A program made the translations under genes and the position numbers. Positions 1 to 64,000 of a stretch of 64,000 nucleotides of DNA are shown here, one piece after another (positions within the stretch are counted from its first letter, which is position 1; the number at the start of each line of letters is the position of its first letter). The notes below the pieces were generated by a model. That model searched no databases. It was not told the origin of the DNA and worked only from the letters and a program-made list of their open reading frames with translations. This DNA comes from Verrucomicrobiia bacterium. GTDB lineage: Bacteria; Verrucomicrobiota; Verrucomicrobiia; Limisphaerales; JADLHS01. The DNA lies in NCBI GenBank assembly GCA_011525685.1, contig WYBW01000074.1, forward strand, positions 1 to 64,000, read 5' to 3'.

Positions 1-565
1 GGCTGCTGTTCACCAGATACGTGATGTTCCCGTTCCCATCCGCGTGGTAGTAATTATGGTTGGTGAAGTTCCCACTCGCCGTTTGGTACGCGTGACTGCG
101 CGCAAGCAATCCGCCAATCCCGCCCGCTCCCTCCAGACTCCCGCTCAAATCCGTCCCCCGGGTGTAACTAACATGCGGCGTGTTGCTCCCGTTGCGTTCT
201 TGGATGACGCGCATCCCGTCGTAAATGTAATACGTCTCCGACCACACCCACCATTCCAACCCGCCCACTTCATACTCCACCCGCTTGCGCAATCGCCCCA
301 ACCCGTCATACACGAAGTCCGTCCGCCAGTCCTCCGACGACGTGGGCTGGCCTTCGCCGTCGTAGCCCGCGCCGTAATAATACCAGCGCACCAGCCGGTT
401 CTCGTCGTCGTAGGCGTAACCGTGGTAGCTCCCGGCGGCATAGAGCAGATTCCCATTGTCATCGTGGGTCTGCTTGCCCACCGGCGTGGCGTGGGTCAAC
501 TGGTTCTTCACGTCCGGGTGGAACGTGTGGAGCGAACCGCTGCTGTAGTTGGTGCGCCGGTTCAT
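1..565 (-). CDS. RHS-repeat protein core fragment, 3' end outside window
   Basis: This frame stays open from an ATG at 565 to the left window edge and encodes YD-type RHS repeats: YAYDDENRLVRWYYYG, FVYDGLGRLRKRVEYE, YIYDGMRVIQERNG and HADGNGNITYLVNSS. The ATG overlaps the TGA of the upstream lipoprotein gene as ATGA, so the two are probably translationally coupled. Its last codons match, at DNA and protein level, the core of the other RHS fragment near 1747 (ITYLVNSS), so the same core is present twice. RHS cores form a shell around a C-terminal toxin tip; the tip here would lie beyond position 1. Whether this is a displaced 'orphan' core with its own tip or part of a decayed gene cannot be decided from this window. 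Confidence 0.75.
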   Translation of the reverse strand, partial: MNRRTNYSSGSLHTFHPDVKNQLTHATPVGKQTHDDNGNLLYAAGSYHGYAYDDENRLVRWYYYGAGYDGEGQPTSSEDWRTDFVYDGLGRLRKRVEYEVGGLEWWVWSETYYIYDGMRVIQERNGSNTPHVSYTRGTDLSGSLEGAGGIGGLLARSHAYQTASGNFTNHNYYHADGNGNITYLVNSS

Positions 566-1002
566 GGTCGGGGAAGGAGAGGAAAACCAACGGGCTGCCT
601 TGGGAAGCTCTTTGCAGGTTCTACGGTTTCTCCAGCCAAGAGGTGAATTGAACCGTCTGGTTCAATTTGAACAAAAATGCTGTTCTTGATGATAAACTTC
701 TTTTCTGGATAGCGGACCTCGTACAGCCAACTGCCGCTCGGACCATGTCTGATCGACAATGCCATAGTATTTCCGGGGAATATCATTCTCACCGCTTCAT
801 CTTGTGCGCAGTGATAGGTCTTGGCATCAGAATCGATCACGAGGGTTCTGCCCGAGTTGTTCCAGAGAACGAGATGCGGTATCCTCGTACAGCCAGCAAT
901 CCAGATGAGCGCGAATGCGATGATGCATAATGCGCCGATGGAGCACGAGTGTACGCGCGGCGCTTCAGCTTGTGGGTTTGACGTCGTGGTACGTAAGCTC
1001 AT
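562..1002 (-). CDS. small lipoprotein, candidate immunity protein of the RHS tip
   Basis: A 146-residue protein. The ATG at 1002 overlaps the TGA of the upstream RHS fragment (TGATG), which decides this start over an in-frame codon further upstream. Residues 20-37 form a hydrophobic segment ending in a lipobox (IWIAGC), so a lipidated, periplasm-facing product is expected. The rest is rich in beta-type sequence (HLVLWNNSGRTLVIDSD, GSWLYEVRYPEKKF) and has no catalytic motif I recognise. Polymorphic toxin loci usually place the immunity gene directly after the toxin tip, so immunity is the leading guess from position alone. The stop overlaps the ATG of the next RHS core (ATGA). Confidence 0.6.
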   Translation of the reverse strand: MSLRTTTSNPQAEAPRVHSCSIGALCIIAFALIWIAGCTRIPHLVLWNNSGRTLVIDSDAKTYHCAQDEAVRMIFPGNTMALSIRHGPSGSWLYEVRYPEKKFIIKNSIFVQIEPDGSIHLLAGETVEPAKSFPRQPVGFPLLPRP

Positions 1003-2115
1003 CAGAAGGGTCGAGGTGGATTGGACATCGGCCCGGCTTCCATAAAATTGTTGTCGTGCCAATTTCCTGCCGTAATCAGAGAGTACAAACCTCCGGCCAA
1101 ATTCGCCTGAAGATAAAACGGCCCCAGAACCTGGCCTTGAAATGTATGCTGCATTTCGTGTGCGCCGACAGTTCCGTTAGGGAGAGTGTAGTTCGGCCCA
1201 AAACCAGGTGGATAACTGATGGTGTTTCCAAGCGTGATTGCACCCCACGGCATAAATGGGTGGTTCTCAAACTGAATCGCATTGTGGCCAGCAGTAATTT
1301 CCGCACCAAATAAATATCCGACGCCGCCCCAAGCTAAACCAATCAGCGTATTCGGCGCGTTCCAGCATTTCAGGGCCGCATGTGCCGCCCCTTCTTGGAA
1401 ACCCTGCTGATACTCGGGGCTTTGGATCATCGCCGGGATGCTCGGATCAAACCAGCCTTGCGGCGGATACAACGCCCATGCGGTCAACCCGTCCGGGTCA
1501 ACGTAGTTGAGCGGCGAGTTGTAAACGAAGCGATAGAGATTCGCGTCGTAGCGTTCACCAATGGGGTCGCGATTCAGCCACCGTTGCAGGTTTGGCGCGT
1601 ACCAGCGGTAGCCGTAGTAATAGAGGCCGGGTGTGGACAGCCATTCCTTCGACGAAAAGCGATACACGTTCGCACCAGCCAGACTGCCGCTCTGGCTCAC
1701 CAGATTCCCATAGGCGTCATACTTGTAGCTCGCCGCCAAGCCCTGGCTGCTGTTGACCAGATAGGTGATAACTTCCCCGTGAGATAAGGTGGCGGTGGCG
1801 AGCCACTGCAAAGGAGCGCACTGGCTTGGAATTCGCCGACCACCCGTGTCCCCGGTTAACTCACGGGGTGAACCTCCCCCGTCGGCGTGATGACAAATGT
1901 GCGTGTCGTCATTGGCCCACGGGCCGCCTGCCGTACCGAAGCCTTGGCGAAGGCTGGTCCTCAGTCCACAGGGGTCTGCCTGCGGAGCAGGCATACGTTG
2001 CGGTGCCCACGGCGTCCACCATCTGGGTGACGCGGTTGAGTGGATCATGGGCCAAGCTTACCTCCGAACTGGTCGCGTAGTCAATGTTCGTGAGATTGCC
2101 CACCGGGTTGCGAGG
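1002..2115 (-). pseudogene. RHS-repeat protein remnant with HEMQH metalloprotease-like tip
   Basis: The 3' two thirds are intact RHS: YKYDAYGNLVSQSG, the conserved YYYGYRWYAPNLQRWLNRDPIG block and a VDPDGL boundary. A ~125-residue tip follows, with GNTISYPPGFGP, AHEMQHTFQGQVLGPFYL and a final NFMEAGPMSNPPRPF. HEMQH fits the HExxH zinc-protease signature; this tip type is familiar at the ends of RHS proteins. Upstream of about 1800 the frame breaks. RHS sequence (NLTNIDYATSSEVSLAHDPLNRVTQ) continues in another frame, interrupted by hairpin-rich DNA near 1927-1995, and it stops at a 51-bp palindrome at 2116. No complete N-terminus exists, so I call it a decayed or recombined fragment. The tip could still be expressed. 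Confidence 0.7.
1927..1995. repeat. multi-hairpin element inside RHS remnant
   Basis: Two perfect short stems lie in this stretch: AGCCTT/AAGGCT with a GGCG loop (1940-1955) and GCCTGC/GCAGGC with a GGA loop (1978-1992). It sits where the RHS reading frame changes: RHS-like protein (VGTATY) lies on one side in one frame and GPWAND on the other side in another. The short stem and three-base loop resemble the other palindromic modules of this window. I infer an insertion that broke the RHS gene. Confidence 0.5.
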
Positions 2116-2166
2116 GTAACGCCGGTTTTCCAACCGGCCAGTCGCCGACTGGAAAGTCGGCGTTAC
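2116..2166. repeat. 51-bp palindromic element
   Basis: The ends GTAACGCCG (2116-2124) and CGGCGTTAC (2158-2166) are perfect inverted repeats. Between them are two further stems, CCGGTT/AACCGG with loop TTCC and CCGACT/AGTCGG with loop GGAA. RHS-coding sequence ends at its left edge, and the aldo/keto reductase stop codon lies 74 bp to the right. Confidence 0.75.
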
Positions 2167-2239
2167 GGTGTGAGATGCACCGGCCGCCCGGAGCGGGCGG
2201 GCGGCTGGGCAGCGAAAAGGGAGTTGACGCCCAAGCGCG

Positions 2240-3421
2240 TCAGCTTTCACTCAACCGCTTCACCGGCTTCTCGAACAACAGGCGATGCGCTTCTACGAGG
2301 ATGGCGGGAATCCGATCTGCAAACGGACTTTGGCGGAGCGCGGTTTCCAGATGGACCTCCCGCGCTTTCGCGGCGTTCTCGCCGGGAAACCAGTGGTCCG
2401 CCTGCCCGAGCAGGTTGTAACGCATCTTCCCCCACGCCACGAGGTCCAGCGACTTCGCGTAAGTCCAGAGCCGGAGGATTTCCATCACATTGATCTGGCC
2501 GGGCACATCCACGTAGTTGGGCACGCCCTCGAACCAGCGCCCGCACCAGTCCGCGCCCAGCGTGCGTTCCATCTCGGCGCGCAACCGGGTTTCGATGGGC
2601 GCAATCGTCTCGGGGATTCGGTCGTAATGCTCCAACGCGGCCTCGTGCTCGTCGAAATCGCCGGGCTTGCTCGCGCCGCAACTGAGCGTGTGGACCTCGG
2701 GGCGCGCCAGGCAATAAAGCGCGTTGAACTGCATGGGCGTGAGTGGAGCACAAAGGTCCACCAGCTTTTTCGGCGGTTCGTAAAGTTTTCCCCCCTTGTC
2801 GTTCGGGCTGATGATGAACACGCCCATGTCCCGCGCCCGGGCGGCTTCGATGCAGGGCCAGTTCAGGTCGTTGACAAAATACCAGTGCAGGTTGACGTAA
2901 TCGAAATCCCCCCGCTGGATGGCCTCCAAGATGATGTCGGTCGTGGCGTGAGTGGAGAAACCCACAAAACGGCAACGGCCCTCGCGCTGAAGCTGGCGCG
3001 CGGCGGCCAGGCAACCGTCCTTCCGCAGCGACCAGTCGAGGAATTCACGGTTGTTGATGCCGTGCAACGCCAGCAGGTCCACGTACTCCAGCCGCAGGTA
3101 CTTCATCGAGGTTTCAAACGTGTCGAGAAACTCTCGAGCCGTGGCTTTTGGGGCGACCTTGGTCTGAACGATGATTTTGTCCCGGGGCAGGGTGGGAAGG
3201 ATGTTGCCGAGTTGCATCTCGGACGACCCGTAGCCACGGGCGGTCTCGATGTGGTTGATGCCCAGTTCCAGCGCGCGACGGATCGTGGCTTCGAGATTGG
3301 CCTGGTTCTCCGGTGGAATCTCTTTCGGGTCCGCGTCCTGCCACTTGTGCTGGTAACGCATCCCGCCGCAGGAAATGACAGGCATCTCCAGCTCAGTGCG
3401 TCCAAAGCGCCGATATTTCAT
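2240..3421 (-). CDS. aldo/keto reductase family protein
   Basis: 393 residues from the ATG at 3421, chosen because the family start ([20 protein letters not shown]) begins there; a longer frame upstream adds no family sequence. NAD(P)H-dependent reduction of carbonyl compounds is the family role; the substrate is unknown. Catalytic positions can be seen: [13 protein letters not shown] holds the Tyr and has Glu where Asp is usual, QTKV holds the Lys and LALHGIN the His. The C-terminal ~120 residues ([16 protein letters not shown] onward) extend past the barrel, as in ferredoxin-fused aldo/keto reductases, but the CxxCxxC iron-sulfur cysteines are missing. Same strand as the CotH gene 184 bp upstream. 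Confidence 0.85.
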
Positions 3422-3604
3422 CGCGCCCAGACTAGAGGACAACGGGCGCGTTGCAAAATCCGAAAACTCCAATCCCAAACCTCAGTTCACCGGCGAAGGC
3501 CTTCTCAAGCTTGGCCGCGTCAATCGCAAGCTGCCAATGGGGTTTTGCCCTGCCTGGTCTCTTGCTGGACGCTCTAGAACCAGCCGGTCTTGCTCGCCGA
3601 GAAG

Positions 3605-6600
3605 TCACGGTTGCATGGGAATCACCAGCCGGTAGAGGCGACTAACGGACGTTGCCGATGAGTCTGTCACGGTCTCGACACGATTGGTGACGTGCGCGGG
3701 CGCGTCCATCAGTTTGGACCACCCCGGCGCGCTCACGTTGTCCGAGCATAGAATGCTGTAGGTGCGGTTCGAGACGGCCAGGAACTGCAACACCACCGAG
3801 CCGGGTTGCTCGCGAAAAGCTTCCAGCCGCAGGCAACTCTCCGGATTGTTGGGATGCGTGCCGGCCAGGAATTCCTCCCAGTTGCTCATGCCATCCCCAT
3901 CCAAATCAGCCTGGGCGTCGGGCGCTTTCCAGTTCGTGCCGTGCGGGATTTCCCACCCATCGGGCAGACCGTCGGCATCACTGTCGGCGGTGGGCGAGAA
4001 CTGACCGGGCGTTGGCGTGGCGGCCACCCAGTTGCTGGGGTCGTTGCCAAACCCCAGGGCGGACAGGCGTTGCAGCGAAGGCCCGCTGCCATCGGCCGCC
4101 GAGGGCCAGGGCGAGTCGTCGTTGTAACCCACCTCCTCGACGGTGACGTAGGGTACAACACCCGCCGTGAGGCCGTCGGGCGCGTCCAGGGCCAGGCGCT
4201 CGCCGCTGTTGTCGAGCCGGCCGGAATAGGGGCCAAGGATTTGCACGTCCGGCGCCACGTTGTATTTGGCGCGGAACACGTCCGGTTCGATTGGCACGAG
4301 CAACAACAATTCCGCCGGACCCAGCGTGATCCCGGACGGGAAGGCGTAGGCGATGCCCCGGAAAGTCCAGGTGTTGGTCGGATATTCGAGATCGAACAAC
4401 GGCACCGGTTCGTCGCTGATGTTGAGCAGTTCGATGAACTCGTCGTCCTCGGCTCCGGCGGGGTGATAGTGGATTTCGTTCAGCACAATCGGGCCGACGC
4501 GCGGGCCGGGGTTGGGTGCGCCCAGGCTCATCGCGGTCTGGGCGGGGAACAATTCCTCGCCCGCACTGTTTACGAATCTTCCGAAGCTCACGCCATTGAA
4601 GGCCGCGCCAAAGGCGAAGCCATGACTGAAGCCCGTCAGTTGGCCGTCGGTGGTGGCGGAAAAAAGATAAACCTCTTCACCGAGGGAGCTGAACGCAAAC
4701 GGCACGTTGCCATCCGTCCCGGTGTTGAACTGGTCCTCGTCAAAAACGGCATAACCGCCCGCCGGCAACACGGTGCCATCGGGGAGGCGATACTTCTTTG
4801 GCGCGGCGGCCGCATCCGTGAGAAACCAACCGCCAAGGTTGACATCCGCGCCGGTGGGATTGTGCAATTCCACCGTGTCGCGTTGGGGCGGGTCGGTGTG
4901 GGTGAGGACTTCATTCACCCAAATCGGTGGAATATTGGGCGCGGCATCATCGGCCCCGGGCGAACCGCCGGGCAACGCGCTCGCGCGCCACTTGTCGCCC
5001 TTGTCCGGCGCTTGCGTGAAGCCCGGTTGCTTCGGCACCAGTGAGAAACCGTGACCATCGGCGGTGACCGGCCACGGGGCGCGATCATTGTAGGTGACCG
5101 AGAACACGTTGCCGCCGGACGGGAACGACAACGTCACCGTTTCCCCGTTGTTGTCCAACTGGCCGGTGTAGGTGCCGTGGCTGGCAACCCCGGGATACTT
5201 CACCGCAAACGCGGCGGCGTTGCGCGCCAGCACGACAAATTCGCCGGGCAAAACGAGTGTGGGGTCGGGGAAGGCGAAGGTGATTCCCGTGCTGAACGTC
5301 AGGCCGGACAGGTTGAGGGTATTGGTGCCGACATTCTTCAATTCGAGAAACTCCAGATCATTGCCGGGGATGTTCCCCAGGTCGGGCGGATGATACATGA
5401 GTTCCGTGAGTGCCAGTTTGCCCAAGTCCTGGGGCGGCGTGAACGTCGCCTCCACCAACGCGCTCCAATTCGTGCCGGCCAACACCCGCGCCCGAATGAG
5501 CATCGGCTGGTTGATCGGCACCGGCGTCTCATAAGTCTGGGCCGACGGCGCGATGCCGCCCGAGCCGTAGGTGCGCGGATCGGAGCCGTCGAGTGTGAAA
5601 TAGATCGCGCCGGCGGGATTGGCGTGCGTCATGCCGAGACTGAATCCGGCCGGAACGTCACCGCCGAACTGGGAAAACTGCGGCGCGTCCAAACCGGGAT
5701 ACAGACTGGCCGAACGGAGACGCGAGAGGGTGAGGGCGTTGAGGTTGGGAAAGAAGTTCGTGTAAAGCTTGTGGAGTTCCGGCACCCACCATTCGTCGCG
5801 GGTGAAGGTCTGGCCGTGGCCGGGATTCGGGCCGATGGTGAATTCCCGGGCATCACCCCAGCGGGCGGACTCACCGACGATGGCGCGGTCAATTGTTGCC
5901 GCCAGCGACTGCATCCGCGCGAGGTTGTTGCTGACACTGAGCGCGCCGGTGTGGAAGAGATGTTTTTGCGCGCGGTCACCAAACAACCGGCGGAACTCCG
6001 GCCACCCGCGCAGTTGCGAGTAAATCCGGGCCGGGGTGTTGTCGTTGTTCACGCTCACGCGGTTGCGCGAAACCAGTTGGTCCAGGACGATTTCCTGATC
6101 CCAGGGCAGGAAGATCCATTTGGTGGCGGGCAGGCCGGTCATGGGGTTGGCGCGGCGATGCGCGGCGTACCAGTTGTGGTGCGGCCAGTCCTCGGCCTCG
6201 CCCAGAAAGTGCAACAGCATGTAGTCAATGAGGTTCTCGAGGTCCACCCGTGCCGCCACGGCCTGATACGCGGACTCCGAAGTGATGCCGGCGTTGACCA
6301 GCGCCATCATCTGATCCCAGTCATCCTGACTGCCATCCAGCAGTTCACTGAAGTCGCGGAGCACGTCCCAGTCGGCCTCGAGTCCGCCGAGATGCTGACT
6401 GAGGAATGAAGCGTCCAACCGCTCGGTGGGATTGTAGAGTCCCCAGTAGAGGCCGTTCACATAAAGATGCACGAACCGGCCGCGGCCCGATAAATGACCC
6501 ATGTCGCGCAGCGAATCCTTCACCCAAACGTCGCGCAGGTAGAGTGAATCCTCGGGCCGGTAGCGCTGGCCGCGCCAGCTCGAGCCCGCCACCAGGTTGG

Positions 6601-9010
6601 TGTCCGAATACCGTGTCGCCCAGGAATCCGTGAAGCACGCGCGCAAGACAATGTTGTCGAAGCGGCTGACGCCGCCAGAGAACCAGTCGTAATCCAGCTT
6701 CGACGGTCCGTAAGCCGACTTGAACAAGAGCCGGAAAGCGTGCTTGCCCAGACGAACGTTGTCGCGGCTGGCGTTGCCCTGCATCCGCACGCCGCAATTG
6801 ATCTGGAACTCGGAGGTATTATCGCCGTTGAACAACTCCACCGAAGCCGCGCGCTCCCACAGAATGCCCGAGCGCGTCGCATCCACATAGATGCCAGTCG
6901 AAGGATGCCAGAAGGTGTCGTGCTCGCTGACAATTGAGAGCGTGGGGATGGCCCGCAGATCATTGGAGAGAGTGCTCCCGTAGTTCGGATGGTTCACCAC
7001 GTTCGGGTCCATTTCGTAGTCGGCGGGATAACTCGCCTGCCAGACAGTCGGATAGCCGGGCGGATGGTTCGGCTGCTGGAGCACCTGATTCAGGAAGAGA
7101 TAAGTGTGCGTGACCGCCACACTTGGGACGTGATCCGCCAAGAATGCAGCCGCCCGCAGAAAGGTGTTGCCGGTGACAGTGACCGGCGCGGTGTAGAGCG
7201 CGCCGTTCGTGGGCGAGGGCAAACTGCCGTTGGTGGTCCAATATATCGAAGCGCTCGCTGTGGCCGAAGTGATCGCCACGGTGAATGGCGTGTCGTAAAA
7301 ACCGCGAGGCACACTGAACTCCGGGTCCGCCACCAGACCCAGATAACCTGGATCATTGGGTTCGCCGGGCGTTGCCGGACTGAAGTATCGAGGGAGATGT
7401 GCGCCGTGAATGACTCCTTCCAATTCCGGGGCGATCAGGAAATTGGCGTCGTTCGCGTTGACGTTCATGCCATGAATCGCCAGCACGTTCTCACCGGCTG
7501 CGAGCAGTCCCGGCGTGTTGGGAAGGTTGATCACCTCCGTCACCAATGTTTCCACGTCGGAACGCGCGGCCGTCGCTGCGGAACTCCACTGCGGGAGCGC
7601 CGGGGCATTGCGCGCCGCCACCAATTGTCCGTTGAGATAGGCGACAAACCCATCGTTGTAACGGATGCGCAACCGCAGGAGGTCGAACTCGGCGGGATTC
7701 GCCACCGTAAACGGGACGCGGACGTAGGCCGAGGCGTTATTGCTCAACATCAGCGCGGCGAGGCCGTTGGTCACCGGGACAGACGCCAGCGTTTCCACCT
7801 TCAGCGCGTTGAGGAACACGCCAAAAGTGGTGCTGGTCATGTCCCGCCGGCCCGAAATCAAGATCCGCCCCGCTCCATCCGCCGGCGCCTCGAAACCAAA
7901 GCGATACTGCTCGTTGGCAGTCGGCAGATTGCCGCCGCTGAAGGTGTAGTCGCTGATGAGTTGCGTGCCGTTGGCGAACCAGTCCGACACGCGGGTGTTC
8001 AGGCTGCCGGAATCAAACGACCAGATCGTAAACCGATACGCCTGGTGTGGTGTCAACCCTGCCAGCCACACATCCAGCCCACCCGTTCCGCTGTCGTCGC
8101 GGGAAAAAATGAAGTCGCGCAGGAGCAACGATTCGGTGAACGCGCCGCCATTGACGGGTGTGTCGCGCAAACGGTCGTCGTATCCGTACGGGGCGGTGTT
8201 GGAAACCGTGACGGAGATGCCGCCATAGACGCGCGTGACGGCCTGCGTCTCGATGGCGCTGGTGGAGATGTTCGAATTGATGACGAAGGAGACAAAACCG
8301 GCCTGGGTGGTCGTGGCGGCGTTCACTCCACGCTCGTTGACGTCCAGCGCGAGGACCGGCGTCGGCACGGTTCCCACGGCGAAACCCACGGGCGTGTTCG
8401 TGCTCAACCAGGTGGAATCGTTGAACAGCCGCGCGGTCCAATTCAACCCCAACGTGCCGTTGGATGGCACGAGCACCCGCGCAGTCGCGCCGGTGACCAC
8501 GAGCGGCGACACAAAGGATTCAAGGAACACCCCGAAAGAAACGTTGCCTCGTTGCGGCGGAAAAGCGGGCGCGTACGCATGCGCCACCGTGACGCCGTCG
8601 GGCGCCACCAGCGCCAGGGATTCCCCTTCGCTGGAAAGCTCGAAGTTCGTGTGCAATTCGCGCCCCGCCACCGCGCGGTTCTTGCCGGAGGCGAACACAA
8701 TCAAATGACCGAAGGGCGGCAGATTCGTCGCCGGAAACGTCCACTTGGCCGGGTCGCTGGCGTTGTCCGTCAAATGCCAGCCTGCCAGATTCACCTCCGC
8801 GCCGCTGGTGTTCTGAATTTCAATCCAGTCCGGACTCTGGCCGTCTTCATCGGCCAGATAGCCATTATTGACGGCCATGAATTCACTGATCAGCAGCGCA
8901 CCGCAAACCTGGGGCGCGGCGCTCAAGACGAACCATAGCAAAACCAGTGCGCCGCTCATCGAAGCGAGTGGGCAAGGCTTTGAGCGCCTGCTGAAACCTT
9001 CTGCGATCAT
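3605..9010 (-). CDS. very large secreted CotH-kinase / lamin-tail domain protein
   Basis: About 1,801 residues from the ATG at 9010. That start gives a basic n-region (FSRRSKP) before a hydrophobic stretch (ALVLLWFVLSAAPQVCG); ATG 8959 is the alternative. Domains in order, approximate residues: lamin-tail domain 39-120; a chitobiase-C-like beta domain with SIYWTTNGSLPSPTNG around 580; CotH-type kinase fold about 680-1010, with FKSAYGPSKLDYDWF, GLYWGLYNPTERLD and FLPWDQEIVLD; further lamin-tail domains near 1198 (LALTELMYHPPD), 1360 (IWVNEVLTHTDPP) and 1510 (IVLNEIHYHPAG); and a calcium-binding thrombospondin-3-like stretch near 1680 (DSDADGLPDGWE, DLDGDGMSNWEEF). CotH folds are atypical secretory-pathway protein kinases. 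Multidomain extracellular proteins of this design are common in Verrucomicrobia and Planctomycetes. There is no PEP-CTERM anchor. Confidence 0.88.
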   Translation of the reverse strand: MIAEGFSRRSKPCPLASMSGALVLLWFVLSAAPQVCGALLISEFMAVNNGYLADEDGQSPDWIEIQNTSGAEVNLAGWHLTDNASDPAKWTFPATNLPPFGHLIVFASGKNRAVAGRELHTNFELSSEGESLALVAPDGVTVAHAYAPAFPPQRGNVSFGVFLESFVSPLVVTGATARVLVPSNGTLGLNWTARLFNDSTWLSTNTPVGFAVGTVPTPVLALDVNERGVNAATTTQAGFVSFVINSNISTSAIETQAVTRVYGGISVTVSNTAPYGYDDRLRDTPVNGGAFTESLLLRDFIFSRDDSGTGGLDVWLAGLTPHQAYRFTIWSFDSGSLNTRVSDWFANGTQLISDYTFSGGNLPTANEQYRFGFEAPADGAGRILISGRRDMTSTTFGVFLNALKVETLASVPVTNGLAALMLSNNASAYVRVPFTVANPAEFDLLRLRIRYNDGFVAYLNGQLVAARNAPALPQWSSAATAARSDVETLVTEVINLPNTPGLLAAGENVLAIHGMNVNANDANFLIAPELEGVIHGAHLPRYFSPATPGEPNDPGYLGLVADPEFSVPRGFYDTPFTVAITSATASASIYWTTNGSLPSPTNGALYTAPVTVTGNTFLRAAAFLADHVPSVAVTHTYLFLNQVLQQPNHPPGYPTVWQASYPADYEMDPNVVNHPNYGSTLSNDLRAIPTLSIVSEHDTFWHPSTGIYVDATRSGILWERAASVELFNGDNTSEFQINCGVRMQGNASRDNVRLGKHAFRLLFKSAYGPSKLDYDWFSGGVSRFDNIVLRACFTDSWATRYSDTNLVAGSSWRGQRYRPEDSLYLRDVWVKDSLRDMGHLSGRGRFVHLYVNGLYWGLYNPTERLDASFLSQHLGGLEADWDVLRDFSELLDGSQDDWDQMMALVNAGITSESAYQAVAARVDLENLIDYMLLHFLGEAEDWPHHNWYAAHRRANPMTGLPATKWIFLPWDQEIVLDQLVSRNRVSVNNDNTPARIYSQLRGWPEFRRLFGDRAQKHLFHTGALSVSNNLARMQSLAATIDRAIVGESARWGDAREFTIGPNPGHGQTFTRDEWWVPELHKLYTNFFPNLNALTLSRLRSASLYPGLDAPQFSQFGGDVPAGFSLGMTHANPAGAIYFTLDGSDPRTYGSGGIAPSAQTYETPVPINQPMLIRARVLAGTNWSALVEATFTPPQDLGKLALTELMYHPPDLGNIPGNDLEFLELKNVGTNTLNLSGLTFSTGITFAFPDPTLVLPGEFVVLARNAAAFAVKYPGVASHGTYTGQLDNNGETVTLSFPSGGNVFSVTYNDRAPWPVTADGHGFSLVPKQPGFTQAPDKGDKWRASALPGGSPGADDAAPNIPPIWVNEVLTHTDPPQRDTVELHNPTGADVNLGGWFLTDAAAAPKKYRLPDGTVLPAGGYAVFDEDQFNTGTDGNVPFAFSSLGEEVYLFSATTDGQLTGFSHGFAFGAAFNGVSFGRFVNSAGEELFPAQTAMSLGAPNPGPRVGPIVLNEIHYHPAGAEDDEFIELLNISDEPVPLFDLEYPTNTWTFRGIAYAFPSGITLGPAELLLLVPIEPDVFRAKYNVAPDVQILGPYSGRLDNSGERLALDAPDGLTAGVVPYVTVEEVGYNDDSPWPSAADGSGPSLQRLSALGFGNDPSNWVAATPTPGQFSPTADSDADGLPDGWEIPHGTNWKAPDAQADLDGDGMSNWEEFLAGTHPNNPESCLRLEAFREQPGSVVLQFLAVSNRTYSILCSDNVSAPGWSKLMDAPAHVTNRVETVTDSSATSVSRLYRLVIPMQP

Positions 9011-9477
9011 TGCGTCGTCGTAGCGCCAAAGTTGGAGACCTCCGCGCGGCGAGCGCGGACGGCGGGCGAAGCCCAGGACTGGGGACAATCTCTTGGCGAT
9101 CATGCTCGACTGACAGCAACGTTCCAGAACTGTCGTCGAAAAGCAAAAAGTTACTGGTGAAAAACCTGCCCTTGCCGATCTGAATGCCGATTCTCCCCGT
9201 GGACAGTCTCCTCACTTCGGAGTCGTGTCCAATCCGCTCCGGTGGCAAATCCGAGTTTGTGGTGTGGCGGTCTGCCTGCCATTCAGTCTCCCGCTGGTGC
9301 TGTAGGCCGCGCCAGGGCGGCATCCACTGGCGCGAGACTTTCCATTCAGCAAAGACCTTGCGGGCCGGGAATCTGTTTTTATCGCCCTCGCGGAGATATT
9401 CATGGATTGTGCCACACCCCACCGCCTGCGCCGTGGGCGATTCTCCGCCGGCCCGTCGGGCCTTGGACATCCGTGCC
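9011..9477. other. intergenic stretch upstream of the CotH gene
   Basis: No credible gene. A 7-bp stem TCCGCGC/GCGCGGA with loop GGCGA sits at 9041-9059, just upstream of the chosen CotH start, and probably belongs to its leader or promoter region. Open frames across the stretch lack family similarity. Confidence 0.5.
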
Positions 9478-11292
9478 TCACCACCCGAGCGGACGGCCTC
9501 TGTTTTGTTCCACCAGCCACTTTAGGAGTGGTTGGAAATAGGCAATCATCGCCGAGCCATCCATCTTGCGGCTGCCGGTGAACGTTTCCAGCGCGTCGGG
9601 CCACGGTTTGGACGCGCCCATCGCGAGCATCTGGTTCAGGCGCTTGCCAACCTCTTTGTTGCCGTAGAACGAACAACGGTGCAGCGGGCCTTTCCAGCCC
9701 GATTGGTCGGCCGCGGCCTGATAGAATTGGAACTGGAGAATCGCGGCCAGGAAATAGCGCGCATAAGGCGTGTTGCCCGGGATGTGATACTTGGCGCCGG
9801 GATCAAAGGCGGTGGCCGGACGCTCGACCGGCGGCACGATGCCTTGATAGCGCAGGCGCAATGCCGTCCAGGCCGCCTGATATTCCCCGGGTTTGGTTTC
9901 GCCGCTGAAAACGCCCCAGCGCCATTTGTCCATCAGCAAACCGAAGGGCAGGAACGCCACCTTGTCCAACGCCTGCCGCAGCAGCAGCCCGATGTCCTTG
10001 TCCGCGCTGGGCACTCGCGACGCATCCAGCAATCCAATTTGCACCAGATACTCGGGCGTAATGGACAGCGCGATGAAATCACCGATGGCCTCGTGGAATC
10101 CATCGTGCGCGCCGTTCAGATAAAGGAACGGCTGCTGGTTGTAGGCGCGTTGGTAGTAATTGTGGCCGAGTTCGTGATGAATCACCACGAAGTCGTCGGC
10201 GTTGACCTTGATGCACATCTTGATGCGGAGGTCGTCCTTGTTGTCAATGTTCCACGCGGACGCATGGCAGACGACTTCACGATCCCGCGGCTTCACGAAT
10301 TGGGAGCGTTGCCAGAATGTGTCGGGCAGGGCGGGCAGACCCAGCGAGGTGTAGAACGCTTCCCCATCCTTCACCATTTTGATGGGGTCGTAGCCCTTGG
10401 CCGCGAGCAGCGTGGTGAGATTGTAGCCGATGTCGCCGACGCCCTTGGGCGCGACAAGATCGTAAATGTTCCCCCATTCCTGCGCCCACATGTTGCCGAG
10501 CAGGTCGGCGCGGATGGGGCCGGTGGGGGGCTGAACACTTGCGCCGTAATGCTCGCTCAGTTTGGTGCGCACGTAGCAATGCAACTGGTCGTAGAGCGGT
10601 TTGACCTGCGACCACAGCCGCTCCATTTCACTGGAAAACTCCTCGGCGGACATGTCGTAGCCGGAACGCCACATCACACCGACATCGGCGTAGCCCAGTT
10701 CCTTCGCGCCTTCGTTGGCAATGCTGACGAGTCGCTTGTAATCCTCACGCATCGGCGCGCCGACCTGGTCGTGCCAGCTCGTCCACATCTCCTGGAGTTT
10801 GGCCGGATCGCGCACCGTGCCCATCGCCGCCTCGATGTCCGAGCCGTTGATCGGCTTGCCATCGAGCGTGCCTTTGCCCTTGCCATACTGTGACTGCAAC
10901 TTCGTGGCGAGTGTGCTCAGCTCGTTGGCCGCGCCCGGCTTTTCCGGAGCGGGAAGAACGATGCCCTGTTTGAGGAAGTCCAGCTTCCGGCGCACGTCGA
11001 AGGACAAGCCCTTGACGCCATCGAACTTCGCCGCGCCCTTGGCGAAGCGCACGCTCAATTCGGTAAGGCGCGCTTTGATTTCCGCGGCCAGCGCGTCCGT
11101 GTCCTCGGTGAGATAGGTTTCGTTGATCCATTCCGCGCGATAGGCCTGGACCGAAAGATCGGCGAGTTCCCTTTCGGCCTGCGCCACGAACGCATCGGCC
11201 CTGGCGGTTTCCCTCTGCGTCGCCTGGCCCAATGCCGAAGCGGAGAACGCCAGGACCACAGCCAGCGCGACGCGGACGGATGAGTTGCTCAT
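9478..11292 (-). CDS. M2-family peptidyl-dipeptidase (ACE-like), exported
   Basis: 604 residues from the ATG at 11292, which gives a clean signal peptide (VRVALAVVLAFSASALGQA); a longer frame would precede it with unrelated residues. Zinc metallopeptidase of family M2, related to angiotensin-converting enzyme, removing C-terminal dipeptides, here probably in the periplasm. The active site is HHELGHNYYQ (HExxH), followed by HEAIGDF, which gives the third zinc ligand Glu. Other family blocks are MRSGYDMS-type sequence near residue 205 and LGNMWAQEWGNIYDLV. Length is normal for bacterial M2 enzymes. It stands alone between the CotH and oxidoreductase genes. Confidence 0.92.
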   Translation of the reverse strand: MSNSSVRVALAVVLAFSASALGQATQRETARADAFVAQAERELADLSVQAYRAEWINETYLTEDTDALAAEIKARLTELSVRFAKGAAKFDGVKGLSFDVRRKLDFLKQGIVLPAPEKPGAANELSTLATKLQSQYGKGKGTLDGKPINGSDIEAAMGTVRDPAKLQEMWTSWHDQVGAPMREDYKRLVSIANEGAKELGYADVGVMWRSGYDMSAEEFSSEMERLWSQVKPLYDQLHCYVRTKLSEHYGASVQPPTGPIRADLLGNMWAQEWGNIYDLVAPKGVGDIGYNLTTLLAAKGYDPIKMVKDGEAFYTSLGLPALPDTFWQRSQFVKPRDREVVCHASAWNIDNKDDLRIKMCIKVNADDFVVIHHELGHNYYQRAYNQQPFLYLNGAHDGFHEAIGDFIALSITPEYLVQIGLLDASRVPSADKDIGLLLRQALDKVAFLPFGLLMDKWRWGVFSGETKPGEYQAAWTALRLRYQGIVPPVERPATAFDPGAKYHIPGNTPYARYFLAAILQFQFYQAAADQSGWKGPLHRCSFYGNKEVGKRLNQMLAMGASKPWPDALETFTGSRKMDGSAMIAYFQPLLKWLVEQNRGRPLGW

Positions 11293-11338
11293 GGGCCGAG
11301 CGTAGTCGCGTGGCTCGAGAGTGGTCAAGCGGGGGGAA

Positions 11339-11429
11339 GCTGTGGGCGCGGCTGGGTTAAAGGCCAGCCGCGGACACCGAAACTGTGTCGGACCTTCGGG
11401 CTTGCTGCGGCTGCTTCCGCGGACACAGC
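11339..11429. repeat. multi-hairpin palindromic element between M2 peptidase and oxidoreductase
   Basis: Outer arms GCTGTG (11339-11344) and CACAGC (11424-11429) extend inward through matching GCGG/CCGC. Inside is a perfect 8-bp stem, GCGGCTGG (11348-11355) and CCAGCCGC (11364-11371). The design is the same as the other palindromic modules: short outer arms with nested stems. No T-run follows, so it is not an obvious intrinsic terminator. Confidence 0.5.
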
Positions 11430-11449
11430 CACACCATCACTGGGTTGCT

Positions 11450-12721
11450 TCAAACTGGCTTGCCGTAAATCTTCTGGAACGCCCCATCGCCACGAAGCGG
11501 ATCAACAATTGTGATTCCATCGTCGCCGAAACGCGCTGTGACCGGCGCGCCTCTGCCTTCGCTCAGGTATTGGAAATTCAAGTCACGCACGATGCGCGCG
11601 GCGTGAACAATGGCCACAACGATCCGCGCGTCTTCGGCAGTCGGATAAATGTCCGCCACAGCTTCGCGGGACTCGTTCAGAAATTTCATCCGGCAGATGG
11701 CCACCAACCCGGCGATGAGGCTGTCCACGCCGTAGCCGACGTAAGCCGGCGAACCGTCGGGGCGTCTCACCTCACGGGTGAAGTGGTTGTTGCTCGTGCG
11801 CGAGCCGCCGCCGGCGTTCCACCAGCGGAAACCGCGGTATTGCTGGTCGCTTTCCACCTTGCCGTCCGCCCCGACGATCTCGTGGCCTTGATTCACCGGG
11901 CCTTCGAAATCCGGCGGCGTGATCCAGTTGTTGTGGAAATTGATGCTCATGCCGTTGGCGAAATCCACCCGGACCTGCACGGCGTCGTAAGCGTTAATGC
12001 CGTCGCGCACGAGACGTTTTTTCTGGCCAACGGCGGTAAGAGAGACGGGCTTGCTATGGTAGTAATGCCAGATCAAATCCACCCAGTGCGGACCGACGTA
12101 GCTGAACGGATCGCTTTGCTCGACCCATTTGAAGGTGCTCGTGGAAACTTCGAGCGGCTCCTCAAGATACGCCGTGCCGTAGAGCGGCGCGCCGATGCGT
12201 TTCTGGATGTCGTCGCGGACGCGCAGATGGTCGGGGTCGTATCGCTTGTGCATGTCCACGGCCACGATGCGGTTCCGCTTCCTTGCCAGTTCGATGATCT
12301 GGTCGGCTTCGGTGATTTCGAGGCACATCGGCTTTTCCGTGAGGACGTGCGCGCCTCTTTCCAAACCGGCCAGAATCGGCGGCGTGTGCAGGTGGTCCGG
12401 CGTGGCCACCGCGAGGACGTCAAGGCCGGGGAAGTCGCGCAAGAGGTCGCGCCAGGGAGTCTCGCCGAAGTACGTTTGGGAGGCGTAATTCGTGATGCGT
12501 GAGAAGAAATCGGTGGATCGTTTGGCGGAAGCTTCGGAGCGCGTGGCAACGGCCACCAGATCAAACTTCACGTCCGCGAAATCCCGGGCGTGTTGATCGA
12601 GGCCCAGACGGGCGAGCTGGCCGGCGATGCCGAAGCGTTGAAGGTCGGCGTAGGCGCGGAGGTGGACGTCGCCGCCGAACATGCCGGCGCCGACCAGGGC
12701 GATTTGGATGGAGCGTTCCAT
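11450..12721 (-). CDS. Gfo/Idh/MocA family oxidoreductase
   Basis: 423 residues from the ATG at 12721, where the Rossmann fold begins (IQIALVGAGMFGGDVHLRAY). NAD(P)-dependent oxidoreductase, usually acting on sugars or inositols. The conserved EKP motif is present (HVLTEKPMCLEIT), followed by VDMHKRYDPDH and GPHWVDLIWHYY in the substrate domain. There is no Tat signal, so it is cytoplasmic. The substrate cannot be told. Residues near the first helix (RITNYAS) are encoded by 7-bp TCACG-type repeats, seen elsewhere in this window. Confidence 0.87.
   Translation of the reverse strand: MERSIQIALVGAGMFGGDVHLRAYADLQRFGIAGQLARLGLDQHARDFADVKFDLVAVATRSEASAKRSTDFFSRITNYASQTYFGETPWRDLLRDFPGLDVLAVATPDHLHTPPILAGLERGAHVLTEKPMCLEITEADQIIELARKRNRIVAVDMHKRYDPDHLRVRDDIQKRIGAPLYGTAYLEEPLEVSTSTFKWVEQSDPFSYVGPHWVDLIWHYYHSKPVSLTAVGQKKRLVRDGINAYDAVQVRVDFANGMSINFHNNWITPPDFEGPVNQGHEIVGADGKVESDQQYRGFRWWNAGGGSRTSNNHFTREVRRPDGSPAYVGYGVDSLIAGLVAICRMKFLNESREAVADIYPTAEDARIVVAIVHAARIVRDLNFQYLSEGRGAPVTARFGDDGITIVDPLRGDGAFQKIYGKPV
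12484..12504. repeat. three 7-bp TCACG-type repeat units inside the oxidoreductase gene
   Basis: On the plus strand the units are CGTAATT, CGTGATG and CGTGAGA, which read NNTCACG on the coding strand. They encode SRITNYA. The same unit recurs between and inside dapA and dapB. Confidence 0.5.
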
Positions 12722-13101
12722 GCGCGGTCGAATTGTGTGGCAAGTTTGCAGCGGCGCGAAGGCGCGAAGCAATGAATTTCCCGATCACGGCACCGGGCCG
12801 GGCGCATCTTGACCGAACCACCATAGAGCAGGTATCGGCTCACCGTAGCGCAGGTTTCCCAACCTGCGGTATCGCCGATTTCCAATCGGCTGGCTGTGCG
12901 AAGTAGCGCGGTCTGCGGGTTGGAAGCCCGCGATATCCCGACCTATCGGGAGAAGTCTGCGCTACGGTGGTTCCACCAAGATGCGCCCCACGGGGCTTCA
13001 AGATTTGGCCAGTGCGCGTTCGGTTGGCAGGCGGAGGGAAATCCGCGATGGGTGGCAGTTTGCGCTTTGCTCGCGGCGCGCGGCGTGGTTGAGTCTTGCG
13101 C
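12722..13101. other. intergenic stretch holding a palindromic element
   Basis: This divergent intergenic region between the oxidoreductase and the DUF554 gene carries the 129-bp element described at 12841-12969. I see no gene in it and no convincing promoter. Confidence 0.55.
12841..12969. repeat. 129-bp palindromic element with perfect 13-bp ends
   Basis: Ends CACCGTAGCGCAG (12841-12853) and CTGCGCTACGGTG (12957-12969) are perfect inverted repeats. Nested stems follow: GCAGGTT/AACCTGC (12850-12867, loop TCCC), GCCGATT/AATCGGC (12874-12890, loop TCC), a GCGGG/CCCGC stem and CCCGA/TCGGG with loop CCTA. The GTAGCGCAGG-TTTCC core is shared with the elements at 24601 and 60012. Confidence 0.85.
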
Positions 13102-13842
13102 GTGACGGGCGCGATCTTGAACGCGGCAGGAATCGTGGTGGGCGGGGTGGTGGGTCTCATGCGCACCACCCCGCTCTCCGCGCAGTCGCAGGCCTTCTTC
13201 AAGACGGCCCTGGGAGTTTTCACGATTTTCTACGGGCTGCGGCTGACGTGGTTGAGCATCAACGGTCCGTTCGCCACGGTGGTCAAGCAGATTACCATCG
13301 CCTTGATCGCCGTCGTGGTCGGGCGCCTGGTGGGACGGCTCTTGCGGTTCCAGAAGGCCTCGAATCATCTTGGCCAGTATGCGCGGCGGCTGATCGAGAG
13401 CACGAAGCCAAACGATCCACACCGCTTCAGCAACGGAATGAACGCCTGCGCGATCCTGTTTTGCGCCTCGCCGCTGGGCATTCTGGGCGCGGTGCATGAC
13501 GGATTGCCGGTGGAGCCCGGCGGGATGGGCTATTTCTATCCTCTCGCGGTGAAGGCGGTGATGGACGGCCTCGCCATGCTGGGCTTCGTGGCGTTGTTCG
13601 GCGCGGGCGGCATGCTGGCGGCGCTTCCGGTGTTCGTTTTCCAAGGGACCATCACCCTGGCCTGTAATTTTTACGCGGAGCCTGTCCTGCGCGCGCACGG
13701 CCTGCTCGATTCGGTCAACGCCGTGGGAGGTCTGGTCATCTGCACCGTGGGCTTGATCATCTTCGAGATCAAGAAGGTGGAACTGGCAGATTACCTGCCG
13801 AGTCTGGCGCTGGCGCCGCTGATCACATGGTTGTGGAAATGA
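13102..13842 (+). CDS. DUF554 family membrane protein
   Basis: 246 residues from GTG 13102 (TTG 13096 is possible). The sequence matches the DUF554 integral membrane family: TGAILNAAGIVVGGVVGL at the N-terminus, the glycine-rich CASPLGILGAVHDGL segment, LAVKAVMDGLAMLGFV, and a last helix VNAVGGLVICTVGLIIFEI before a PSLALAPLITWL end. About six or seven membrane segments. Molecular function is unknown in the family; a transport role is often assumed. It stands alone and converges on nrdJ. Confidence 0.87.
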   Translation: MTGAILNAAGIVVGGVVGLMRTTPLSAQSQAFFKTALGVFTIFYGLRLTWLSINGPFATVVKQITIALIAVVVGRLVGRLLRFQKASNHLGQYARRLIESTKPNDPHRFSNGMNACAILFCASPLGILGAVHDGLPVEPGGMGYFYPLAVKAVMDGLAMLGFVALFGAGGMLAALPVFVFQGTITLACNFYAEPVLRAHGLLDSVNAVGGLVICTVGLIIFEIKKVELADYLPSLALAPLITWLWK

Positions 13843-13947
13843 AGCAAGGGTTCGGACGGCGAACTATCCCGGCATGACCCGCTGGGGGCGGCGGGTCGCT
13901 TCAGTCACCACACGGACTTGGCGAATACAAGGGGTATCTGCGTACCA

Positions 13948-13987
13948 ACAAAAACCACAGGCCGGGGACCGTGGCTCCCCGGCCTGT
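13948..13987 (-). terminator. intrinsic terminator of nrdJ
   Basis: A perfect 12-bp stem, ACAGGCCGGGGA (13957-13968) and TCCCCGGCCTGT (13976-13987), with a 7-base loop. On the minus strand it is followed by GG and a TTTTTGTT tract. It lies 18 bp past the nrdJ stop. Confidence 0.85.
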
Positions 13988-14004
13988 CGAATTTCAGCAA
14001 TCAG

Positions 14005-17000
14005 TCAGGAGCAGCCCAGACTCTCTCCGCAGTTGAGGCACTTGTAGCAGGCACCATTGCGGACGGCCACATGGCCGCAGTTGGGACAAGTCGGTGCGTC
14101 CTGCTGGAAGTGCGCGACCGAGTCATTCAAGGTCTTCACCACATAGGTGGCGGGAGCGCCTTGGGCATGGCCGTTGCCATTGGTCGTGCCGGGTGTTTCC
14201 ACGTCCAGCACGTCAGTCTCGTCAGACAACGGCAGTTCAGGCACCGGCCGGTTTATTTTTTTTTTGATTTCCTCCATCAGGCCGGGCATCGCCAGTTCCG
14301 GTTGGTTGCGGGCCGCGCTGACGCTTTCGCGGTAACCCGGAACGAACTGCATCGCCATCCAGCGGAACACGTAGTCGGTGATGGAGGAGGCGTTGCGAAT
14401 GTCCGCGTTCTTGGTGAAGCCGCTGGGCTCGAAGCGCTGATGGGCGAATTTCCGCACCAGCGCATCGAGCGGCACACCGTATTGCAGCGCCAGACTGGTC
14501 AGCGTGCCGATGCTGTCCATGAGGCCGCCGATGGTCGAGCCTTCCTTGGCCATGGTGATGAACAACTCACCCGGCTGGCCATCATCGAACAGGCCGACGG
14601 TGAGGTAACCCTCGTGGCCGGCGATGTCGAACTTGTGGGTGATGGCGGTGCGGGTGTCCGACAGGCGGCGGCGGAGCGGCTTGCCGATCTCGAGGCGCAA
14701 TCTCGCGATCTCCGTTTCCAGTTCCTTGATGCGGCCTTCGAGCGCGGCGGTGTCGTTCGTCGCCGTGCCCGTGGAACTGTCGCCGCCTTTGCGGGTGTTC
14801 AACGGCTGGGAACGCTTCGAGCCGTCGCGGTAAATGGCCACACACTTGAGCCCCATTTTCCAGGCCTGCACGTAAGTGTCGCGGATTTCCTCGACGGTGC
14901 TTTCGTTGGGCATGTTGACGGTTTTGGAAATGGCGCCGCTGATGAAGGGTTGCGCGGCCGCCATCATCTTCAGGTGCGCCAGGTAATGGATGCTGCGTTT
15001 GCCGCGGAAGGGTTTGAACGCGCAATCGAACACCGGGAGGTGCTCGGGTTTCAGCCCGCTGCGGACCGTGACCCCGTTTTCCTCGATGTCCTCGATGGTG
15101 TCGAATTTCTCGATGTGCGCGATGATGGCCGCGACTTCCGAGGAGTTGTAACCCAGCCGTTGCAACGCCTGTGGAACGATGCGGTTGACGATGTTCAACG
15201 TTCCGCCACCCGCCAGCAGTTTGTATTTCACCAGGGCGATGTCCGGCTCGACGCCGGTGGTGTCGCAGTCCATCAGGAACGCGATGGTGCCGGTGGGCGC
15301 GAGCACGGTGACCTGGGCGTTGCGGTAGCCGGCTTGTTCCCCGCGGGCCAGGGCGGCATCCCAGCAACGGCGGGCTTCGTCCTTGAGATAACCGAATTCC
15401 TCGCTCGGATGAATGTCTTCCACGGCGCCGCGGTGCAGGCGCATGACGCCCAGCATGGCCTCCACGTTGTCCGGCTGGAGGGGTTGGGGAACGTGGGCGC
15501 AACGGGCGTCGTGGTAACCGGGAAACGCACCGAGGCTGGCGGCAATTTCGGCGCTTTGCTCGTAGGCATGGCCGGTCATGATCGCCGTGATGGCGCCGGC
15601 CAGGGCACGGCCTTCGTCGCTGTCGTAAGGCAGCCCGTAGCTCATGATCAGCGAGCCGAGGTTCGCGTAACCCAGGCCGAGCGTGCGGAAAATGTGCGAG
15701 TTGACGGCGATGTCCGGAGTCGGGTAGCTGGCATTGTCCACAAGAATCTCCTGCGCGGTAATGAAGATGCGGACAGCGGCCTTGAAGCGTTCAATGTCAA
15801 ACCTGCCGTCCTCGCGCTTGAACTTCATCAGGTTCAGCGACGCGAGGTTGCAGGCGGTGTTGTTGATGAACACATACTCGCTGCAGGGGTTGGTGGAGTG
15901 AATCGGCTCGGTGCCCTTGCAGGTGTGCCACTTTTGAATCGCGTCGTCGTACTGCATCCCCGGATCGCCGCAGACCCAGGTCCCTTCGGCAATCTTGGTG
16001 AGAAGCTTGGCGGCGTCCTTGCGATCGAGCGGTTTGCCGGTTGTGATCGAGCGCGTCCACCATTCCCGGCCGGCGATGGCGGCTTCCATGAAGAGATCGC
16101 TGGTGCGGACCGAGAGATTCTCGTTCTGATACATGACGCTGCCATAGGCGTCGCCGTTGTAGGAGCCGTCGTAGCCTTGTTCGATCAAGGCCCACGCCTT
16201 GCGTTCCTCCTTCTGCTTGGCGTCAATGAATTCCTCTATGTCGCCGTGCCAGTCGCGCAAGGTGTTCATCTTGGCGGCGCGACGGGTTTTGCCGCCGCTC
16301 TTCACGACATTGGCGACCTGATCATAGACCTTGAGGAACGACATCGGACCGCTGGGCCGACCGCCGCCACTGAGTTTTTCGCGGCTGGAGCGGATGGGGG
16401 AGAGGTCCGTGCCCGTGCCCGAGCCGAACTTGAAGAGCATGGCCTCGGCGTGGGCCAGTTTCATGATGCTCTCCATGTTGTCCTCCACCGACTGAATGAA
16501 GCAGGCGCTGCACTGGGGATATTCGTACTGCGTGGCGGCGCGTTCGGCCTGGCGGGTCTTGCGATTGAAAAACCAGTTGCCTTTGCAGGACACGCTGCCG
16601 ATGCCGTACTCGTGATGCAGGCCGACATTGAACCAGACCGGCGAATTGAACGCGCCGTATTGGTTCAGGCAAAGCCAGGTCAATTCATCGTAAAACACCT
16701 CGCCGTCCGCCCGGCTGAAGTAACCGTCCTTCACCCCCCAGTTGGCAATGGTGCGTGTGATGCGGTGGATGAGTTGCCGCACGGAGGTCTCCCGCTCGGC
16801 CGTGTTTTGTTCGCCGTAAAAATACTTCGACACGACCACCTTGGTGGCCAGCGGCGACCAGGACTTCGGCACCTCGACGTTCTCCTGTTTGAAGATGACC
16901 TTGCCGGCGTCGTCGGTGATTTCGGCCGTGCGCCGTTCCCATTCGATCTGTTCGAACGGCTTGATCTTGGCGTCGCTGAAGACACGTTTGACCGGTAAAG

Positions 17001-17124
17001 ACTTCTTCGTCGTGGCGGGGGTCTGCTTGTTGGTTCGGGTGGCGGTCACGGTCGCCGTGCGGCGGCGGGGTTGGGGTGCGGTTGAAATCGAAACCTCTGG
17101 CTCTGCGTCAATCGTCGTATTCAT
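14005..17124 (-). CDS. nrdJ: adenosylcobalamin-dependent (class II) ribonucleotide reductase
   Basis: 1,039 residues from the ATG at 17124. Reduces ribonucleotides to deoxyribonucleotides using B12, with no separate radical subunit. Visible family blocks: SPVWFNVGLHHEYGIG, FKFGSGTGTDLSPIRSS, the active-site stretch NPCSEYVFINNTACNLASLNL, and PTGTIAFLMDCDTTGVEPD. The far C-terminus is a zinc-ribbon-like CPNC-x8-CYKC-x2-C tail ending GCS, which fits the redox-active cysteine tail of long NrdJ proteins. The N-terminal ~50 residues are basic and low complexity (RRRTATVTATRTNKQ). There is no NrdR-type box that I can see upstream. Confidence 0.95.
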   Translation of the reverse strand: MNTTIDAEPEVSISTAPQPRRRTATVTATRTNKQTPATTKKSLPVKRVFSDAKIKPFEQIEWERRTAEITDDAGKVIFKQENVEVPKSWSPLATKVVVSKYFYGEQNTAERETSVRQLIHRITRTIANWGVKDGYFSRADGEVFYDELTWLCLNQYGAFNSPVWFNVGLHHEYGIGSVSCKGNWFFNRKTRQAERAATQYEYPQCSACFIQSVEDNMESIMKLAHAEAMLFKFGSGTGTDLSPIRSSREKLSGGGRPSGPMSFLKVYDQVANVVKSGGKTRRAAKMNTLRDWHGDIEEFIDAKQKEERKAWALIEQGYDGSYNGDAYGSVMYQNENLSVRTSDLFMEAAIAGREWWTRSITTGKPLDRKDAAKLLTKIAEGTWVCGDPGMQYDDAIQKWHTCKGTEPIHSTNPCSEYVFINNTACNLASLNLMKFKREDGRFDIERFKAAVRIFITAQEILVDNASYPTPDIAVNSHIFRTLGLGYANLGSLIMSYGLPYDSDEGRALAGAITAIMTGHAYEQSAEIAASLGAFPGYHDARCAHVPQPLQPDNVEAMLGVMRLHRGAVEDIHPSEEFGYLKDEARRCWDAALARGEQAGYRNAQVTVLAPTGTIAFLMDCDTTGVEPDIALVKYKLLAGGGTLNIVNRIVPQALQRLGYNSSEVAAIIAHIEKFDTIEDIEENGVTVRSGLKPEHLPVFDCAFKPFRGKRSIHYLAHLKMMAAAQPFISGAISKTVNMPNESTVEEIRDTYVQAWKMGLKCVAIYRDGSKRSQPLNTRKGGDSSTGTATNDTAALEGRIKELETEIARLRLEIGKPLRRRLSDTRTAITHKFDIAGHEGYLTVGLFDDGQPGELFITMAKEGSTIGGLMDSIGTLTSLALQYGVPLDALVRKFAHQRFEPSGFTKNADIRNASSITDYVFRWMAMQFVPGYRESVSAARNQPELAMPGLMEEIKKKINRPVPELPLSDETDVLDVETPGTTNGNGHAQGAPATYVVKTLNDSVAHFQQDAPTCPNCGHVAVRNGACYKCLNCGESLGCS

Positions 17125-17492
17125 TTGATGCGTTGAAAGTTGTTGGTGTCCTGCTGAATTCGAGAAAAAAGGTCGCCCGTCAAAAAACTTCAAAATGATC
17201 GCTAAATCCTCGAAAATCCGACTCTAACACTGAATTCACTCCCCCCATTAGTGGGGGAGCGGGGTGAATCTTGCTACCACCTATTGGGGCACTCAAGGAA
17301 ATTTTCAAAAAAAGTTACGCGAACGATATTCCCGCCGTAATTCATCAGGAAAATCGGAAAATGACTGTGGCGGGCGGGTGTCGCACAAGTTGTTCGCAGG
17401 TGTGAACAACTGCGGTTGTGAGTAACTCGCCAGGCTTGCGGCAGAACTCGAGTCCGACGTAATCAGTTCATTGAGCCGAAGTGCTCTTGCCA
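17125..17492. other. intergenic region upstream of nrdJ
   Basis: 368 bp without a gene, between the end of the beta-propeller gene and the nrdJ start. The only clear structure is the inverted repeat at 17388-17411. No cobalamin riboswitch core or NrdR box could be recognised by eye. Confidence 0.5.
17388..17411. promoter_or_regulatory. perfect inverted repeat upstream of nrdJ, possible operator
   Basis: Arms AGTTGTTC (17388-17395) and GAACAACT (17404-17411) with an 8-base spacer. No T-run follows on either strand, so a protein-binding site is as likely as a terminator. It lies 264 bp before the nrdJ start and 82 bp past the propeller stop. Confidence 0.4.
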
Positions 17493-19664
17493 CTATGGCC
17501 GCAGCCGGGTTCGATAGTATTCGGTGGGCGGCAGATTGGTGCCGGTGATGGTTTCGACGTAAAACAGTGTGCCGGAGCCATCGAAGATTTCGAGTTCCGC
17601 GCCAGCGGACCAGGCGGCATCCACGATGTTCGTCGTGCGGTGCAGGCTGAAGATCTGGTCCGGCTTGCCGCCGAACAGGAATACGTTGTAGGCCGGGCTG
17701 AATCCATTCGTGCCGACATGGGCGTAAGCCAAAAAGGAAACCGGTGTCAGCTCGGGAATCACCTGGCAGCGGAGGATCGCCCCTTCGACACCGACCGCGA
17801 TGAGTTGCTTCGAGTCCGTGGCCGCGCCGTAGAGGGCCTTGCGGGTGACGGTGCCGCGACTGGTCCAGTTTAGAAGATTCGAACTGGTCAGCACCGTGCC
17901 GCCCACGCCGAAGGCAAACCAAGTGTCGCCGACAAAACAGACATCGTTGAGCCATTGGGCGGTACCGCTGGGACGGTTGGACCATGAGAGGCCGTCGGTG
18001 CTGGTCAGAATGGTCCCGTTCTGGCCGACCGTGATCAGGGTATTGTTGAGCCAGCGCACCCGATAGAGCCAGTTCGTCGTGTTCATGGTGCGCCGAGTCC
18101 AGGACAGTCCGTCCGAGCTGGAAATCAGGGTGCCGCTCGCGCCCACGGCGACCAATCCCCCCGGCCACTCGGTCACGCTGGTCAGCAGGTTGGTGGTGCT
18201 CGACACGCGCGCGGTCCAATTCGATCCGTCCAGACTGGTGAGCACCGTGCCCTTGCTGCCGGTGATGACATAAAGCGAGTTGCTGAGGACGGCGACCCCC
18301 TGCAAGTCCACAGTCGTCGGCTTGGGAATGGAGTGCCAGATCACGCCCACGGAACCGACGGTCTGGGTGACGACGCCGGTTTCATTGGTGATGACGATGT
18401 TGGTCAGGACTTGCGGGCTGATGATCACCGAGCCGCTGTCGCCGACGGCCACGAGCAGGTTGGTGGTGCCGCCGATGCCGAGCAATGTGGTGTTGGCGAC
18501 CGCCGGCGGCACGAGTTCCAAGGTCCAATCCACGCCGTTGCCGCTGGTCATGACCGTACCGTAGTCGCCCACGGTAAGGTAGAAGCCCGGCAGGTACATC
18601 GCGTCCCACAGCCAGTGGCGGATGCTGTCAAACGGCGTGAGCCAGAAGTAGGGTTCGCTCGCGATTTGATAACCTTCCGCCTGCAACCCGGTCCGGCCGG
18701 CAATCAGGAAGAAACCGGGCAAGCCGATGGTGGAGTAATAGGTCCAGGCGGGCGGACCGTTGGTCTTGGCCAGTTCATTCGACCAGACTCCGTTGTCCTG
18801 CACGCGCACTTCACTCGCGCCCACCAGCAGGCGATCCAGTCCACCGGTGGCCGCATGGTTGAGCGCGTTGGTTGCGCCGGGAGATTCGGGAAACCAGTTC
18901 AAGCCGCCATTGGTGCTGGAGAGCGTCACGCCGGCGTTGCCCACCGCTGTGAATCGTCCGTTGCCGAAACCGACGCGGTACAGCGCCTGACTGGTGCCGC
19001 TCGCGCGCTTGGTCCAGGCGATGCCGTTGGGGCTGGTCAGGATGACGCCGTGCTGGCCGACGACCACGAAGTTTCCCAGGCCGGCGGCGGCTCCGGAGAA
19101 CCAGGTGTTGGTGCCGCTGTTCTGACGTTTCCAGGCCTGGCCGTTGGTGCTGGTATAAATCGCGCCATTGTCCCCGGCAGCGACGGCCAGCAAGGGCGAG
19201 GTGGCCACGGCCTCCAGCCAGTCGCCCGTCGGGCCGTCGAGCAGCGTGCCGGTGTGGAAGTGTTCACCGTCATCCGAATAAAGCACGGTGCCGGCCTCGC
19301 CGGTGATTATCATTCGTTGACCGAGGAAACCGGCGGCGCGGAGTTCATTGGTGACTCCCGTGGCGCGCGGCAGCCAGAGATCCAGGTCGAAACTGGTGAA
19401 AACCTGTCCACGCTCGCAGGCTTGCACGGCCAACCCCGCCGCGGACGAGTATGCCATGTCAAACACGTGCGCGCCGTGCGGCAGGGGATTCGACCAGCGC
19501 CAGCGCAGCGGGAATTCGACAGCCGTGGCAACGATCATCGAGGACGACAGAAGCACCAGCAGTGCAGTTCGGTAGTTTAAGCCGGGACAGCCCAGAGAGC
19601 CACGGGATGAATCCGGGCGCTCGGGCTTTTGAAAATGATGGTGGAGTGTTCGCCGCAGCTTCAC
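17493..19664 (-). CDS. secreted beta-propeller (BNR/YCF48-like) protein
   Basis: About 723 residues if it starts at GTG 19664, 7 bp after the histidine kinase stop; ATG 19538 is a shorter alternative that would cut into the hydrophobic signal (ALLVLLSSSMIVATAVEF). The body is at least nine copies of a G-x-x-G-T-V-L-x-S-x-D-G-x-x-W motif, for example GEAGTVLYSDDGEHF, GDNGAIYTSTNGQAW, GQNGTILTSTDGLSW and GSKGTVLTSLDGSNW. Such repeats build a beta-propeller. A C-terminal ~90-residue domain (FLFGGKPDQIFSLHRTTN) resembles the end domains of other verrucomicrobial secreted proteins. It is the last gene of the regulator, barrel and kinase series, so it may be a surface ligand sensor or a target of that system; this is inference. 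Confidence 0.78.
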   Translation of the reverse strand: MKLRRTLHHHFQKPERPDSSRGSLGCPGLNYRTALLVLLSSSMIVATAVEFPLRWRWSNPLPHGAHVFDMAYSSAAGLAVQACERGQVFTSFDLDLWLPRATGVTNELRAAGFLGQRMIITGEAGTVLYSDDGEHFHTGTLLDGPTGDWLEAVATSPLLAVAAGDNGAIYTSTNGQAWKRQNSGTNTWFSGAAAGLGNFVVVGQHGVILTSPNGIAWTKRASGTSQALYRVGFGNGRFTAVGNAGVTLSSTNGGLNWFPESPGATNALNHAATGGLDRLLVGASEVRVQDNGVWSNELAKTNGPPAWTYYSTIGLPGFFLIAGRTGLQAEGYQIASEPYFWLTPFDSIRHWLWDAMYLPGFYLTVGDYGTVMTSGNGVDWTLELVPPAVANTTLLGIGGTTNLLVAVGDSGSVIISPQVLTNIVITNETGVVTQTVGSVGVIWHSIPKPTTVDLQGVAVLSNSLYVITGSKGTVLTSLDGSNWTARVSSTTNLLTSVTEWPGGLVAVGASGTLISSSDGLSWTRRTMNTTNWLYRVRWLNNTLITVGQNGTILTSTDGLSWSNRPSGTAQWLNDVCFVGDTWFAFGVGGTVLTSSNLLNWTSRGTVTRKALYGAATDSKQLIAVGVEGAILRCQVIPELTPVSFLAYAHVGTNGFSPAYNVFLFGGKPDQIFSLHRTTNIVDAAWSAGAELEIFDGSGTLFYVETITGTNLPPTEYYRTRLRP

Positions 19665-19671
19665 GACCGGG

Positions 19672-21126
19672 TCAATCTGCCACTGGATTTTTTCCCGGCA
19701 AGCGGGCTTCGCTGACGGATTCGGGGGACCAGGTTGCAGGCAGCCGCAGCGCAAACACACACCCGCCGGGCGAACTGGCGGCGAGATCCAACTCCGCTCC
19801 CAGATGTAACGCCAGTTGTTTGCAGAGCGCCAAACCAATGCCGGTGCCGCCTTCCTTCGTGGAACGACAGGGCAGGAACAACGGCATGTCCGCCGGGAAT
19901 CCCGCGCCTTCGTCCCGCACCTCGAAGACCAGTCGTGCATGGTCGTTTCTCACTGCCAAGGTGACCGCTTTGCCCGGGGGGGTGGCTTGCAGGGCGTTCT
20001 CAGCGAGATTCTCCACAATCAGCGCCACCAAGTTCGCCACGCGATTCGGCAGACTGGTCTGGGCTTCAAGCACACTGACGAAGTTGACGCCCTTTTCTCG
20101 GGCGAAGGGTTGCACGCGGGCGCGGATGACCTGCTCCCACTCGGCCAAAGTGACCTCGTAACGCGCAGCGCTCTGCTCCTCCCGCAGGACGCTGATGACC
20201 TGATTGATCATGGTCTGCATCCGGCGCGTGGAAGCCAGCGCCTGCTCCCAGTCGGAGGATTCGCCGGCCTCCGGGGCTGCGCCACGGGCGCCGACGAAAC
20301 TCTGCAAACCGGCGAGGGGGTTCTTCAGCCCGTGAATCAGATGGGCCGCCACCGCGCCCAGGGCCGAGGTTTTGGCGGCCAGGGCGAGTTCCTGGTTGGC
20401 CTTGAGCAGGTTCTCCGTGCGTTCGGTTAACAATCGTTGGGCCAGCCGCAGCCGATGAAACGCCCACCCGAGTGTCAGCGCGAGTATGGCGCCGCCGGTG
20501 CCGAAAGCCGCCAGTGCCTGGAGGATCAGGCGGCGATCCAATCGCTCGTATTCCGCCGCGATGCCATCGGCCTGAATGAGGAATTGCGCAACCCCCGCGA
20601 GCGAGGTCCGCTCCGTATGCAGCGGCACAAGGACCTCCAACACGGGAATGGTTTCCGCGCCCTGGCCGGGTTGTACCGGATAGAGGAAGAGTTCCTCCCA
20701 CCGCACGCGCGGACGAAAGCGGGTGACGTGGTCCAGTCGCCGCAGTGCCGGGAGCGATGTCTCATCCAGCGGCTGCTCGGTCAGGTCGAACGGGAAGAGA
20801 TCCACGAAACGGCCGTCGGCGTCGAACAGCCGCACGCCCAGCACGCCGCGCAGTTGGGCGGTCTTCAACACCACACTCAACTGACCGCCGGGGTCGGTGA
20901 CCGTTCCCGCCAGACCGTCCGCAACATCGTCGGCATAGTGCATCATTGCCACCGCGTGCAGGACATCGGCGTCGCGTCCCGCAATCTGCTGGCGAATGCT
21001 CTGACGCAGTTGCAGCGCGGTGAGCAGGATCACCCCGGCCAGGACCGCCAGCGCCAGGCTGATTACCAGCACCGGCACGCGGCGGACGCGCCGGACGAGT
21101 TCTTCGAGTTGCCGGATTTTCTCCAT
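19672..21126 (-). CDS. membrane sensor histidine kinase (NtrB-like core)
   Basis: 484 residues from the ATG at 21126, 14 bp after the barrel gene stop; an ATG at 21153 would overlap that gene. A first membrane helix (PVLVISLALAVLAGVILLTAL) and a second (LILQALAAFGTGGAILALTLGW) bracket a ~170-residue periplasmic sensor. The kinase core shows the phospho-acceptor HLIHGLKNPLAG, the N box ENLAENALQA, G1 DEGAGFP and G2 GGTGIGLALCKQL. Histidine phosphorylation would be passed to a response regulator; the NtrC-type protein three genes upstream on the same strand is the obvious partner. Confidence 0.9.
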   Translation of the reverse strand: MEKIRQLEELVRRVRRVPVLVISLALAVLAGVILLTALQLRQSIRQQIAGRDADVLHAVAMMHYADDVADGLAGTVTDPGGQLSVVLKTAQLRGVLGVRLFDADGRFVDLFPFDLTEQPLDETSLPALRRLDHVTRFRPRVRWEELFLYPVQPGQGAETIPVLEVLVPLHTERTSLAGVAQFLIQADGIAAEYERLDRRLILQALAAFGTGGAILALTLGWAFHRLRLAQRLLTERTENLLKANQELALAAKTSALGAVAAHLIHGLKNPLAGLQSFVGARGAAPEAGESSDWEQALASTRRMQTMINQVISVLREEQSAARYEVTLAEWEQVIRARVQPFAREKGVNFVSVLEAQTSLPNRVANLVALIVENLAENALQATPPGKAVTLAVRNDHARLVFEVRDEGAGFPADMPLFLPCRSTKEGGTGIGLALCKQLALHLGAELDLAASSPGGCVFALRLPATWSPESVSEARLPGKNPVAD

Positions 21127-21140
21127 GTCACGCCGTCGGT

Positions 21141-22244
21141 CTAGAATTCCCACTGAAAGGCACCGCTCACGGTGTTGACCGTGTAGGTCTCGAGTTCGTC
21201 GTTCGACAATGTCTGTTCATGCTCGTAGCTGGCGATGAAGCGGAAATGCTTTCCAAGCAGCCGCTCGACGCGGACTTCCGCCGACCAGTCGGTCCGACGG
21301 CGCTTTGACGAATCGGTGGCGCTGACCGTCTGCTCCTCAAAGTCATAACGGGCCAGGCGGGTTTCAGCGGTGATTTCCCAGGGCTTGGCGCGGTATTGAA
21401 TCTGTGCCGAGGCCAGCGGGCGGACGTAGTCAAAGTAGCCTCCACTATTCTCGTCATTGACTCGCCCGGCGAGTGCCAGGGTGGTGCGCCAGTGTTTCGG
21501 TTCATCCCAGAAATGCCGCCACGCCAGGCGCACCTCCTGCTGGAACAAACGCCGGGTTTCGTTGGTGATCGCCTGCCCGCTGTCGGTGCGTGCCGGTTCG
21601 GTGTCGTAAAGGCGCCACAAGGCGGCGTAGCTCAAGGCCAGGTGCGAACCGCGTCCGTAACCGTGGCCAAGGGTGAGTCTCGGGCCGACCTCCCAGTAAT
21701 CATCCAAGGGCGATTCGAAGAATTGTCGGGAGGCCGGAGTTTCGAGCGAAAGCCAAAATTGCTGAGGCAAGTCTTGCCGAACTCCGGGCCGCAAGGTGAG
21801 CGTGTGCCCCAGCGCGGGGACGGCCTCCCGGTTGGTTTCGGAAATCGAGAGATCCACCACCTGGTCCTGGAAGAAGTATTCCGCCGCCAACGAGGCCTTC
21901 CACGAGCCGCCGAACTCCTGTTCCAGTTGCGCCTGGCTGAAGGCGGTGCTCTCGGTGTGCGAGGCGGCGGGAAAGCGGTTCACGTCGCCAGTGGCGAGGA
22001 AGCTGAACTGCGGCCCCAGCGCCGCCACCCGCAGGACGATGATCTCGCCGCCGGCGGAGAGCAGGGCGCTGGGCTGCACCTCATCGTGCGCGAGAAACAC
22101 ATTGTCCTTGTAACCGGCGCCGGCCCGGGCTGAAAACATCGCGTCCCAAAAAGAGAGCGAGGGCAAAGTGGAAAGCAGCTCTGCCGACAGGGCAGAGCCA
22201 GCGAACCCGATCAGGGTAGCGGCCATAATTCGGTTCCACTTCAC
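21141..22244 (-). CDS. predicted outer-membrane beta-barrel protein
   Basis: 367 residues with a signal peptide (MAATLIGFAGSALSA). The mature part alternates amphipathic strands, such as HLALSYAALWRLYD, WRTTLALAGRVND, ITAETRLARYDFEEQ and FRFIASYEHEQTL, and ends in aromatic Phe (SGAFQWEF), the usual barrel C-terminal signature. No specific family is recognised. It lies between a small coiled-coil protein and the sensor kinase. Confidence 0.75.
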   Translation of the reverse strand: MKWNRIMAATLIGFAGSALSAELLSTLPSLSFWDAMFSARAGAGYKDNVFLAHDEVQPSALLSAGGEIIVLRVAALGPQFSFLATGDVNRFPAASHTESTAFSQAQLEQEFGGSWKASLAAEYFFQDQVVDLSISETNREAVPALGHTLTLRPGVRQDLPQQFWLSLETPASRQFFESPLDDYWEVGPRLTLGHGYGRGSHLALSYAALWRLYDTEPARTDSGQAITNETRRLFQQEVRLAWRHFWDEPKHWRTTLALAGRVNDENSGGYFDYVRPLASAQIQYRAKPWEITAETRLARYDFEEQTVSATDSSKRRRTDWSAEVRVERLLGKHFRFIASYEHEQTLSNDELETYTVNTVSGAFQWEF

Positions 22245-22322
22245 AGGTCGCCGCGAACAACGAACACCGGCGCACCGATTCGCGCCGGGCAGGGCGATTT
22301 CACCCGGCGAGGCCGGGGTCGG

Positions 22323-22838
22323 TCAAGGGTCGTAACGCGGACGGTCGCGGCCGTCCGGCAGGGGACGCTGCGCGTTGTCGCGAATGCTGTTAAACAACTC
22401 CTGACGGTCGGGCATCTTGTCGGCCAGTTCGTCGCGGCGTTCTTTGAATTCCTTGCGCAACTCGCGGGAGCGCTCCGACCACTGTTCCCGCAGGGTCTTG
22501 ATGCGCTCGCGGAGCGCGGCGCGGTCCTGCTCATTGGCGCCAACCAGCTTTTTCTTGAGGGCTTCCTCGCGCTCGATGTAGGCGCGCGCCTCGAGTTTGA
22601 ATCGTTCCACCGGACTGAGCACCGCGGGTGGCAGGCTCGGACGTTCGTTTCGCGCCGGGCGGAGGTTGGACTCGACCAGATTGGCCGGTTCGGTCGAGGT
22701 AAGGCGCTCGGGCACGATGACCTTGCCATCCAGATTCACCTGGTTGGCCGTATCCACGGGATTAGTCTGGGCAGACGCGGCCACCGTGCCGCAAATGGCC
22801 AGCGCAAGAGCCAAGCTCGGGTATTTTGTCACAGTCAT
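22323..22838 (-). CDS. exported coiled-coil protein of unknown function
   Basis: 171 residues from the ATG at 22838, which gives a signal peptide (YPSLALALAICGTVAASAQ); a 16-residue longer start exists. After a Pro/Asn-rich linker, residues ~90-150 are a highly charged helix (ALKKKLVGANEQDR, ELRKEFKERRDELADKM), probably a coiled coil. I know no family for it. It lies 78 bp upstream of the barrel gene and may be a periplasmic partner of it. Confidence 0.65.
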   Translation of the reverse strand: MTVTKYPSLALALAICGTVAASAQTNPVDTANQVNLDGKVIVPERLTSTEPANLVESNLRPARNERPSLPPAVLSPVERFKLEARAYIEREEALKKKLVGANEQDRAALRERIKTLREQWSERSRELRKEFKERRDELADKMPDRQELFNSIRDNAQRPLPDGRDRPRYDP

Positions 22839-23116
22839 AATGCTTGCGGTGCGCCTGATTCGATTTGTGAAAGTCACGTTATTCATAGCTCACCGCCTTT
22901 CCAGCTTCAATCGTTAAGGCAAACGACATGCCAGCCGCTCCGGTTTCCGCAGGGCTTTGCCCAACAGCGAGTTGTAGCGATTCGACGGCGATGACCAATG
23001 GAGGGCTGTGGGTGGATTCGCCAAGATGACGACGAACAGCGGTAAAGTCTGGGCGCTATTCCCCACCACGGCCAATCTGTCCGGGCTGATGATGGAATCT
23101 GGCCGGCAGGCGGGAT

Positions 23117-24538
23117 TCATGAGTCAGCCGAGTTGTCCTCTCGGTCTCCGGCCGGTTTCTGCTCCGCCAACCGATAGCGGAGGTAATCCCGCGTCACCCC
23201 CAACACCCGCGCCGCGGCGGAGACATTGTTGCCGGTCTGTTGCAGGGCATGTTCGATCAGTCGCCGGATGGCTCTCTCCAAGTCGAAACCCTGATCGGGA
23301 AACCGGAAGTTCGGGTTGAACCAGCCATCCTCAGCCGGAGGCATCGGGGTGGACACGGCCCCGTGCAGATTCCCGAAATTCAGCTCCGCGCCGTCCTCAA
23401 AGACGACCGCGCGCTCGAGTTCGTGTGCCAGTTCGCGAACGTTGCCCGGCCAGGGATAAGAGGCCAGCCGGCGGCGACCCTCCGGACCGATTGCCTTCAG
23501 CGGCACGCGATGTCGCCGGCAGAGCCGTTCCAACAGCAGTTCCGCAAGGTTGAGGACGTCATCTCCGCGCAGCCGAAGGGGCGGGATTTGAACACGAAAC
23601 AAATCCAAGCGGTGATAAAGGTCCTCGCGGAACAGCCCGGCGCTGACCAGTTCCTTGAGGTTCTTGTTGGTGGCCGCGATCACGCGTACATCAATGGGGA
23701 TTTCCCGCGTTCCCCCCAACCGGCGAATGCGATGATCCTCAATCGCCTTGAGCACCTTGGCTTGAAGACCGGCGGAAAGGCTCGGCAACTCATCCAGGAA
23801 CAAAGTTCCCCCATCGGCGGCCTCAAACAATCCCATCCGGGCCGTCCGCGCGTCGGTGAACGCGCCGCGTTCATGACCGAACAACTCGGACTCCGCCAGG
23901 GTCTCCGGCAGGGCGGGACAATTCACCTCCACCAGTGGCCGGTCGGCGCGCGGCCCTTGCTGGTGCAGCCAGCGGGCAATCGTGGTCTTGCCGGTGCCGG
24001 TTTCTCCCTCGATGAGCACCGGCGGCAACTGTTCCCGCACCCGACGATCGGCCGCGATGATCTTGTCCAGTTGCTGTTGAACGGCGGCCAGTGATGCTCC
24101 GAAGAAAAGGCTCTCGCCGCCCTCGCTCTGGCGACGGTGTTCATCCAGGCGGGCGGCTTGCTTGGATTTGCGCGCCCGTGCAATGACCAATGGCAGTTCG
24201 GCGACATCGAACGGCTTCACGAGGTAATCCAGCGCGCCCAACCGCATCGCCTCGACCGCGCCGGTTACGCCCCCCTCGGCGGTCATGACAATGACACCAC
24301 AGTTTGGGCCGAACTCTTTGGCCTCCAGCAAACTCGTGCCGCGGCCGTCGGGCAGGTTGACATCGAGCAGCACCAAGTCGAAGCCGAACGCCTTCAGCGA
24401 TTGCCGCGCCGCCTGCAGGGTGCCGGCGCCCGTGACGTCGGCGCCAAGCGATTCCAAGTGTGCCGTGATTTGTTTGCGCAGCAGCGATTCATCCTCGACC
24501 ACCAGGACGTCCAGCCCCGCCAGCAGCTTTGTTGGCAT
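23117..24538 (-). CDS. NtrC-type sigma-54 activator with receiver domain
   Basis: 473 residues from the ATG at 24538, just before the receiver domain (LDVLVVEDESLLRKQITAHL); a longer frame upstream only translates repeat DNA. Receiver at ~7-120 with phospho-acceptor Asp in LVLLDVNLPDG. AAA+ domain at ~150-380 with Walker A GETGTGKTT, GTLFLDELPSL and the sigma-54 contact loop written GAFTDA rather than the usual GAFTGA. A Fis-type helix-turn-helix closes the protein (NNVSAAARVLGVTRDYLRYRL). It should switch on sigma-54 promoters after phosphorylation, most likely by the histidine kinase encoded downstream. Confidence 0.93.
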   Translation of the reverse strand: MPTKLLAGLDVLVVEDESLLRKQITAHLESLGADVTGAGTLQAARQSLKAFGFDLVLLDVNLPDGRGTSLLEAKEFGPNCGVIVMTAEGGVTGAVEAMRLGALDYLVKPFDVAELPLVIARARKSKQAARLDEHRRQSEGGESLFFGASLAAVQQQLDKIIAADRRVREQLPPVLIEGETGTGKTTIARWLHQQGPRADRPLVEVNCPALPETLAESELFGHERGAFTDARTARMGLFEAADGGTLFLDELPSLSAGLQAKVLKAIEDHRIRRLGGTREIPIDVRVIAATNKNLKELVSAGLFREDLYHRLDLFRVQIPPLRLRGDDVLNLAELLLERLCRRHRVPLKAIGPEGRRRLASYPWPGNVRELAHELERAVVFEDGAELNFGNLHGAVSTPMPPAEDGWFNPNFRFPDQGFDLERAIRRLIEHALQQTGNNVSAAARVLGVTRDYLRYRLAEQKPAGDREDNSADS

Positions 24539-24600
24539 ACCGCACTTATGCCGCGCCCGGCCCCGTGGCGCAAGCCTTCGGCGCACTATGACTGTTCTGC

Positions 24601-24812
24601 GGGCGCATCTCAGTTTATTGCAGGCAGGCATTCCTGGCGTAGCGCAGGTTTCCCCACCTGCGGTATCGCCGACTTCCAGTCGGCAGGCCCAGGCACGGCG
24701 GGGCAGGCCAGGAATTCGCCGCGGTTGCGGATTGGAAATCCGCGACCCGGCAGACTGGAAGTCCGCGCTACGGCATCGCCTCGGCCCCCCTGCAAGAAAA
24801 TGAGATGCGCCC
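24601..24812 (-). mobile_element. 212-bp MITE-like element with target-site duplication
   Basis: Perfect 12-bp terminal inverted repeats GGGCGCATCTCA (24601-24612) and TGAGATGCGCCC (24801-24812). The similarity extends to about 24 bp, with TTTATTGCAGG against TTTCTTGCAGG. A direct repeat CTGTTCTGC lies immediately outside both ends (24592-24600 and 24813-24821). The interior holds GTAGCGCAGG and a series of small stems with TTCC-type loops. It is homologous along its whole length, in opposite orientation, to the element at 60012-60222. It encodes no transposase, so it would be mobilised in trans. Confidence 0.85.
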
Positions 24813-24842
24813 CTGTTCTGCGGGCCGGCCCTCAAAAACCCA

Positions 24843-24871
24843 TTGGCAGACGCCGGACAACCTGCTACACC
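24843..24871 (+). promoter_or_regulatory. putative promoter of the small basic protein gene
   Basis: TTGGCA (24843-24848) and TACACC (24866-24871) are spaced by 17 bp and lie 50 bp before the start codon. The match to the housekeeping consensus is moderate. Confidence 0.4.
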
Positions 24872-24920
24872 ATGCGTCCGCATCCCTCCCGGGGCGGAGC
24901 AATTTAACCGAGAGAATTTT

Positions 24921-25076
24921 ATGTCACAGCATCGCAGTCTGCGCGCGGCGGCCACCTTGGGTGGCAAGCGCAATGTGCTCAAGCGCTTCGAGCGCGTCGA
25001 GCTGCTCAAGAAACGCGGTCAATGGAAGGCCGGCGACCGCATCACGGGTTTGCGCAAGACCAAGCCCGAGGCGTAA
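24921..25076 (+). CDS. small basic protein of the Verrucomicrobia/Chlamydia type
   Basis: 51 residues: MSQHRSLRAAATLGGKRNV, then LKRFERVELLKKRGQWKAGD and a GLRKTKPEA end. This is the small, highly basic family (TIGR04137-like) found across Verrucomicrobia and relatives and thought to be associated with the ribosome or nucleic acid; the true role is not established. GAGAG 5 to 9 bases before the ATG is one of the few recognisable ribosome-binding sites in the window and fixes the start. Strong expression would be expected. Confidence 0.88.
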   Translation: MSQHRSLRAAATLGGKRNVLKRFERVELLKKRGQWKAGDRITGLRKTKPEA

Positions 25077-25149
25077 TCCCAACCGGTGACCGGTGGCGAT
25101 TGCCGGGAAGAGCGTCTTCCCGTCGCGCGCCGTCCGTCACCCGCCACTG

Positions 25150-25857
25150 ATGGCGGTTCGTCTTCAGAAGTTTCTGGCCGAGGCCGGAGTGGCTTCGCGG
25201 CGGGCCTGCGAACCGATCATCCTCTCCGGTCGCGTTCGCGTGAACGGTGAACCGGTTCGACAGCTCGGCTCGAAGATCGAACCGGCGCGCGACAAGGTTA
25301 CGCTGGATGGCCGGCCGGTGTGCGCGAAGCGCAAGCTTTACCTGGCGCTGCACAAACCGCGCGGTTGCGTCTGCTCGCGCAAGGATGAACACGGTCGGCC
25401 GACGATTTTCGATTTGCTGCCCAAGGAGTGGCACAGCCTCTACTCGGTGGGTCGTCTGGATTTCGCGAGCGAGGGATTGCTTTTCCTGACCAATGATGGA
25501 GAATTCGCCCTGCGGCTGACCCACCCGCGTTACGGCGTGCGCAAAAAATACGTGGCCACGGTGGAGGGACCGGTGGACGAGGCGCTGCTCGCACAGTTCG
25601 AGCGCGGGGTGTGGCATGACGGCGACAAGTTGAAAGCGGAACGCGCGCGGCGGATTTCGTCGGGCGGTCCGCAAAGCGTCGTGGAGCTGGACCTGACCGA
25701 AGGCAAGTACCGTGAGGTGCGGCGGATGTTTGAATCGCAGGGCCTGACCGTCAAGCGGCTGGTGCGGACGCAGATTGGCCGGATCAAACTGGGCGAATTG
25801 AAAATTGGGCGTTGGCGGACATTGACACCGACGGAGATTAAAACTCTACTTTCCTGA
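25150..25857 (+). CDS. rluB: 23S/16S rRNA pseudouridine synthase, RsuA/RluB family
   Basis: 235 residues from the ATG at 25150, where the S4 RNA-binding domain begins (VRLQKFLAEAGVASRRACE). The catalytic domain shows the family motif VGRLDFASEGLLFLTNDG with the nucleophilic Asp, then RKKYVATVEG and EGKYREVRRMFESQG. Isomerises a uridine in ribosomal RNA. RluB and the closely related RluE/RsuA cannot be separated safely by eye; the S4 domain favours RluB or RsuA. The next gene starts 3 bp after its stop. Confidence 0.85.
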   Translation: MAVRLQKFLAEAGVASRRACEPIILSGRVRVNGEPVRQLGSKIEPARDKVTLDGRPVCAKRKLYLALHKPRGCVCSRKDEHGRPTIFDLLPKEWHSLYSVGRLDFASEGLLFLTNDGEFALRLTHPRYGVRKKYVATVEGPVDEALLAQFERGVWHDGDKLKAERARRISSGGPQSVVELDLTEGKYREVRRMFESQGLTVKRLVRTQIGRIKLGELKIGRWRTLTPTEIKTLLS

Positions 25858-25860
25858 GCT

Positions 25861-26883
25861 ATGAAAACGATTGGATGGATGTTTCTGGGGACGATGCTTT
25901 CCTTGAGCCTGTGCGCGCAACCGGCCGCCGACCCGGCAGCGACGGGAGACAGCAAGGCCAAGCCGGCCAAAAAGGCCGCGGCGGCCCCGGCGAAACCTGC
26001 CGCCCCCGAAAAACCCGTGATCTTGGTACCCGGTCCAGGGACCATCACCGGCGACAATGTGAACGTGCGCGGCAAGGCCGCTTTCGTCGGCGAGATCATC
26101 GCGCGGTTGAAAAAAGGCGACAAAGTGACGGTGATCGAGCAGGTGATCCGGGAAAACCCCAAGCCGGATGAACCCTCGCAGTGGGCCAAGATCAATTACC
26201 CATCGAACACGCCGGTCTGGGTTCATGCCAGTTACATTGATCCGACGAACAAAGTGGTGCTGCCCAACCGGCTCAACGTCCGCGCCGGTCCGGGAGAGAA
26301 TTACAGTGTGGTCGGGTTGATCGAAAAGGGGACTGCGGTCAAGGAGGGGTCGCGGAAGGGCAACTGGGTGGAAATCGAGGCGCCGGCGAACGCCTACGCC
26401 TTTGTCGCCGCGCGGTTCATCGAGCAAGAGGGGACTGCCGCCGAGGTGCCGACCGTGGTTTCGATTGCGCCACCCGTCGAAGAACCGCCGACCACGACGA
26501 CCGCCGTGCCGGAATCACCGACGGTGGTTACGCCCGCCCCGGAGGTGGCCACGACCACGCCGCCGGAGGAACCGCCGGGCGTGACGCCGGAACCGGAACC
26601 GGCCGATGCCCCACCGCCGCCCCCCGAGGAACCGTTGCCGCCGCGCATCGTGTCCCACGAGGGTGTGGTGCGGGATACGGTCAGCATTCAGGCACCGACC
26701 CGTTTTGCGCTGGTGTCGCCGGAAACTGGCCGCACGATCAATTACCTTTACACCACCTCGACCAATTTGAACCTGGCCCGATACAAGGGGCGGCACATCA
26801 TCGTGACCGGCGAGGAGGGGTTGGATCGGCGCTGGCGCAACACGCCGGTGCTGACGATCCAACGCATCCAGGTTCTGAAGTGA
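25861..26883 (+). CDS. exported protein with two bacterial SH3 domains
   Basis: 340 residues with signal peptide MKTIGWMFLGTMLSLSLCAQ, then a Lys/Ala/Pro-rich linker. Two SH3b units follow: residues ~61-122 (NVNVRGKAAFVGEIIARLKK) and ~137-190 (RLNVRAGPGENYSVVGLIEK). A Pro/Thr/Glu-rich spacer (~200-265) leads to a C-terminal domain (PTRFALVSPETGRTINYLYT). SH3b domains often bind peptidoglycan, so a periplasmic cell-wall role is likely. It starts 3 bp after rluB. Confidence 0.82.
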   Translation: MKTIGWMFLGTMLSLSLCAQPAADPAATGDSKAKPAKKAAAAPAKPAAPEKPVILVPGPGTITGDNVNVRGKAAFVGEIIARLKKGDKVTVIEQVIRENPKPDEPSQWAKINYPSNTPVWVHASYIDPTNKVVLPNRLNVRAGPGENYSVVGLIEKGTAVKEGSRKGNWVEIEAPANAYAFVAARFIEQEGTAAEVPTVVSIAPPVEEPPTTTTAVPESPTVVTPAPEVATTTPPEEPPGVTPEPEPADAPPPPPEEPLPPRIVSHEGVVRDTVSIQAPTRFALVSPETGRTINYLYTTSTNLNLARYKGRHIIVTGEEGLDRRWRNTPVLTIQRIQVLK

Positions 26884-27009
26884 GTCCGAAGGGCTGGCGG
26901 GCCGCCGCGCTGCGTCGCAGCAGTTGAACTCGGAATACAGGCGAAGCGGGTCATTCGTCCCGCGGGAGATGCCGGCCGGTGCAAGGCAGGCGATCACGGA
27001 CATTCTGGG

Positions 27010-27897
27010 ATGGATTTGAACAACCTCATTGACGGACGGACCATCGCCGCCCAACTGCTGGCCGAGCTGGGCGGGCGCATCGCGGCGCTCAAGGCGCGCG
27101 GGGTGCAACCGGGCCTGGCGTTTGTCCGGGTTGGCGAAGACCCGGCCTCCAAGGTCTATGTGGGCCGGAAGGAAAAGGCCTGCGCCGACCTGGGAATCTT
27201 TTCCGAAACGCACGTCCTCGCGGAGACGATCTCCGAAGCTGAACTGCTGGCGTTGCTGGAACGGCTCAATGCCGATTCGCGTCTGCATGGCGTTCTGGTT
27301 CAAGCGCCGTTGCCCAAGCACATTCGGCAGGAGGTCGTGTACGCGACGGTGCGGCCGAACAAGGACGTGGACGGTTTTCATCCGGTGAACGTGGGCAAGT
27401 TGATGTTGGGAGATGAGTCGGGATTTCAACCCTGCACGCCGGCGGGCATCCGCGAATTGCTCCGGCGCTCGAGCGTGAACACCCAGGGCGCGGAGGCCGT
27501 CGTCCTCGGGCGCGGCAACATCGTGGGCAAACCGATGGCCGCCATGCTCTGTCAGAAATCAGCCCACGCGAATGCCACCGTCACGATCTGTCATTCCGGC
27601 ACCCGGGACATCGCGGCGCACTGCCGACGGGCGGACATTTTGATCGCCGCGATGGGTGTGCCGGAGTTCGTGAAGGCCGACATGGTGAAACCGGGCGCGG
27701 TGGTGATTGACGTGGGAGTCAACCGCGTCAGCGATGCCACGGCCAAGACCGGGACGCGGCTGGTGGGCGACGTGGCGTTTGCGGCGGTGCAACCCGTGGC
27801 CGGCCGGATCACGCCCAACCCGGGCGGCGTCGGGCCGATGACCATCGCGATGCTGATGCAAAACACCGTGAGAGCGGCCGAGCTGGCCGCCAAGTGA
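27010..27897 (+). CDS. folD: methylenetetrahydrofolate dehydrogenase / cyclohydrolase
   Basis: 295 residues, normal for FolD. Interconverts methylene-, methenyl- and 10-formyl-tetrahydrofolate with NADP. Catalytic YVGRKEKACADLGI carries the conserved Lys; GRGNIVGKPMAAML and TPNPGGVGPMTIAMLMQNT are the NADP-binding blocks; QAPLPKHI fits the folate site. Its product feeds PurH (encoded at 35.3 kb) and other one-carbon steps. Confidence 0.97.
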   Translation: MDLNNLIDGRTIAAQLLAELGGRIAALKARGVQPGLAFVRVGEDPASKVYVGRKEKACADLGIFSETHVLAETISEAELLALLERLNADSRLHGVLVQAPLPKHIRQEVVYATVRPNKDVDGFHPVNVGKLMLGDESGFQPCTPAGIRELLRRSSVNTQGAEAVVLGRGNIVGKPMAAMLCQKSAHANATVTICHSGTRDIAAHCRRADILIAAMGVPEFVKADMVKPGAVVIDVGVNRVSDATAKTGTRLVGDVAFAAVQPVAGRITPNPGGVGPMTIAMLMQNTVRAAELAAK

Positions 27898-27963
27898 GCC
27901 GTGAGCCAGCTTTCCGAACCAATCAACGTCACCGACACGCACCCAGCAGTCTGAATCCCAAGC

Positions 27964-28419
27964 ATGAATCCAACCCGCATCCTTCCCGACCTGCAATGTT
28001 CATTGCTGTGCGAAGAAGTCCGCCAGGAGGCCAACGGTAACTTCTTCATCATCGGCGTCATCAATTTCATCCGCGTGCCCAAACTGCCGGTGGTGGCGTT
28101 CAAATTGAGCGTGTTCAACCGGTGGACGGCGGGCTTGGGCCAGTTCACGGAGAGCGTGCGCCTGGTGGCGCCGGACCAGATCACGGTGCTGCGCAAGGGC
28201 GAGGTGAAGTTTGCGTTGCAGGACTCCGGGTATCACGCCACCAACGTCACCCTGTTCGCCCAGGTGGAATTCAAGGTGCCGGGCACGTATTACATCGAGG
28301 TGCTGGTGGACGACGTGATGAAGCTGCGTTATCCCATCCCGGTCCTGGTTGCCCCACCGCCGTCCCCGCCGCCATCTGGACAGAACCCCAAGCCACCGGA
28401 AACCAAACCGGAAAATTAG
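27964..28419 (+). CDS. DUF6941-like protein of unknown function
   Basis: 151 residues, no signal peptide. The N-terminal pattern (LQCSLLCEEVRQEANGNFFIIGVINFI) and beta-rich body ending in GTYYIEVLVDDVMKLRYPIPVLV fit a small cytoplasmic beta-sandwich family (DUF6941-type). The C-terminus is Pro-rich. Function is unknown. It lies 66 bp after folD. Confidence 0.6.
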   Translation: MNPTRILPDLQCSLLCEEVRQEANGNFFIIGVINFIRVPKLPVVAFKLSVFNRWTAGLGQFTESVRLVAPDQITVLRKGEVKFALQDSGYHATNVTLFAQVEFKVPGTYYIEVLVDDVMKLRYPIPVLVAPPPSPPPSGQNPKPPETKPEN

Positions 28420-28498
28420 GCCGCGGCGGGCACTCGCGGTCGCACGAACCCAATTGGGATTCGCTTTCAGGTTGAATTCCACACCGCCGACCTTCTCT

Positions 28499-29320
28499 AT
28501 GGAGGGGATGGAAACGCTGCCCCGAACCGCTTGGGAACCGATCACGCCGCGAGGCGTCGCGACTTTTGCGCGCGCTTCGGTGGGCCGGTTGTGGATCGTG
28601 CAGTCGGTGGTGGCCGTGCTGGTGGCCGGCGCGATTGTGTGGCTGTTGTTTGACGGAGGTTGTTCCACGGTTGAAAAGGCCATCCGCAATCTGCCGGCCA
28701 CAGGCGAGATTCGTTCCGGCCGGTTGAACTGGCCGGAAGAGCCGCCCCGGCTGCTGGCGGAAGGAAGATTCCTGGCGTTCAGCGTGGATTTGGAGCGCGC
28801 GGGAGACATTCGCTCGCCCGCCCATCTGCAGGTGGAGTTCGGGCGAGACGGACTTTTGTTCCGCTCGCTGTTCGGCTACTTGGACGTGCGCTATCCGGCC
28901 GGAGGGGTGGTGGCGATGAATCGCACGGAGTTGCTGCCGTGGTGGGGCGCGTGGATGCCGTGGTTGCTCTTGCTGGCGGCGTTGGGAGTGATTGCCGGCC
29001 TGATGTTGATGTGGATGGTGCTGGCGACGCTCTACGCCGGGCCTGTTTGGTTGACGGCTTTCTACGCGAATCGAAATCTCGACCTCAGGGGAAGCTGGAA
29101 ACTCTGCGGCGCGGCGATGCTGCCGGGGGCGGTGCTGATGGCGGGCGCGATCTTGTTCTATGACCTGGCAGTGTTGGATCTGGTGATGCTGATGGTCGTG
29201 ATGGGAGGACATCTGTTGGTGGGCTGGGTCTATTTGCCCGTCAGTCTGTGGTTTCTTCCAACCGATCCTGAAACCGCGTCGCACAGGAAGAACCCGTTCG
29301 CGCCTTCTCCAGGCGAATAA
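28499..29320 (+). CDS. multi-pass membrane protein of unknown function
   Basis: 273 residues from the ATG at 28499 (ATG 28508 is equally possible). One N-terminal membrane helix (WIVQSVVAVLVAGAIVWLLF) is followed by a ~95-residue soluble part and then about four helices: WMPWLLLLAALGVIAGLML, MVLATLYAGPVWLTAF, AAMLPGAVLMAGAILF and LVMLMVVMGGHLLVGW. The layout suggests a YIP1-like membrane protein but I do not recognise a specific family. Follows the DUF6941-like gene on the same strand. Confidence 0.6.
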   Translation: MEGMETLPRTAWEPITPRGVATFARASVGRLWIVQSVVAVLVAGAIVWLLFDGGCSTVEKAIRNLPATGEIRSGRLNWPEEPPRLLAEGRFLAFSVDLERAGDIRSPAHLQVEFGRDGLLFRSLFGYLDVRYPAGGVVAMNRTELLPWWGAWMPWLLLLAALGVIAGLMLMWMVLATLYAGPVWLTAFYANRNLDLRGSWKLCGAAMLPGAVLMAGAILFYDLAVLDLVMLMVVMGGHLLVGWVYLPVSLWFLPTDPETASHRKNPFAPSPGE

Positions 29321-29372
29321 GCCGGCCGGTCGCGGCGCATCGCGGATTTCACTGATGACTGACCGATTGCTT

Positions 29373-29412
29373 GAACCCGCCATTGCGTGTCTGGACGGGT
29401 TCGTTTAGTTTT
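29373..29412 (+). terminator. hairpin and U-tract abutting the next start codon
   Basis: A perfect 7-bp stem GAACCCG (29373-29379) and CGGGTTC (29396-29402) is followed by GTTTAGTTTT. It fits an intrinsic terminator for the upstream gene. The ATG of the LysM lipoprotein follows only 5 bases later (29418). Confidence 0.6.
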
Positions 29413-29417
29413 CGTGC

Positions 29418-30194
29418 ATGACCGTGACGCCCCGGATTCGAGACTCAATACTCGTCGTGCTTTGCAGCATGATGTTGAGCGGGTGTTTTCCCAGTCAGCG
29501 GGCGCAGATGAATGAGGAGAAGGAGCCGCACTTTCTGAGCGGACGCAGTCTGGTCAATGCCATGGACTATCCCGGAGCCATCAAGGCGTTTGGCAAAGCG
29601 CTGGAGGTGAATCCCCGCTCGGGGGCGGCCCACTTTGAACTGGGCTGGCTGTATGCCGAGAAGGTCGGGGATCCGGCGTCGGCCATTTATCACTACCAGC
29701 GGTATCTCGAACTGCGACCCGGAGCGGAGAATGCCGAAACCGTCGGGCAGCACGTCTTCCGCTTGAAACAGGAACTGGCCAAGGCGGTTCTGCCGATGCC
29801 CAGCACGCCCGGCATCCAGCGCGACTTCGAGCAATTGGCTGCGGAGAACCGGCGGCTGCAGGAAGAGCTGCAGACCTTGCGGGCCGCGTACGCCATCCTC
29901 AAGGCCAATGCTCAATCCTCAGGAAGCGATCCAGTCAGTCAACGGTCTGCAACCCTGCAGGAATCCAGAGCCACGACTCCGGCAAGTCCGACGACTTCTC
30001 AGGCAACAGTGCCGGGTCATGCCTCGGCCGCTTCAATGCAGGCCACGCGTACGCACAAGGTGCAATCCGGGGAAACGCCTTATTCCATCGCGCGCCGATA
30101 TGGCGTGAAGGTCAATGCGTTGCTGTCGGCGAACCCAGGCTTGAATCCGCAGCGGATGCAGGTGGGCCAGGTGTTAAACGTGCCGTCATCTTGA
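29418..30194 (+). CDS. lipoprotein with TPR-like and LysM domains
   Basis: 258 residues. Signal with lipobox LVVLCSMMLSGC, so lipid-anchored. Residues ~40-100 hold TPR-like helices (AIKAFGKALEVNPRSGAAHFELGWLY, split by family spacing). A short coiled coil follows (FEQLAAENRRLQEELQTLR), then a Ser/Thr/Ala-rich linker and a C-terminal LysM domain (HKVQSGETPYSIARRYGVKV, LNPQRMQVGQVLNVPSS). LysM binds peptidoglycan, so the protein probably bridges membrane and wall. Confidence 0.85.
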   Translation: MTVTPRIRDSILVVLCSMMLSGCFPSQRAQMNEEKEPHFLSGRSLVNAMDYPGAIKAFGKALEVNPRSGAAHFELGWLYAEKVGDPASAIYHYQRYLELRPGAENAETVGQHVFRLKQELAKAVLPMPSTPGIQRDFEQLAAENRRLQEELQTLRAAYAILKANAQSSGSDPVSQRSATLQESRATTPASPTTSQATVPGHASAASMQATRTHKVQSGETPYSIARRYGVKVNALLSANPGLNPQRMQVGQVLNVPSS

Positions 30195-30757
30195 GAAGGC
30201 CGGCGGTGGCATCGCCCGACCGTGGCGGTGCCGGTCAGAGGAAAGCTGAATTCCGAGAGCCGAATCCTGGAAGCTGAAAGTGGCTCGAAGGCCGAAGGCT
30301 GAATCCACGGCTGTCAGCCCGTTGGAAGTGACGTTCCAGCCCCAGCGCGAAAGAACTGCGGACCTCCCGTTTCGGCTGTTCGGGTTTTGGTCAAAGGGTA
30401 ATTGCGAGCACCGGCCCACGTGAATTGCCTCGCGCTAGAAAAAAATCTCACCAAGGTTTGAACGAAGTTCGCGGGCCGGCTGTCGCTCATTTGAATGACC
30501 AAATCACAGGCTGCGATCTCATCGAGAGCGTTCCCGGGCAAACTCCTGTTTGTTTCACCTTCGTCTTGTCATAATCCGTCGTGCGGGTGCGGGCGGAGGC
30601 TTGGAATGGGCGTTCGCACCGGAATGGCTAACTGATTGATGCCGTGGTTTCTTGGGCCAAAAAAAACCTTAACATTTGTTTGACAGGAATTGCCGGATTC
30701 AAGTAAACGTGTAAGTGCGCATCGTCTCTAGGGTTCGCAAACAAACCAAACGACTTT
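30195..30757. other. 563-bp intergenic region upstream of the exopolysaccharide module
   Basis: No gene found. It holds an A-tract and a putative promoter near its right end, and short inverted repeats such as CAAAC/GTTTG around 30543-30556. The length suggests a regulated leader for the barrel gene, but I see no known riboswitch core. Confidence 0.5.
30680..30709 (+). promoter_or_regulatory. putative promoter of the barrel gene
   Basis: A perfect TTGACA (30680-30685), preceded by an A-rich tract (30659-30666), is followed after 17-18 bp by GTAAAC/TAAACG, a weak minus-10. It lies ~50 bp before the start codon of the exopolysaccharide barrel gene. Confidence 0.4.
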
Positions 30758-32050
30758 ATGAAAAGAATCGCAGCTTCCGTGGGCTTGGTAGCGTTAGGTG
30801 TCTCCACTCTTCAAACGGCGCAAGGCTCAGACGCGCAGGCTTCCAAGCCTTGGAGCGTCTCCCTCTCATTGCGTGGGTTCTATGATGACAACATCAACGG
30901 AACGAAACGCGACAAGGACGATTCCTTCGGAATCGAGGTGAGTCCCTCCTTGGGTTTCGGCATCGCGCGCGACCAGACGTCGGTGGACGTGGGCTACACC
31001 TACTCGGGCAAGTACTATGAAACCCGGCCCGGCGGCAGCAGTGATCATTGGGATCATACGCATATCTTCGTTGCCGGACTCGACCATCGCTTCAGCCCCC
31101 GCCACAGCATCGGCGTGAAGGACTCGTTCGTCATCGGCCAGGAGCCGGACGTCCTGCGCGTGTTGAACGCACCGACTGCGACTTTCCAACGCGTTGACGG
31201 CGACAACATCCGCAATTTTGGCGGCGTGGTTTACAACACCGAGGTCACCGAGTTGTTGGGTTTTGAAATCGGATATGACAATGTCTATTTCAACTACGAC
31301 GACGACGGAGAAGGTTTTGATGGGTTTGGCAATGTCGTGCCCAGCAACTCCGGGCTGCTGGACCGCATGGAGCACCGCATCCATATTGACAGCCGCTGGC
31401 ATTTCCGCCCGGAGACGATCGGGATCGTTGGTTACCAGTTTGTACAGAACAACTACACCGGCGATGAACTCATCGCGGGCAACATTTTCACCGGCACGGT
31501 CGAGAGCGATGACCGCGACAACCGCACCCACGCGGTTTATGTCGGGGCCGAGCACACCTTCAACCCCCGCCTGGCCGGAGCGCTGCGGGTTGGCGGCCAG
31601 TATGCCGACTACTATGGTGGTTCGAGCAACGACGACGACCTGACGCCTTATGTGCAAGCGAGCATCCGGTACGCCTATGCCGAAGAAAGCAGTGTCATGC
31701 TGGGAGTCCAGCACCTGTTGAGCGCGACCGATCTGGTTGGCTCGGCCAGCGATTACGTTCATGATGCCCGGTCAACGACCGTTTACGGGTCGCTCGTCCA
31801 CCGCATCATGCCAAAACTCTACGGCACGCTGATCGGCAGCTACCAGCATTCGACCTACAACGGCGGCGGTCCCGGAATTGATGACGAAAGCGACGACTTC
31901 TTCCAAGTGGGAGTGGACTTTTCCTATCGCTTCACTCCGCAAATCTCGGCTCATGCCGGATACAATTATGACAAGCTCAGTGGCGGCGCCGATGTCCGGG
32001 AAGACTTCAACCGAAACCGGGTCTATGTCGGCGTGACCGCGAAGTATTGA
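30758..32050 (+). CDS. outer-membrane beta-barrel protein of the exopolysaccharide module
   Basis: 430 residues with a signal peptide (MKRIAASVGLVALGVSTLQTAQ). Many alternating strands, for example SVSLSLRGFYDDNINGTKRD, TSVDVGYTYSGKYY and ISAHAGYNYDKLSGG, ending NRVYVGVTAKY with a terminal aromatic. The 'FYDDNIN...D' opening and position before the polysaccharide kinase and export genes match barrel proteins (BBP2/EpsL-like) found in exopolysaccharide loci. It probably forms the outer-membrane exit or an assembly partner. An intrinsic terminator follows the stop, so it may be expressed at a higher level than the downstream genes. Confidence 0.8.
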   Translation: MKRIAASVGLVALGVSTLQTAQGSDAQASKPWSVSLSLRGFYDDNINGTKRDKDDSFGIEVSPSLGFGIARDQTSVDVGYTYSGKYYETRPGGSSDHWDHTHIFVAGLDHRFSPRHSIGVKDSFVIGQEPDVLRVLNAPTATFQRVDGDNIRNFGGVVYNTEVTELLGFEIGYDNVYFNYDDDGEGFDGFGNVVPSNSGLLDRMEHRIHIDSRWHFRPETIGIVGYQFVQNNYTGDELIAGNIFTGTVESDDRDNRTHAVYVGAEHTFNPRLAGALRVGGQYADYYGGSSNDDDLTPYVQASIRYAYAEESSVMLGVQHLLSATDLVGSASDYVHDARSTTVYGSLVHRIMPKLYGTLIGSYQHSTYNGGGPGIDDESDDFFQVGVDFSYRFTPQISAHAGYNYDKLSGGADVREDFNRNRVYVGVTAKY

Positions 32051-32066
32051 CAACAACCGATTTCAC

Positions 32067-32103
32067 AGGGGCTGGGTTTGCGCGAACTGGCCCCTATTTT
32101 TTT
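32067..32103 (+). terminator. intrinsic terminator between barrel and tyrosine kinase genes
   Basis: Stem AGGGGC (32067-32072) and GCCCCT (32090-32095), with an inner GTT/AAC pairing, is followed by A and seven T (32097-32103). It lies 16 bp after the barrel stop and ends 5 bp before the kinase ATG at 32109. Confidence 0.8.
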
Positions 32104-32108
32104 GACCT

Positions 32109-34274
32109 ATGGATCCGTTGAAGGCACAGCCACCGCAGGAAGCCAAGCTCCATTTTCTGGATTATTGGCGCATCATCCGCATCCGAAAAACCGTCATTCT
32201 TGCAGTTTTCCTTCTGGTGGTCATCACTGCCACCTTGGTGACCTTCATCCTGCCTCAATCCTTTTCCAGCACGGCGCGCATCCGGGTGGAGCGCGACCGC
32301 TCGGACATCAAGGGCTTTACCGAAACCACGTCCTTTGGCGGGATGTACGATCCTTACTTCATTCAGACCGAGTTCGAAGTTATCCAATCCGAGGTCATTT
32401 TGGGCAAGGTGGTCGAGAAGCTGAACTTGAACACCGTCTGGGCAAAGAAGTTCAACGCTCCCGCGCTGAAGACCACGGACACCATCGCGCTGCTCAAGGG
32501 GCGGATTGACCTGCGTCCAGTCCGCAACACCAGCCTCATCGAGATCCGGGTTTACAGCGACAACGCCGATGAGGCAGCCCAACTCGCCAACGCGATTGCG
32601 ACGGCCTACGAGGAGCACCGTCAGGAAAAGGGCAAACGGATGACTTCCGGGGGCATTCAGGTCCTTCGTGAGCAATTTGAGGAGCAGGAGCGAAAGGTCA
32701 AGGCCGCCCAGGAAAAGGTCGACAAACTTCGCAACGAACTCGGCATCACCGACGCCGATGCCGCAGGCACCCACCCGACCCCGATTCTGGAAATGGAGGC
32801 CGTGAGGCAGTTGCATGCTCAGTTGATCTATTCAGAGACCGCCTTGGCGCGCGAGCAAAAGCAATTGGAGGAGTTGGAGCGCCTCACCCCGGAACAACGC
32901 CGTGATGCCATCCAAACCACCATTGGACCAGACGGCGAGCTTGGCAATTTGCTCAGCGAGTACAATCTCGCCCGGCAGCGGCTGCTGGCCTTGCAGAAGG
33001 ATTACACACCGGAAAACTTGGTTTACCAAAGCGCCAAGACCATGGCCGACGAAGCGGCTCGGCGGATCACCGAGCGGGTCGAGGGCATGATGACCGGTTT
33101 GCGGGCGCGCGTCAGTGTACAGCAGGCTGCTGTAAGTGAACTGCGCAGCAAGTTGGAGAAGGCCCGCTCGACGGACATCGAGAAGGCCAAGACCAGCCGA
33201 CCTTACTACGACGCCAAGATGGAGTTGGAGGAGTTGCTGAGTCTGCGCCGGGTCTTGTACATGAAGGTGGAGGCTGAGAACATTGATCTGTCCCTGCCCA
33301 AGACCGCCATGGTGGAGATTCTTGACCATGCCCAGCCGGATTACCGTCCAGTTCGCCCAAACAAGCCCTTGAACATCGCCTTGGGCATCATCATCGGCCT
33401 GGTCGTGGGCATCGGTCTGGCCTTCTTCATCGAGTATCTCGACACCAGCGTGAAGACCATTGACGACGTCGAGCGCACGTTGCAAGCGCCCGTGCTGGGC
33501 GTCATTCCGCAGAACGTCGGCTTCCTCATGGATGAAGGCGCGGAAAGCCCGCACGCCGAGGCTTACCGGGTTCTGCGAACCAACCTGCTCTTCTCGCGCA
33601 AAGACGAGAAACTGAACACCGTGGCCATTGTCAGCGCCGGCGCGGGCGAGGGCAAATCCACGACCGTGATGAATCTGGCCACCGTGTTTGCCCAGGGCAA
33701 CCAGCGCGTGCTGATCGTTGACTCCGACCTGCGCCGTCCGACGTTGCACAAGATGCTGCGGGTCACCAACAATCTCGGTCTGACCAACTACCTGCTGAAG
33801 CAGAATACCCTCGAGGAAGTGATCCAGACGACCGGCATGCCATCCTTGGACTTTTTGGCCAGTGGCCGGCTGCCCAGCAGTTCGCTTGGCATCCTGAGTT
33901 CGGCCGCGATGAAGGATTTGATCACGGAACTGAAGCAGCGTTACGACTACGTCTTCTTCGACTCGCCGCCCATCATGGGCGTCAGTGACGCCTCGATCTT
34001 GGCCAGCGAAGTGGACATGACCCTGCAGGTCATCCAGTACCGCCGCTATCCGCAGCCGATGAACATCCGGGCCAAGCAGTTGATCGAGAAGGTCGGCGGC
34101 AACCTGGTCGGCATCGTCCTCAACAACATCAACATGTCGCAGGACGAGAGTTACTACTATTACAGTGGTTATTACCACGATTATTACTCCAAGAATGAGG
34201 ATGCAACCGAGCCTACGGCACCGAACCGGGACAATGGCGACAAGGCCAGGGTCGAGATCAAACAGAAGTATTGA
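32109..34274 (+). CDS. polysaccharide co-polymerase / tyrosine autokinase (BY-kinase)
   Basis: 721 residues. N-terminal Wzz-type domain with a first membrane helix (TVILAVFLLVVITATLVTFIL), a long periplasmic coiled coil (~175-390) and a second helix (NIALGIIIGLVVGIGLAFFIEYL). The cytoplasmic kinase has Walker A SAGAGEGKSTTVMNL, Walker A' VLIVDSDLRRPTLHK and Walker B YVFFDSPPIMGVSD. The C-terminus ends in a tyrosine cluster (YYYYSGYYHDYYSK), the autophosphorylation site. Such proteins control chain length and export of exopolysaccharide. No ribosome-binding site is visible; a terminator sits immediately upstream. Confidence 0.93.
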   Translation: MDPLKAQPPQEAKLHFLDYWRIIRIRKTVILAVFLLVVITATLVTFILPQSFSSTARIRVERDRSDIKGFTETTSFGGMYDPYFIQTEFEVIQSEVILGKVVEKLNLNTVWAKKFNAPALKTTDTIALLKGRIDLRPVRNTSLIEIRVYSDNADEAAQLANAIATAYEEHRQEKGKRMTSGGIQVLREQFEEQERKVKAAQEKVDKLRNELGITDADAAGTHPTPILEMEAVRQLHAQLIYSETALAREQKQLEELERLTPEQRRDAIQTTIGPDGELGNLLSEYNLARQRLLALQKDYTPENLVYQSAKTMADEAARRITERVEGMMTGLRARVSVQQAAVSELRSKLEKARSTDIEKAKTSRPYYDAKMELEELLSLRRVLYMKVEAENIDLSLPKTAMVEILDHAQPDYRPVRPNKPLNIALGIIIGLVVGIGLAFFIEYLDTSVKTIDDVERTLQAPVLGVIPQNVGFLMDEGAESPHAEAYRVLRTNLLFSRKDEKLNTVAIVSAGAGEGKSTTVMNLATVFAQGNQRVLIVDSDLRRPTLHKMLRVTNNLGLTNYLLKQNTLEEVIQTTGMPSLDFLASGRLPSSSLGILSSAAMKDLITELKQRYDYVFFDSPPIMGVSDASILASEVDMTLQVIQYRRYPQPMNIRAKQLIEKVGGNLVGIVLNNINMSQDESYYYYSGYYHDYYSKNEDATEPTAPNRDNGDKARVEIKQKY

Positions 34275-34304
34275 CTCTGCCAACGGGTTCCCCGAGACAA
34301 GCTG

Positions 34305-34940
34305 ATGAACGTGTTACGGATCTTCTCAGGCAAGGGCTGGCTGGCGGCGTGGACAGTTTTGCTGGCGGGATTCCTCCTTGCCGGTTGCCAGACTTCCAAC
34401 ACTGACACTTATTTCTCCGACGTGCCCGTGGTGGTGGCGGGAGGAAGTGGAACCGCCCAGGTGGACTCCGAAATTTTCCGCGTTGGCGAGTTGGTGATTG
34501 TCCGGTTCTCGGGCGTTTCCTCACCTCCTCCCACGCATGAGGAGCGTATCAAAGAGGACGGTACCATCACCCTGCCCGATGTGGGCGCGGTTACGGCGGC
34601 AAACAAGACTCCGGGCGAACTCCAGAGGGAACTGACCGAGGCCTTTCGCAGATTCTATAACAACCTTGTGGTAACCGTCGTTTCCGAGGGGCGGCATTAC
34701 TACGTGGGCGGGCAGGTCAGGCAGCCCGGACCGAAGGCCTACCTTGGCAAGACCACCGTTACCACGGCCATCCAAGCCGCCGGCGACTTCACTGAGTTTG
34801 CCAATCGGAAGAAAGTCATGCTGGTCCGGCCGGGGCAAAAGCCGGTTACCGTCAATGTCGTTCAGGCCCAAAAAGACTCCTCCAAAGACTTGGTCGTGCT
34901 CCCCGGGGACCGGATTGACGTCCCACGGCGATTCTACTGA
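34305..34940 (+). CDS. polysaccharide export lipoprotein (Wza-like, SLBB)
   Basis: 211 residues; lipobox LAGFLLAGC. The polysaccharide-export domain begins with FRVGELVIVRFSGV and shows KEDGTITLPDVGAVTAANKT; an SLBB domain follows (YYVGGQVRQPGPKAYLGKTT, AIQAAGDFTEFANRKKVMLV) and the end VLPGDRIDVPRRFY is typical. The length suits a short periplasmic export ring subunit without the extra SLBB domains of Wza. Its stop overlaps the start of the FHA gene (TGATG). Confidence 0.92.
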   Translation: MNVLRIFSGKGWLAAWTVLLAGFLLAGCQTSNTDTYFSDVPVVVAGGSGTAQVDSEIFRVGELVIVRFSGVSSPPPTHEERIKEDGTITLPDVGAVTAANKTPGELQRELTEAFRRFYNNLVVTVVSEGRHYYVGGQVRQPGPKAYLGKTTVTTAIQAAGDFTEFANRKKVMLVRPGQKPVTVNVVQAQKDSSKDLVVLPGDRIDVPRRFY

Positions 34941-35329
34941 TGGTCCAGTTTCAGATTGTTTCCGGCAAACAGGCGGGCTCGCGATGGATGGCCCGCCGTT
35001 TTCCTGTACGGATTGGCCGCTCGGTCGAGAATGATTTGCGCTTGGAGGAACCCGGAGTTTGGGACTTCCACGCGGAATTGAACCTCGATCCGCACGATGG
35101 TTTCGTTCTGAGTCCCCAGCCCGAAGCCATGGTGACGGTCAACCGCCAGACGTTACCCAGCGCCCGGTTGCGGCATGGGGACTCGATCGAGATCGGGTCC
35201 GTTCATCTTCGGTTCTGGCTGGCTGAAACCCGGCAACGCGGACTGCGCGCTCGTGAGTGGTTCGTGTGGGTTTTGGTCGCCGCACTCTCCCTCGGCCAAA
35301 TTGCACTCATCTATCGCCTGCTGCCTTGA
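34940..35329 (+). CDS. FHA-domain protein with C-terminal membrane helix
   Basis: 129 residues. Residues ~10-95 form a forkhead-associated fold, with FPVRIGRSVENDLRLEEPGV containing the GRS phospho-recognition loop and WDFHAEL in place of the usual SxxH. The C-terminus is a membrane helix (WFVWVLVAALSLGQIALIY). FHA domains bind phosphothreonine in most cases. Its start overlaps the stop of the export lipoprotein gene, which ties it to the tyrosine-kinase-controlled exopolysaccharide system, although FHA binding to phosphotyrosine would be unusual. Confidence 0.82.
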   Translation: MVQFQIVSGKQAGSRWMARRFPVRIGRSVENDLRLEEPGVWDFHAELNLDPHDGFVLSPQPEAMVTVNRQTLPSARLRHGDSIEIGSVHLRFWLAETRQRGLRAREWFVWVLVAALSLGQIALIYRLLP

Positions 35330-35357
35330 GGCCGCCTTGAGATTGCCCACCAGTGAG

Positions 35358-36914
35358 TCAGTGGCGGAAGTGCCTTACGCCGGTGAATGCCATGGCCACC
35401 CCTCGCTCGTCGGCCGCCGCAATCACTTCCGCGTCGCGCACAGAACCGCCCGGCTGGATTGCCGCCGTTGCGCCCGCCTCCGCCGCGGCAATCAAGCCGT
35501 CGGGAAACGGGAAAAACGCGTCGCTGCAAACCACGCTGCCTTTCAACGACAAACCTGCCTCGCCCGCTTTCCAAACCGCGATGCGGCTGGCGTCCACCCG
35601 GCTCATCTGGCCGGCGCCCACGCCCAGCGTGCGGTCGGCCGCCACGTAAACAATGGCGTTCGACTTCACGTGCTTGACGACCCGCCAGCCAAACAACATG
35701 GCTCGCAGTTCCGCCTCCGTGGGCTGGCGGCGTGTCACGATGTTCAAGTCACTGCGGTTCGTGATCTTCACGTCGCGCTGCTGCAGCAGGAACGAATCCG
35801 CCCCCACACTGCGCACGTCCAGCGGCAGCGTGCCCAGCGGCGGCCGGAGCACCTTGAGCAGCCTCAGGTTCTTCTTCTTTTGCAGAATCGCCAGTGCCTC
35901 TTGGGAAAAGTCGGGCGCGATGATTACTTCGCTGAAAATCTCGGCAATGGCCTCCGCGCAGGTGACGTCGAGGGCACGGTTCACCGCGATGATTCCGCCA
36001 AAGGGCGCCTGCCGATCCGTGGCGAACGCCTTGTCCCACGCCGCCCGCAATGTGTCTCCTTGCCCGACCCCGCACGGGTTGGTGTGCTTGAGAATGGCCA
36101 GCGTAGGCGCGTCACTTTGAAACTCGCCGATCAGCGCCGCGGCCGCCGTCAGGTCCAGGATGTTGTTGTAGGAAAGCTCCTTGCCGTGAAGTTGTTGAAA
36201 ATACTCGTGGAAGCGTCCGTAAAGCGCGGCGGCTTGGTGCGGGTTTTCACCGTAACGTAACGGTTGAGCCAGAGACGCCGAGATGGCGAGTGCCGGAGGA
36301 AGTGTCGAGGAGGACGACTGGTCGCTGAACACTTTTCCCAAGTGGGCTGCGATCGCCGTGTCGTAAGCTGCCGTGCGCGCAAACACCTTCGCGGCCAGCC
36401 GGCGTCTTAGTTCCAGGGTTGTGTTTCCGTTTTCCTTGATTTGCCTGGCGACCTCCGCGTAGTCCGCCGGGTCCACCACCACGGTCACGCTGTCGTGATT
36501 CTTGGCGGCGCTGCGAAGCATCGAAGGTCCGCCGATGTCAATGTTCTCGATTGCGTCGTGCAGGCTGGCCTCCGGCCTGGCCACCGTTTGCTCAAACGGG
36601 TAAAGATTTACTACGACCAGATCAATCGGCGGAATGTCGTGAGTCCGGACCGCGGTTTCGTGAGCGGCGTTGCCTCGGATGAAAAGCAATCCGCCGTGGA
36701 CCTTGGGGTGGAGCGTCTTCACGCGGCCATCGAGCATTTCGGGAAAACCCGTATGCTCGCTGATGTCTTTGACGACCAGCCCCGCCTCGCGCAGGGCTTT
36801 GGCTGTGCCACCGGTGGAAATCAACTCGATTCCACAACCCGCCAATGCTTGTGCAAAAGTCACCAGACCGGCCTTGTCGGAAACAGAGAGTAATGCCCTT
36901 TGAATGTTCGCCAT
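35358..36914 (-). CDS. purH: AICAR transformylase / IMP cyclohydrolase
   Basis: 518 residues from the ATG at 36914; the MGS-like IMP cyclohydrolase domain starts there ([21 protein letters not shown]), with [13 protein letters not shown] and [14 protein letters not shown]. The C-terminal formyltransferase carries [26 protein letters not shown] and the final [10 protein letters not shown]. Catalyses the last two steps of IMP synthesis using 10-formyl-tetrahydrofolate, which FolD supplies. It converges with the FHA gene and diverges from the tRNA gene. Confidence 0.97.
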
Positions 36915-37065
36915 AGCGGCGTCCAAAATCTCCACCGGGCCGCGCGGAGTCAAATGGCAAAATGGTGGTTCCAGCAACGCTGCAGCGCGGGGACCTTCGC
37001 CGGAAGGCCACTTCACGCTTGCCAAAGCAACCGGCTCTGGCAACGTTGACTGGCGATTTCGCAGT

Positions 37066-37140
37066 GCGCGGTTAGCTCAGTGGTAGAGCACTTCCTTGAC
37101 ACGGAAGGGGTCAGAGGTTCAAACCCTCTATCGCGCACCA
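37066..37140 (+). tRNA. tRNA-Val (anticodon GAC)
   Basis: Full cloverleaf: acceptor GCGCGGT pairs with ATCGCGC, D arm GCTC/GAGC, anticodon stem CTTCC/GGAAG with loop TTGACAC (anticodon GAC), T arm AGAGG/CCTCT with TTCAAAC loop. Discriminator A and an encoded CCA end at 37140. Length 75. Confidence 0.96.
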
Positions 37141-37172
37141 TTCAACCCACCCGAACTGACCGCCTTTATCCG

Positions 37173-38237
37173 ATGAACCGAAAGATCCGTTGGGGAGTGA
37201 TTGCCTCCGGCGGCATCGCCCGGCGGCGCACGATCCCGGAAGGCATCCTGCCCGCGCGCAATGCCGAGTTGATCGCCGTCTGGGGCCGCAACCGAAAGAC
37301 CAATGCCGAAGTGGCCCGGCAATTCGGCGTGCGGGGCGTGGATACGCTCGACGAGCTCCTGGCGTTGGAACTCGACGCGGTTTACGTCGCCTCACCGAAT
37401 TACGCGCACTGGGAGCAGACGCGCCGGGCCGCCGCCGCCGGCAAACACGTGTTTTGCGAAAAGCCGCTGGGGCTGAGTGTCGCCGAAGCAAAGCGCATGA
37501 TGCAGGCCTGTCAGCAGGCCAGGGTGAACCTGGGCACGGCATTCATGATGCGCCATCACAGCCTGCATCAAACGGCGTTGCAGTTGATTCGGGAGGGGCG
37601 GCTGGGCAGGCCGGTTTTTGCCCGGGCGCAACTTTCCTGCTGGTATCCGCCGTTGCGCAACGCCTGGCGGCAAATTCCACAACTTGGCGGCGGTGGGGCG
37701 CTGATGGACCTCGCGGGCCACTGTTTTGATCTGCTGGAGATGTTCTTTGGCCCGCTCGTTTCGGTGAACAGCATGATCAACCACACGGTTCACCGCTACG
37801 CAACGGAGGACAGCGGGGTGGTGCTGGCGCGCTTCAAAAACGGAGCGCTGGCCACCGTGGACACTTTCTTCTGTATCCGCGACCACAGCAGTCGAAACCG
37901 GCTCGAACTCTACGGCTCGTGTGGCAGCATACTGGCGCAAGACACCATCGGCCAGGGCAGCGGCGGCGAAATGGTCGCCTTCCTTGAAACAGCGGGGAAA
38001 GGGTATGATGCTGATCAATGCCGCGGCGCACAAGGGGGGATGATCCTCCGCCCCAAACCAATCAACACCTATCGCGCCGAGATTGAGGAGTTCAGCCAGG
38101 CTCTGCTGGACGGCCGGGACACCACCGCCTCGGCCGCCCGAGGCCTGCGCAGCCAGTATATTCTCGAGGCTTGTTACCGCTCGGCCCGGACGGCGAGAGC
38201 GGTCCGAATTCCTGCGCTTGGAAGGGCCGGCGTTTGA
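37173..38237 (+). CDS. Gfo/Idh/MocA family oxidoreductase
   Basis: 354 residues from the ATG at 37173; upstream codons of the open frame lie in the tRNA gene. The Rossmann part starts at IRWGVIASGGIARRRTIPEG, the EKP motif is HVFCEKPLGLSV, and the second domain has GGGALMDLAGHCFDLLEMFF. Substrate unknown, likely a sugar derivative. Not closely similar to the other family member at 11.4 kb. Whether it is read with the tRNA (33 bp upstream) is unclear. Confidence 0.9.
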   Translation: MNRKIRWGVIASGGIARRRTIPEGILPARNAELIAVWGRNRKTNAEVARQFGVRGVDTLDELLALELDAVYVASPNYAHWEQTRRAAAAGKHVFCEKPLGLSVAEAKRMMQACQQARVNLGTAFMMRHHSLHQTALQLIREGRLGRPVFARAQLSCWYPPLRNAWRQIPQLGGGGALMDLAGHCFDLLEMFFGPLVSVNSMINHTVHRYATEDSGVVLARFKNGALATVDTFFCIRDHSSRNRLELYGSCGSILAQDTIGQGSGGEMVAFLETAGKGYDADQCRGAQGGMILRPKPINTYRAEIEEFSQALLDGRDTTASAARGLRSQYILEACYRSARTARAVRIPALGRAGV

Positions 38238-38358
38238 ATTGTCAAAGCTGGAGAATGGTGTCGGCGCAGTGCCGATGACTGTGGGCGGTTTCTGCGAAAA
38301 CCGATCCAGGCGGATGCGAACTTGTCAAGGCGGAGGATTCGGGCAGTGTGGTGGTGGT

Positions 38359-38595
38359 ATGCCATTGATCAAATTGAATCGTATCAACAGAGGCGGCGAG
38401 ATTCTGCTGAACAGCGACCACATCGTCCTGATCGAAATTGATTCGCGAACCACCACCGTCCACATGCGCAAGGGACAGCTCTTTGCCGTGGAGGAATCGC
38501 CCGCGGCCATTGCCGAGGCCATCGAGCGACTGGAGACCTCGCGCATCAGGAACGCGATTGTGGAAAGCGGATTGGGCGGCAAAGTGCCGGCCTGA
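38359..38595 (+). CDS. FlbD/SwrD-family small protein
   Basis: 78 residues. IKLNRINRGGEILLNSDHIV, then DSRTTTVHMRKGQLFAVEES, is the FlbD/SwrD pattern (residue start, 'D-x-I' core, 'KG-x-x-x-V-x-E' end). Family members are known from flagellar loci, where they influence motility torque. No flagellar gene is nearby, so the role here is open. The next gene starts 4 bp after the stop. Confidence 0.75.
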   Translation: MPLIKLNRINRGGEILLNSDHIVLIEIDSRTTTVHMRKGQLFAVEESPAAIAEAIERLETSRIRNAIVESGLGGKVPA

Positions 38596-38599
38596 TGGA

Positions 38600-38968
38600 A
38601 TGAAATCCGTCGCCATCATCGGCGCCTCGAACGACCGGCACAAGTACGGCAACAAAGCGGTCCGGGCTTTCCAGCAGCAAGGTTACACAGTTTATCCGGT
38701 CAATCTGGGTGAGGAACGCATCGAAGGTTTGCCGGTTTTCCGCAGCATCCTTGACGTTCCCGCCCGCCCGCAGTTGGTGAGCGTGTATCTGCCGCCAGCC
38801 CTGACGCTGCGCGTGTTGCCCGACATTGCGGCGAAGGGCTGCGACGAACTCTGGCTAAATCCCGGCACAGACTCGGAGCACGTCATCGCGGAAGCCGGCC
38901 GGCTGGGATTGAACGTCATTCAGGCGTGCAGCATCGTCGGCGTCGGAGTGTCTCCGGACTGGCTGTGA
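38600..38968 (+). CDS. CoA-binding domain protein (YccU-like)
   Basis: 122 residues from the ATG at 38600, 4 bp after the FlbD-like gene. A single Rossmann-like CoA-binding domain: VAIIGASNDRHKYGNKAVRA, GYTVYPVNLGEERIEGLPVF, VSVYLPPALTLRVLPDIAAK and ELWLNPGTDSEHVIAEA. Short stand-alone CoA-binding proteins have no settled function. Confidence 0.87.
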   Translation: MKSVAIIGASNDRHKYGNKAVRAFQQQGYTVYPVNLGEERIEGLPVFRSILDVPARPQLVSVYLPPALTLRVLPDIAAKGCDELWLNPGTDSEHVIAEAGRLGLNVIQACSIVGVGVSPDWL

Positions 38969-39077
38969 GCGGAGGGGCGCTCAGGTGTGGCTCTCGTGGT
39001 GAATATTTTTCGGCAAGTCTTGCTTGCGCGATTGGAGTCGGGGTTTATGTTCTTCTTGAAATCTGAGGGAGCCGAGT

Positions 39078-39272
39078 ATGAAGACCAAAACGCAGAAAGC
39101 CGTCGAACAACCCGCGCCCTTCACGCCGGGCATCACCCGAGCGATGGTACGACAGCATGCCTACGAACTGTTTCGCGACAAGCTGCCCCGCCGCCCGCTG
39201 ACGCTCGAGGATTGGGTGCTGGCCGAGAAAGACCTTGTCGGGAACCTCGAAACTGAGGCGGCGGAAGGCTGA
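39078..39272 (+). CDS. DUF2934 family small protein
   Basis: 64 residues. The core (RQHAYELFRDKLPRRPLTLEDWVLAEKDL) fits DUF2934, with its conserved 'A-Y-x-L' and 'D-W-x-x-A-E-x-x-L' spacing. Function is unknown. A GU-rich RNA hairpin follows the stop. Confidence 0.65.
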   Translation: MKTKTQKAVEQPAPFTPGITRAMVRQHAYELFRDKLPRRPLTLEDWVLAEKDLVGNLETEAAEG

Positions 39273-39289
39273 ACCTCGGTCTGAATCAT

Positions 39290-39350
39290 GGTGTGTCGGT
39301 GCGGGTGAAAAGCCCGTAAAACGGTTGAGCCCGTGCCGATGCACCATTTG
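39290..39350 (+). terminator. long GU-containing hairpin downstream of the DUF2934 gene
   Basis: Arms 39290-39305 and 39330-39345 pair along 16 consecutive positions on plus-strand RNA if four G-U pairs are allowed; on the minus strand these would be mismatches. A small CCGT/ACGG stem sits in the loop, and ATTTG follows. Probably a weak terminator or 3' structure for the DUF2934 mRNA. Confidence 0.45.
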
Positions 39351-39368
39351 TCATCCGCCGCGGCCTCT

Positions 39369-40142
39369 TCAGGCCCCGCCACCGGCAATTTTCTTCGGCG
39401 CACCCCGCAACAACGCCACACCGTAATCGCGGTTCATCCGCGCGATGAAATCGAGGGTGATTTCCTTGGGGCAAACCGCTTCGCACGAACCCGTCACGGT
39501 GCAGGCGCCAAAGCCCTCGGCGTCCATCTGTTTCACCATCGCCTGAACTCGCCGATAGCGCTCGGGTTGTCCCTGCGGCAGCAGGCCGAGATGGGAAACC
39601 TTGGCGGCCACAAACAGCATCGCGCTGGCGTTCTTGCACGCCGCCACGCACGCGCCGCAGCCGATGCACTGCGCCGCATCCATGGCCAGATCGGCGCTCT
39701 CCTTGGGCACCGGAATCGCATTGGCGTCCGGCGGACTGCCGGTGCGGACGGTGATGAACCCCCCGGCGTGTTGAATGCGGTCAAATGCCTGGCGATCCAC
39801 CACCAGGTCCTTGACCAGCGGAAACGCCCTGGCGCGAAACGGCTCGACGATGATTTCATCGCCATCCTTGAAGCTGCGCAAGTAGGTCTGACAAGTGGCG
39901 ACGCCGCGATGCGGGCCATGCGGCTTGCCGTTGATGACCAGCGAGCAAGTGCCGCAGATCCCTTCACGGCAGTCGTGATCAAAGGCGATCGGCTCCTCGC
40001 CGCGACTGGCCAAATCCTCGTTCACCACGTCGAGCATTTCCAGAAACGACATGTTGGGATTCAACTGGGGCGTTTGATAACTGGCAAAATGCCCGGGGGT
40101 GTGCCGGTTCTTCTGTCGCCAGACTTTGAGGGTGACTTTCAT
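39369..40142 (-). CDS. sdhB: succinate dehydrogenase / fumarate reductase iron-sulfur subunit
   Basis: 257 residues from the ATG at 40142, which overlaps the sdhA stop (TGATG). The 2Fe-2S site is [19 protein letters not shown] plus a later ATCQ; the 4Fe-4S and 3Fe-4S sites are [13 protein letters not shown] and [15 protein letters not shown]. Passes electrons from the flavoprotein to quinone through SdhC. Length is normal. Confidence 0.96.
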
Positions 40143-42100
40143 CACTTGTAACTCCGCGTGCTCATTTTCACTTCTTCATAAACAAGGGGCTCCTTGTTCA
40201 GCACCGGCGGCTTGCCTTCGCCGGCATATTCCCAAGCCGCCACATAGGCGAACTGGTCGTCGCGGCGCTTCACGTCGCCAGGATTCACCAGGCCTTGCTG
40301 AACCTCGGCGTCGTTCTTGGTGTATTGGTATTCCTCACGGAAATGGCCGCCGCAACTCTCCTCGCGATGCAGCGCATCCCGGCACAGCAGTTCGCCAAGT
40401 TCGAGGAAGTCCGCCACCCGACCCGCCAGTTCGAGCGACTGATTCCACTCCCCCGCCTCCCCCGCCACCTTGACGTTCTTCCAGTAATCCGCCCGCAATT
40501 CGCCAATCAACTGGATGCCCTTCTCCAACCCCGCCTTGTTGCGCGCCATGCCGCAATGTTCCCAGAGCAGCTTGCCGAGTTGCTTGTGAAAACTCGCCGG
40601 CGTCCGCGTCCCCTTGTTGCCGAGGAGTCGCCGGGTGACGCCTTGAACGTTTTCTTCCGCCTGCTGAAAGCTGTCGTGGTCCGTGCCCGGCCGTTTGTCC
40701 GGTTTTTGCGTCGCGAGGTAGCCGGAGATCGTGGCCGGCAATACGAAATACCCGTCCGCCAGCCCTTGCATCAGCGCGCTGGCGCCGAGCCGGTTGGCGC
40801 CGTGATCAGAAAAATTCGCCTCCCCCAGCACGAACAGGCCCGGCAGGTTGCTCATCAAATTGTAGTCCACCCACAGGCCGCCCATCGTGTAATGCACGGC
40901 CGGATAGATTCGCATCGGCGTGCGGTAGGCGTCTTCGTTGGTGATCTCATGGTACATTGCGAACAGGTTGCCGTAGCGCTCGCGGATCTTTCCCTCCCCC
41001 AGCCGCTGGATGGCGTCGGAAAAGTCCAGATAAACCCCGAGACCCGTCTCGCCCACGCCGCGTCCTTCGTCGCAAACCGTCTTGGCCGCGCGCGAGGCAA
41101 TGTCCCGCGGCGCGAGGTTGCCGAACGCGCCATACAGTCGCTCCAAGTAGTAGTCCCGGTCCGCCTCCGGAATCTCGGCGGGATTCCTCCGGCAATCCTC
41201 CTTCTTCTTCGGTACCCAAATCCGGCCGTCGTTGCGCAACGACTCGCTCATCAGCGTGAGCTTGGACTGGTAGTCGCCTGAAACGGGGATGCACGTTGGG
41301 TGAATCTGGGTGTAGCAGGGATTGCCAAAGCACGCGCCACGTTTGTAAGCGCGCCAGATGGCCGTCGCATTTGAACCGCGAGCGTAGGTGGACAGGTTGA
41401 AGACGTTGCCGTAACCGCCCGTGGCCAGCACGACGGCATCCGCGTTGTGCCGCGAGATCTCGCCGCTTTGCAGGTTGCGGACGATGATGCCCTTGGCGTG
41501 ACCGTCCACCACCACCAGGTCCAGCATCTCCGAGTGCGTGTATGACTTCACTCCGCCGTTGGCGATGTTGCGGCACAGCGCGGAATACGCGCCCAGCAGT
41601 AGTTGCTGCCCGGTCTGTCCGCGCGCGTAAAATGTCCGAGAAACCTGTGCGCCGCCGAAGGATCGGTTGTCCAGCAACCCGCCATACTCGCGCGCGAACG
41701 GCACGCCCTGCGCCACGCATTGATCTATGATGTTCGCCGAGACCTCGGCCAGCCGATAAACGTTCGCCTCGCGCGAACGAAAATCGCCGCCCTTGATCGT
41801 GTCGTAGAACAACCGATACACCGAGTCGTTGTCGTTCTGATAATTCTTGGCGGCGTTGATTCCGCCCTGGGCGGCCACCGAATGGGCGCGGCGCGGTGAA
41901 TCATGGAAGACGAAGTTATGCACTTCGTAGCCAAGTTCCGCCAGCGACGCCGCGGCGGACGAACCGGCCAACCCCGCACCGACCACGATGATTTTGTATT
42001 TCCGCTTGTTGGCCGGGTTGATGAGCTTGTTGCTGAACTTGTGTTTCTCCCATTTCTGGGCCAGCGGACCGACGGGAACGTTGGAGTTGAGCGTGGCCAT
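40142..42100 (-). CDS. sdhA: succinate dehydrogenase / fumarate reductase flavoprotein subunit
   Basis: 652 residues. FAD-binding [20 protein letters not shown], the [14 protein letters not shown] block that includes the FAD-linking His region, [15 protein letters not shown], and [19 protein letters not shown]. The long form with an N-terminal extension and [11 protein letters not shown]-type insertions matches the SdhA group paired with single-subunit cytochrome b SdhC proteins. It starts 1 bp after sdhC and overlaps sdhB. Confidence 0.97.
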
Positions 42101-42101
42101 A

Positions 42102-42935
42102 TTACTTCGCCGCCTCCTTCCCGGTCTCGGCGCTCAGGTCCGCTTCCAACGGGGAAAGCGCGGTTTGGATTGAGAACATTCGCGGCCCGGCGGGCGACAC
42201 CGCCAATTGATGTTTCGCCTTCTCCGCGTGGCTGGCGCCGATCAACCGCAAATAGATGGCCGCCGGAATCGCGGCATAACCAATGAGCAGGGCCGTGCTC
42301 GCTCCTCTGGCGAACCAGGCGATCCGCGGCGCCCAGACATGATTGCGAAAGCCCAGCGATTGAAACATGCTCGCCAGGCCGTGGCCCAGGTGAACGAACA
42401 GCAAACCCTGAGCAACGAGGTAAAACAAGGCCACCCACCAGACCTGGAAGCCGAGCACCACCATGGCGTAAACGTCGCGGCCCTTTTCGCCGCCCGGCAG
42501 CGTGGTTTCCAATCTGCGAAAATCGCCCACGCCATTGATGCCGGGCAGGAGCGCGGTGAAATGCGCGAGGTGATAAACGATGAACGCCAGAATCACGAGG
42601 CCGCTGACCAGCATGTAGCGCGACTGCCACGAAGAGCCGTAAACCGGCGGGACGGCGTAGGCCACCGGCCTCGCCTGTCGGTTTTCCCGGGTGAGCTGCG
42701 CGGCGGTGCTGATGTGAATGCCCACGATCAACAGGAGCCCCAGCCTCGCGCCCCACACCAGCAGCGGCTTGCTGTGCAGGAAATGGGCGTACTGGTTGAT
42801 CAGCTCGGGCGGGCCGAAGATCTGCAGATTGCCAATCAAGTGACCGATCAAAAACAGGAAGAGCAAAATGCCCGTCACTGCCATGAGATACTTCTTGCCG
42901 AGCGACGATTTGAAAAAACTGATCATGCTGTTCAT
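42102..42935 (-). CDS. sdhC: succinate dehydrogenase cytochrome b558 subunit
   Basis: 277 residues from the ATG at 42935 (42953 or 42926 are possible). Five membrane helices: [79 protein letters not shown] and [18 protein letters not shown]. Histidines in GHLIGN, GIHIST, YHLAHF and HLGHGLASM are suited to bind two hemes, as in the b558 family. Anchors SdhAB; there is no separate sdhD. First gene of sdhCAB. Confidence 0.93.
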
Positions 42936-43071
42936 CGGAAACGACAGCCTCAATCCACAGGGCGCAACCCTTTATGGCCCCAAGGAACGCGGCAACATTA
43001 AGGGCCGCGAACCGCGCACGTCAACGATGCGAGTACGGTATAAGCGCGGCTTGGCTCGATTGTGGAAACTC

Positions 43072-43764
43072 TTATCGGCGGCCGCTTGGCGCCGGCAACC
43101 TCCCGACCAGTTCGCACAGCGAACCGATCTCGTCACCTGCGCGGACCGCCGCCTCGCGCGCAATCCGGACGGCCTGCAGACCCGCGTCCCGGGCCCCCGC
43201 AAGGTCCATTTCCGCGCTGTCCCCCACGTGCAGAATGTGCGCGGCGTCCAACTCCAGCGCTGCGACCGCCACTCGGAATGGCACGGGCGATGGCTTGCTG
43301 GCGCCGACCTCGCAGGAGACGACACACGTCTCAAACCAACCGGCCAGACCCAGTGACTTCAGCAGTGGACGCAGCCGGTCGTCCCAGTTTGAAATGACTC
43401 CCAGGCGGAAGCCCCTGCCCGCCAGCGCGGCCAGTGTTGGGAGGACGTCCTCGTAAATCCGCCAGGCGTCCGGCTGGCCGAATCGCTCATACAGTTCCGG
43501 GAAAAACGTCTCGCTCGGTTTGCGTGCCACCAGCCCGTCGAACGTCGCGTCCACGATGGCGGACCAGTCCGCGGCGGTGTAATCAATCTTCGGGCGAGCC
43601 TTCCACGCGGCCACAAAGCGCCGGTGGAGCAGGTTCGGATCAAAATCCCGATCACAATGCCGGGCCGCGACTTCGGCATAGACATGCCCGACCGAGGGCC
43701 ACGGTTCGATCAACGTGCCGCCGACGTCGAAAGTGACCGCGAGAATCTTGTGATTGCAATTCAT
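43072..43764 (-). CDS. HAD-superfamily hydrolase (HDHD3/REG-2-like)
   Basis: 230 residues from the ATG at 43764. Motif I is VTFDVGGTLIEP, with Gly at the second acidic position, as in the HDHD3/REG-2 branch. Motif II is LGVISNWDDRL, motif III Lys in GASKPSPVPF, and motif IV HVGDSAEMDLAGARDAG. A phosphatase or dehalogenase of unknown substrate. A longer open frame upstream overlaps the peptidase gene and is not used. Confidence 0.85.
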   Translation of the reverse strand: MNCNHKILAVTFDVGGTLIEPWPSVGHVYAEVAARHCDRDFDPNLLHRRFVAAWKARPKIDYTAADWSAIVDATFDGLVARKPSETFFPELYERFGQPDAWRIYEDVLPTLAALAGRGFRLGVISNWDDRLRPLLKSLGLAGWFETCVVSCEVGASKPSPVPFRVAVAALELDAAHILHVGDSAEMDLAGARDAGLQAVRIAREAAVRAGDEIGSLCELVGRLPAPSGRR

Positions 43765-43843
43765 CCCGGAATCAACACGCCCAAACATCCCGATCATCCA
43801 AGAACTGTTGGTGGCCGTTGTCTCTCTGACAGCACTCAAAAAG

Positions 43844-45979
43844 TCAACGGTAGGTCTCCGGCACTCTGACCTGCAAGTGATGCACGAGGAACGCCAGTTT
43901 GTCCGCGGCCTCCTCGATGAGTTTGGCCGTCGGCTTGCCCGCTCCGTGGCCGGCCTTGGTTTCAATGCGAATCAAAGCGGGCGCGTTCCCCGCCTGCGCG
44001 GCTTGCAGGGCGGCGGCGAACTTGAAACTGTGGGCCGGCACCACGCGATCGTCATGATCGGCGGTGGTGATCAGTGTGGCCGGATACTTGGTTCCGCTTT
44101 TGAGGTTGTGCAGCGGCGAGTAGGCGTAAAGCGCCTGAAATTCCTCCGGGTTTTCCGCGGAGCCGTAATCGCTCGTCCATGCCCAGCCGATGGTGAATTT
44201 GTGGAAGCGCAGCATGTCCAGCACGCCAACGGCCGGCAGGGCGGCGCCGAACAAATCCGGCCGCTGCGTCAGGCACGCGCCCACCAGCAAGCCGCCGTTG
44301 CTCCCGCCGGAGATCGCGAGTTTTTTTGGCGAGGTGTATCTGTTCGCAATCAGCCATTCCGCCGCCGCTATAAAGTCATCAAAGACGTTCTGTTTGTTCA
44401 ACTTCGTCCCCGCTTCATGCCAGGGCTTGCCGTATTCGCCGCCGCCGCGGAGGTTCGGCACGGCATAGACGCCGCCCAGTTCCATCCAGGCGAGGTTCGC
44501 CACCGAGAAACCCGGCGTGAGGCTGATGTTGAAGCCGCCGTAGCCGTAGAGCAGGGTGGGATTCGTTCCGTCCAGCTTCAGTCCTTTCTTGTGCGAGATG
44601 AACATCGGCACGCGCGTGCCGTCTTTGCTCGTATAAAACACCTGGCGTGTTTCATAGTCCTCAGGATCGAAATCCACGCTGGCCTGGCGGAAAACCGTGC
44701 TCGTGCCGGTCTTGAGATCGTGCCGGAATATCGTTCCCGGCGACGTGTAACTGGTGAATGAGTAAAAAGTCTCCGTGTCGGAACGCTTGCCGCCAAACCC
44801 GCCCGCCGAACCGATGCCCGGCAGGGCGATCTCGCGAACGAATGAGCCGTCCAAGGCGATCACTTTCACCTGGCTGCGCGCGTCCTTGAGATAGGAGCAA
44901 AGGAACTGTTGATTCACCGTGCTGACCCGCGTGAGCGTTTCCGCTGCCTCGGGGATGATCTCCTTCCAGTTCGCGCGTTCCGGTTTCGTGATGTCAATGG
45001 CGATGACGCGGTGTCGCGGCGCGTTCAGGTCCGTCTTGAACCAGAACACCGGGCCGTCGTTGTCAATGAACGAGTAGTCCGCGTCGAAATCCATCAGCAA
45101 CTCGACGACCGGCGAATCCGGCTGCTGCAAATCCTGGTAGAGTACGCGATTCCTCGGGTCCGTGCCTTGGGTGGCGGTGATGACGAGATAACGTCCGTCG
45201 TCGGTCACACCGCCGTAAAAGTTCCAGTCCTTGTGATCTGGCCGATGATAAACCAGCTTGTCCTCGGATTGCGGCGAGCCCAACCGGTGATAATAGAGTT
45301 TGTGGAAATAATTGGCTCGGGTCAGCTTCGCGGCGGCGGCCGGTTCATCGTAGCGCGAATAGAAGAAGCCCCCGCCGTCCTTGGTCCACGAGGCGCTGGA
45401 GAACTTCACCCAACGGACATGATCGGCCAGGTCCTGGCCGCTCCGCACGTCGCGGACCTTCCACTCCTGCCAATCCGATCCCGCGGTCGCCAACCCGTAG
45501 GCCATGAGCTGTCCGTCGTCCGTGATCGAGTAACCGCTTAACGCAACCGTGCCGTCCGTGGACAACTGGTTCGGATCGAGCAGCACGGTGGGTGCGGCCT
45601 CCAGTGAAGTCATCGTGTAGAGGACGCTTTGGTTTTGGAGACCGTCATTCTTGGAAATGAAATAGCGCCCGCCTTGCTTGAACGGCACGCCATAACGTTC
45701 GTAATTCCAAAGCTTGGTCAGCCGGTGCTTGATGACCGCACGCTCGGGAATCCGTTCGAGGTGACCAAACGTGACCTTGTTTTGGGCTTCCACCCACGCC
45801 TTGGTTTCGGGCGAGTTGTCATCCTCCAGCCAGCGATATGGATCGGCCACTTTGATGCCGTGATAATCATCCATTTGATCTGACTGGCGGGTGACGGGAT
45901 AGGGCAGACGCGAGGTGGTCGCGCAACCGGCGACCAGGGCGGTGGCGGCCACGACAGAGAGACGGTTGCCTAATAACAT
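43844..45979 (-). CDS. prolyl oligopeptidase family S9 lipoprotein
   Basis: 711 residues from the ATG at 45979, giving a short lipoprotein signal ([14 protein letters not shown]); starts at 45991 and 46015 are possible. An N-terminal propeller follows the [20 protein letters not shown] opening. The catalytic domain has [18 protein letters not shown], Ser in [12 protein letters not shown], Asp in [15 protein letters not shown] and the His near KAGHGAGKP. Cleaves short peptides after proline; lipid-anchored in the envelope here. Confidence 0.94.
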
Positions 45980-46185
45980 GCCGCAAACCATGCCGGCAAG
46001 ACCGAGAGGCGTCAAAGTGATTTGGCCGCTGTCCGCGAAACCGGCGGCATTACCCTGCGGAACTCATCTGCCGATGCGCGCACCAACCAAGTTCAGCCAG
46101 ACGCGTAATGGCTGCCTCCACCGGTTGGCCAACAGCCCTCACTCCTTTGATGTGCCCTGCAGGCTCGGTGGCGCCAGCGGCCGAG

Positions 46186-47340
46186 TCACTGGCCGGCGGC
46201 GGTCGTGGGCAGACGGCTCCTGAGCAGGTGCATGACCGACTTCACGGCCAGTTCAATGGGGAACACCGGCTTGGCGATCAGGTCATTCCCGCCGGAGAGA
46301 ATGCCCTTGGAGCGATTCTCGAAATCGCTGTGCGCCGTGACGTAAATGACGGGGGTGCGTGCGTAGCCCGGCAGGGTGCGGAGCTTGCGGCACAAGTCGA
46401 ATCCGGTCATGTGCGGCATCTCAATATCCAGCAGGACGAGGTCGTACACGGTGCGGCACAGCAGTTCCAATCCGATCAGCGGATTCTCCGCGGTGCGCGC
46501 CTCGAGGCGGGCGCGGCGCAGCGCCGCGACCACCAGATGATTCGAGAGCGGATCATCGTCCACCACCAACACACGGCCCGCAAGCCGTTCCTCCTCACCT
46601 TTTCCGCGGGTGTGGTCGAACAGCACCTCCAGAAAGTCCAGCGTCATACTGATGGTGTTCAGCACCGACGGGTCAATGTGAGTGGGCCGTTCCTGCAACT
46701 CGAAGAGCAGCGCCTCGAAGGCGCCGCACAACAACGCGATCCGGTGGCACTCGGCCAACCCGGCCACCGAGGCCACGAAATGCACCTTGCGATAATAGCT
46801 CTCAAGCTTCAGCAACGCGGCGGCGGGATCGGGACTGTGGATGAACTCCTGATGCAGCGTGCGCAAGGCCGCCAGTGTGTCCGGCGCGTGACTTAAGAAA
46901 TGCTGGCGCACCTTGGCGTTCGAATCGGCAACCACGGGTTCGGTCGGAGCCGACGCCTCCGCCGGCGCGGCTTCCCCGGCAAAGATATCCCGCGCCAGGC
47001 TGATCAGCGCCCCGGGCGTACATTCCGACTTGGCAATCGTTCGCTGGACGCCCAGGCCGTTGGCCGCTTCCGCCAGTTCGCTCATGAACAAGTTGGTGAA
47101 GATGGCCACCGGTGTGGCGTCCAGGTGCGGCTGCGACCGGATGAACTTGAGCACCTCCACGCCGGACAACTTGGGCATCATCAGGTCCAGCACCACCAGG
47201 TCGGGCTTGCTTTCCCGCAACAGTTTCGCCGCCGCCAAGCCGTCGTCGGCGGTTTGAACTTGGAAACCCTCCTGCACGAACCGTTGCTTGTAGATTTCCA
47301 GAACGGTAGCGTCGTCGTCCACCAGTAAAATCGTCTTCAT
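46186..47340 (-). CDS. REC-HPt-REC signalling protein without an output domain
   Basis: 384 residues from the ATG at 47340. First receiver (~1-120): ILLVDDDATVLEIY, LVVLDLMMPKLSGVEV. A middle helical domain (~150-235) resembles an HPt module, with YYRKVHFVASVAGLAECHRI carrying a likely phospho-His. Second receiver (~260-380): VLVVDDDPLSNHLVV, LVLLDIEMPHMTGFDL and VIYVTAHSDF. The two receivers could form a phosphorelay through the HPt. No kinase is adjacent. Located 295 bp downstream of the EIIA-like gene on the same strand. Confidence 0.85.
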   Translation of the reverse strand: MKTILLVDDDATVLEIYKQRFVQEGFQVQTADDGLAAAKLLRESKPDLVVLDLMMPKLSGVEVLKFIRSQPHLDATPVAIFTNLFMSELAEAANGLGVQRTIAKSECTPGALISLARDIFAGEAAPAEASAPTEPVVADSNAKVRQHFLSHAPDTLAALRTLHQEFIHSPDPAAALLKLESYYRKVHFVASVAGLAECHRIALLCGAFEALLFELQERPTHIDPSVLNTISMTLDFLEVLFDHTRGKGEEERLAGRVLVVDDDPLSNHLVVAALRRARLEARTAENPLIGLELLCRTVYDLVLLDIEMPHMTGFDLCRKLRTLPGYARTPVIYVTAHSDFENRSKGILSGGNDLIAKPVFPIELAVKSVMHLLRSRLPTTAAGQ

Positions 47341-47634
47341 GGTGCGGTATTGGCCGGCGCTGCGAGTGCAGTCAGATTGTAGGCGGGGCCGCGAGAGAGC
47401 GAAAGCAAAAGATGCTCTCGATGAACCCCTTGTCAATATCGCCGGCTTTGCAATCGGCTCTACCCGTAGAGTATTTCCCCGAGAGCCCGCAGCGCCGGGC
47501 ACGGGTCTTACTCCACAGGGCAAGTGCGCCGTCTCGAAAACCGGCACGATACATCGGCGGCTTACGGGCCGTGAGCAGGTCCACCAGGATCAAGCAACTC
47601 GCCAAGACAGTTCACCCACCCTTCAGGCGCAACC

Positions 47635-48126
47635 TCACATTCTCGATTCGCTACTCCGGACCAGCGCGATGACCGCCTCCGGCTTGTCGGCACTCAGCAG
47701 GTCGTCGCGCAGCTTAACGTCGCGCAACAAGCGGCTGATGCGGGCCAGGATGGCCAGGTGTTGTTGCACCGTGGGCGCGATGAGCATGAAGAACAACCGG
47801 GCGGGCATGCCATCCACCGCGCCGTAGGCAATGCCCTTGGGATGTCGGCCGAAGACGATGACCGCGTGGTCCACCAAGCCAGCGAGGGCGTTGCGGGCGT
47901 GCGGCAGAGCGATCCCGCCGCCGATGCCGGTGCTGTGGAGCAGCTCGCGCTCACGCAACGCCGCCAGCAAGGTCTGGCGCGCTTCGGGCCGGTCCGCCAG
48001 TTCGGGAAGCTGGTTGACCAATTCCTGCAACACCTCATCCCGGTGTGTGCCTCTGAGGTTCAACTGGATTGCCGCCGGGGACAACAGCGCACTCAACACC
48101 ACCGCGCCCGGGCCCGAAGTATTCAT
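47635..48126 (-). CDS. PTS EIIA-type regulatory protein (EIIA-Ntr/mannitol fold)
   Basis: 163 residues. The EIIA fold is recognisable from LSPAAIQLNLRGTHRDEVLQ, the phosphorylatable His in GIGGGIALPHARN, and VDGMPARLFFMLIAPTVQQH. No EIIB or EIIC transporter is nearby, so a regulatory role of the nitrogen-PTS kind is likely. Divergent from the endonuclease/phosphatase lipoprotein. Confidence 0.9.
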   Translation of the reverse strand: MNTSGPGAVVLSALLSPAAIQLNLRGTHRDEVLQELVNQLPELADRPEARQTLLAALRERELLHSTGIGGGIALPHARNALAGLVDHAVIVFGRHPKGIAYGAVDGMPARLFFMLIAPTVQQHLAILARISRLLRDVKLRDDLLSADKPEAVIALVRSSESRM

Positions 48127-48214
48127 GCGGCCTCATGGTAAGCGACCGCCGCGCGAGGTGAAGGAAATTGTTGGCTCTTGACTCGCTGCCAGGTTTCCTG
48201 AGTCTGACTCTGCC

Positions 48215-49045
48215 ATGCAGCAAAGATTCACACGCCGGAGATGGATTCAAGGCCTGACGCTTCTCCTATTGACCGGCTGGTGTTGGAGCGGGTGTCAGTC
48301 CTCGCCGGATCATGCGAAATCCGATGCCTCGAGAACCTTTCGGGTCATGACTTACAACATTCACCACGGCGAGGGACTGGATGGGAAGATTGACTTGCTT
48401 CGCATCGCGGAGTTGATCAAACGCGAGGGCGCCGACATCGTGGCATTGCAGGAGGTGGACAAAGGCGTCGAGCGCACGGCGCGGCGCGATTTTCCTGCGG
48501 AATTGGCCGCGCTCACCGGCATGACATGCATTTTCAGCAACAACTATCATTACCAGGGCGGAGAATACGGAAATGCCGTGTTGACGCGCTTTCCCGTCGT
48601 GCGCTGGACCAATCACCACTTCAAGATGCTGCGACCCGGAGAGCAACGGGGCATTCTGCAAGTGGTGCTCGATATCCATGGGCGTGAGGTTGTATTCATG
48701 AACACCCACATTGATTACCGGCCGGATGATTCCGAGCGTTGGTCCAACGTGGCGGAAATCGAGGAACTGGCGCGGCTTTACGGCGGACGGCCACTCATCC
48801 TGGGCGGCGACTTCAACGACACGCCCGAGAGCCGGGTCTGTCGCCGCCTGAGTGAAACCTTCCAGGACACTTGGAAGCTGGTGGGCGAGGGCGACGGATT
48901 CACGCTTCCCGCCGGGAATCCACGTAAACGCATAGATTTCATTTGGATATCCAGAAAACCCGCACTAATACCCCTCAAGGCGTGGGTGCCGCGCTCCGAC
49001 GCCTCCGATCATCTACCCGTCGTGGTGGAACTGCAGCTCAAGTGA
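48215..49045 (+). CDS. endonuclease/exonuclease/phosphatase-family lipoprotein
   Basis: 276 residues. Signal with [17 protein letters not shown] and lipobox-like WSGC. Catalytic blocks of the DNase I/phosphodiesterase fold: [53 protein letters not shown] and SDHLPVV. Metal-dependent phosphodiester hydrolysis; the substrate may be nucleic acid or a lipid headgroup. Lipid-anchored placement argues for an extracytoplasmic substrate. Confidence 0.9.
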
Positions 49046-49172
49046 TCTGGAGTGGGCGCAAGAGAAAGGCCTGCATGAAGGCAGTCAGAGCTACGGCCTC
49101 CCGGAAAGCCGCTTGGATTCGAGGATTGAATCGAATAGACAGGTTTCCGCGCGGAGAATAGTCTGCGGCCAG

Positions 49173-49619
49173 ATGAAGATTTTATTCCTGAATGGCCCAA
49201 ATTTGAACCTTCTTGGCCAGAGGGAAACCGGTATCTATGGCCAGATGACTCTGGCTCAGATCGAAGGTGAGGTTAGGAAGCGGGCAACGGCGCTGGGCGT
49301 GGATGTGGAGTTTCGCCAGAGCAATCTTGAAGGGGAATTGGTGGGTTGGGTGCAAGCAGCCAAGGGGGTGTTCGATGCCATAGTCCTTAACGCCGCTGCC
49401 TACACGCACACCAGCATCGCGCTCCGGGATGCAATCGCTGCAGTGAAGATTCCGGTCGTGGAAGTTCACCTCTCGAACATCCACGCCCGGGAGGAATTCC
49501 GTCACCGATCCATGATTGCCTCGGTCTGCAAGGGGCAAATTTCAGGATTCGGGCACTTTTCATACATCTTGGGACTTGAAGCTTGCGTTAACGCTAACGC
49601 AACCAGCACTAGAGGTTGA
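49173..49619 (+). CDS. aroQ: 3-dehydroquinate dehydratase, type II
   Basis: 148 residues from the ATG at 49173. Shikimate pathway step 3. [19 protein letters not shown] includes the catalytic Tyr, [32 protein letters not shown], and [17 protein letters not shown] carry the substrate and catalytic His positions. The last residues ([12 protein letters not shown]) are encoded over a perfect 8-bp inverted repeat. It precedes accB and accC, a common neighbourhood. Confidence 0.95.
49583..49602. repeat. perfect inverted repeat at the 3' end of aroQ
   Basis: TTGCGTTA (49583-49590) and TAACGCAA (49595-49602) with a 4-base loop ACGC, inside the last coding codons of aroQ. No T-run follows directly, so it is not a classical terminator. 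Confidence 0.55.
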
Positions 49620-49681
49620 AATTCGGTTTCTGACCTAATTCCAGCCAGCTTACCTAGTTTGCACAGTCCTAGTTTTCGCTC

Positions 49682-49711
49682 TTGACGATGCGTTCAGCGG
49701 AGACGTATCCT
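49682..49711 (+). promoter_or_regulatory. putative promoter upstream of accB
   Basis: TTGACG (49682-49687) is followed after 18 bp by TATCCT (49706-49711). It would start transcription about 110 bp before accB and just before the hairpin at 49734. Confidence 0.35.
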
Positions 49712-49733
49712 CCCGCCAGCTTAGATGAGTCAC

Positions 49734-49765
49734 AAGCAGAGTCGAAGTTCGGCTGCTGCTTTTTT
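49734..49765 (+). terminator. hairpin with T-run in the aroQ-accB gap
   Basis: AAGCAG (49734-49739) pairs with CTGCTT (49756-49761), with an inner CGA/TCG stem, and six T follow (49760-49765). It is either the aroQ terminator or, if the promoter at 49682 is real, a leader attenuator for accBC. Confidence 0.5.
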
Positions 49766-49826
49766 CGTTATGTGAGAATTTCGGGCGTTTCGAGCGGTTA
49801 TTTGTCAACTTTAACGTTTATCTGAA

Positions 49827-50291
49827 GTGGATATCAAAGATATCAAGGCCATCATTGACCTGATGAAGAAGAACTCGGTCTCCGAGTTTGAGTTGGAAAG
49901 GCAGGATTTCAAGATCAAGCTCAAGCGAGGTGGTAACGGCAGTAGCCCGCAGGTGCAATACGATGAGCCACCAGCCTTGGCCTATTTACCCACGCCCCAA
50001 GCTTTGACTGCTCCAGCAGCCACAGCTCCTTTGGCTGCGGTCGCTTCGAACGAACTCGAGGTTAAGTCCCCCATGATCGGCACCTTCTATCGAGCACCTT
50101 CGCCGGAATCCGCAAGCTATGTCGAGGTCGGTTCGGAGGTGAATCCCGACACGGTGGTCTGCATCATTGAGGCAATGAAGGTCATGAACGAGATTAAGGC
50201 GGAAGTCAAAGGAGTCGTGACTCAAGTTCTGGTGGAAAACGCGAAACCCGTCGAGTTCGGCCAACCGCTCTTCAAAGTCCGTCCCGCGTGA
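49827..50291 (+). CDS. accB: biotin carboxyl carrier protein of acetyl-CoA carboxylase
   Basis: 154 residues starting at GTG 49827 (DIKDIKAIIDLMKKNSVSEF is the typical family N-terminus). An Ala/Pro-rich linker leads to the biotinyl domain with PMIGTFYRAPSPESASYVEV and the biotin-Lys motif IEAMKVMNEIKAE. Carries CO2 on biotin between AccC and the carboxyltransferase, whose genes accA/accD are not in this window. Confidence 0.96.
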   Translation: MDIKDIKAIIDLMKKNSVSEFELERQDFKIKLKRGGNGSSPQVQYDEPPALAYLPTPQALTAPAATAPLAAVASNELEVKSPMIGTFYRAPSPESASYVEVGSEVNPDTVVCIIEAMKVMNEIKAEVKGVVTQVLVENAKPVEFGQPLFKVRPA

Positions 50292-50336
50292 GGCTGTGGC
50301 GGGATTCGATGAGATCAGATTGTTTCTCCTGAGCGC

Positions 50337-51719
<1,383 letters not shown>

Positions 51720-51844
51720 CCCTGTGCCGCAGTCGTCGTGGGGAGCGGGCACCGCATTCGTTGGGGCGCTCAATCGGCTGAAGCATTTCAGACTCGCCAA
51801 CGGATTGCCTTTGCCGGACCATGCGTTCCTCTGGAAATCGAACC

Positions 51845-52726
51845 ATGACTTTTATCGGAACTTACACCGCGATCGTCACCCCGTTCAAACACGGCAAGGT
51901 TGACGAGCCGGCACTCGAGCGGCTCATCAAGATGCAGATCAGAGCGGGCGTGGACGGCATCGTGCCCGTGGGCACCACCGGCGAATCCGCCACCTTGGAT
52001 TACGAGGAACACATCCGCGTCATCTCGCTGGCGGTCAAGTTTGCCGCCGGCAAATTGAAGGTCGTGGCAGGAACCGGTGGCAACTCCACCAAGGAGGCCA
52101 TCTATCTGACGCAACTGGCGGAAAAGGTCCGCGCCGACGCCTCGCTCCAGGTGGCGCCTTACTACAACAAGCCGACGCAGGAAGGCCTGTTCCAACATTT
52201 CCACGCCGTGGCCCGCTCGACGAAGCTGCCCATCATCCTGTACAGCATCCCCGGCCGTTGCGGCATCGAGATTGCCGTGGACACGGTCAACCGCCTGGCG
52301 CACGACAGCGTCAACATCGTCGCGATCAAAGAAGCGGGCGGCAATCCCGACCGTGTCAGCCAGCTCCGCGCGGCGCTGGGTCAAAAGTTTGCCGTCCTCA
52401 GCGGGGATGATTCCCTGACACTGCCCTTCATGGCCGTGGGCGCGCAGGGCGTGGTGAGCGTGGCGTCCAATGTCATTCCGCGCGAGGTCGCGCACATGGT
52501 CCGCGCTTACTCGTCCGGCAACACAACGCTGGCGCTCAAGCTCCACGAGAAGTTTTATCCCCTGTTCAAGGACCTGTTCATCGAAACCAATCCCGGTCCG
52601 GTCAAAGCCGCGCTGGCGATGATGGGGCTGATTCAGGACGAATTCCGCCTGCCGCTCGTGCCCATCAGCGCCGCCAGTCGGGAGAAACTGAAAAAAACCA
52701 TGAAGGCTTGCGGAGTTTTGAAATGA
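51845..52726 (+). CDS. dapA: 4-hydroxy-tetrahydrodipicolinate synthase
   Basis: 293 residues from the ATG at 51845. Condenses pyruvate with aspartate semialdehyde. GTYTAIVTPFKHGKVDEPAL, VGTTGESATLDYEEH, the Tyr in YYNKPTQEGLFQHF and the Schiff-base Lys in VAIKEAGGNPDRV are in place. It is followed by dapB across an intergenic inverted repeat of 7-bp units. Confidence 0.97.
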   Translation: MTFIGTYTAIVTPFKHGKVDEPALERLIKMQIRAGVDGIVPVGTTGESATLDYEEHIRVISLAVKFAAGKLKVVAGTGGNSTKEAIYLTQLAEKVRADASLQVAPYYNKPTQEGLFQHFHAVARSTKLPIILYSIPGRCGIEIAVDTVNRLAHDSVNIVAIKEAGGNPDRVSQLRAALGQKFAVLSGDDSLTLPFMAVGAQGVVSVASNVIPREVAHMVRAYSSGNTTLALKLHEKFYPLFKDLFIETNPGPVKAALAMMGLIQDEFRLPLVPISAASREKLKKTMKACGVLK

Positions 52727-52733
52727 ATTCCGA

Positions 52734-52804
52734 GTGACGCGTGAACCGTGAGGCGTGAAAGCACGCGCGATGGTAGATTTCACGTTTCACGAATCACGCT
52801 TCAC
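52734..52804. repeat. inverted repeat of 7-bp TCACG units between dapA and dapB
   Basis: Two 27-base arms, 52734-52760 and 52778-52804, each contain four 7-bp units of form NNTCACG (for example TTTCACG, AATCACG). They agree at 22 of 27 positions when one is reverse-complemented, and every mismatch falls at the two variable positions of a unit. The 17-base spacer is GC-rich. The right arm ends 5 bp before the dapB ATG. Confidence 0.75.
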
Positions 52805-52809
52805 CAACC

Positions 52810-53544
52810 ATGACCAGAGTCATCATCACCGGTTCAAAAGGCCGCATGGGCAAAGCCCTGCTCGCCTGCGCCCCGCAGCATCGTGAGATCGAAGTCGTTG
52901 GCCAGATTGACCAGGGCGACGACTTGCGCGCGGTGATTGGCCGCGCTGACGTGGTGATTGATTTCAGCTCGCACACAGCCACGGCGGCCATTGCGGAGCT
53001 TTGTTCCAGCCACGGCAAAGCGATGGTTGTCGGCACGACCGGCCATGACGAGTCGCAGAAATCACTCATCACGCATCACGCGTCACGCATTCCGATGGTG
53101 CTTTCCTCAAATTATTCCACCGGCGTAAACACGCTGTTCTGGCTGACGCGCAAGGCGGCGGAAATTTTGGGCCCGGGATACGATCTTGAAATCGTGGAGA
53201 TGCACCATCGCCTGAAGAGGGACGCGCCCAGCGGCACGGCAAAATCGCTCGCCGAAATCCTTGCCGAGGCACGGCGGCAACAACTCGCAAGAGTCGCCCG
53301 GCATGGTCGCGTGGGGATCGTGGGCGAACGGACCGCCGAGGAGATTGGCATCCACTCCGTCCGCGGCGGCGACGTGGTGGGCGATCATACGGTGATTTTT
53401 TCGACCCTGGGCGAGCGCCTGGAACTGACCCACAAAGCCTCCAGCCGGGAGACCTTTGCGCATGGCGCCTTGCGCGCCGCGGTGTGGGTTGTCGGCCGCA
53501 AGCCGGGGCTTTACGACATGCAGGACGTGCTTGGCCTGAAGTGA
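52810..53544 (+). CDS. dapB: 4-hydroxy-tetrahydrodipicolinate reductase
   Basis: 244 residues. TRVIITGSKGRMGKALLACA binds NAD(P)H; VVGTTGHDESQKS, then SSNYSTGVN, and the catalytic EMHHRLKRDAPSGTA are all present. Reduces the DapA product. Residues ~84-95 (SLITHHASRIP) are encoded by 7-bp TCACG-type repeats in place of the usual family sequence, without any change in length. Confidence 0.96.
   Translation: MTRVIITGSKGRMGKALLACAPQHREIEVVGQIDQGDDLRAVIGRADVVIDFSSHTATAAIAELCSSHGKAMVVGTTGHDESQKSLITHHASRIPMVLSSNYSTGVNTLFWLTRKAAEILGPGYDLEIVEMHHRLKRDAPSGTAKSLAEILAEARRQQLARVARHGRVGIVGERTAEEIGIHSVRGGDVVGDHTVIFSTLGERLELTHKASSRETFAHGALRAAVWVVGRKPGLYDMQDVLGLK
53060..53094. repeat. five 7-bp TCACG-type repeat units inside dapB
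   Basis: Units AATCACT, CATCACG, CATCACG, CGTCACG, CATTCCG run head to tail and encode ITHHASRIP. The same unit forms the intergenic inverted repeat just upstream. Confidence 0.7.
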
Positions 53545-53570
53545 GGCCGGTCACCTCGCGAGCCTCGCTC

Positions 53571-54074
53571 ATGAACGCGCGTTCGCTGGCCATCATCGCC
53601 CTGGGCTCCAACATCGGTGATTCCCAAGACATCCTTCTGCGGGCCATCGAGCGATTGGAGACGCTTTCCGCCGAGCCGTTGCGCCGGTCGTCATTGTGGC
53701 AAACCTCGCCGGTGGATTGTCCGCCCGGTTCACCGCCGTTTGTAAATGCCGTGGTCGGACTCGCACCCCGGCTTCGCGAAACCCCCGAGTCGCTGCTGGC
53801 CGGGCTGCTCGCCTTGGAAAAGGAGTTCGGCCGCAAACTCAAGCTGGTGCATAACGAGCCACGCCGGCTTGACCTGGACCTCATCGCCTTCGGTCAGGAA
53901 ATCCGCGTCTCAAAGTCGCTGACGCTGCCTCATCCCCGCGCCACGCGGCGGCGGTTTGTTTTGCAACCGCTGAGCGAGTTTGCCCCGGACTTGGTTCTGC
54001 CTGGTCAGGTCAGCACCGTGAGTGAATTGCTGATGCGTTTGGAAACGGGCGAGAAACTGGTGCGGCTCAGTTGA
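53571..54074 (+). CDS. folK: 2-amino-4-hydroxy-6-hydroxymethyldihydropteridine pyrophosphokinase
   Basis: 167 residues from the ATG at 53571, 26 bp after dapB. Folate synthesis: moves pyrophosphate from ATP to the pterin. LAIIALGSNIGDSQDILLRA, PPFVNAVVGL, and the EPRRLDLDLIAFG and LPHPRATRRRFVLQPL blocks are diagnostic. Converges with the kinase/pyrophosphorylase fusion 6 bp away. Confidence 0.96.
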   Translation: MNARSLAIIALGSNIGDSQDILLRAIERLETLSAEPLRRSSLWQTSPVDCPPGSPPFVNAVVGLAPRLRETPESLLAGLLALEKEFGRKLKLVHNEPRRLDLDLIAFGQEIRVSKSLTLPHPRATRRRFVLQPLSEFAPDLVLPGQVSTVSELLMRLETGEKLVRLS

Positions 54075-54080
54075 GTGTTG

Positions 54081-57000
54081 TCATTCCCACTCGCACAGAC
54101 TCTCGACGTAGGCCGCCGAGCCGTCGCGCAACCACCCGTCCAGTTGCGCCTGGTCTTTGAGCTGCTGCCCGCGCAGGCGCGGCACCACCGCAAACCGCGT
54201 GTCCACTTCCGGCAGGGAACTCATGTCCACCCAGAGTTTCTCGAACTGGCAGACAGGAAAGACATCTTCCTGACCGTGGCCCCATCGCTTTTTAACCTCC
54301 TTGAGCGTGATGTAGGTGGGCATTTTGGCGGCAAGCGCCCGAACCGCCGCAGTAATTTTCTCGCCCCCTCCTTGTTCGGCGGCAAGCATGTCGTTTCGTG
54401 ACAGCCCAAAGGCAGCCAGCAGTTTGTCCACGTCAATCCAGCAGGTGTTCGAGTTGTAATAGGACAACGCAAACTCAAGTTCCTCGCGCGGCATGGCCAG
54501 GCCCTCGACCAGCCGCACGCGACCATTCACGCGCGCCAGTCCGCCGCCACGATCCTCGATGCGCCGTTGGATGACCTCGAACGTCAGACACGCGCCGCTT
54601 TCGATGTGGTGTCCGAGCAACGCCGGGTCAACGTCCGCCCCAAGCGTGTCAATGTTGTGGAGCATCAGGTATTTCAATTGCGGCTGATGGGTGAGCAACC
54701 GCGTGAGCACACCGTTGCGAAGCAGGTTGGGAACTTCATACCAGTGACCGACGGGATGCAGGCATTGCAGCGGAAGATTGTCGGTGTAATCGCTGGCTTC
54801 ACCGGCATTGCGGGCCCAGTTGATTAGCGCGGCATGAAGGCTCTCGCGGACTTTTTGCGCCTGCTCGTCGAGTAGTTGTTGCGGGAGTTCCTCCCAGGCG
54901 AAACGGAGGTCACGTGCCGTCGGCACAAGCCGCAAGCCAATGAAGCGCCCGGGCGAAAGCAGCACTTCACCTTCGTAAGCATAGTTGTTCTGCCGGGATA
55001 AAAACTCCCGGGTCGGTTCGTGCGAAAGATAACTGGTTGTGAAGATGTGAGGCAGCCACGCGCCAGCCTGCCGGGAAACGCGCCGGCTTTTGGCCAGGTG
55101 GGTTTCGAGAAATGTGCGATGCCTTCCGCCGAGTTTGCAAAACGGATGCAGCGCCTTCACCACGCCCGCGCCCTGAGTCCACCGGCTGCCCGCGCCGGCA
55201 GCCAGGGTGACGACTGCAACTTCGCCTCGTTTGAGGGCGTCCATTCCCAGCGGCGCAAGCCTCCGGCTTGCGTCTGTGCCGGCAACCCTCTGGGTTGGCG
55301 TTCCGGTTTGCGGAGGCATACCCGGCGGGAAGCTTGCGCCACTACCAGGCCAATCCGTCGCATCCGTTACATCCCCGGGCTTTACCTCCTCGATCACCGC
55401 GCTGGGCGGCAGGCGATTCTGCGCCAGCCCGATGCGGCCTTCCTGGAGCTCGGCGCGAATGTGCTCATGTTGCGCCCGGTCGAAGCCATACTCCTGCAAC
55501 AAGGCTTCCAGCGACTTGTCCCCGGAGGTTTCGGCCTTGCCGCGCGGCAGCATGGCGTCGAACAGGGTTTGCACCATGCCCCGCAACTCCGGCCGCGCGC
55601 GGCACGCGGCGCCGAACTTGTCGAGCTCCGTCCGCCGCAACGGCGACAGCGTGTTGCGGTCCTGCTTGAGCAACGACGGCGCGTGCAGCGTGTAATACCC
55701 CGCGGGCATCAACACCGCCTCGCCGGACAACAGCTCGGCAAACGTGCCCCGCTCGTTGATGGTGAAATCGTAAACGACCGGTTCCATGGCAAACGGCAGG
55801 GCGTGTTGCAGTTCGCGTCGGGCCGCCGACATGATTTCCTGCAGGCGTTGCTGGGCCTCGGCCTTGCGCGCCGGGTTGAAAATAAAACCCATTCCGCCGC
55901 CCGACATCCCGCCCAGCATCCAGAAGCCGAGAAAGTCCGCGCCAAATGCCTCCTGTACGCGGTGGATGAGCGTTTCCGTGAACAGGTTGGTGGCCCAAGG
56001 GATGATGGTTTGAATCGGTCCGAAAAAGTTGCGGGTGGTGGCGCGGCCTATGGCGGCCACGTCGCCCCGCCGCAGCGCGTCGAGAATCTCCTCGAGGATG
56101 TTCAACATGCCCGATCGCGCCTGCCACTCGGCCTCCGAACGCAGGAGATACTTTTCCGTCACCATTTCGAGGATGGGGCCGACGTTCTGCGCCATCCCGC
56201 CGTGAACCAGCACCAGGCTGTCCTGAAGCTTTTGGCGCGTCGCCGACGAGGCGTCCTTCTGGTCGAGAATGCGATGTTGGGGCATGAGCCGTCCGCGGCT
56301 GACGCCAAACTCCGCGTCGCCCTCCGTGGCGAACATGCCTTCGATGAGTTTCATCCCGGGCCAGACGCCGCCGGAATCCTGCCAGCCGCCGCCCGAACCG
56401 CCGAGCCACTCGCCCAGGATGGCGCGGGCCAGCACCAACCGGCGCTCCTCTTCCTCCAGCGGCCCGGTAAGCGACGCCGCCTGACGGGTCGCCCTCATGC
56501 AGAGCGAGATCATCGAGGCCAGCAGGTTCGTGGACACCGCCAGGCGCGAACCTTTGGGAATGCCGTTGACGTTGCTGACCAATTCCAGACCGTGGCCCGG
56601 GGCGACGATCCGCGCCAGCAGGTCCGCCAGGCTCTGTCCCGAGCCTTCCACTCCGGGCGGCACGATGCCGCTGGCGATCACCGCGGCTTTGAGCAAGCCA
56701 AGATAGTCCTTCGCGAAATCGAACACCTCGGCCAGATGCGTGATGTCCGCGGTCGCGCCCAAGTCCACGCTCGTGAGCCGCAAGACTGGTTCATCAATCA
56801 CGCGCAGGCAGGTCTCCACCGGTGGCCGCGTGGTCGCATCCCGGCCGCGCACGCCAAGGTCAATCGAAACATTCAGCACCTTGGCGCCCTCGGGATAATC
56901 CATGCCCAGAAAGAAAATGTCGCTCCAGCCGCAGTGCGTCAGGTCCATGCGCACCGGCGTGCTCTCGCGCAAAATCGGGTAGGTGCCGTCCCCGTTGCGC

Positions 57001-57494
57001 TTCAACAATTCCGGCCGCAGGCGCAGCGGATGGTCCGCGGGATGACCCATGCGGAACATCCATTGATTGCCGCGCACCGACCGCACGCTGCGCCGGACCT
57101 GGTCGGCCAGCGTCTGGATTGCGAGCTTGTAGTAAGCCGCCGCCAGCGCGCTCGAGATGGCGTCCGAAGGCCCCTCGGCCTGCTGCGTCTTGAGAAACGC
57201 GGTCACAGCCTCCTCAAACCGCCGTTGCAGCAGGTGGGTGTAACCGTGAAACGGAATCAGACTCCGCGCCGTCACGCCCGCTTTGCCCGGCAGGTGAAAA
57301 CGATGGATCGAATAAAGGAACAGCAGCGCGCGAACCCGCTCGTATAAATTGCCGCTCTGCCGGCGGAAGGCTTCCAGCGCGGCGGCCTCCTGAAGCAGTT
57401 CATCCCGCGAAGCCGCGCGGCAGAAGGCGTCCAACGACCGGTTGCGCACCGCCGGTTCGGGCGAGGTGATGATGGTAACAAGTTCGCCGGGCAT
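54081..57494 (-). CDS. fusion of a GHMP-type sugar kinase and a UDP-sugar pyrophosphorylase
   Basis: 1,137 residues. An N-terminal ~140-residue helical part of unknown role comes first. A GHMP kinase of the fucokinase/heptose-kinase type follows at ~180-545: substrate motif [12 protein letters not shown] (181-192), ATP loop [14 protein letters not shown] (312-325, with RLAV where GLGT is usual), [13 protein letters not shown] (365-377) and [11 protein letters not shown] (529-539). An extra domain lies at ~550-710, then a linker (718-750) encoded by a palindromic repeat, then a UDPGP-type nucleotidyltransferase from ~755: [38 protein letters not shown] and [15 protein letters not shown]. The likely job is salvage: sugar to sugar-1-phosphate to UDP-sugar. 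Bacteroides Fkp joins similar activities in the reverse order, with GDP-sugar output. The substrate is unknown. Third gene of a permease, GalU-like and fusion set. Confidence 0.75.
55252..55340. repeat. palindromic element in frame inside the fusion gene
   Basis: Outer arms GGCGCAAGC (55252-55260) and GCTTGCGCC (55332-55340) are perfect. Nested stems include GCAAGCC/GGCTTGC with loop TCC (55255-55271) and CAACCC/GGGTTG with loop TCT (55283-55297). It encodes residues ~718-748 of the fusion, a low-complexity linker rich in Pro, Gly, Thr and Arg. Confidence 0.75.
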
Positions 57495-57541
57495 GATTCG
57501 TCAGTGCATCAGGCGCCGCCACCCCAAACCCTTTGACCGGA

Positions 57542-57600
57542 CGAAATCCGAAACTCCAAATCCGGGGACGAATTCGATCGGGGCGATTCCTCGGATTTCG
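57542..57600. repeat. inverted repeat in the GalU-fusion gap
   Basis: CGAAATCCGA (57542-57551) and TCGGATTTCG (57591-57600) are perfect 10-bp arms around a 39-base spacer. The left arm is part of an AAATCCGAAACTCCAAATCC string that also occurs, slightly altered, at 3456-3475. Confidence 0.5.
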
Positions 57601-57693
57601 AGCATCGGATCTCCAATGGATTACGACGTGCCGATTTCCGAATAACGGCGGCCTTGGACGCCATGGAGGCGCAACTGGACAAGCTCCGAGACA

Positions 57694-58527
57694 TCATGAC
57701 TGGGCCAGCAATTCCACGAGGTTGGCGAGCACCTCCGCGCGATCCTGGCCGTTGAGCGCGAGAGCCAGTTGCGCCGTCAGCAAACCGTAGGGCACGCCGA
57801 TATCGTAGCGGCGACCGGCCAGTTCCGCGGCCAGGTAACGCTCCAGTTCCGCCGTTTGCGCCAGCGCGTTGGAGAGATGCACCCCGCCATCCGCCTGCCG
57901 CATCATCGCCTCGAGCAGGCTCATCACGCTGGGCGTGAGCACGTGCATGCCGAAGAAACACAGATAATGGCCGGCGCGCAGCCCGGGCACGATGAGCTTC
58001 TGCTCCGCAATGGTCGGCGTCGGCTTCTCGATCACCTGATCCACCTGATACAACCCGGCCTGGCCTTGCAGGCGGCGCGCGCCCACGGCGCCGTAATAGG
58101 GCAACTTGCTCTCGTGCGTGGCCTGCACCGCGGAGACAGAGCAGGACTCGGCCGCCGCGATTTCCACCAGTTGCCGGGCACAAGCTTTCGGTCCTTTGGC
58201 CACGTACAGGTGATCGCCCACCAGCAACAGGAACGGCTCCTCCTGCGTAAAGGCCTGCGCGCACAGGACCGCGTGGCCATAGCCGAGCGGTTCGCTCTGT
58301 TCGATGAAGTGCAGCCGCTTGGCGTGTCCGCCGGCCGCCGCGCGGAACGCGTCGCGGTCGCCCGGCCCGATCACCAGCCCGATTTCCTCGACGCCCGCGT
58401 GCAGCGCCTCTTCGAGCAGAATCATGAGCGCCGACTTGGTCTGCCCGTCACGGTCCACGAGCGTTTGCAACGGAAGCGTGCGCTGGCTCTGGCCGGCGGC
58501 GGTGATGACAGCTTTGCGGATGTTCAT
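57694..58527 (-). CDS. GalU-like sugar-1-phosphate uridylyltransferase
   Basis: 277 residues, a single nucleotidyltransferase domain. The N-terminal motif is [20 protein letters not shown]; then [26 protein letters not shown] with the metal-binding Asp, [11 protein letters not shown], and [18 protein letters not shown] at the end. This order fits the bacterial UTP-glucose-1-phosphate uridylyltransferase group, but the usual GLGTRFLP-type loop is changed to GQSQRTLP, so another sugar phosphate is possible. 199 bp upstream of the kinase/pyrophosphorylase fusion on the same strand. Confidence 0.75.
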
Positions 58528-58609
58528 GGGTTCAAGGTCGTCGGTCCTTGCCAGCCTTCAGTCCGTTACATGACGTCGTTCCGTTCCAGTCGGCCCTTAC
58601 GGACAGAAG

Positions 58610-59938
58610 CTAGTGTGCCGGTGGCGCGCCGGCGGCCTCCCCTTGCGCCATCTTGGGCGGATGGAAGAACAAAGCCAGCGCCACCGCCGCCGCCAGGGCC
58701 GAGGTCATGGGCACCAGGAACAAACCGCGGAAATTGGTCACCTCGTTCTGCGTGAACACGGTCTGCATGAGCCACGGACAGATGGAGTAAGCCAGCAGGG
58801 CGCCCAGCCCCAGGATCATGACGTTGAACAATCCCTGGGCGCTGGCCCGCGCGTCTTTCGGGAAATAGGCATCCACGAAGATATAGACCGTGGCGAAGAA
58901 GAAGGCGTAGCAGATGCCGTGAAGCACCTGCACCAGAATGATGAACGCCTGATGCTGCGGGAAGAAAGCATAGACCGCGAAGCGCGCGGCGTGGCCGAGG
59001 ATGCCGAAGATCATCGTCGTACGCCAGCCGAAGCGCTTGAGGGTCACGCCCAGGATCAGCATGGTCAGAATCTCGGCCACCTGGCCCACGCTCATGACGG
59101 GCATGATCCAGTTGCCGGGAATGCCCACACCGCCCGCTTCCTGGCTCGTGCCCAGGAAGACTCCGGTCCAACTGAAGTATGAGTTATGCACAAAGCTGTC
59201 CACAAGGGTCACCAGCCAGAGGACCAGCACGAAGGGATGCTTGAGCAGCTTTAAGGCTTCGAGCCAGGCCAGTTTTTCCACGGCGCCCTCGCTGGCTTTC
59301 TTCGGCGGAGTGTGTGGCAGGGTGAGACTGTAGGCGGCCAGCACCAGCGACGCGACACCCGCCACGATATAGGTCCAGCGTGTTCCCGCCTGCAACGCCT
59401 CACCCGTCAACCCCGAACTGAGCACCGTCCCCAGCCAGTTCACCATCCCCTGCGGATTGGCCGCCTTGACCGCATCCCAGTCCACGAGGATGAACGTGAA
59501 CGGCCACGCGGCGAGAATCCAGCCGATGGTCCCGCCCATGCGCACGATACCGAACTCCTTGGTCGGGTCCTTCATGTTGGCGAACGCCACCGAGTTGGTG
59601 ATCGAGATCGTCGGCACGTAGAGCAGACAGTGCAACAGCATCATCAGGAAAAACGGCCAGAAGGAGTGAATCCAGGCGAGGGACATGATCGCCACACCAC
59701 CGACAAAATGGCTGAAGGCCAGGAACTTTTCGGCGGCGAAATGACGGTCCGCGTACTGATTGCTGAAAAACATCCCGATGATCGCCGCAATCGGAAAGGC
59801 GTTCAAAATCCAGGACTGCTCGGCGGGCGTGAACTTCAAACTGGGCAGGTAGCCGAAGATCAGCGGCAGCCAGGCGCCCCAGATGAAGAATTGCAGCGCC
59901 ATCATGATGAAGAGTCGGAGTCGGTAGGATTCTTTCAT
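58610..59938 (-). CDS. MFS permease of the nucleoside/sugar symporter type
   Basis: 442 residues from the ATG at 59938 (59959 is possible). Twelve predicted helices, starting LRLFIMMALQFFIWGAWLPL; SWILNAFPIAAIIGMFFSNQ, DRHFAAEKFLAFSHFVGG and GICYAFFFATVYIFVDAYFP match the nucleoside:H+ symporter branch (NupG/XapB-like), whose members in Verrucomicrobia often lie in sugar-use loci. First gene of the sugar-activation set; it would supply the substrate. Confidence 0.85.
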   Translation of the reverse strand: MKESYRLRLFIMMALQFFIWGAWLPLIFGYLPSLKFTPAEQSWILNAFPIAAIIGMFFSNQYADRHFAAEKFLAFSHFVGGVAIMSLAWIHSFWPFFLMMLLHCLLYVPTISITNSVAFANMKDPTKEFGIVRMGGTIGWILAAWPFTFILVDWDAVKAANPQGMVNWLGTVLSSGLTGEALQAGTRWTYIVAGVASLVLAAYSLTLPHTPPKKASEGAVEKLAWLEALKLLKHPFVLVLWLVTLVDSFVHNSYFSWTGVFLGTSQEAGGVGIPGNWIMPVMSVGQVAEILTMLILGVTLKRFGWRTTMIFGILGHAARFAVYAFFPQHQAFIILVQVLHGICYAFFFATVYIFVDAYFPKDARASAQGLFNVMILGLGALLAYSICPWLMQTVFTQNEVTNFRGLFLVPMTSALAAAVALALFFHPPKMAQGEAAGAPPAH

Positions 59939-60011
59939 AACACGTTGGAGCGGGAGCATAGGGGCGGGGTTATACCGTGGCAAGCGTGGAGGCGCCTCGA
60001 TGCTGCCGCGC

Positions 60012-60222
60012 GGCGCATCTCATTTTCTTGCACGGGGCGTCGGGCCGACGTCGTAGCGCAGACTTCCAGTCTGCCGGATCGCGGATTTCCAACCCGCAAA
60101 CGCTGCGAACTCCTGGCTTGCCTCGCCTTGCCTTGGCGAGCCGACTGCAAGTCGGCGATACACCAGGTTGGGAATCCAGCGCTACGCCAGGAATCCCGCC
60201 CTGCGATAAACTGAGATGCGCC
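60012..60222 (+). mobile_element. 211-bp MITE-like element, second copy
   Basis: Perfect 11-bp inverted ends GGCGCATCTCA (60012-60022) and TGAGATGCGCC (60212-60222). It aligns end to end with the reverse complement of the 24601-24812 element: TTTTCTTGCA next to the left end, GTAGCGC, ACTTCCAGTCTGCCGG, GCGGATTTCCAA, CGATAC and CGCTACGCCAGGAAT occur in the same order. No direct repeat flanks it, so its duplication is lost or it moved by recombination. A truncated transposase lies 70 bp away. Confidence 0.82.
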
Positions 60223-60289
60223 ACCTCCCGGTTCAAGCCCAACCCCAGCCGGCGGCTGCGGCATCTCGACCACCAGATGAAAAGGGTTG

Positions 60290-60486
60290 GACATCAGACA
60301 GAGAGAGCATGGACCTTGGCGCTCCCGCCTGTTGGGGACTTCCTCGGATTGGGACAGCAGGCCCGGAGGCAGGAAGGGGCCAAAGGGTTGTTCGAGGTGG
60401 GTCAGGCTGTGCTGGCGCTGGTGGTGGACGCGCCGGCCCAAGGCGGCTAGGCGGGGGCGCAAGTGGGGAAAGAAGGGCGTGGTCAT
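60290..60486 (-). pseudogene. truncated IS4-like transposase relic (N-terminal part only)
   Basis: From the ATG at 60486 the minus strand reads MTTPFFPHLRPRLAALGRR, then QRQHSLTHLEQPFGPFLPPG and LLSQSEEVPNRRERQ. This resembles the N-terminus of IS4-type transposases, which have a 'LxxLFxPFLPxxLL...N-x-R-x-R' pattern. After ~65 residues similarity ends; the DDE catalytic core is absent and the frame runs into the MITE. The left boundary is approximate. Confidence 0.5.
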
Positions 60487-60487
60487 A

Positions 60488-60507
60488 GACAAGTAATGAT
60501 ACTTGTC
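60488..60507. promoter_or_regulatory. palindrome in the divergent gap between transposase relic and DUF6788 gene
   Basis: GACAAGTA (60488-60495) and TACTTGTC (60500-60507) are perfect arms around ATGA. It starts 1 bp before the relic's start codon and ends 31 bp before the DUF6788 ATG, a good position for an operator shared by both. Confidence 0.5.
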
Positions 60508-60538
60508 ACAGCTTGACGTCCAGCTTAACCTCATCGCC

Positions 60539-60886
60539 ATGAACCCCACCCCCGCCACGCTCAGCGGCTTGGAGCACCAGTACGACCGCCTGCGCCAAAG
60601 CCTGGCCCAAATCGGTTACATCAGCCAAGGCACTGTGCTGGATCGCTCCACGCTCAAGTCCAGACGCAGCGGTTGCCAATGGACCCGCAAGGTCGCTGGA
60701 AGAACCATCACCGTTGCTTTAAGCCCAGAACAATTTCAGTCGCTGAAGCAAGCGGTGGAGAACGAACGCAAACTTTGGAAAACCATTCAGCAAATGGAAA
60801 AGCTCTCCCGCCAGATACTGTTTGGAACCCTGCCCGATACCCGCCGACGCAAACGGCTCGCCAAGAAAGTTTTGGGCCTTAGCTAA
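60539..60886 (+). CDS. DUF6788-like protein
   Basis: 115 residues from the ATG at 60539. The sequence LEHQYDRLRQSLAQIGYISQ, then SGCQWTRKVAGRTITVALSP and KLWKTIQQMEKLSRQILFG, fits the DUF6788 pattern of two helical segments around a short beta hairpin, but the GxxGCxC-type cysteine site usual in this family is reduced to one Cys. Function unknown; relatives are often next to transposase genes, as here. Confidence 0.6.
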   Translation: MNPTPATLSGLEHQYDRLRQSLAQIGYISQGTVLDRSTLKSRRSGCQWTRKVAGRTITVALSPEQFQSLKQAVENERKLWKTIQQMEKLSRQILFGTLPDTRRRKRLAKKVLGLS

Positions 60887-60950
60887 GTGCCATTCAGGCA
60901 TGACCCAGGAAGCCATTCCCCAGGCAAACGTTCCCCTGAGTCTTTTCGCC

Positions 60951-62189
60951 TCACCACTTCAACTCCTGCAAACGGCGGGCGACTTCTTCGGCGTTGGCGC
61001 GGCTGTTGAAGGCGCTGATGCGGAAATAGCCTTCGCCCTTCGAGCCGAAGCCGCTGCCGGGTGTGATGACCACATTCGACCCGCCAAGAATCTTGTCGAA
61101 GGCCTGCCAACTGGTGACGCCCTTCGGTGTCTTGACCCAGATATATGGCGCATTGATACCGCCGAAAACTTTCAGCCCGGCTTTCTTTGCGCCGCCGCGC
61201 AACACAGCGGCATTGCCGAGATAGTGTTCAACAAGTGCCTTAACCTGCGCTTTGCCTTCGTCGGAATAAAGTGCCTCGGCGGCGCGTTGGACGATGTAGC
61301 TCACGCCGTTGAACTTGGTGGTCATGCGACGCAGCCACAGCGGGTGCAGCGGTTTTGCTTCGCCGGCCTTGGTGCAGGCGTTGAGGGTTTTGGGCACGAC
61401 GGTGAAGGCGCAGCGCGTGCCGGTGAAGCCGCCATTCTTGGAGAAGCTGCGGAACTCGATGGCACATTCGCGCGCCCCGGGGATTTCATAGATGCTGTGC
61501 GGAATCGCCGGGTCGGTGATGTAGGCTTCGTAGGCAGCGTCGAACAGGATCACGGCTTTGTGTTCGAGCGCGTATTTCACCCACGCTTCGAGTTGCTCGC
61601 GCGTGGCGGCGGCGCCGGTCGGATTGTTCGGCGAGCAGAGGTAAATCACGTCCACGTGTCTCTTCGGCGGCTCGGGGATGAAACCGTTGCTCGGGCGGCA
61701 CGGGAGATAAACGATTTTCGCATACGCGCCGGTCTCATTGGCCGGACCGGTGTGGCCGGCCATGACGTTGGTGTCCACATAGACCGGATAGACCGGATCG
61801 CTGATGGCAATTTTGTTCTTGTCGCCGAGAATGTCGAGGATGCTGCCGCAATCACACTTCGAGCCGTCGCTGACGAAAATCTCGTCGCCGGCCACATCAA
61901 TGCCGCGGTCGCGGAAATCGTTCTTGGCGATGGCGCTGCGCAACCATTCATAGCCCTGCTCCGGCCCGTAGCCCCTGAATGTGTCGCGTGCGGCCATTTC
62001 GTCCACGGCCTTGTGCAGCGCCGCGATGACGGCGGGCGGAAGCGGTTCAGTCACGTCGCCGATGCCACAACGGATCAAACGTTGGGCGGCTTCAGGGTTG
62101 GCGTCGCAGAAGGCTTTCACACGGCGACCGATTTCGGGGAACAGGTAGCCGGCCTTGAGTTTCAGGTAATGTTCATTGAGCAGGGCCAT
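60951..62189 (-). CDS. dapL: LL-diaminopimelate aminotransferase
   Basis: 412 residues, normal for DapL. Converts tetrahydrodipicolinate directly to LL-diaminopimelate with glutamate and PLP, completing with DapA and DapB the short route used by Chlamydiae, plants and Verrucomicrobia. Visible: [85 protein letters not shown] and the PLP-Lys in [15 protein letters not shown]. Stands alone, converging with the DUF6788 gene. Confidence 0.97.
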
Positions 62190-62383
62190 AAAAATCAGGA
62201 CGCGGACGATAGAGGATTAGTTCAGTTGTGGCAATCAAGAGAACCGACGCGCGAGGTTTCTTCAGGATAGATTACTCATCCACATCGCGCCATGCCGCTT
62301 GGGAGGTGTGTGACCGCCACCAAGCGAGACGACACAAGCTTGCCCAACCCAGACACTGGCAGGTTCAAAAGGCGGAAACGCCC

Positions 62384-62833
62384 CTATGCCTTGCCGCCAA
62401 AACTCACGTAGTCGTCCACGTCCAGCAGGTCGAACCAGGTGGTGATGTCGGTCCGCTGGGGAGCCGTTTTCGCGTGCAGTTCGTTGAAGAACGCGCGCGA
62501 GTCCGGATTGTCCGGCGCGCGGCGCTCCTGCCAGGCCGACCACGCCTCAATCTCCGGCGCGGTGTGTTTGTGCTTCGCGTGGGCCGTGACCCACTCAAGG
62601 ATTTCCCCGTCGCCCTTACCGGAGGCGAGTTCCCGTCTGAGTGCTTCGGGATCAATGCCGGTGAATTCGAGAAATCGCTGGTCGAGCGGACAGGCGTAGT
62701 TGTAATCGCCGTTCTTGCCGGCGAGCGACGCGCGGCCTTTGTCCAACATGCGGGGCAGCAGCACGTAACCGCCCAGCCGCACGCGCGGGCTGCGCGGAGG
62801 TTGTTTGGTCAGGTTGGGAGTATGGTTTGGCAT
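62384..62833 (-). CDS. DUF5069 family protein
   Basis: 149 residues. PRSPRVRLGGYVLLPRMLDKG, FLEFTGIDPEALRRELASG and EWSAWQERRAP-type sequence, ending DITTWFDLLDVDDYVSFGGKA, match DUF5069, a cytoplasmic family frequent in Verrucomicrobia and Planctomycetes. Function unknown. Confidence 0.85.
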   Translation of the reverse strand: MPNHTPNLTKQPPRSPRVRLGGYVLLPRMLDKGRASLAGKNGDYNYACPLDQRFLEFTGIDPEALRRELASGKGDGEILEWVTAHAKHKHTAPEIEAWSAWQERRAPDNPDSRAFFNELHAKTAPQRTDITTWFDLLDVDDYVSFGGKA

Positions 62834-62946
62834 GGAACAATCAAAGGTTTATCAAATGTCCCGGCCATCGCGCCGGGAACTGCGATAGTCTGCATGGTGT
62901 TCAAGGAGAATCAATCTTTTGCAGTCAGCTTCAGGCCCGGCGGCTC

Positions 62947-64000
62947 TCACTTCTCCGCCCGCTTGAACAAGTAGGCCGAATCCACGAGCCGGCTTTGGGC
63001 CTCGCCGGTGTTGACGGCGAAACGGCCGCCGCTCCAGATCGAGGCGCTGCCGAATTCGCCGCGCTTGTTGAGCGCGTAGAATCGCACGTCGAAATTCGGC
63101 CTGCCGTCGTCGTCCAGCAGCCGCTTCATTTTCGTCTGGTTGACGATGCGCCGGCAGGCGAGCAGGCACGCCTCCTCGGGCGACTTGCCCTGGCGCATGA
63201 ATTCGACCACCAGCACGCTGCTGCAGGCGAGCAGGTTGGCCTCGCCGCGCCCGGTTGAGCCCGCGGCGCCCACGTCGTTGTCCACATACAGTCCGGCACC
63301 GAGGATGGGCGAGTCGCCCACGCGCCCGGGAATCTTGAACGCCAGTCCGCTGGTGGTCGTGCAACCGGACAGATTACCCTGCGCATCCAGCGCGTTGCAG
63401 TTGATCGTGCCGTAATGCCTTCGGAACGCCTCCCAGACCTTGCCGATGCCCTTGCTGTCGCGGTCATGCGGCGGCAGCCAGTCATCTTGAGGACTAAGAT
63501 TTTCCTTCCACTTCAACCAGGCGGCGCGCGATTCCTCGGTCAGCAGTTCCTGCTCCTTGAAACCGTGCGCGCGGGCAAAGCGCAGCGCTCCTTCGCCGAC
63601 GAGCAGAACATGATCCGTCCGTTCCATGACCCGGCGCGCGACCTGCGACGGATGCAGGATGTTGCGCAGCGCGGCCACACAACCGCCGCGGCCGGTCGGT
63701 CCGTGCATGACGGACGCGTCCAATTCGACCACGCCCTCTTCATTGGGCAATCCGCCGTAGCCGACACTGTTGTCCTTGGGATCGGCCTCCACCAGACTCA
63801 CGCCGGCAATCACCGCGTCGAGCGCATCCTTGCCTTGCTGGAGCAGCTCCATCGCTCGGGCAGTGGCTTCGAGTCCGTTGGCGCTGGCGATCACCACGGG
63901 CTTGCCCACCGAGGCCGCGACGGCATCTTGGCGGGAAAGTTTGCCGGTCAGCAACGCGCCCACTCCGGCGCTGGCCGTGGATCGAAGAAAGGTGCGGCGT
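62947..64000 (-). CDS. Tat-exported N4-glycosylasparaginase / isoaspartyl peptidase, 5' end outside window
   Basis: The frame remains open to the right window edge, where codons read RRTFLRSTASAGVGALL, a twin-arginine signal, so the true start lies beyond 64000. Ntn-hydrolase with DAVIAGVSLVEADPKDNSVGYGG, LDASVMHGPTGRGGCVAAL, the Thr nucleophile in NLSGCTTTSGLAFKIPGR (autocleavage before Thr), and GDSPILGAGLYVDNDVGAAG. Cleaves the Asn-GlcNAc bond of glycoasparagine or isoaspartyl peptides. The periplasmic location suits breakdown of external glycoproteins. Confidence 0.92.
   Translation of the reverse strand, partial: RRTFLRSTASAGVGALLTGKLSRQDAVAASVGKPVVIASANGLEATARAMELLQQGKDALDAVIAGVSLVEADPKDNSVGYGGLPNEEGVVELDASVMHGPTGRGGCVAALRNILHPSQVARRVMERTDHVLLVGEGALRFARAHGFKEQELLTEESRAAWLKWKENLSPQDDWLPPHDRDSKGIGKVWEAFRRHYGTINCNALDAQGNLSGCTTTSGLAFKIPGRVGDSPILGAGLYVDNDVGAAGSTGRGEANLLACSSVLVVEFMRQGKSPEEACLLACRRIVNQTKMKRLLDDDGRPNFDVRFYALNKRGEFGSASIWSGGRFAVNTGEAQSRLVDSAYLFKRAEK

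Follow-up and report, generated by a model that had tools for sequence, protein, structure and literature searches.

A recently multiplied non-coding mini-transposon of a Verrucomicrobiota bacterium with putative ISKra4-type affiliation, predicted promoter-upstream placement and a REPIN-like interior

The window, a stretch of 64,000 bp analysed here, belongs to contig C50 of a Verrucomicrobiota genome of 6.73 Mb assembled in 199 contigs. Between the divergently oriented genes of an NtrC-type response regulator and a small basic protein it contains a MITE with inverted ends and flanking direct repeats. The features of the locus are as follows:

23117–24538, minus strand: NtrC-type response regulator (Response_reg, Sigma54_activat, Fis-type HTH_8), start 62 bp from the element
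24592–24600, no strand: left target-site duplication CTGTTCTGC (direct-repeat comparison)
24601–24812, plus strand: whole MITE, 212 bp, non-coding, with ISKra4-type ends (repeat search, flanks of copies, ends of an insertion sequence, IS, of a relative)
24601–24629, plus strand: left terminal inverted repeat, first 12 nt perfect (arm alignment)
24784–24812, minus strand: right terminal inverted repeat (arm alignment)
24813–24821, no strand: right target-site duplication CTGTTCTGC (direct-repeat comparison)
24921–25076, plus strand: small basic protein MSQHRSLRAAATLGGKRNVLKRFERVE..., start 108 bp from the element

A preliminary description of this DNA had reported a 212-bp element without a protein, with perfect 12-bp ends and a 9-bp duplication, located 62 bp from the regulator and 108 bp from the small basic protein. 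All these coordinates were reproduced, the ends being GGGCGCATCTCA (24601–24612) and TGAGATGCGCCC (24801–24812) and the two start codons lying at 24538 and 24921, and the non-coding character of the element was confirmed. The inverted arms match over 29 nt at 86%. The direct repeat in the window reaches 13 nt when the adjoining GGGC is counted, and its boundary at 9 bp is fixed by other copies, which are typically 213 bp long, one base longer than the window copy. The predicted secondary structure of the element is strong (z = -8.7 for the DNA fold and z = -7.8 for RNA), and an Rfam search of the window returned a tRNA only.

The 212 bases form a genuine, mobile and non-coding mini-transposon that has multiplied recently. 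A search of the genome, in which the best 40 candidates were scored, gave at least about 40 complete or almost complete copies 93–97% identical to the window copy, with a mean pairwise identity of 95.8% among 31 aligned copies. The end sequence with at most one mismatch occurred 212 times in the genome versus 28 times for a reversed control pattern. Both flanks could be read for 27 copies, and each of these had a target duplication, 9 bp long with at most two mismatches at 25 of them (15 perfect) and a perfect 8 bp at the remaining two. It had been proposed earlier that the element moved by transposition, with 9-bp duplications expected around further copies and homology running far beyond the ends expected if it did not. 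The flanks of every copy were unrelated to those of the others; together with the duplications, found at each of the 27 copies that could be tested, and with an autonomous relative that shares its ends (see below), this shows the element to be mobile. The expansion looks recent, since a genome of the same genus (G001) has none of these MITE copies, just weaker core-level matches.

A clean orthologous empty site was not found among 12 joined flanks compared with the family, four of which had usable matches and were traced in relatives. In these four sites, the homology to relatives ended near the insertion point because the gene order differs there. The flanks of L001, L015, L017 and L028 showed homology to relatives on one side only and the tested insertions therefore lie at or near synteny breakpoints.

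Two adjoining MITE copies were observed on contig C42 (L029, 115–327), with one 8-bp AGTCTGGC between them and the same 8 bp outside; this tandem pair is an insertion next to a resident copy, at an identical target. A MITE end was also seen about 114–174 bases from the start of contigs C48, C51, C80, C99, C106 and C107, and likewise of C125, C137, C156, C157, C169 and C174. The assembly therefore breaks inside the MITE, many contigs ending within the element, which partly explains its fragmentation, and the same breakage may have kept multicopy insertion sequences out of it. In 400 kb sampled from large contigs there was one core copy only, and this sample was left out of density estimates, the low count being probably due to repeats sitting in fragmented contigs.

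Two further related elements lie in the window:

60011–60223, minus strand: older, full-length member of the MITE family of the 24601 element, to which it is 85.4% identical (alignment)
12800–12988, plus strand: related element of another subfamily with ends GGGCGCATCTTG and a damaged REPIN core (repeat search, alignment)

The first corresponds to the homologue placed previously near 60012, and its full length and opposite orientation were borne out. The second, absent from the preliminary description, is the third related element of the window and has the duplication CACCGGGCC/CACGGGGCT, matching at seven of nine positions. Both are decayed old copies, as is that in L022 at about 2006–2218. 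The possibility that the REPIN sits in opposite orientations in the 24601 and 60011 elements, as after two captures, was rejected, since the alignment gave one lineage with the elements themselves in opposite orientation.

The preliminary description could attach no named family to the ends; such a match was obtained in a relative. When the 12-nt end was searched in the family, one opposite-orientation pair 1.5 kb apart was identified, in G004, and it delimits a complete IS (L045, 1036–2535) of 1500 bp with one ORF of 482 aa. The ends of this IS, GGGCGCATCTCAGTTTCTTGCAGGGTCGT, are identical at 29 of 29 bases and are surrounded by a 9-bp duplication, AACCTGATC; the first 12 nt of the left end of the window MITE are identical to those of the IS (L045, 1036–1064). 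The 482-aa protein scored above the NCBIfam ISKra4 cut-off (208.5 versus 205 bits), the next family reaching 56.9 versus 200. IS1, IS256, IS903 and IS1595, initially suggested by the 9-bp duplication and the GGG ends, were set aside once this ISKra4-type IS had been identified. In G056, G054 and G024, ISKra4 homologues are bounded by similar ends (GGGCGCAGATCA, GGGCGCATTTCA and GGGCGCATCTCA, respectively) and exact 9-bp duplications (TTCACACTC, TTCACAAGC and CTTGGGGAG); the element boundary in G024 was placed by eye, two bases further in than the repeat reported.

An ISKra4 transposase was found neither by a protein search nor by a profile search of the 199-contig assembly. A multicopy IS may be absent because many contigs end inside the repeat, or the source of the transposase may have been lost. 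As the element is non-coding and no ISKra4 transposase was found in the assembly, the element was filed as a non-autonomous relative and not as an IS of the ISKra4 family; judged by ends and duplications, it is a putative non-autonomous MITE of the ISKra4 type, which belongs to the prokaryotic Mutator-like elements (p-MULT 4). It resembles the ISKra4 group in having the same ends as an IS of a relative that passes the NCBIfam ISKra4 model and in the 8–9 bp duplication, and differs from ISKra4 ISs in lacking a transposase gene. An exact scan of 84,980 species genomes for the 22-nt end gave matches of which nearly all those listed were in MAGs of Verrucomicrobiota, some of which go by other or loose names; among them were MITE-sized elements of 93–384 bp and a few of 1.06–1.47 kb, most with 9-bp duplications. 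Verrucomicrobiota are not among the p-MULT 4 phyla listed in PMC3942029, and MITEs have no mention in that paper.

The location of the element in a promoter region, also part of the preliminary description, proved real and appears to follow a targeting rule. Outward flanks were aligned at the element end and scored for sigma-70 promoters with an E. coli-type matrix, the promoters given here being predicted sites. The score of the -35 box peaked at offset 27, which is 18 nt beyond the duplication, with a left-side mean of 0.95 at this offset versus -6.24 across all offsets; the right side had the same peak offset with a weaker signal. A score of at least 3 at offset 26–28 on either side was obtained for 21 of the 27 copies in this genome, compared with 3.7 on average and at most 8 at other offsets, and, in an independent set, for 31 of 45 elements of other MAGs, compared with 6.1 on average and at most 11. 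No box was present at offset 26–28 in six of the 27 copies, and the complete G004 IS had no promoter at this offset. All three window elements (24601, 60011 and 12800) have a box at 27, and the following sites were predicted next to them:

24545–24573, minus strand: sigma-70 promoter candidate in front of the NtrC-type regulator gene, TTGCGC-17-CATAAG, its -35 box at offset 27 from the element end, weak score of 2.9
24843–24871, plus strand: sigma-70 promoter candidate in front of the gene of the small basic protein, TTGGCA-17-TACACC, its -35 box at offset 30 from the end, score 6.6
59983–59955, minus strand: promoter-like site of the 60011 element, TTGCCA-17-TATGCT, -35 box 27 nt from the end, score 12.0
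12772–12743, minus strand: promoter-like site of the 12800 element, TTGCTT-18-CAAACT, -35 box 27 nt from the end, score 6.9

At random window positions, with one given offset and side, a score of 2.9 is reached in 2.4% and a score of 9 in 0.07% of cases. A scan of the window element region for strict-consensus promoters gave none. Insertions of this family are apparently aimed, the element end being set at a fixed distance from a predicted sigma-70-like -35 box. Elements of the ISKra4 group are known to have ends of 18–39 bp and duplications of 8–9 bp and to insert upstream of sigma-A promoters (Guerillot et al. 2014, PMC3942029); the targeting was shown for part of the group, and on both sides for elements with nearly perfect ends (PMC3942029). 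The published spacing criterion is 13–17 nt, with 16 for p-MULT 3 (PMC3942029), whereas the spacing of the window MITE is 27 nt, or 18 beyond the duplication, though the way of counting may differ.

The string of stem-loops with TTCC-type loops noted earlier inside the element is present; what had gone unrecognised is that it forms a separate mobile repeat, a REPIN, with the following parts:

24638–24772, minus strand: REPIN core of two inverted GTAG-headed REP arms (similarity to a REPIN beside a RAYT gene, contig C1)
24639–24684, plus strand: left REP arm GTAGCGCAGGTTTCCCCACCTGCGGTATCGCCGACTTCCAGTCGGC (core alignment)
24727–24772, minus strand: right REP arm, its reverse complement containing GTAGCGCGGACTTCCAGTCTGC (core alignment)

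Each REP arm (GTAGCGCAGRYTTCC...) consists of two hairpins with TTCC/GGAA loops and the arms are inverted relative to each other. Relatives of the order match only positions of about 38–172 of the element, the ends not included, and alignments from other genera mostly end at about 36–39 and 171–175. On contig C1 (L102, 1102–1839), a RAYT gene encoding a Y1_Tnp protein of 245 aa has REPIN units on both sides, its stop codon TAG being part of the GTAG tag of the adjoining REPIN. Over 135 nt, these RAYT-flanking REPINs and the MITE core are 84% identical (E = 2e-37). Standalone cores without MITE ends occur in this genome in clusters and, among 76 exact copies of a REP half, 27 were near a known MITE end and about 49 were not (ends listed to contig C174). 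The closest homologous RAYTs in relatives (58–64% identity) are mostly flanked by the same REP arrangement with other loop sequences. Inverted palindrome pairs and RAYT linkage mark REPINs (PMC3116915, PMC3733652), and by sequence the MITE core is a REPIN with RAYT linkage, seemingly a separate mobile repeat.

Seven further Y1 transposase matches were noticed in the genome without this REP, and at least one of them (L098) is flanked by another palindrome family. In relatives (L031–L042 and L221–L227), REPIN loops tend to change jointly (TTCC/GGAA, TGGC/GCCA, TTGC/GCAA) with the stems constant; this joint change between genomes looks like co-evolution with RAYT.

The explanation which as a whole is very probable is that of an ISKra4-type MITE moved in trans, aimed at promoters and having a REPIN interior. 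An ISKra4-type DDE transposase acting in trans would recognise the MITE ends, move the MITE and make the 9-bp duplications. It would place the element end about 27 nt from a sigma-70-type -35 box, on either side of the element, and may be led there by a promoter-bound protein or by promoter shape. The interior would be an inverted GTAG-headed REP pair such as RAYT tyrosine transposases disperse. After its entry into the MITE, the REPIN would be copied by every MITE transposition to a promoter-upstream site, where the inserted element would replace the sequence upstream of about -62 and add strong secondary structure. Movement by an ISKra4 transposase in this lineage, the entry route of the REPIN and an effect on neighbouring genes are parts of the process that we infer.

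That the window element is simply a RAYT-mobilised repeat, a REPIN or BIME with extended flanks whose outer repeats are flanking sequence and whose direct repeats are coincidence, is barely credible. It would agree with the REPIN nature of the core, evident from its sequence, head tag and RAYT linkage, but the ends beyond the core are shared by all copies, each bordered directly outside them by a 9-bp (or 8-bp) duplication, and REPINs without MITE ends exist separately. IS200-type transposition makes no such target duplication. A further view, very improbable, derives the standalone cores from old MITEs whose ends have disappeared and denies an independent REPIN family; decayed MITE copies do exist, yet the alignments from other genera mostly stop at the core borders, the standalone units are clustered and adjoin a RAYT gene with a stop codon that overlaps the GTAG tag, and for about 49 of the 76 exact REP halves there is no known end in the vicinity.

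As to the mobilising enzyme, a related Mutator-like transposase (ISLre2, ISH6 or IS256) instead of ISKra4 is improbable: the sole transposase seen between matching ends is of the ISKra4 type, although the assembly yielded no ISKra4 transposase in protein and profile searches and ISLre2 also combines 8–9 bp duplications with promoter targeting (PMC3942029). The spacing could also be a by-product of selection, with random intergenic landing and survival of those insertions that spared promoters, and several inspected insertion sites do lie directly upstream of genes. Purifying selection would be expected to set a minimum distance, not a peak limited to 26–28 nt, and the peak was present in two independent insertion sets on either side of the element, so that this origin of the spacing is quite improbable.

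None of the components is new by itself: ISKra4 elements and their targeting have been described, as have REPINs and MITEs. The new point is their combination, a putative promoter-targeting ISKra4-type MITE with a RAYT-type REPIN interior, which was not found in the literature searched; in the same literature (few subscription papers covered, ISfinder outside), no description of ISKra4-family MITEs, of REPs inside MITEs or of MITEs in Verrucomicrobia was found. With the GTAG REPs and REPINs described before (PMC3116915, PMC2817692, PMC3733652), the core shares the GTAG head, the inverted palindrome pairs, and the dispersal and clustering at a RAYT gene, and GTAG repeats were already known in Verrucomicrobia from O. 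terrae. With bacterial MITEs such as NEMIS, ERIC, RUP and Nezha (PMC3733652), the element has in common its short non-coding sequence, inverted ends, many copies and strong secondary structure. Unlike known REPINs, the one described here has two hairpins per arm and forms the interior of a DDE-type MITE. To our knowledge, the end sequence of the element and its ISKra4-type transposase are not those of NEMIS, ERIC, RUP and Nezha.

With another mobile repeat as its interior, the element links DDE-type MITEs to RAYT/REPIN repeats, which are usually studied apart, and provides a testable route of REPs to promoter regions. The analysis also puts a name to a mini-transposon that is abundant and has multiplied recently, and whose relatives occur in numerous genomes of a little-studied phylum.

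Elsewhere, MITEs that share the ends of the window element have different cores, mostly hairpin arrays. In 13 of 19 core families, there were more short hairpins than in about 95% or more of same-length pieces from their own loci, and the core families together had 42 hairpins versus 4.3 expected; the 19 families are not wholly independent, as some weakly similar cores were counted separately. The excess was absent in six of the 19, so REPIN-like cargo is common and not universal. Some of the other cores were seen without ends or near RAYT genes, the CTCATTAACACC type in L098, L225 and L267 and the GCTGC type in L038 and L269. These cores suggest repeated capture of REPIN-like sequences by MITEs. 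It is conceivable, if rather doubtful, that across Verrucomicrobiota promoter-targeting ISKra4-type MITEs repeatedly recruit differing RAYT-type REPINs as their interior. Two unrelated transposase systems would then have a common vehicle, by which REP hairpins would be placed at a fixed distance upstream of -35 boxes and regulation might be rewired throughout the genome. A further MITE type with ISKra4-like ends and another hairpin core, TCGTCGCGCTGCGACGA, was observed in this genome in L060 and L262 (4960–5145), and it is related to MITEs of G011.
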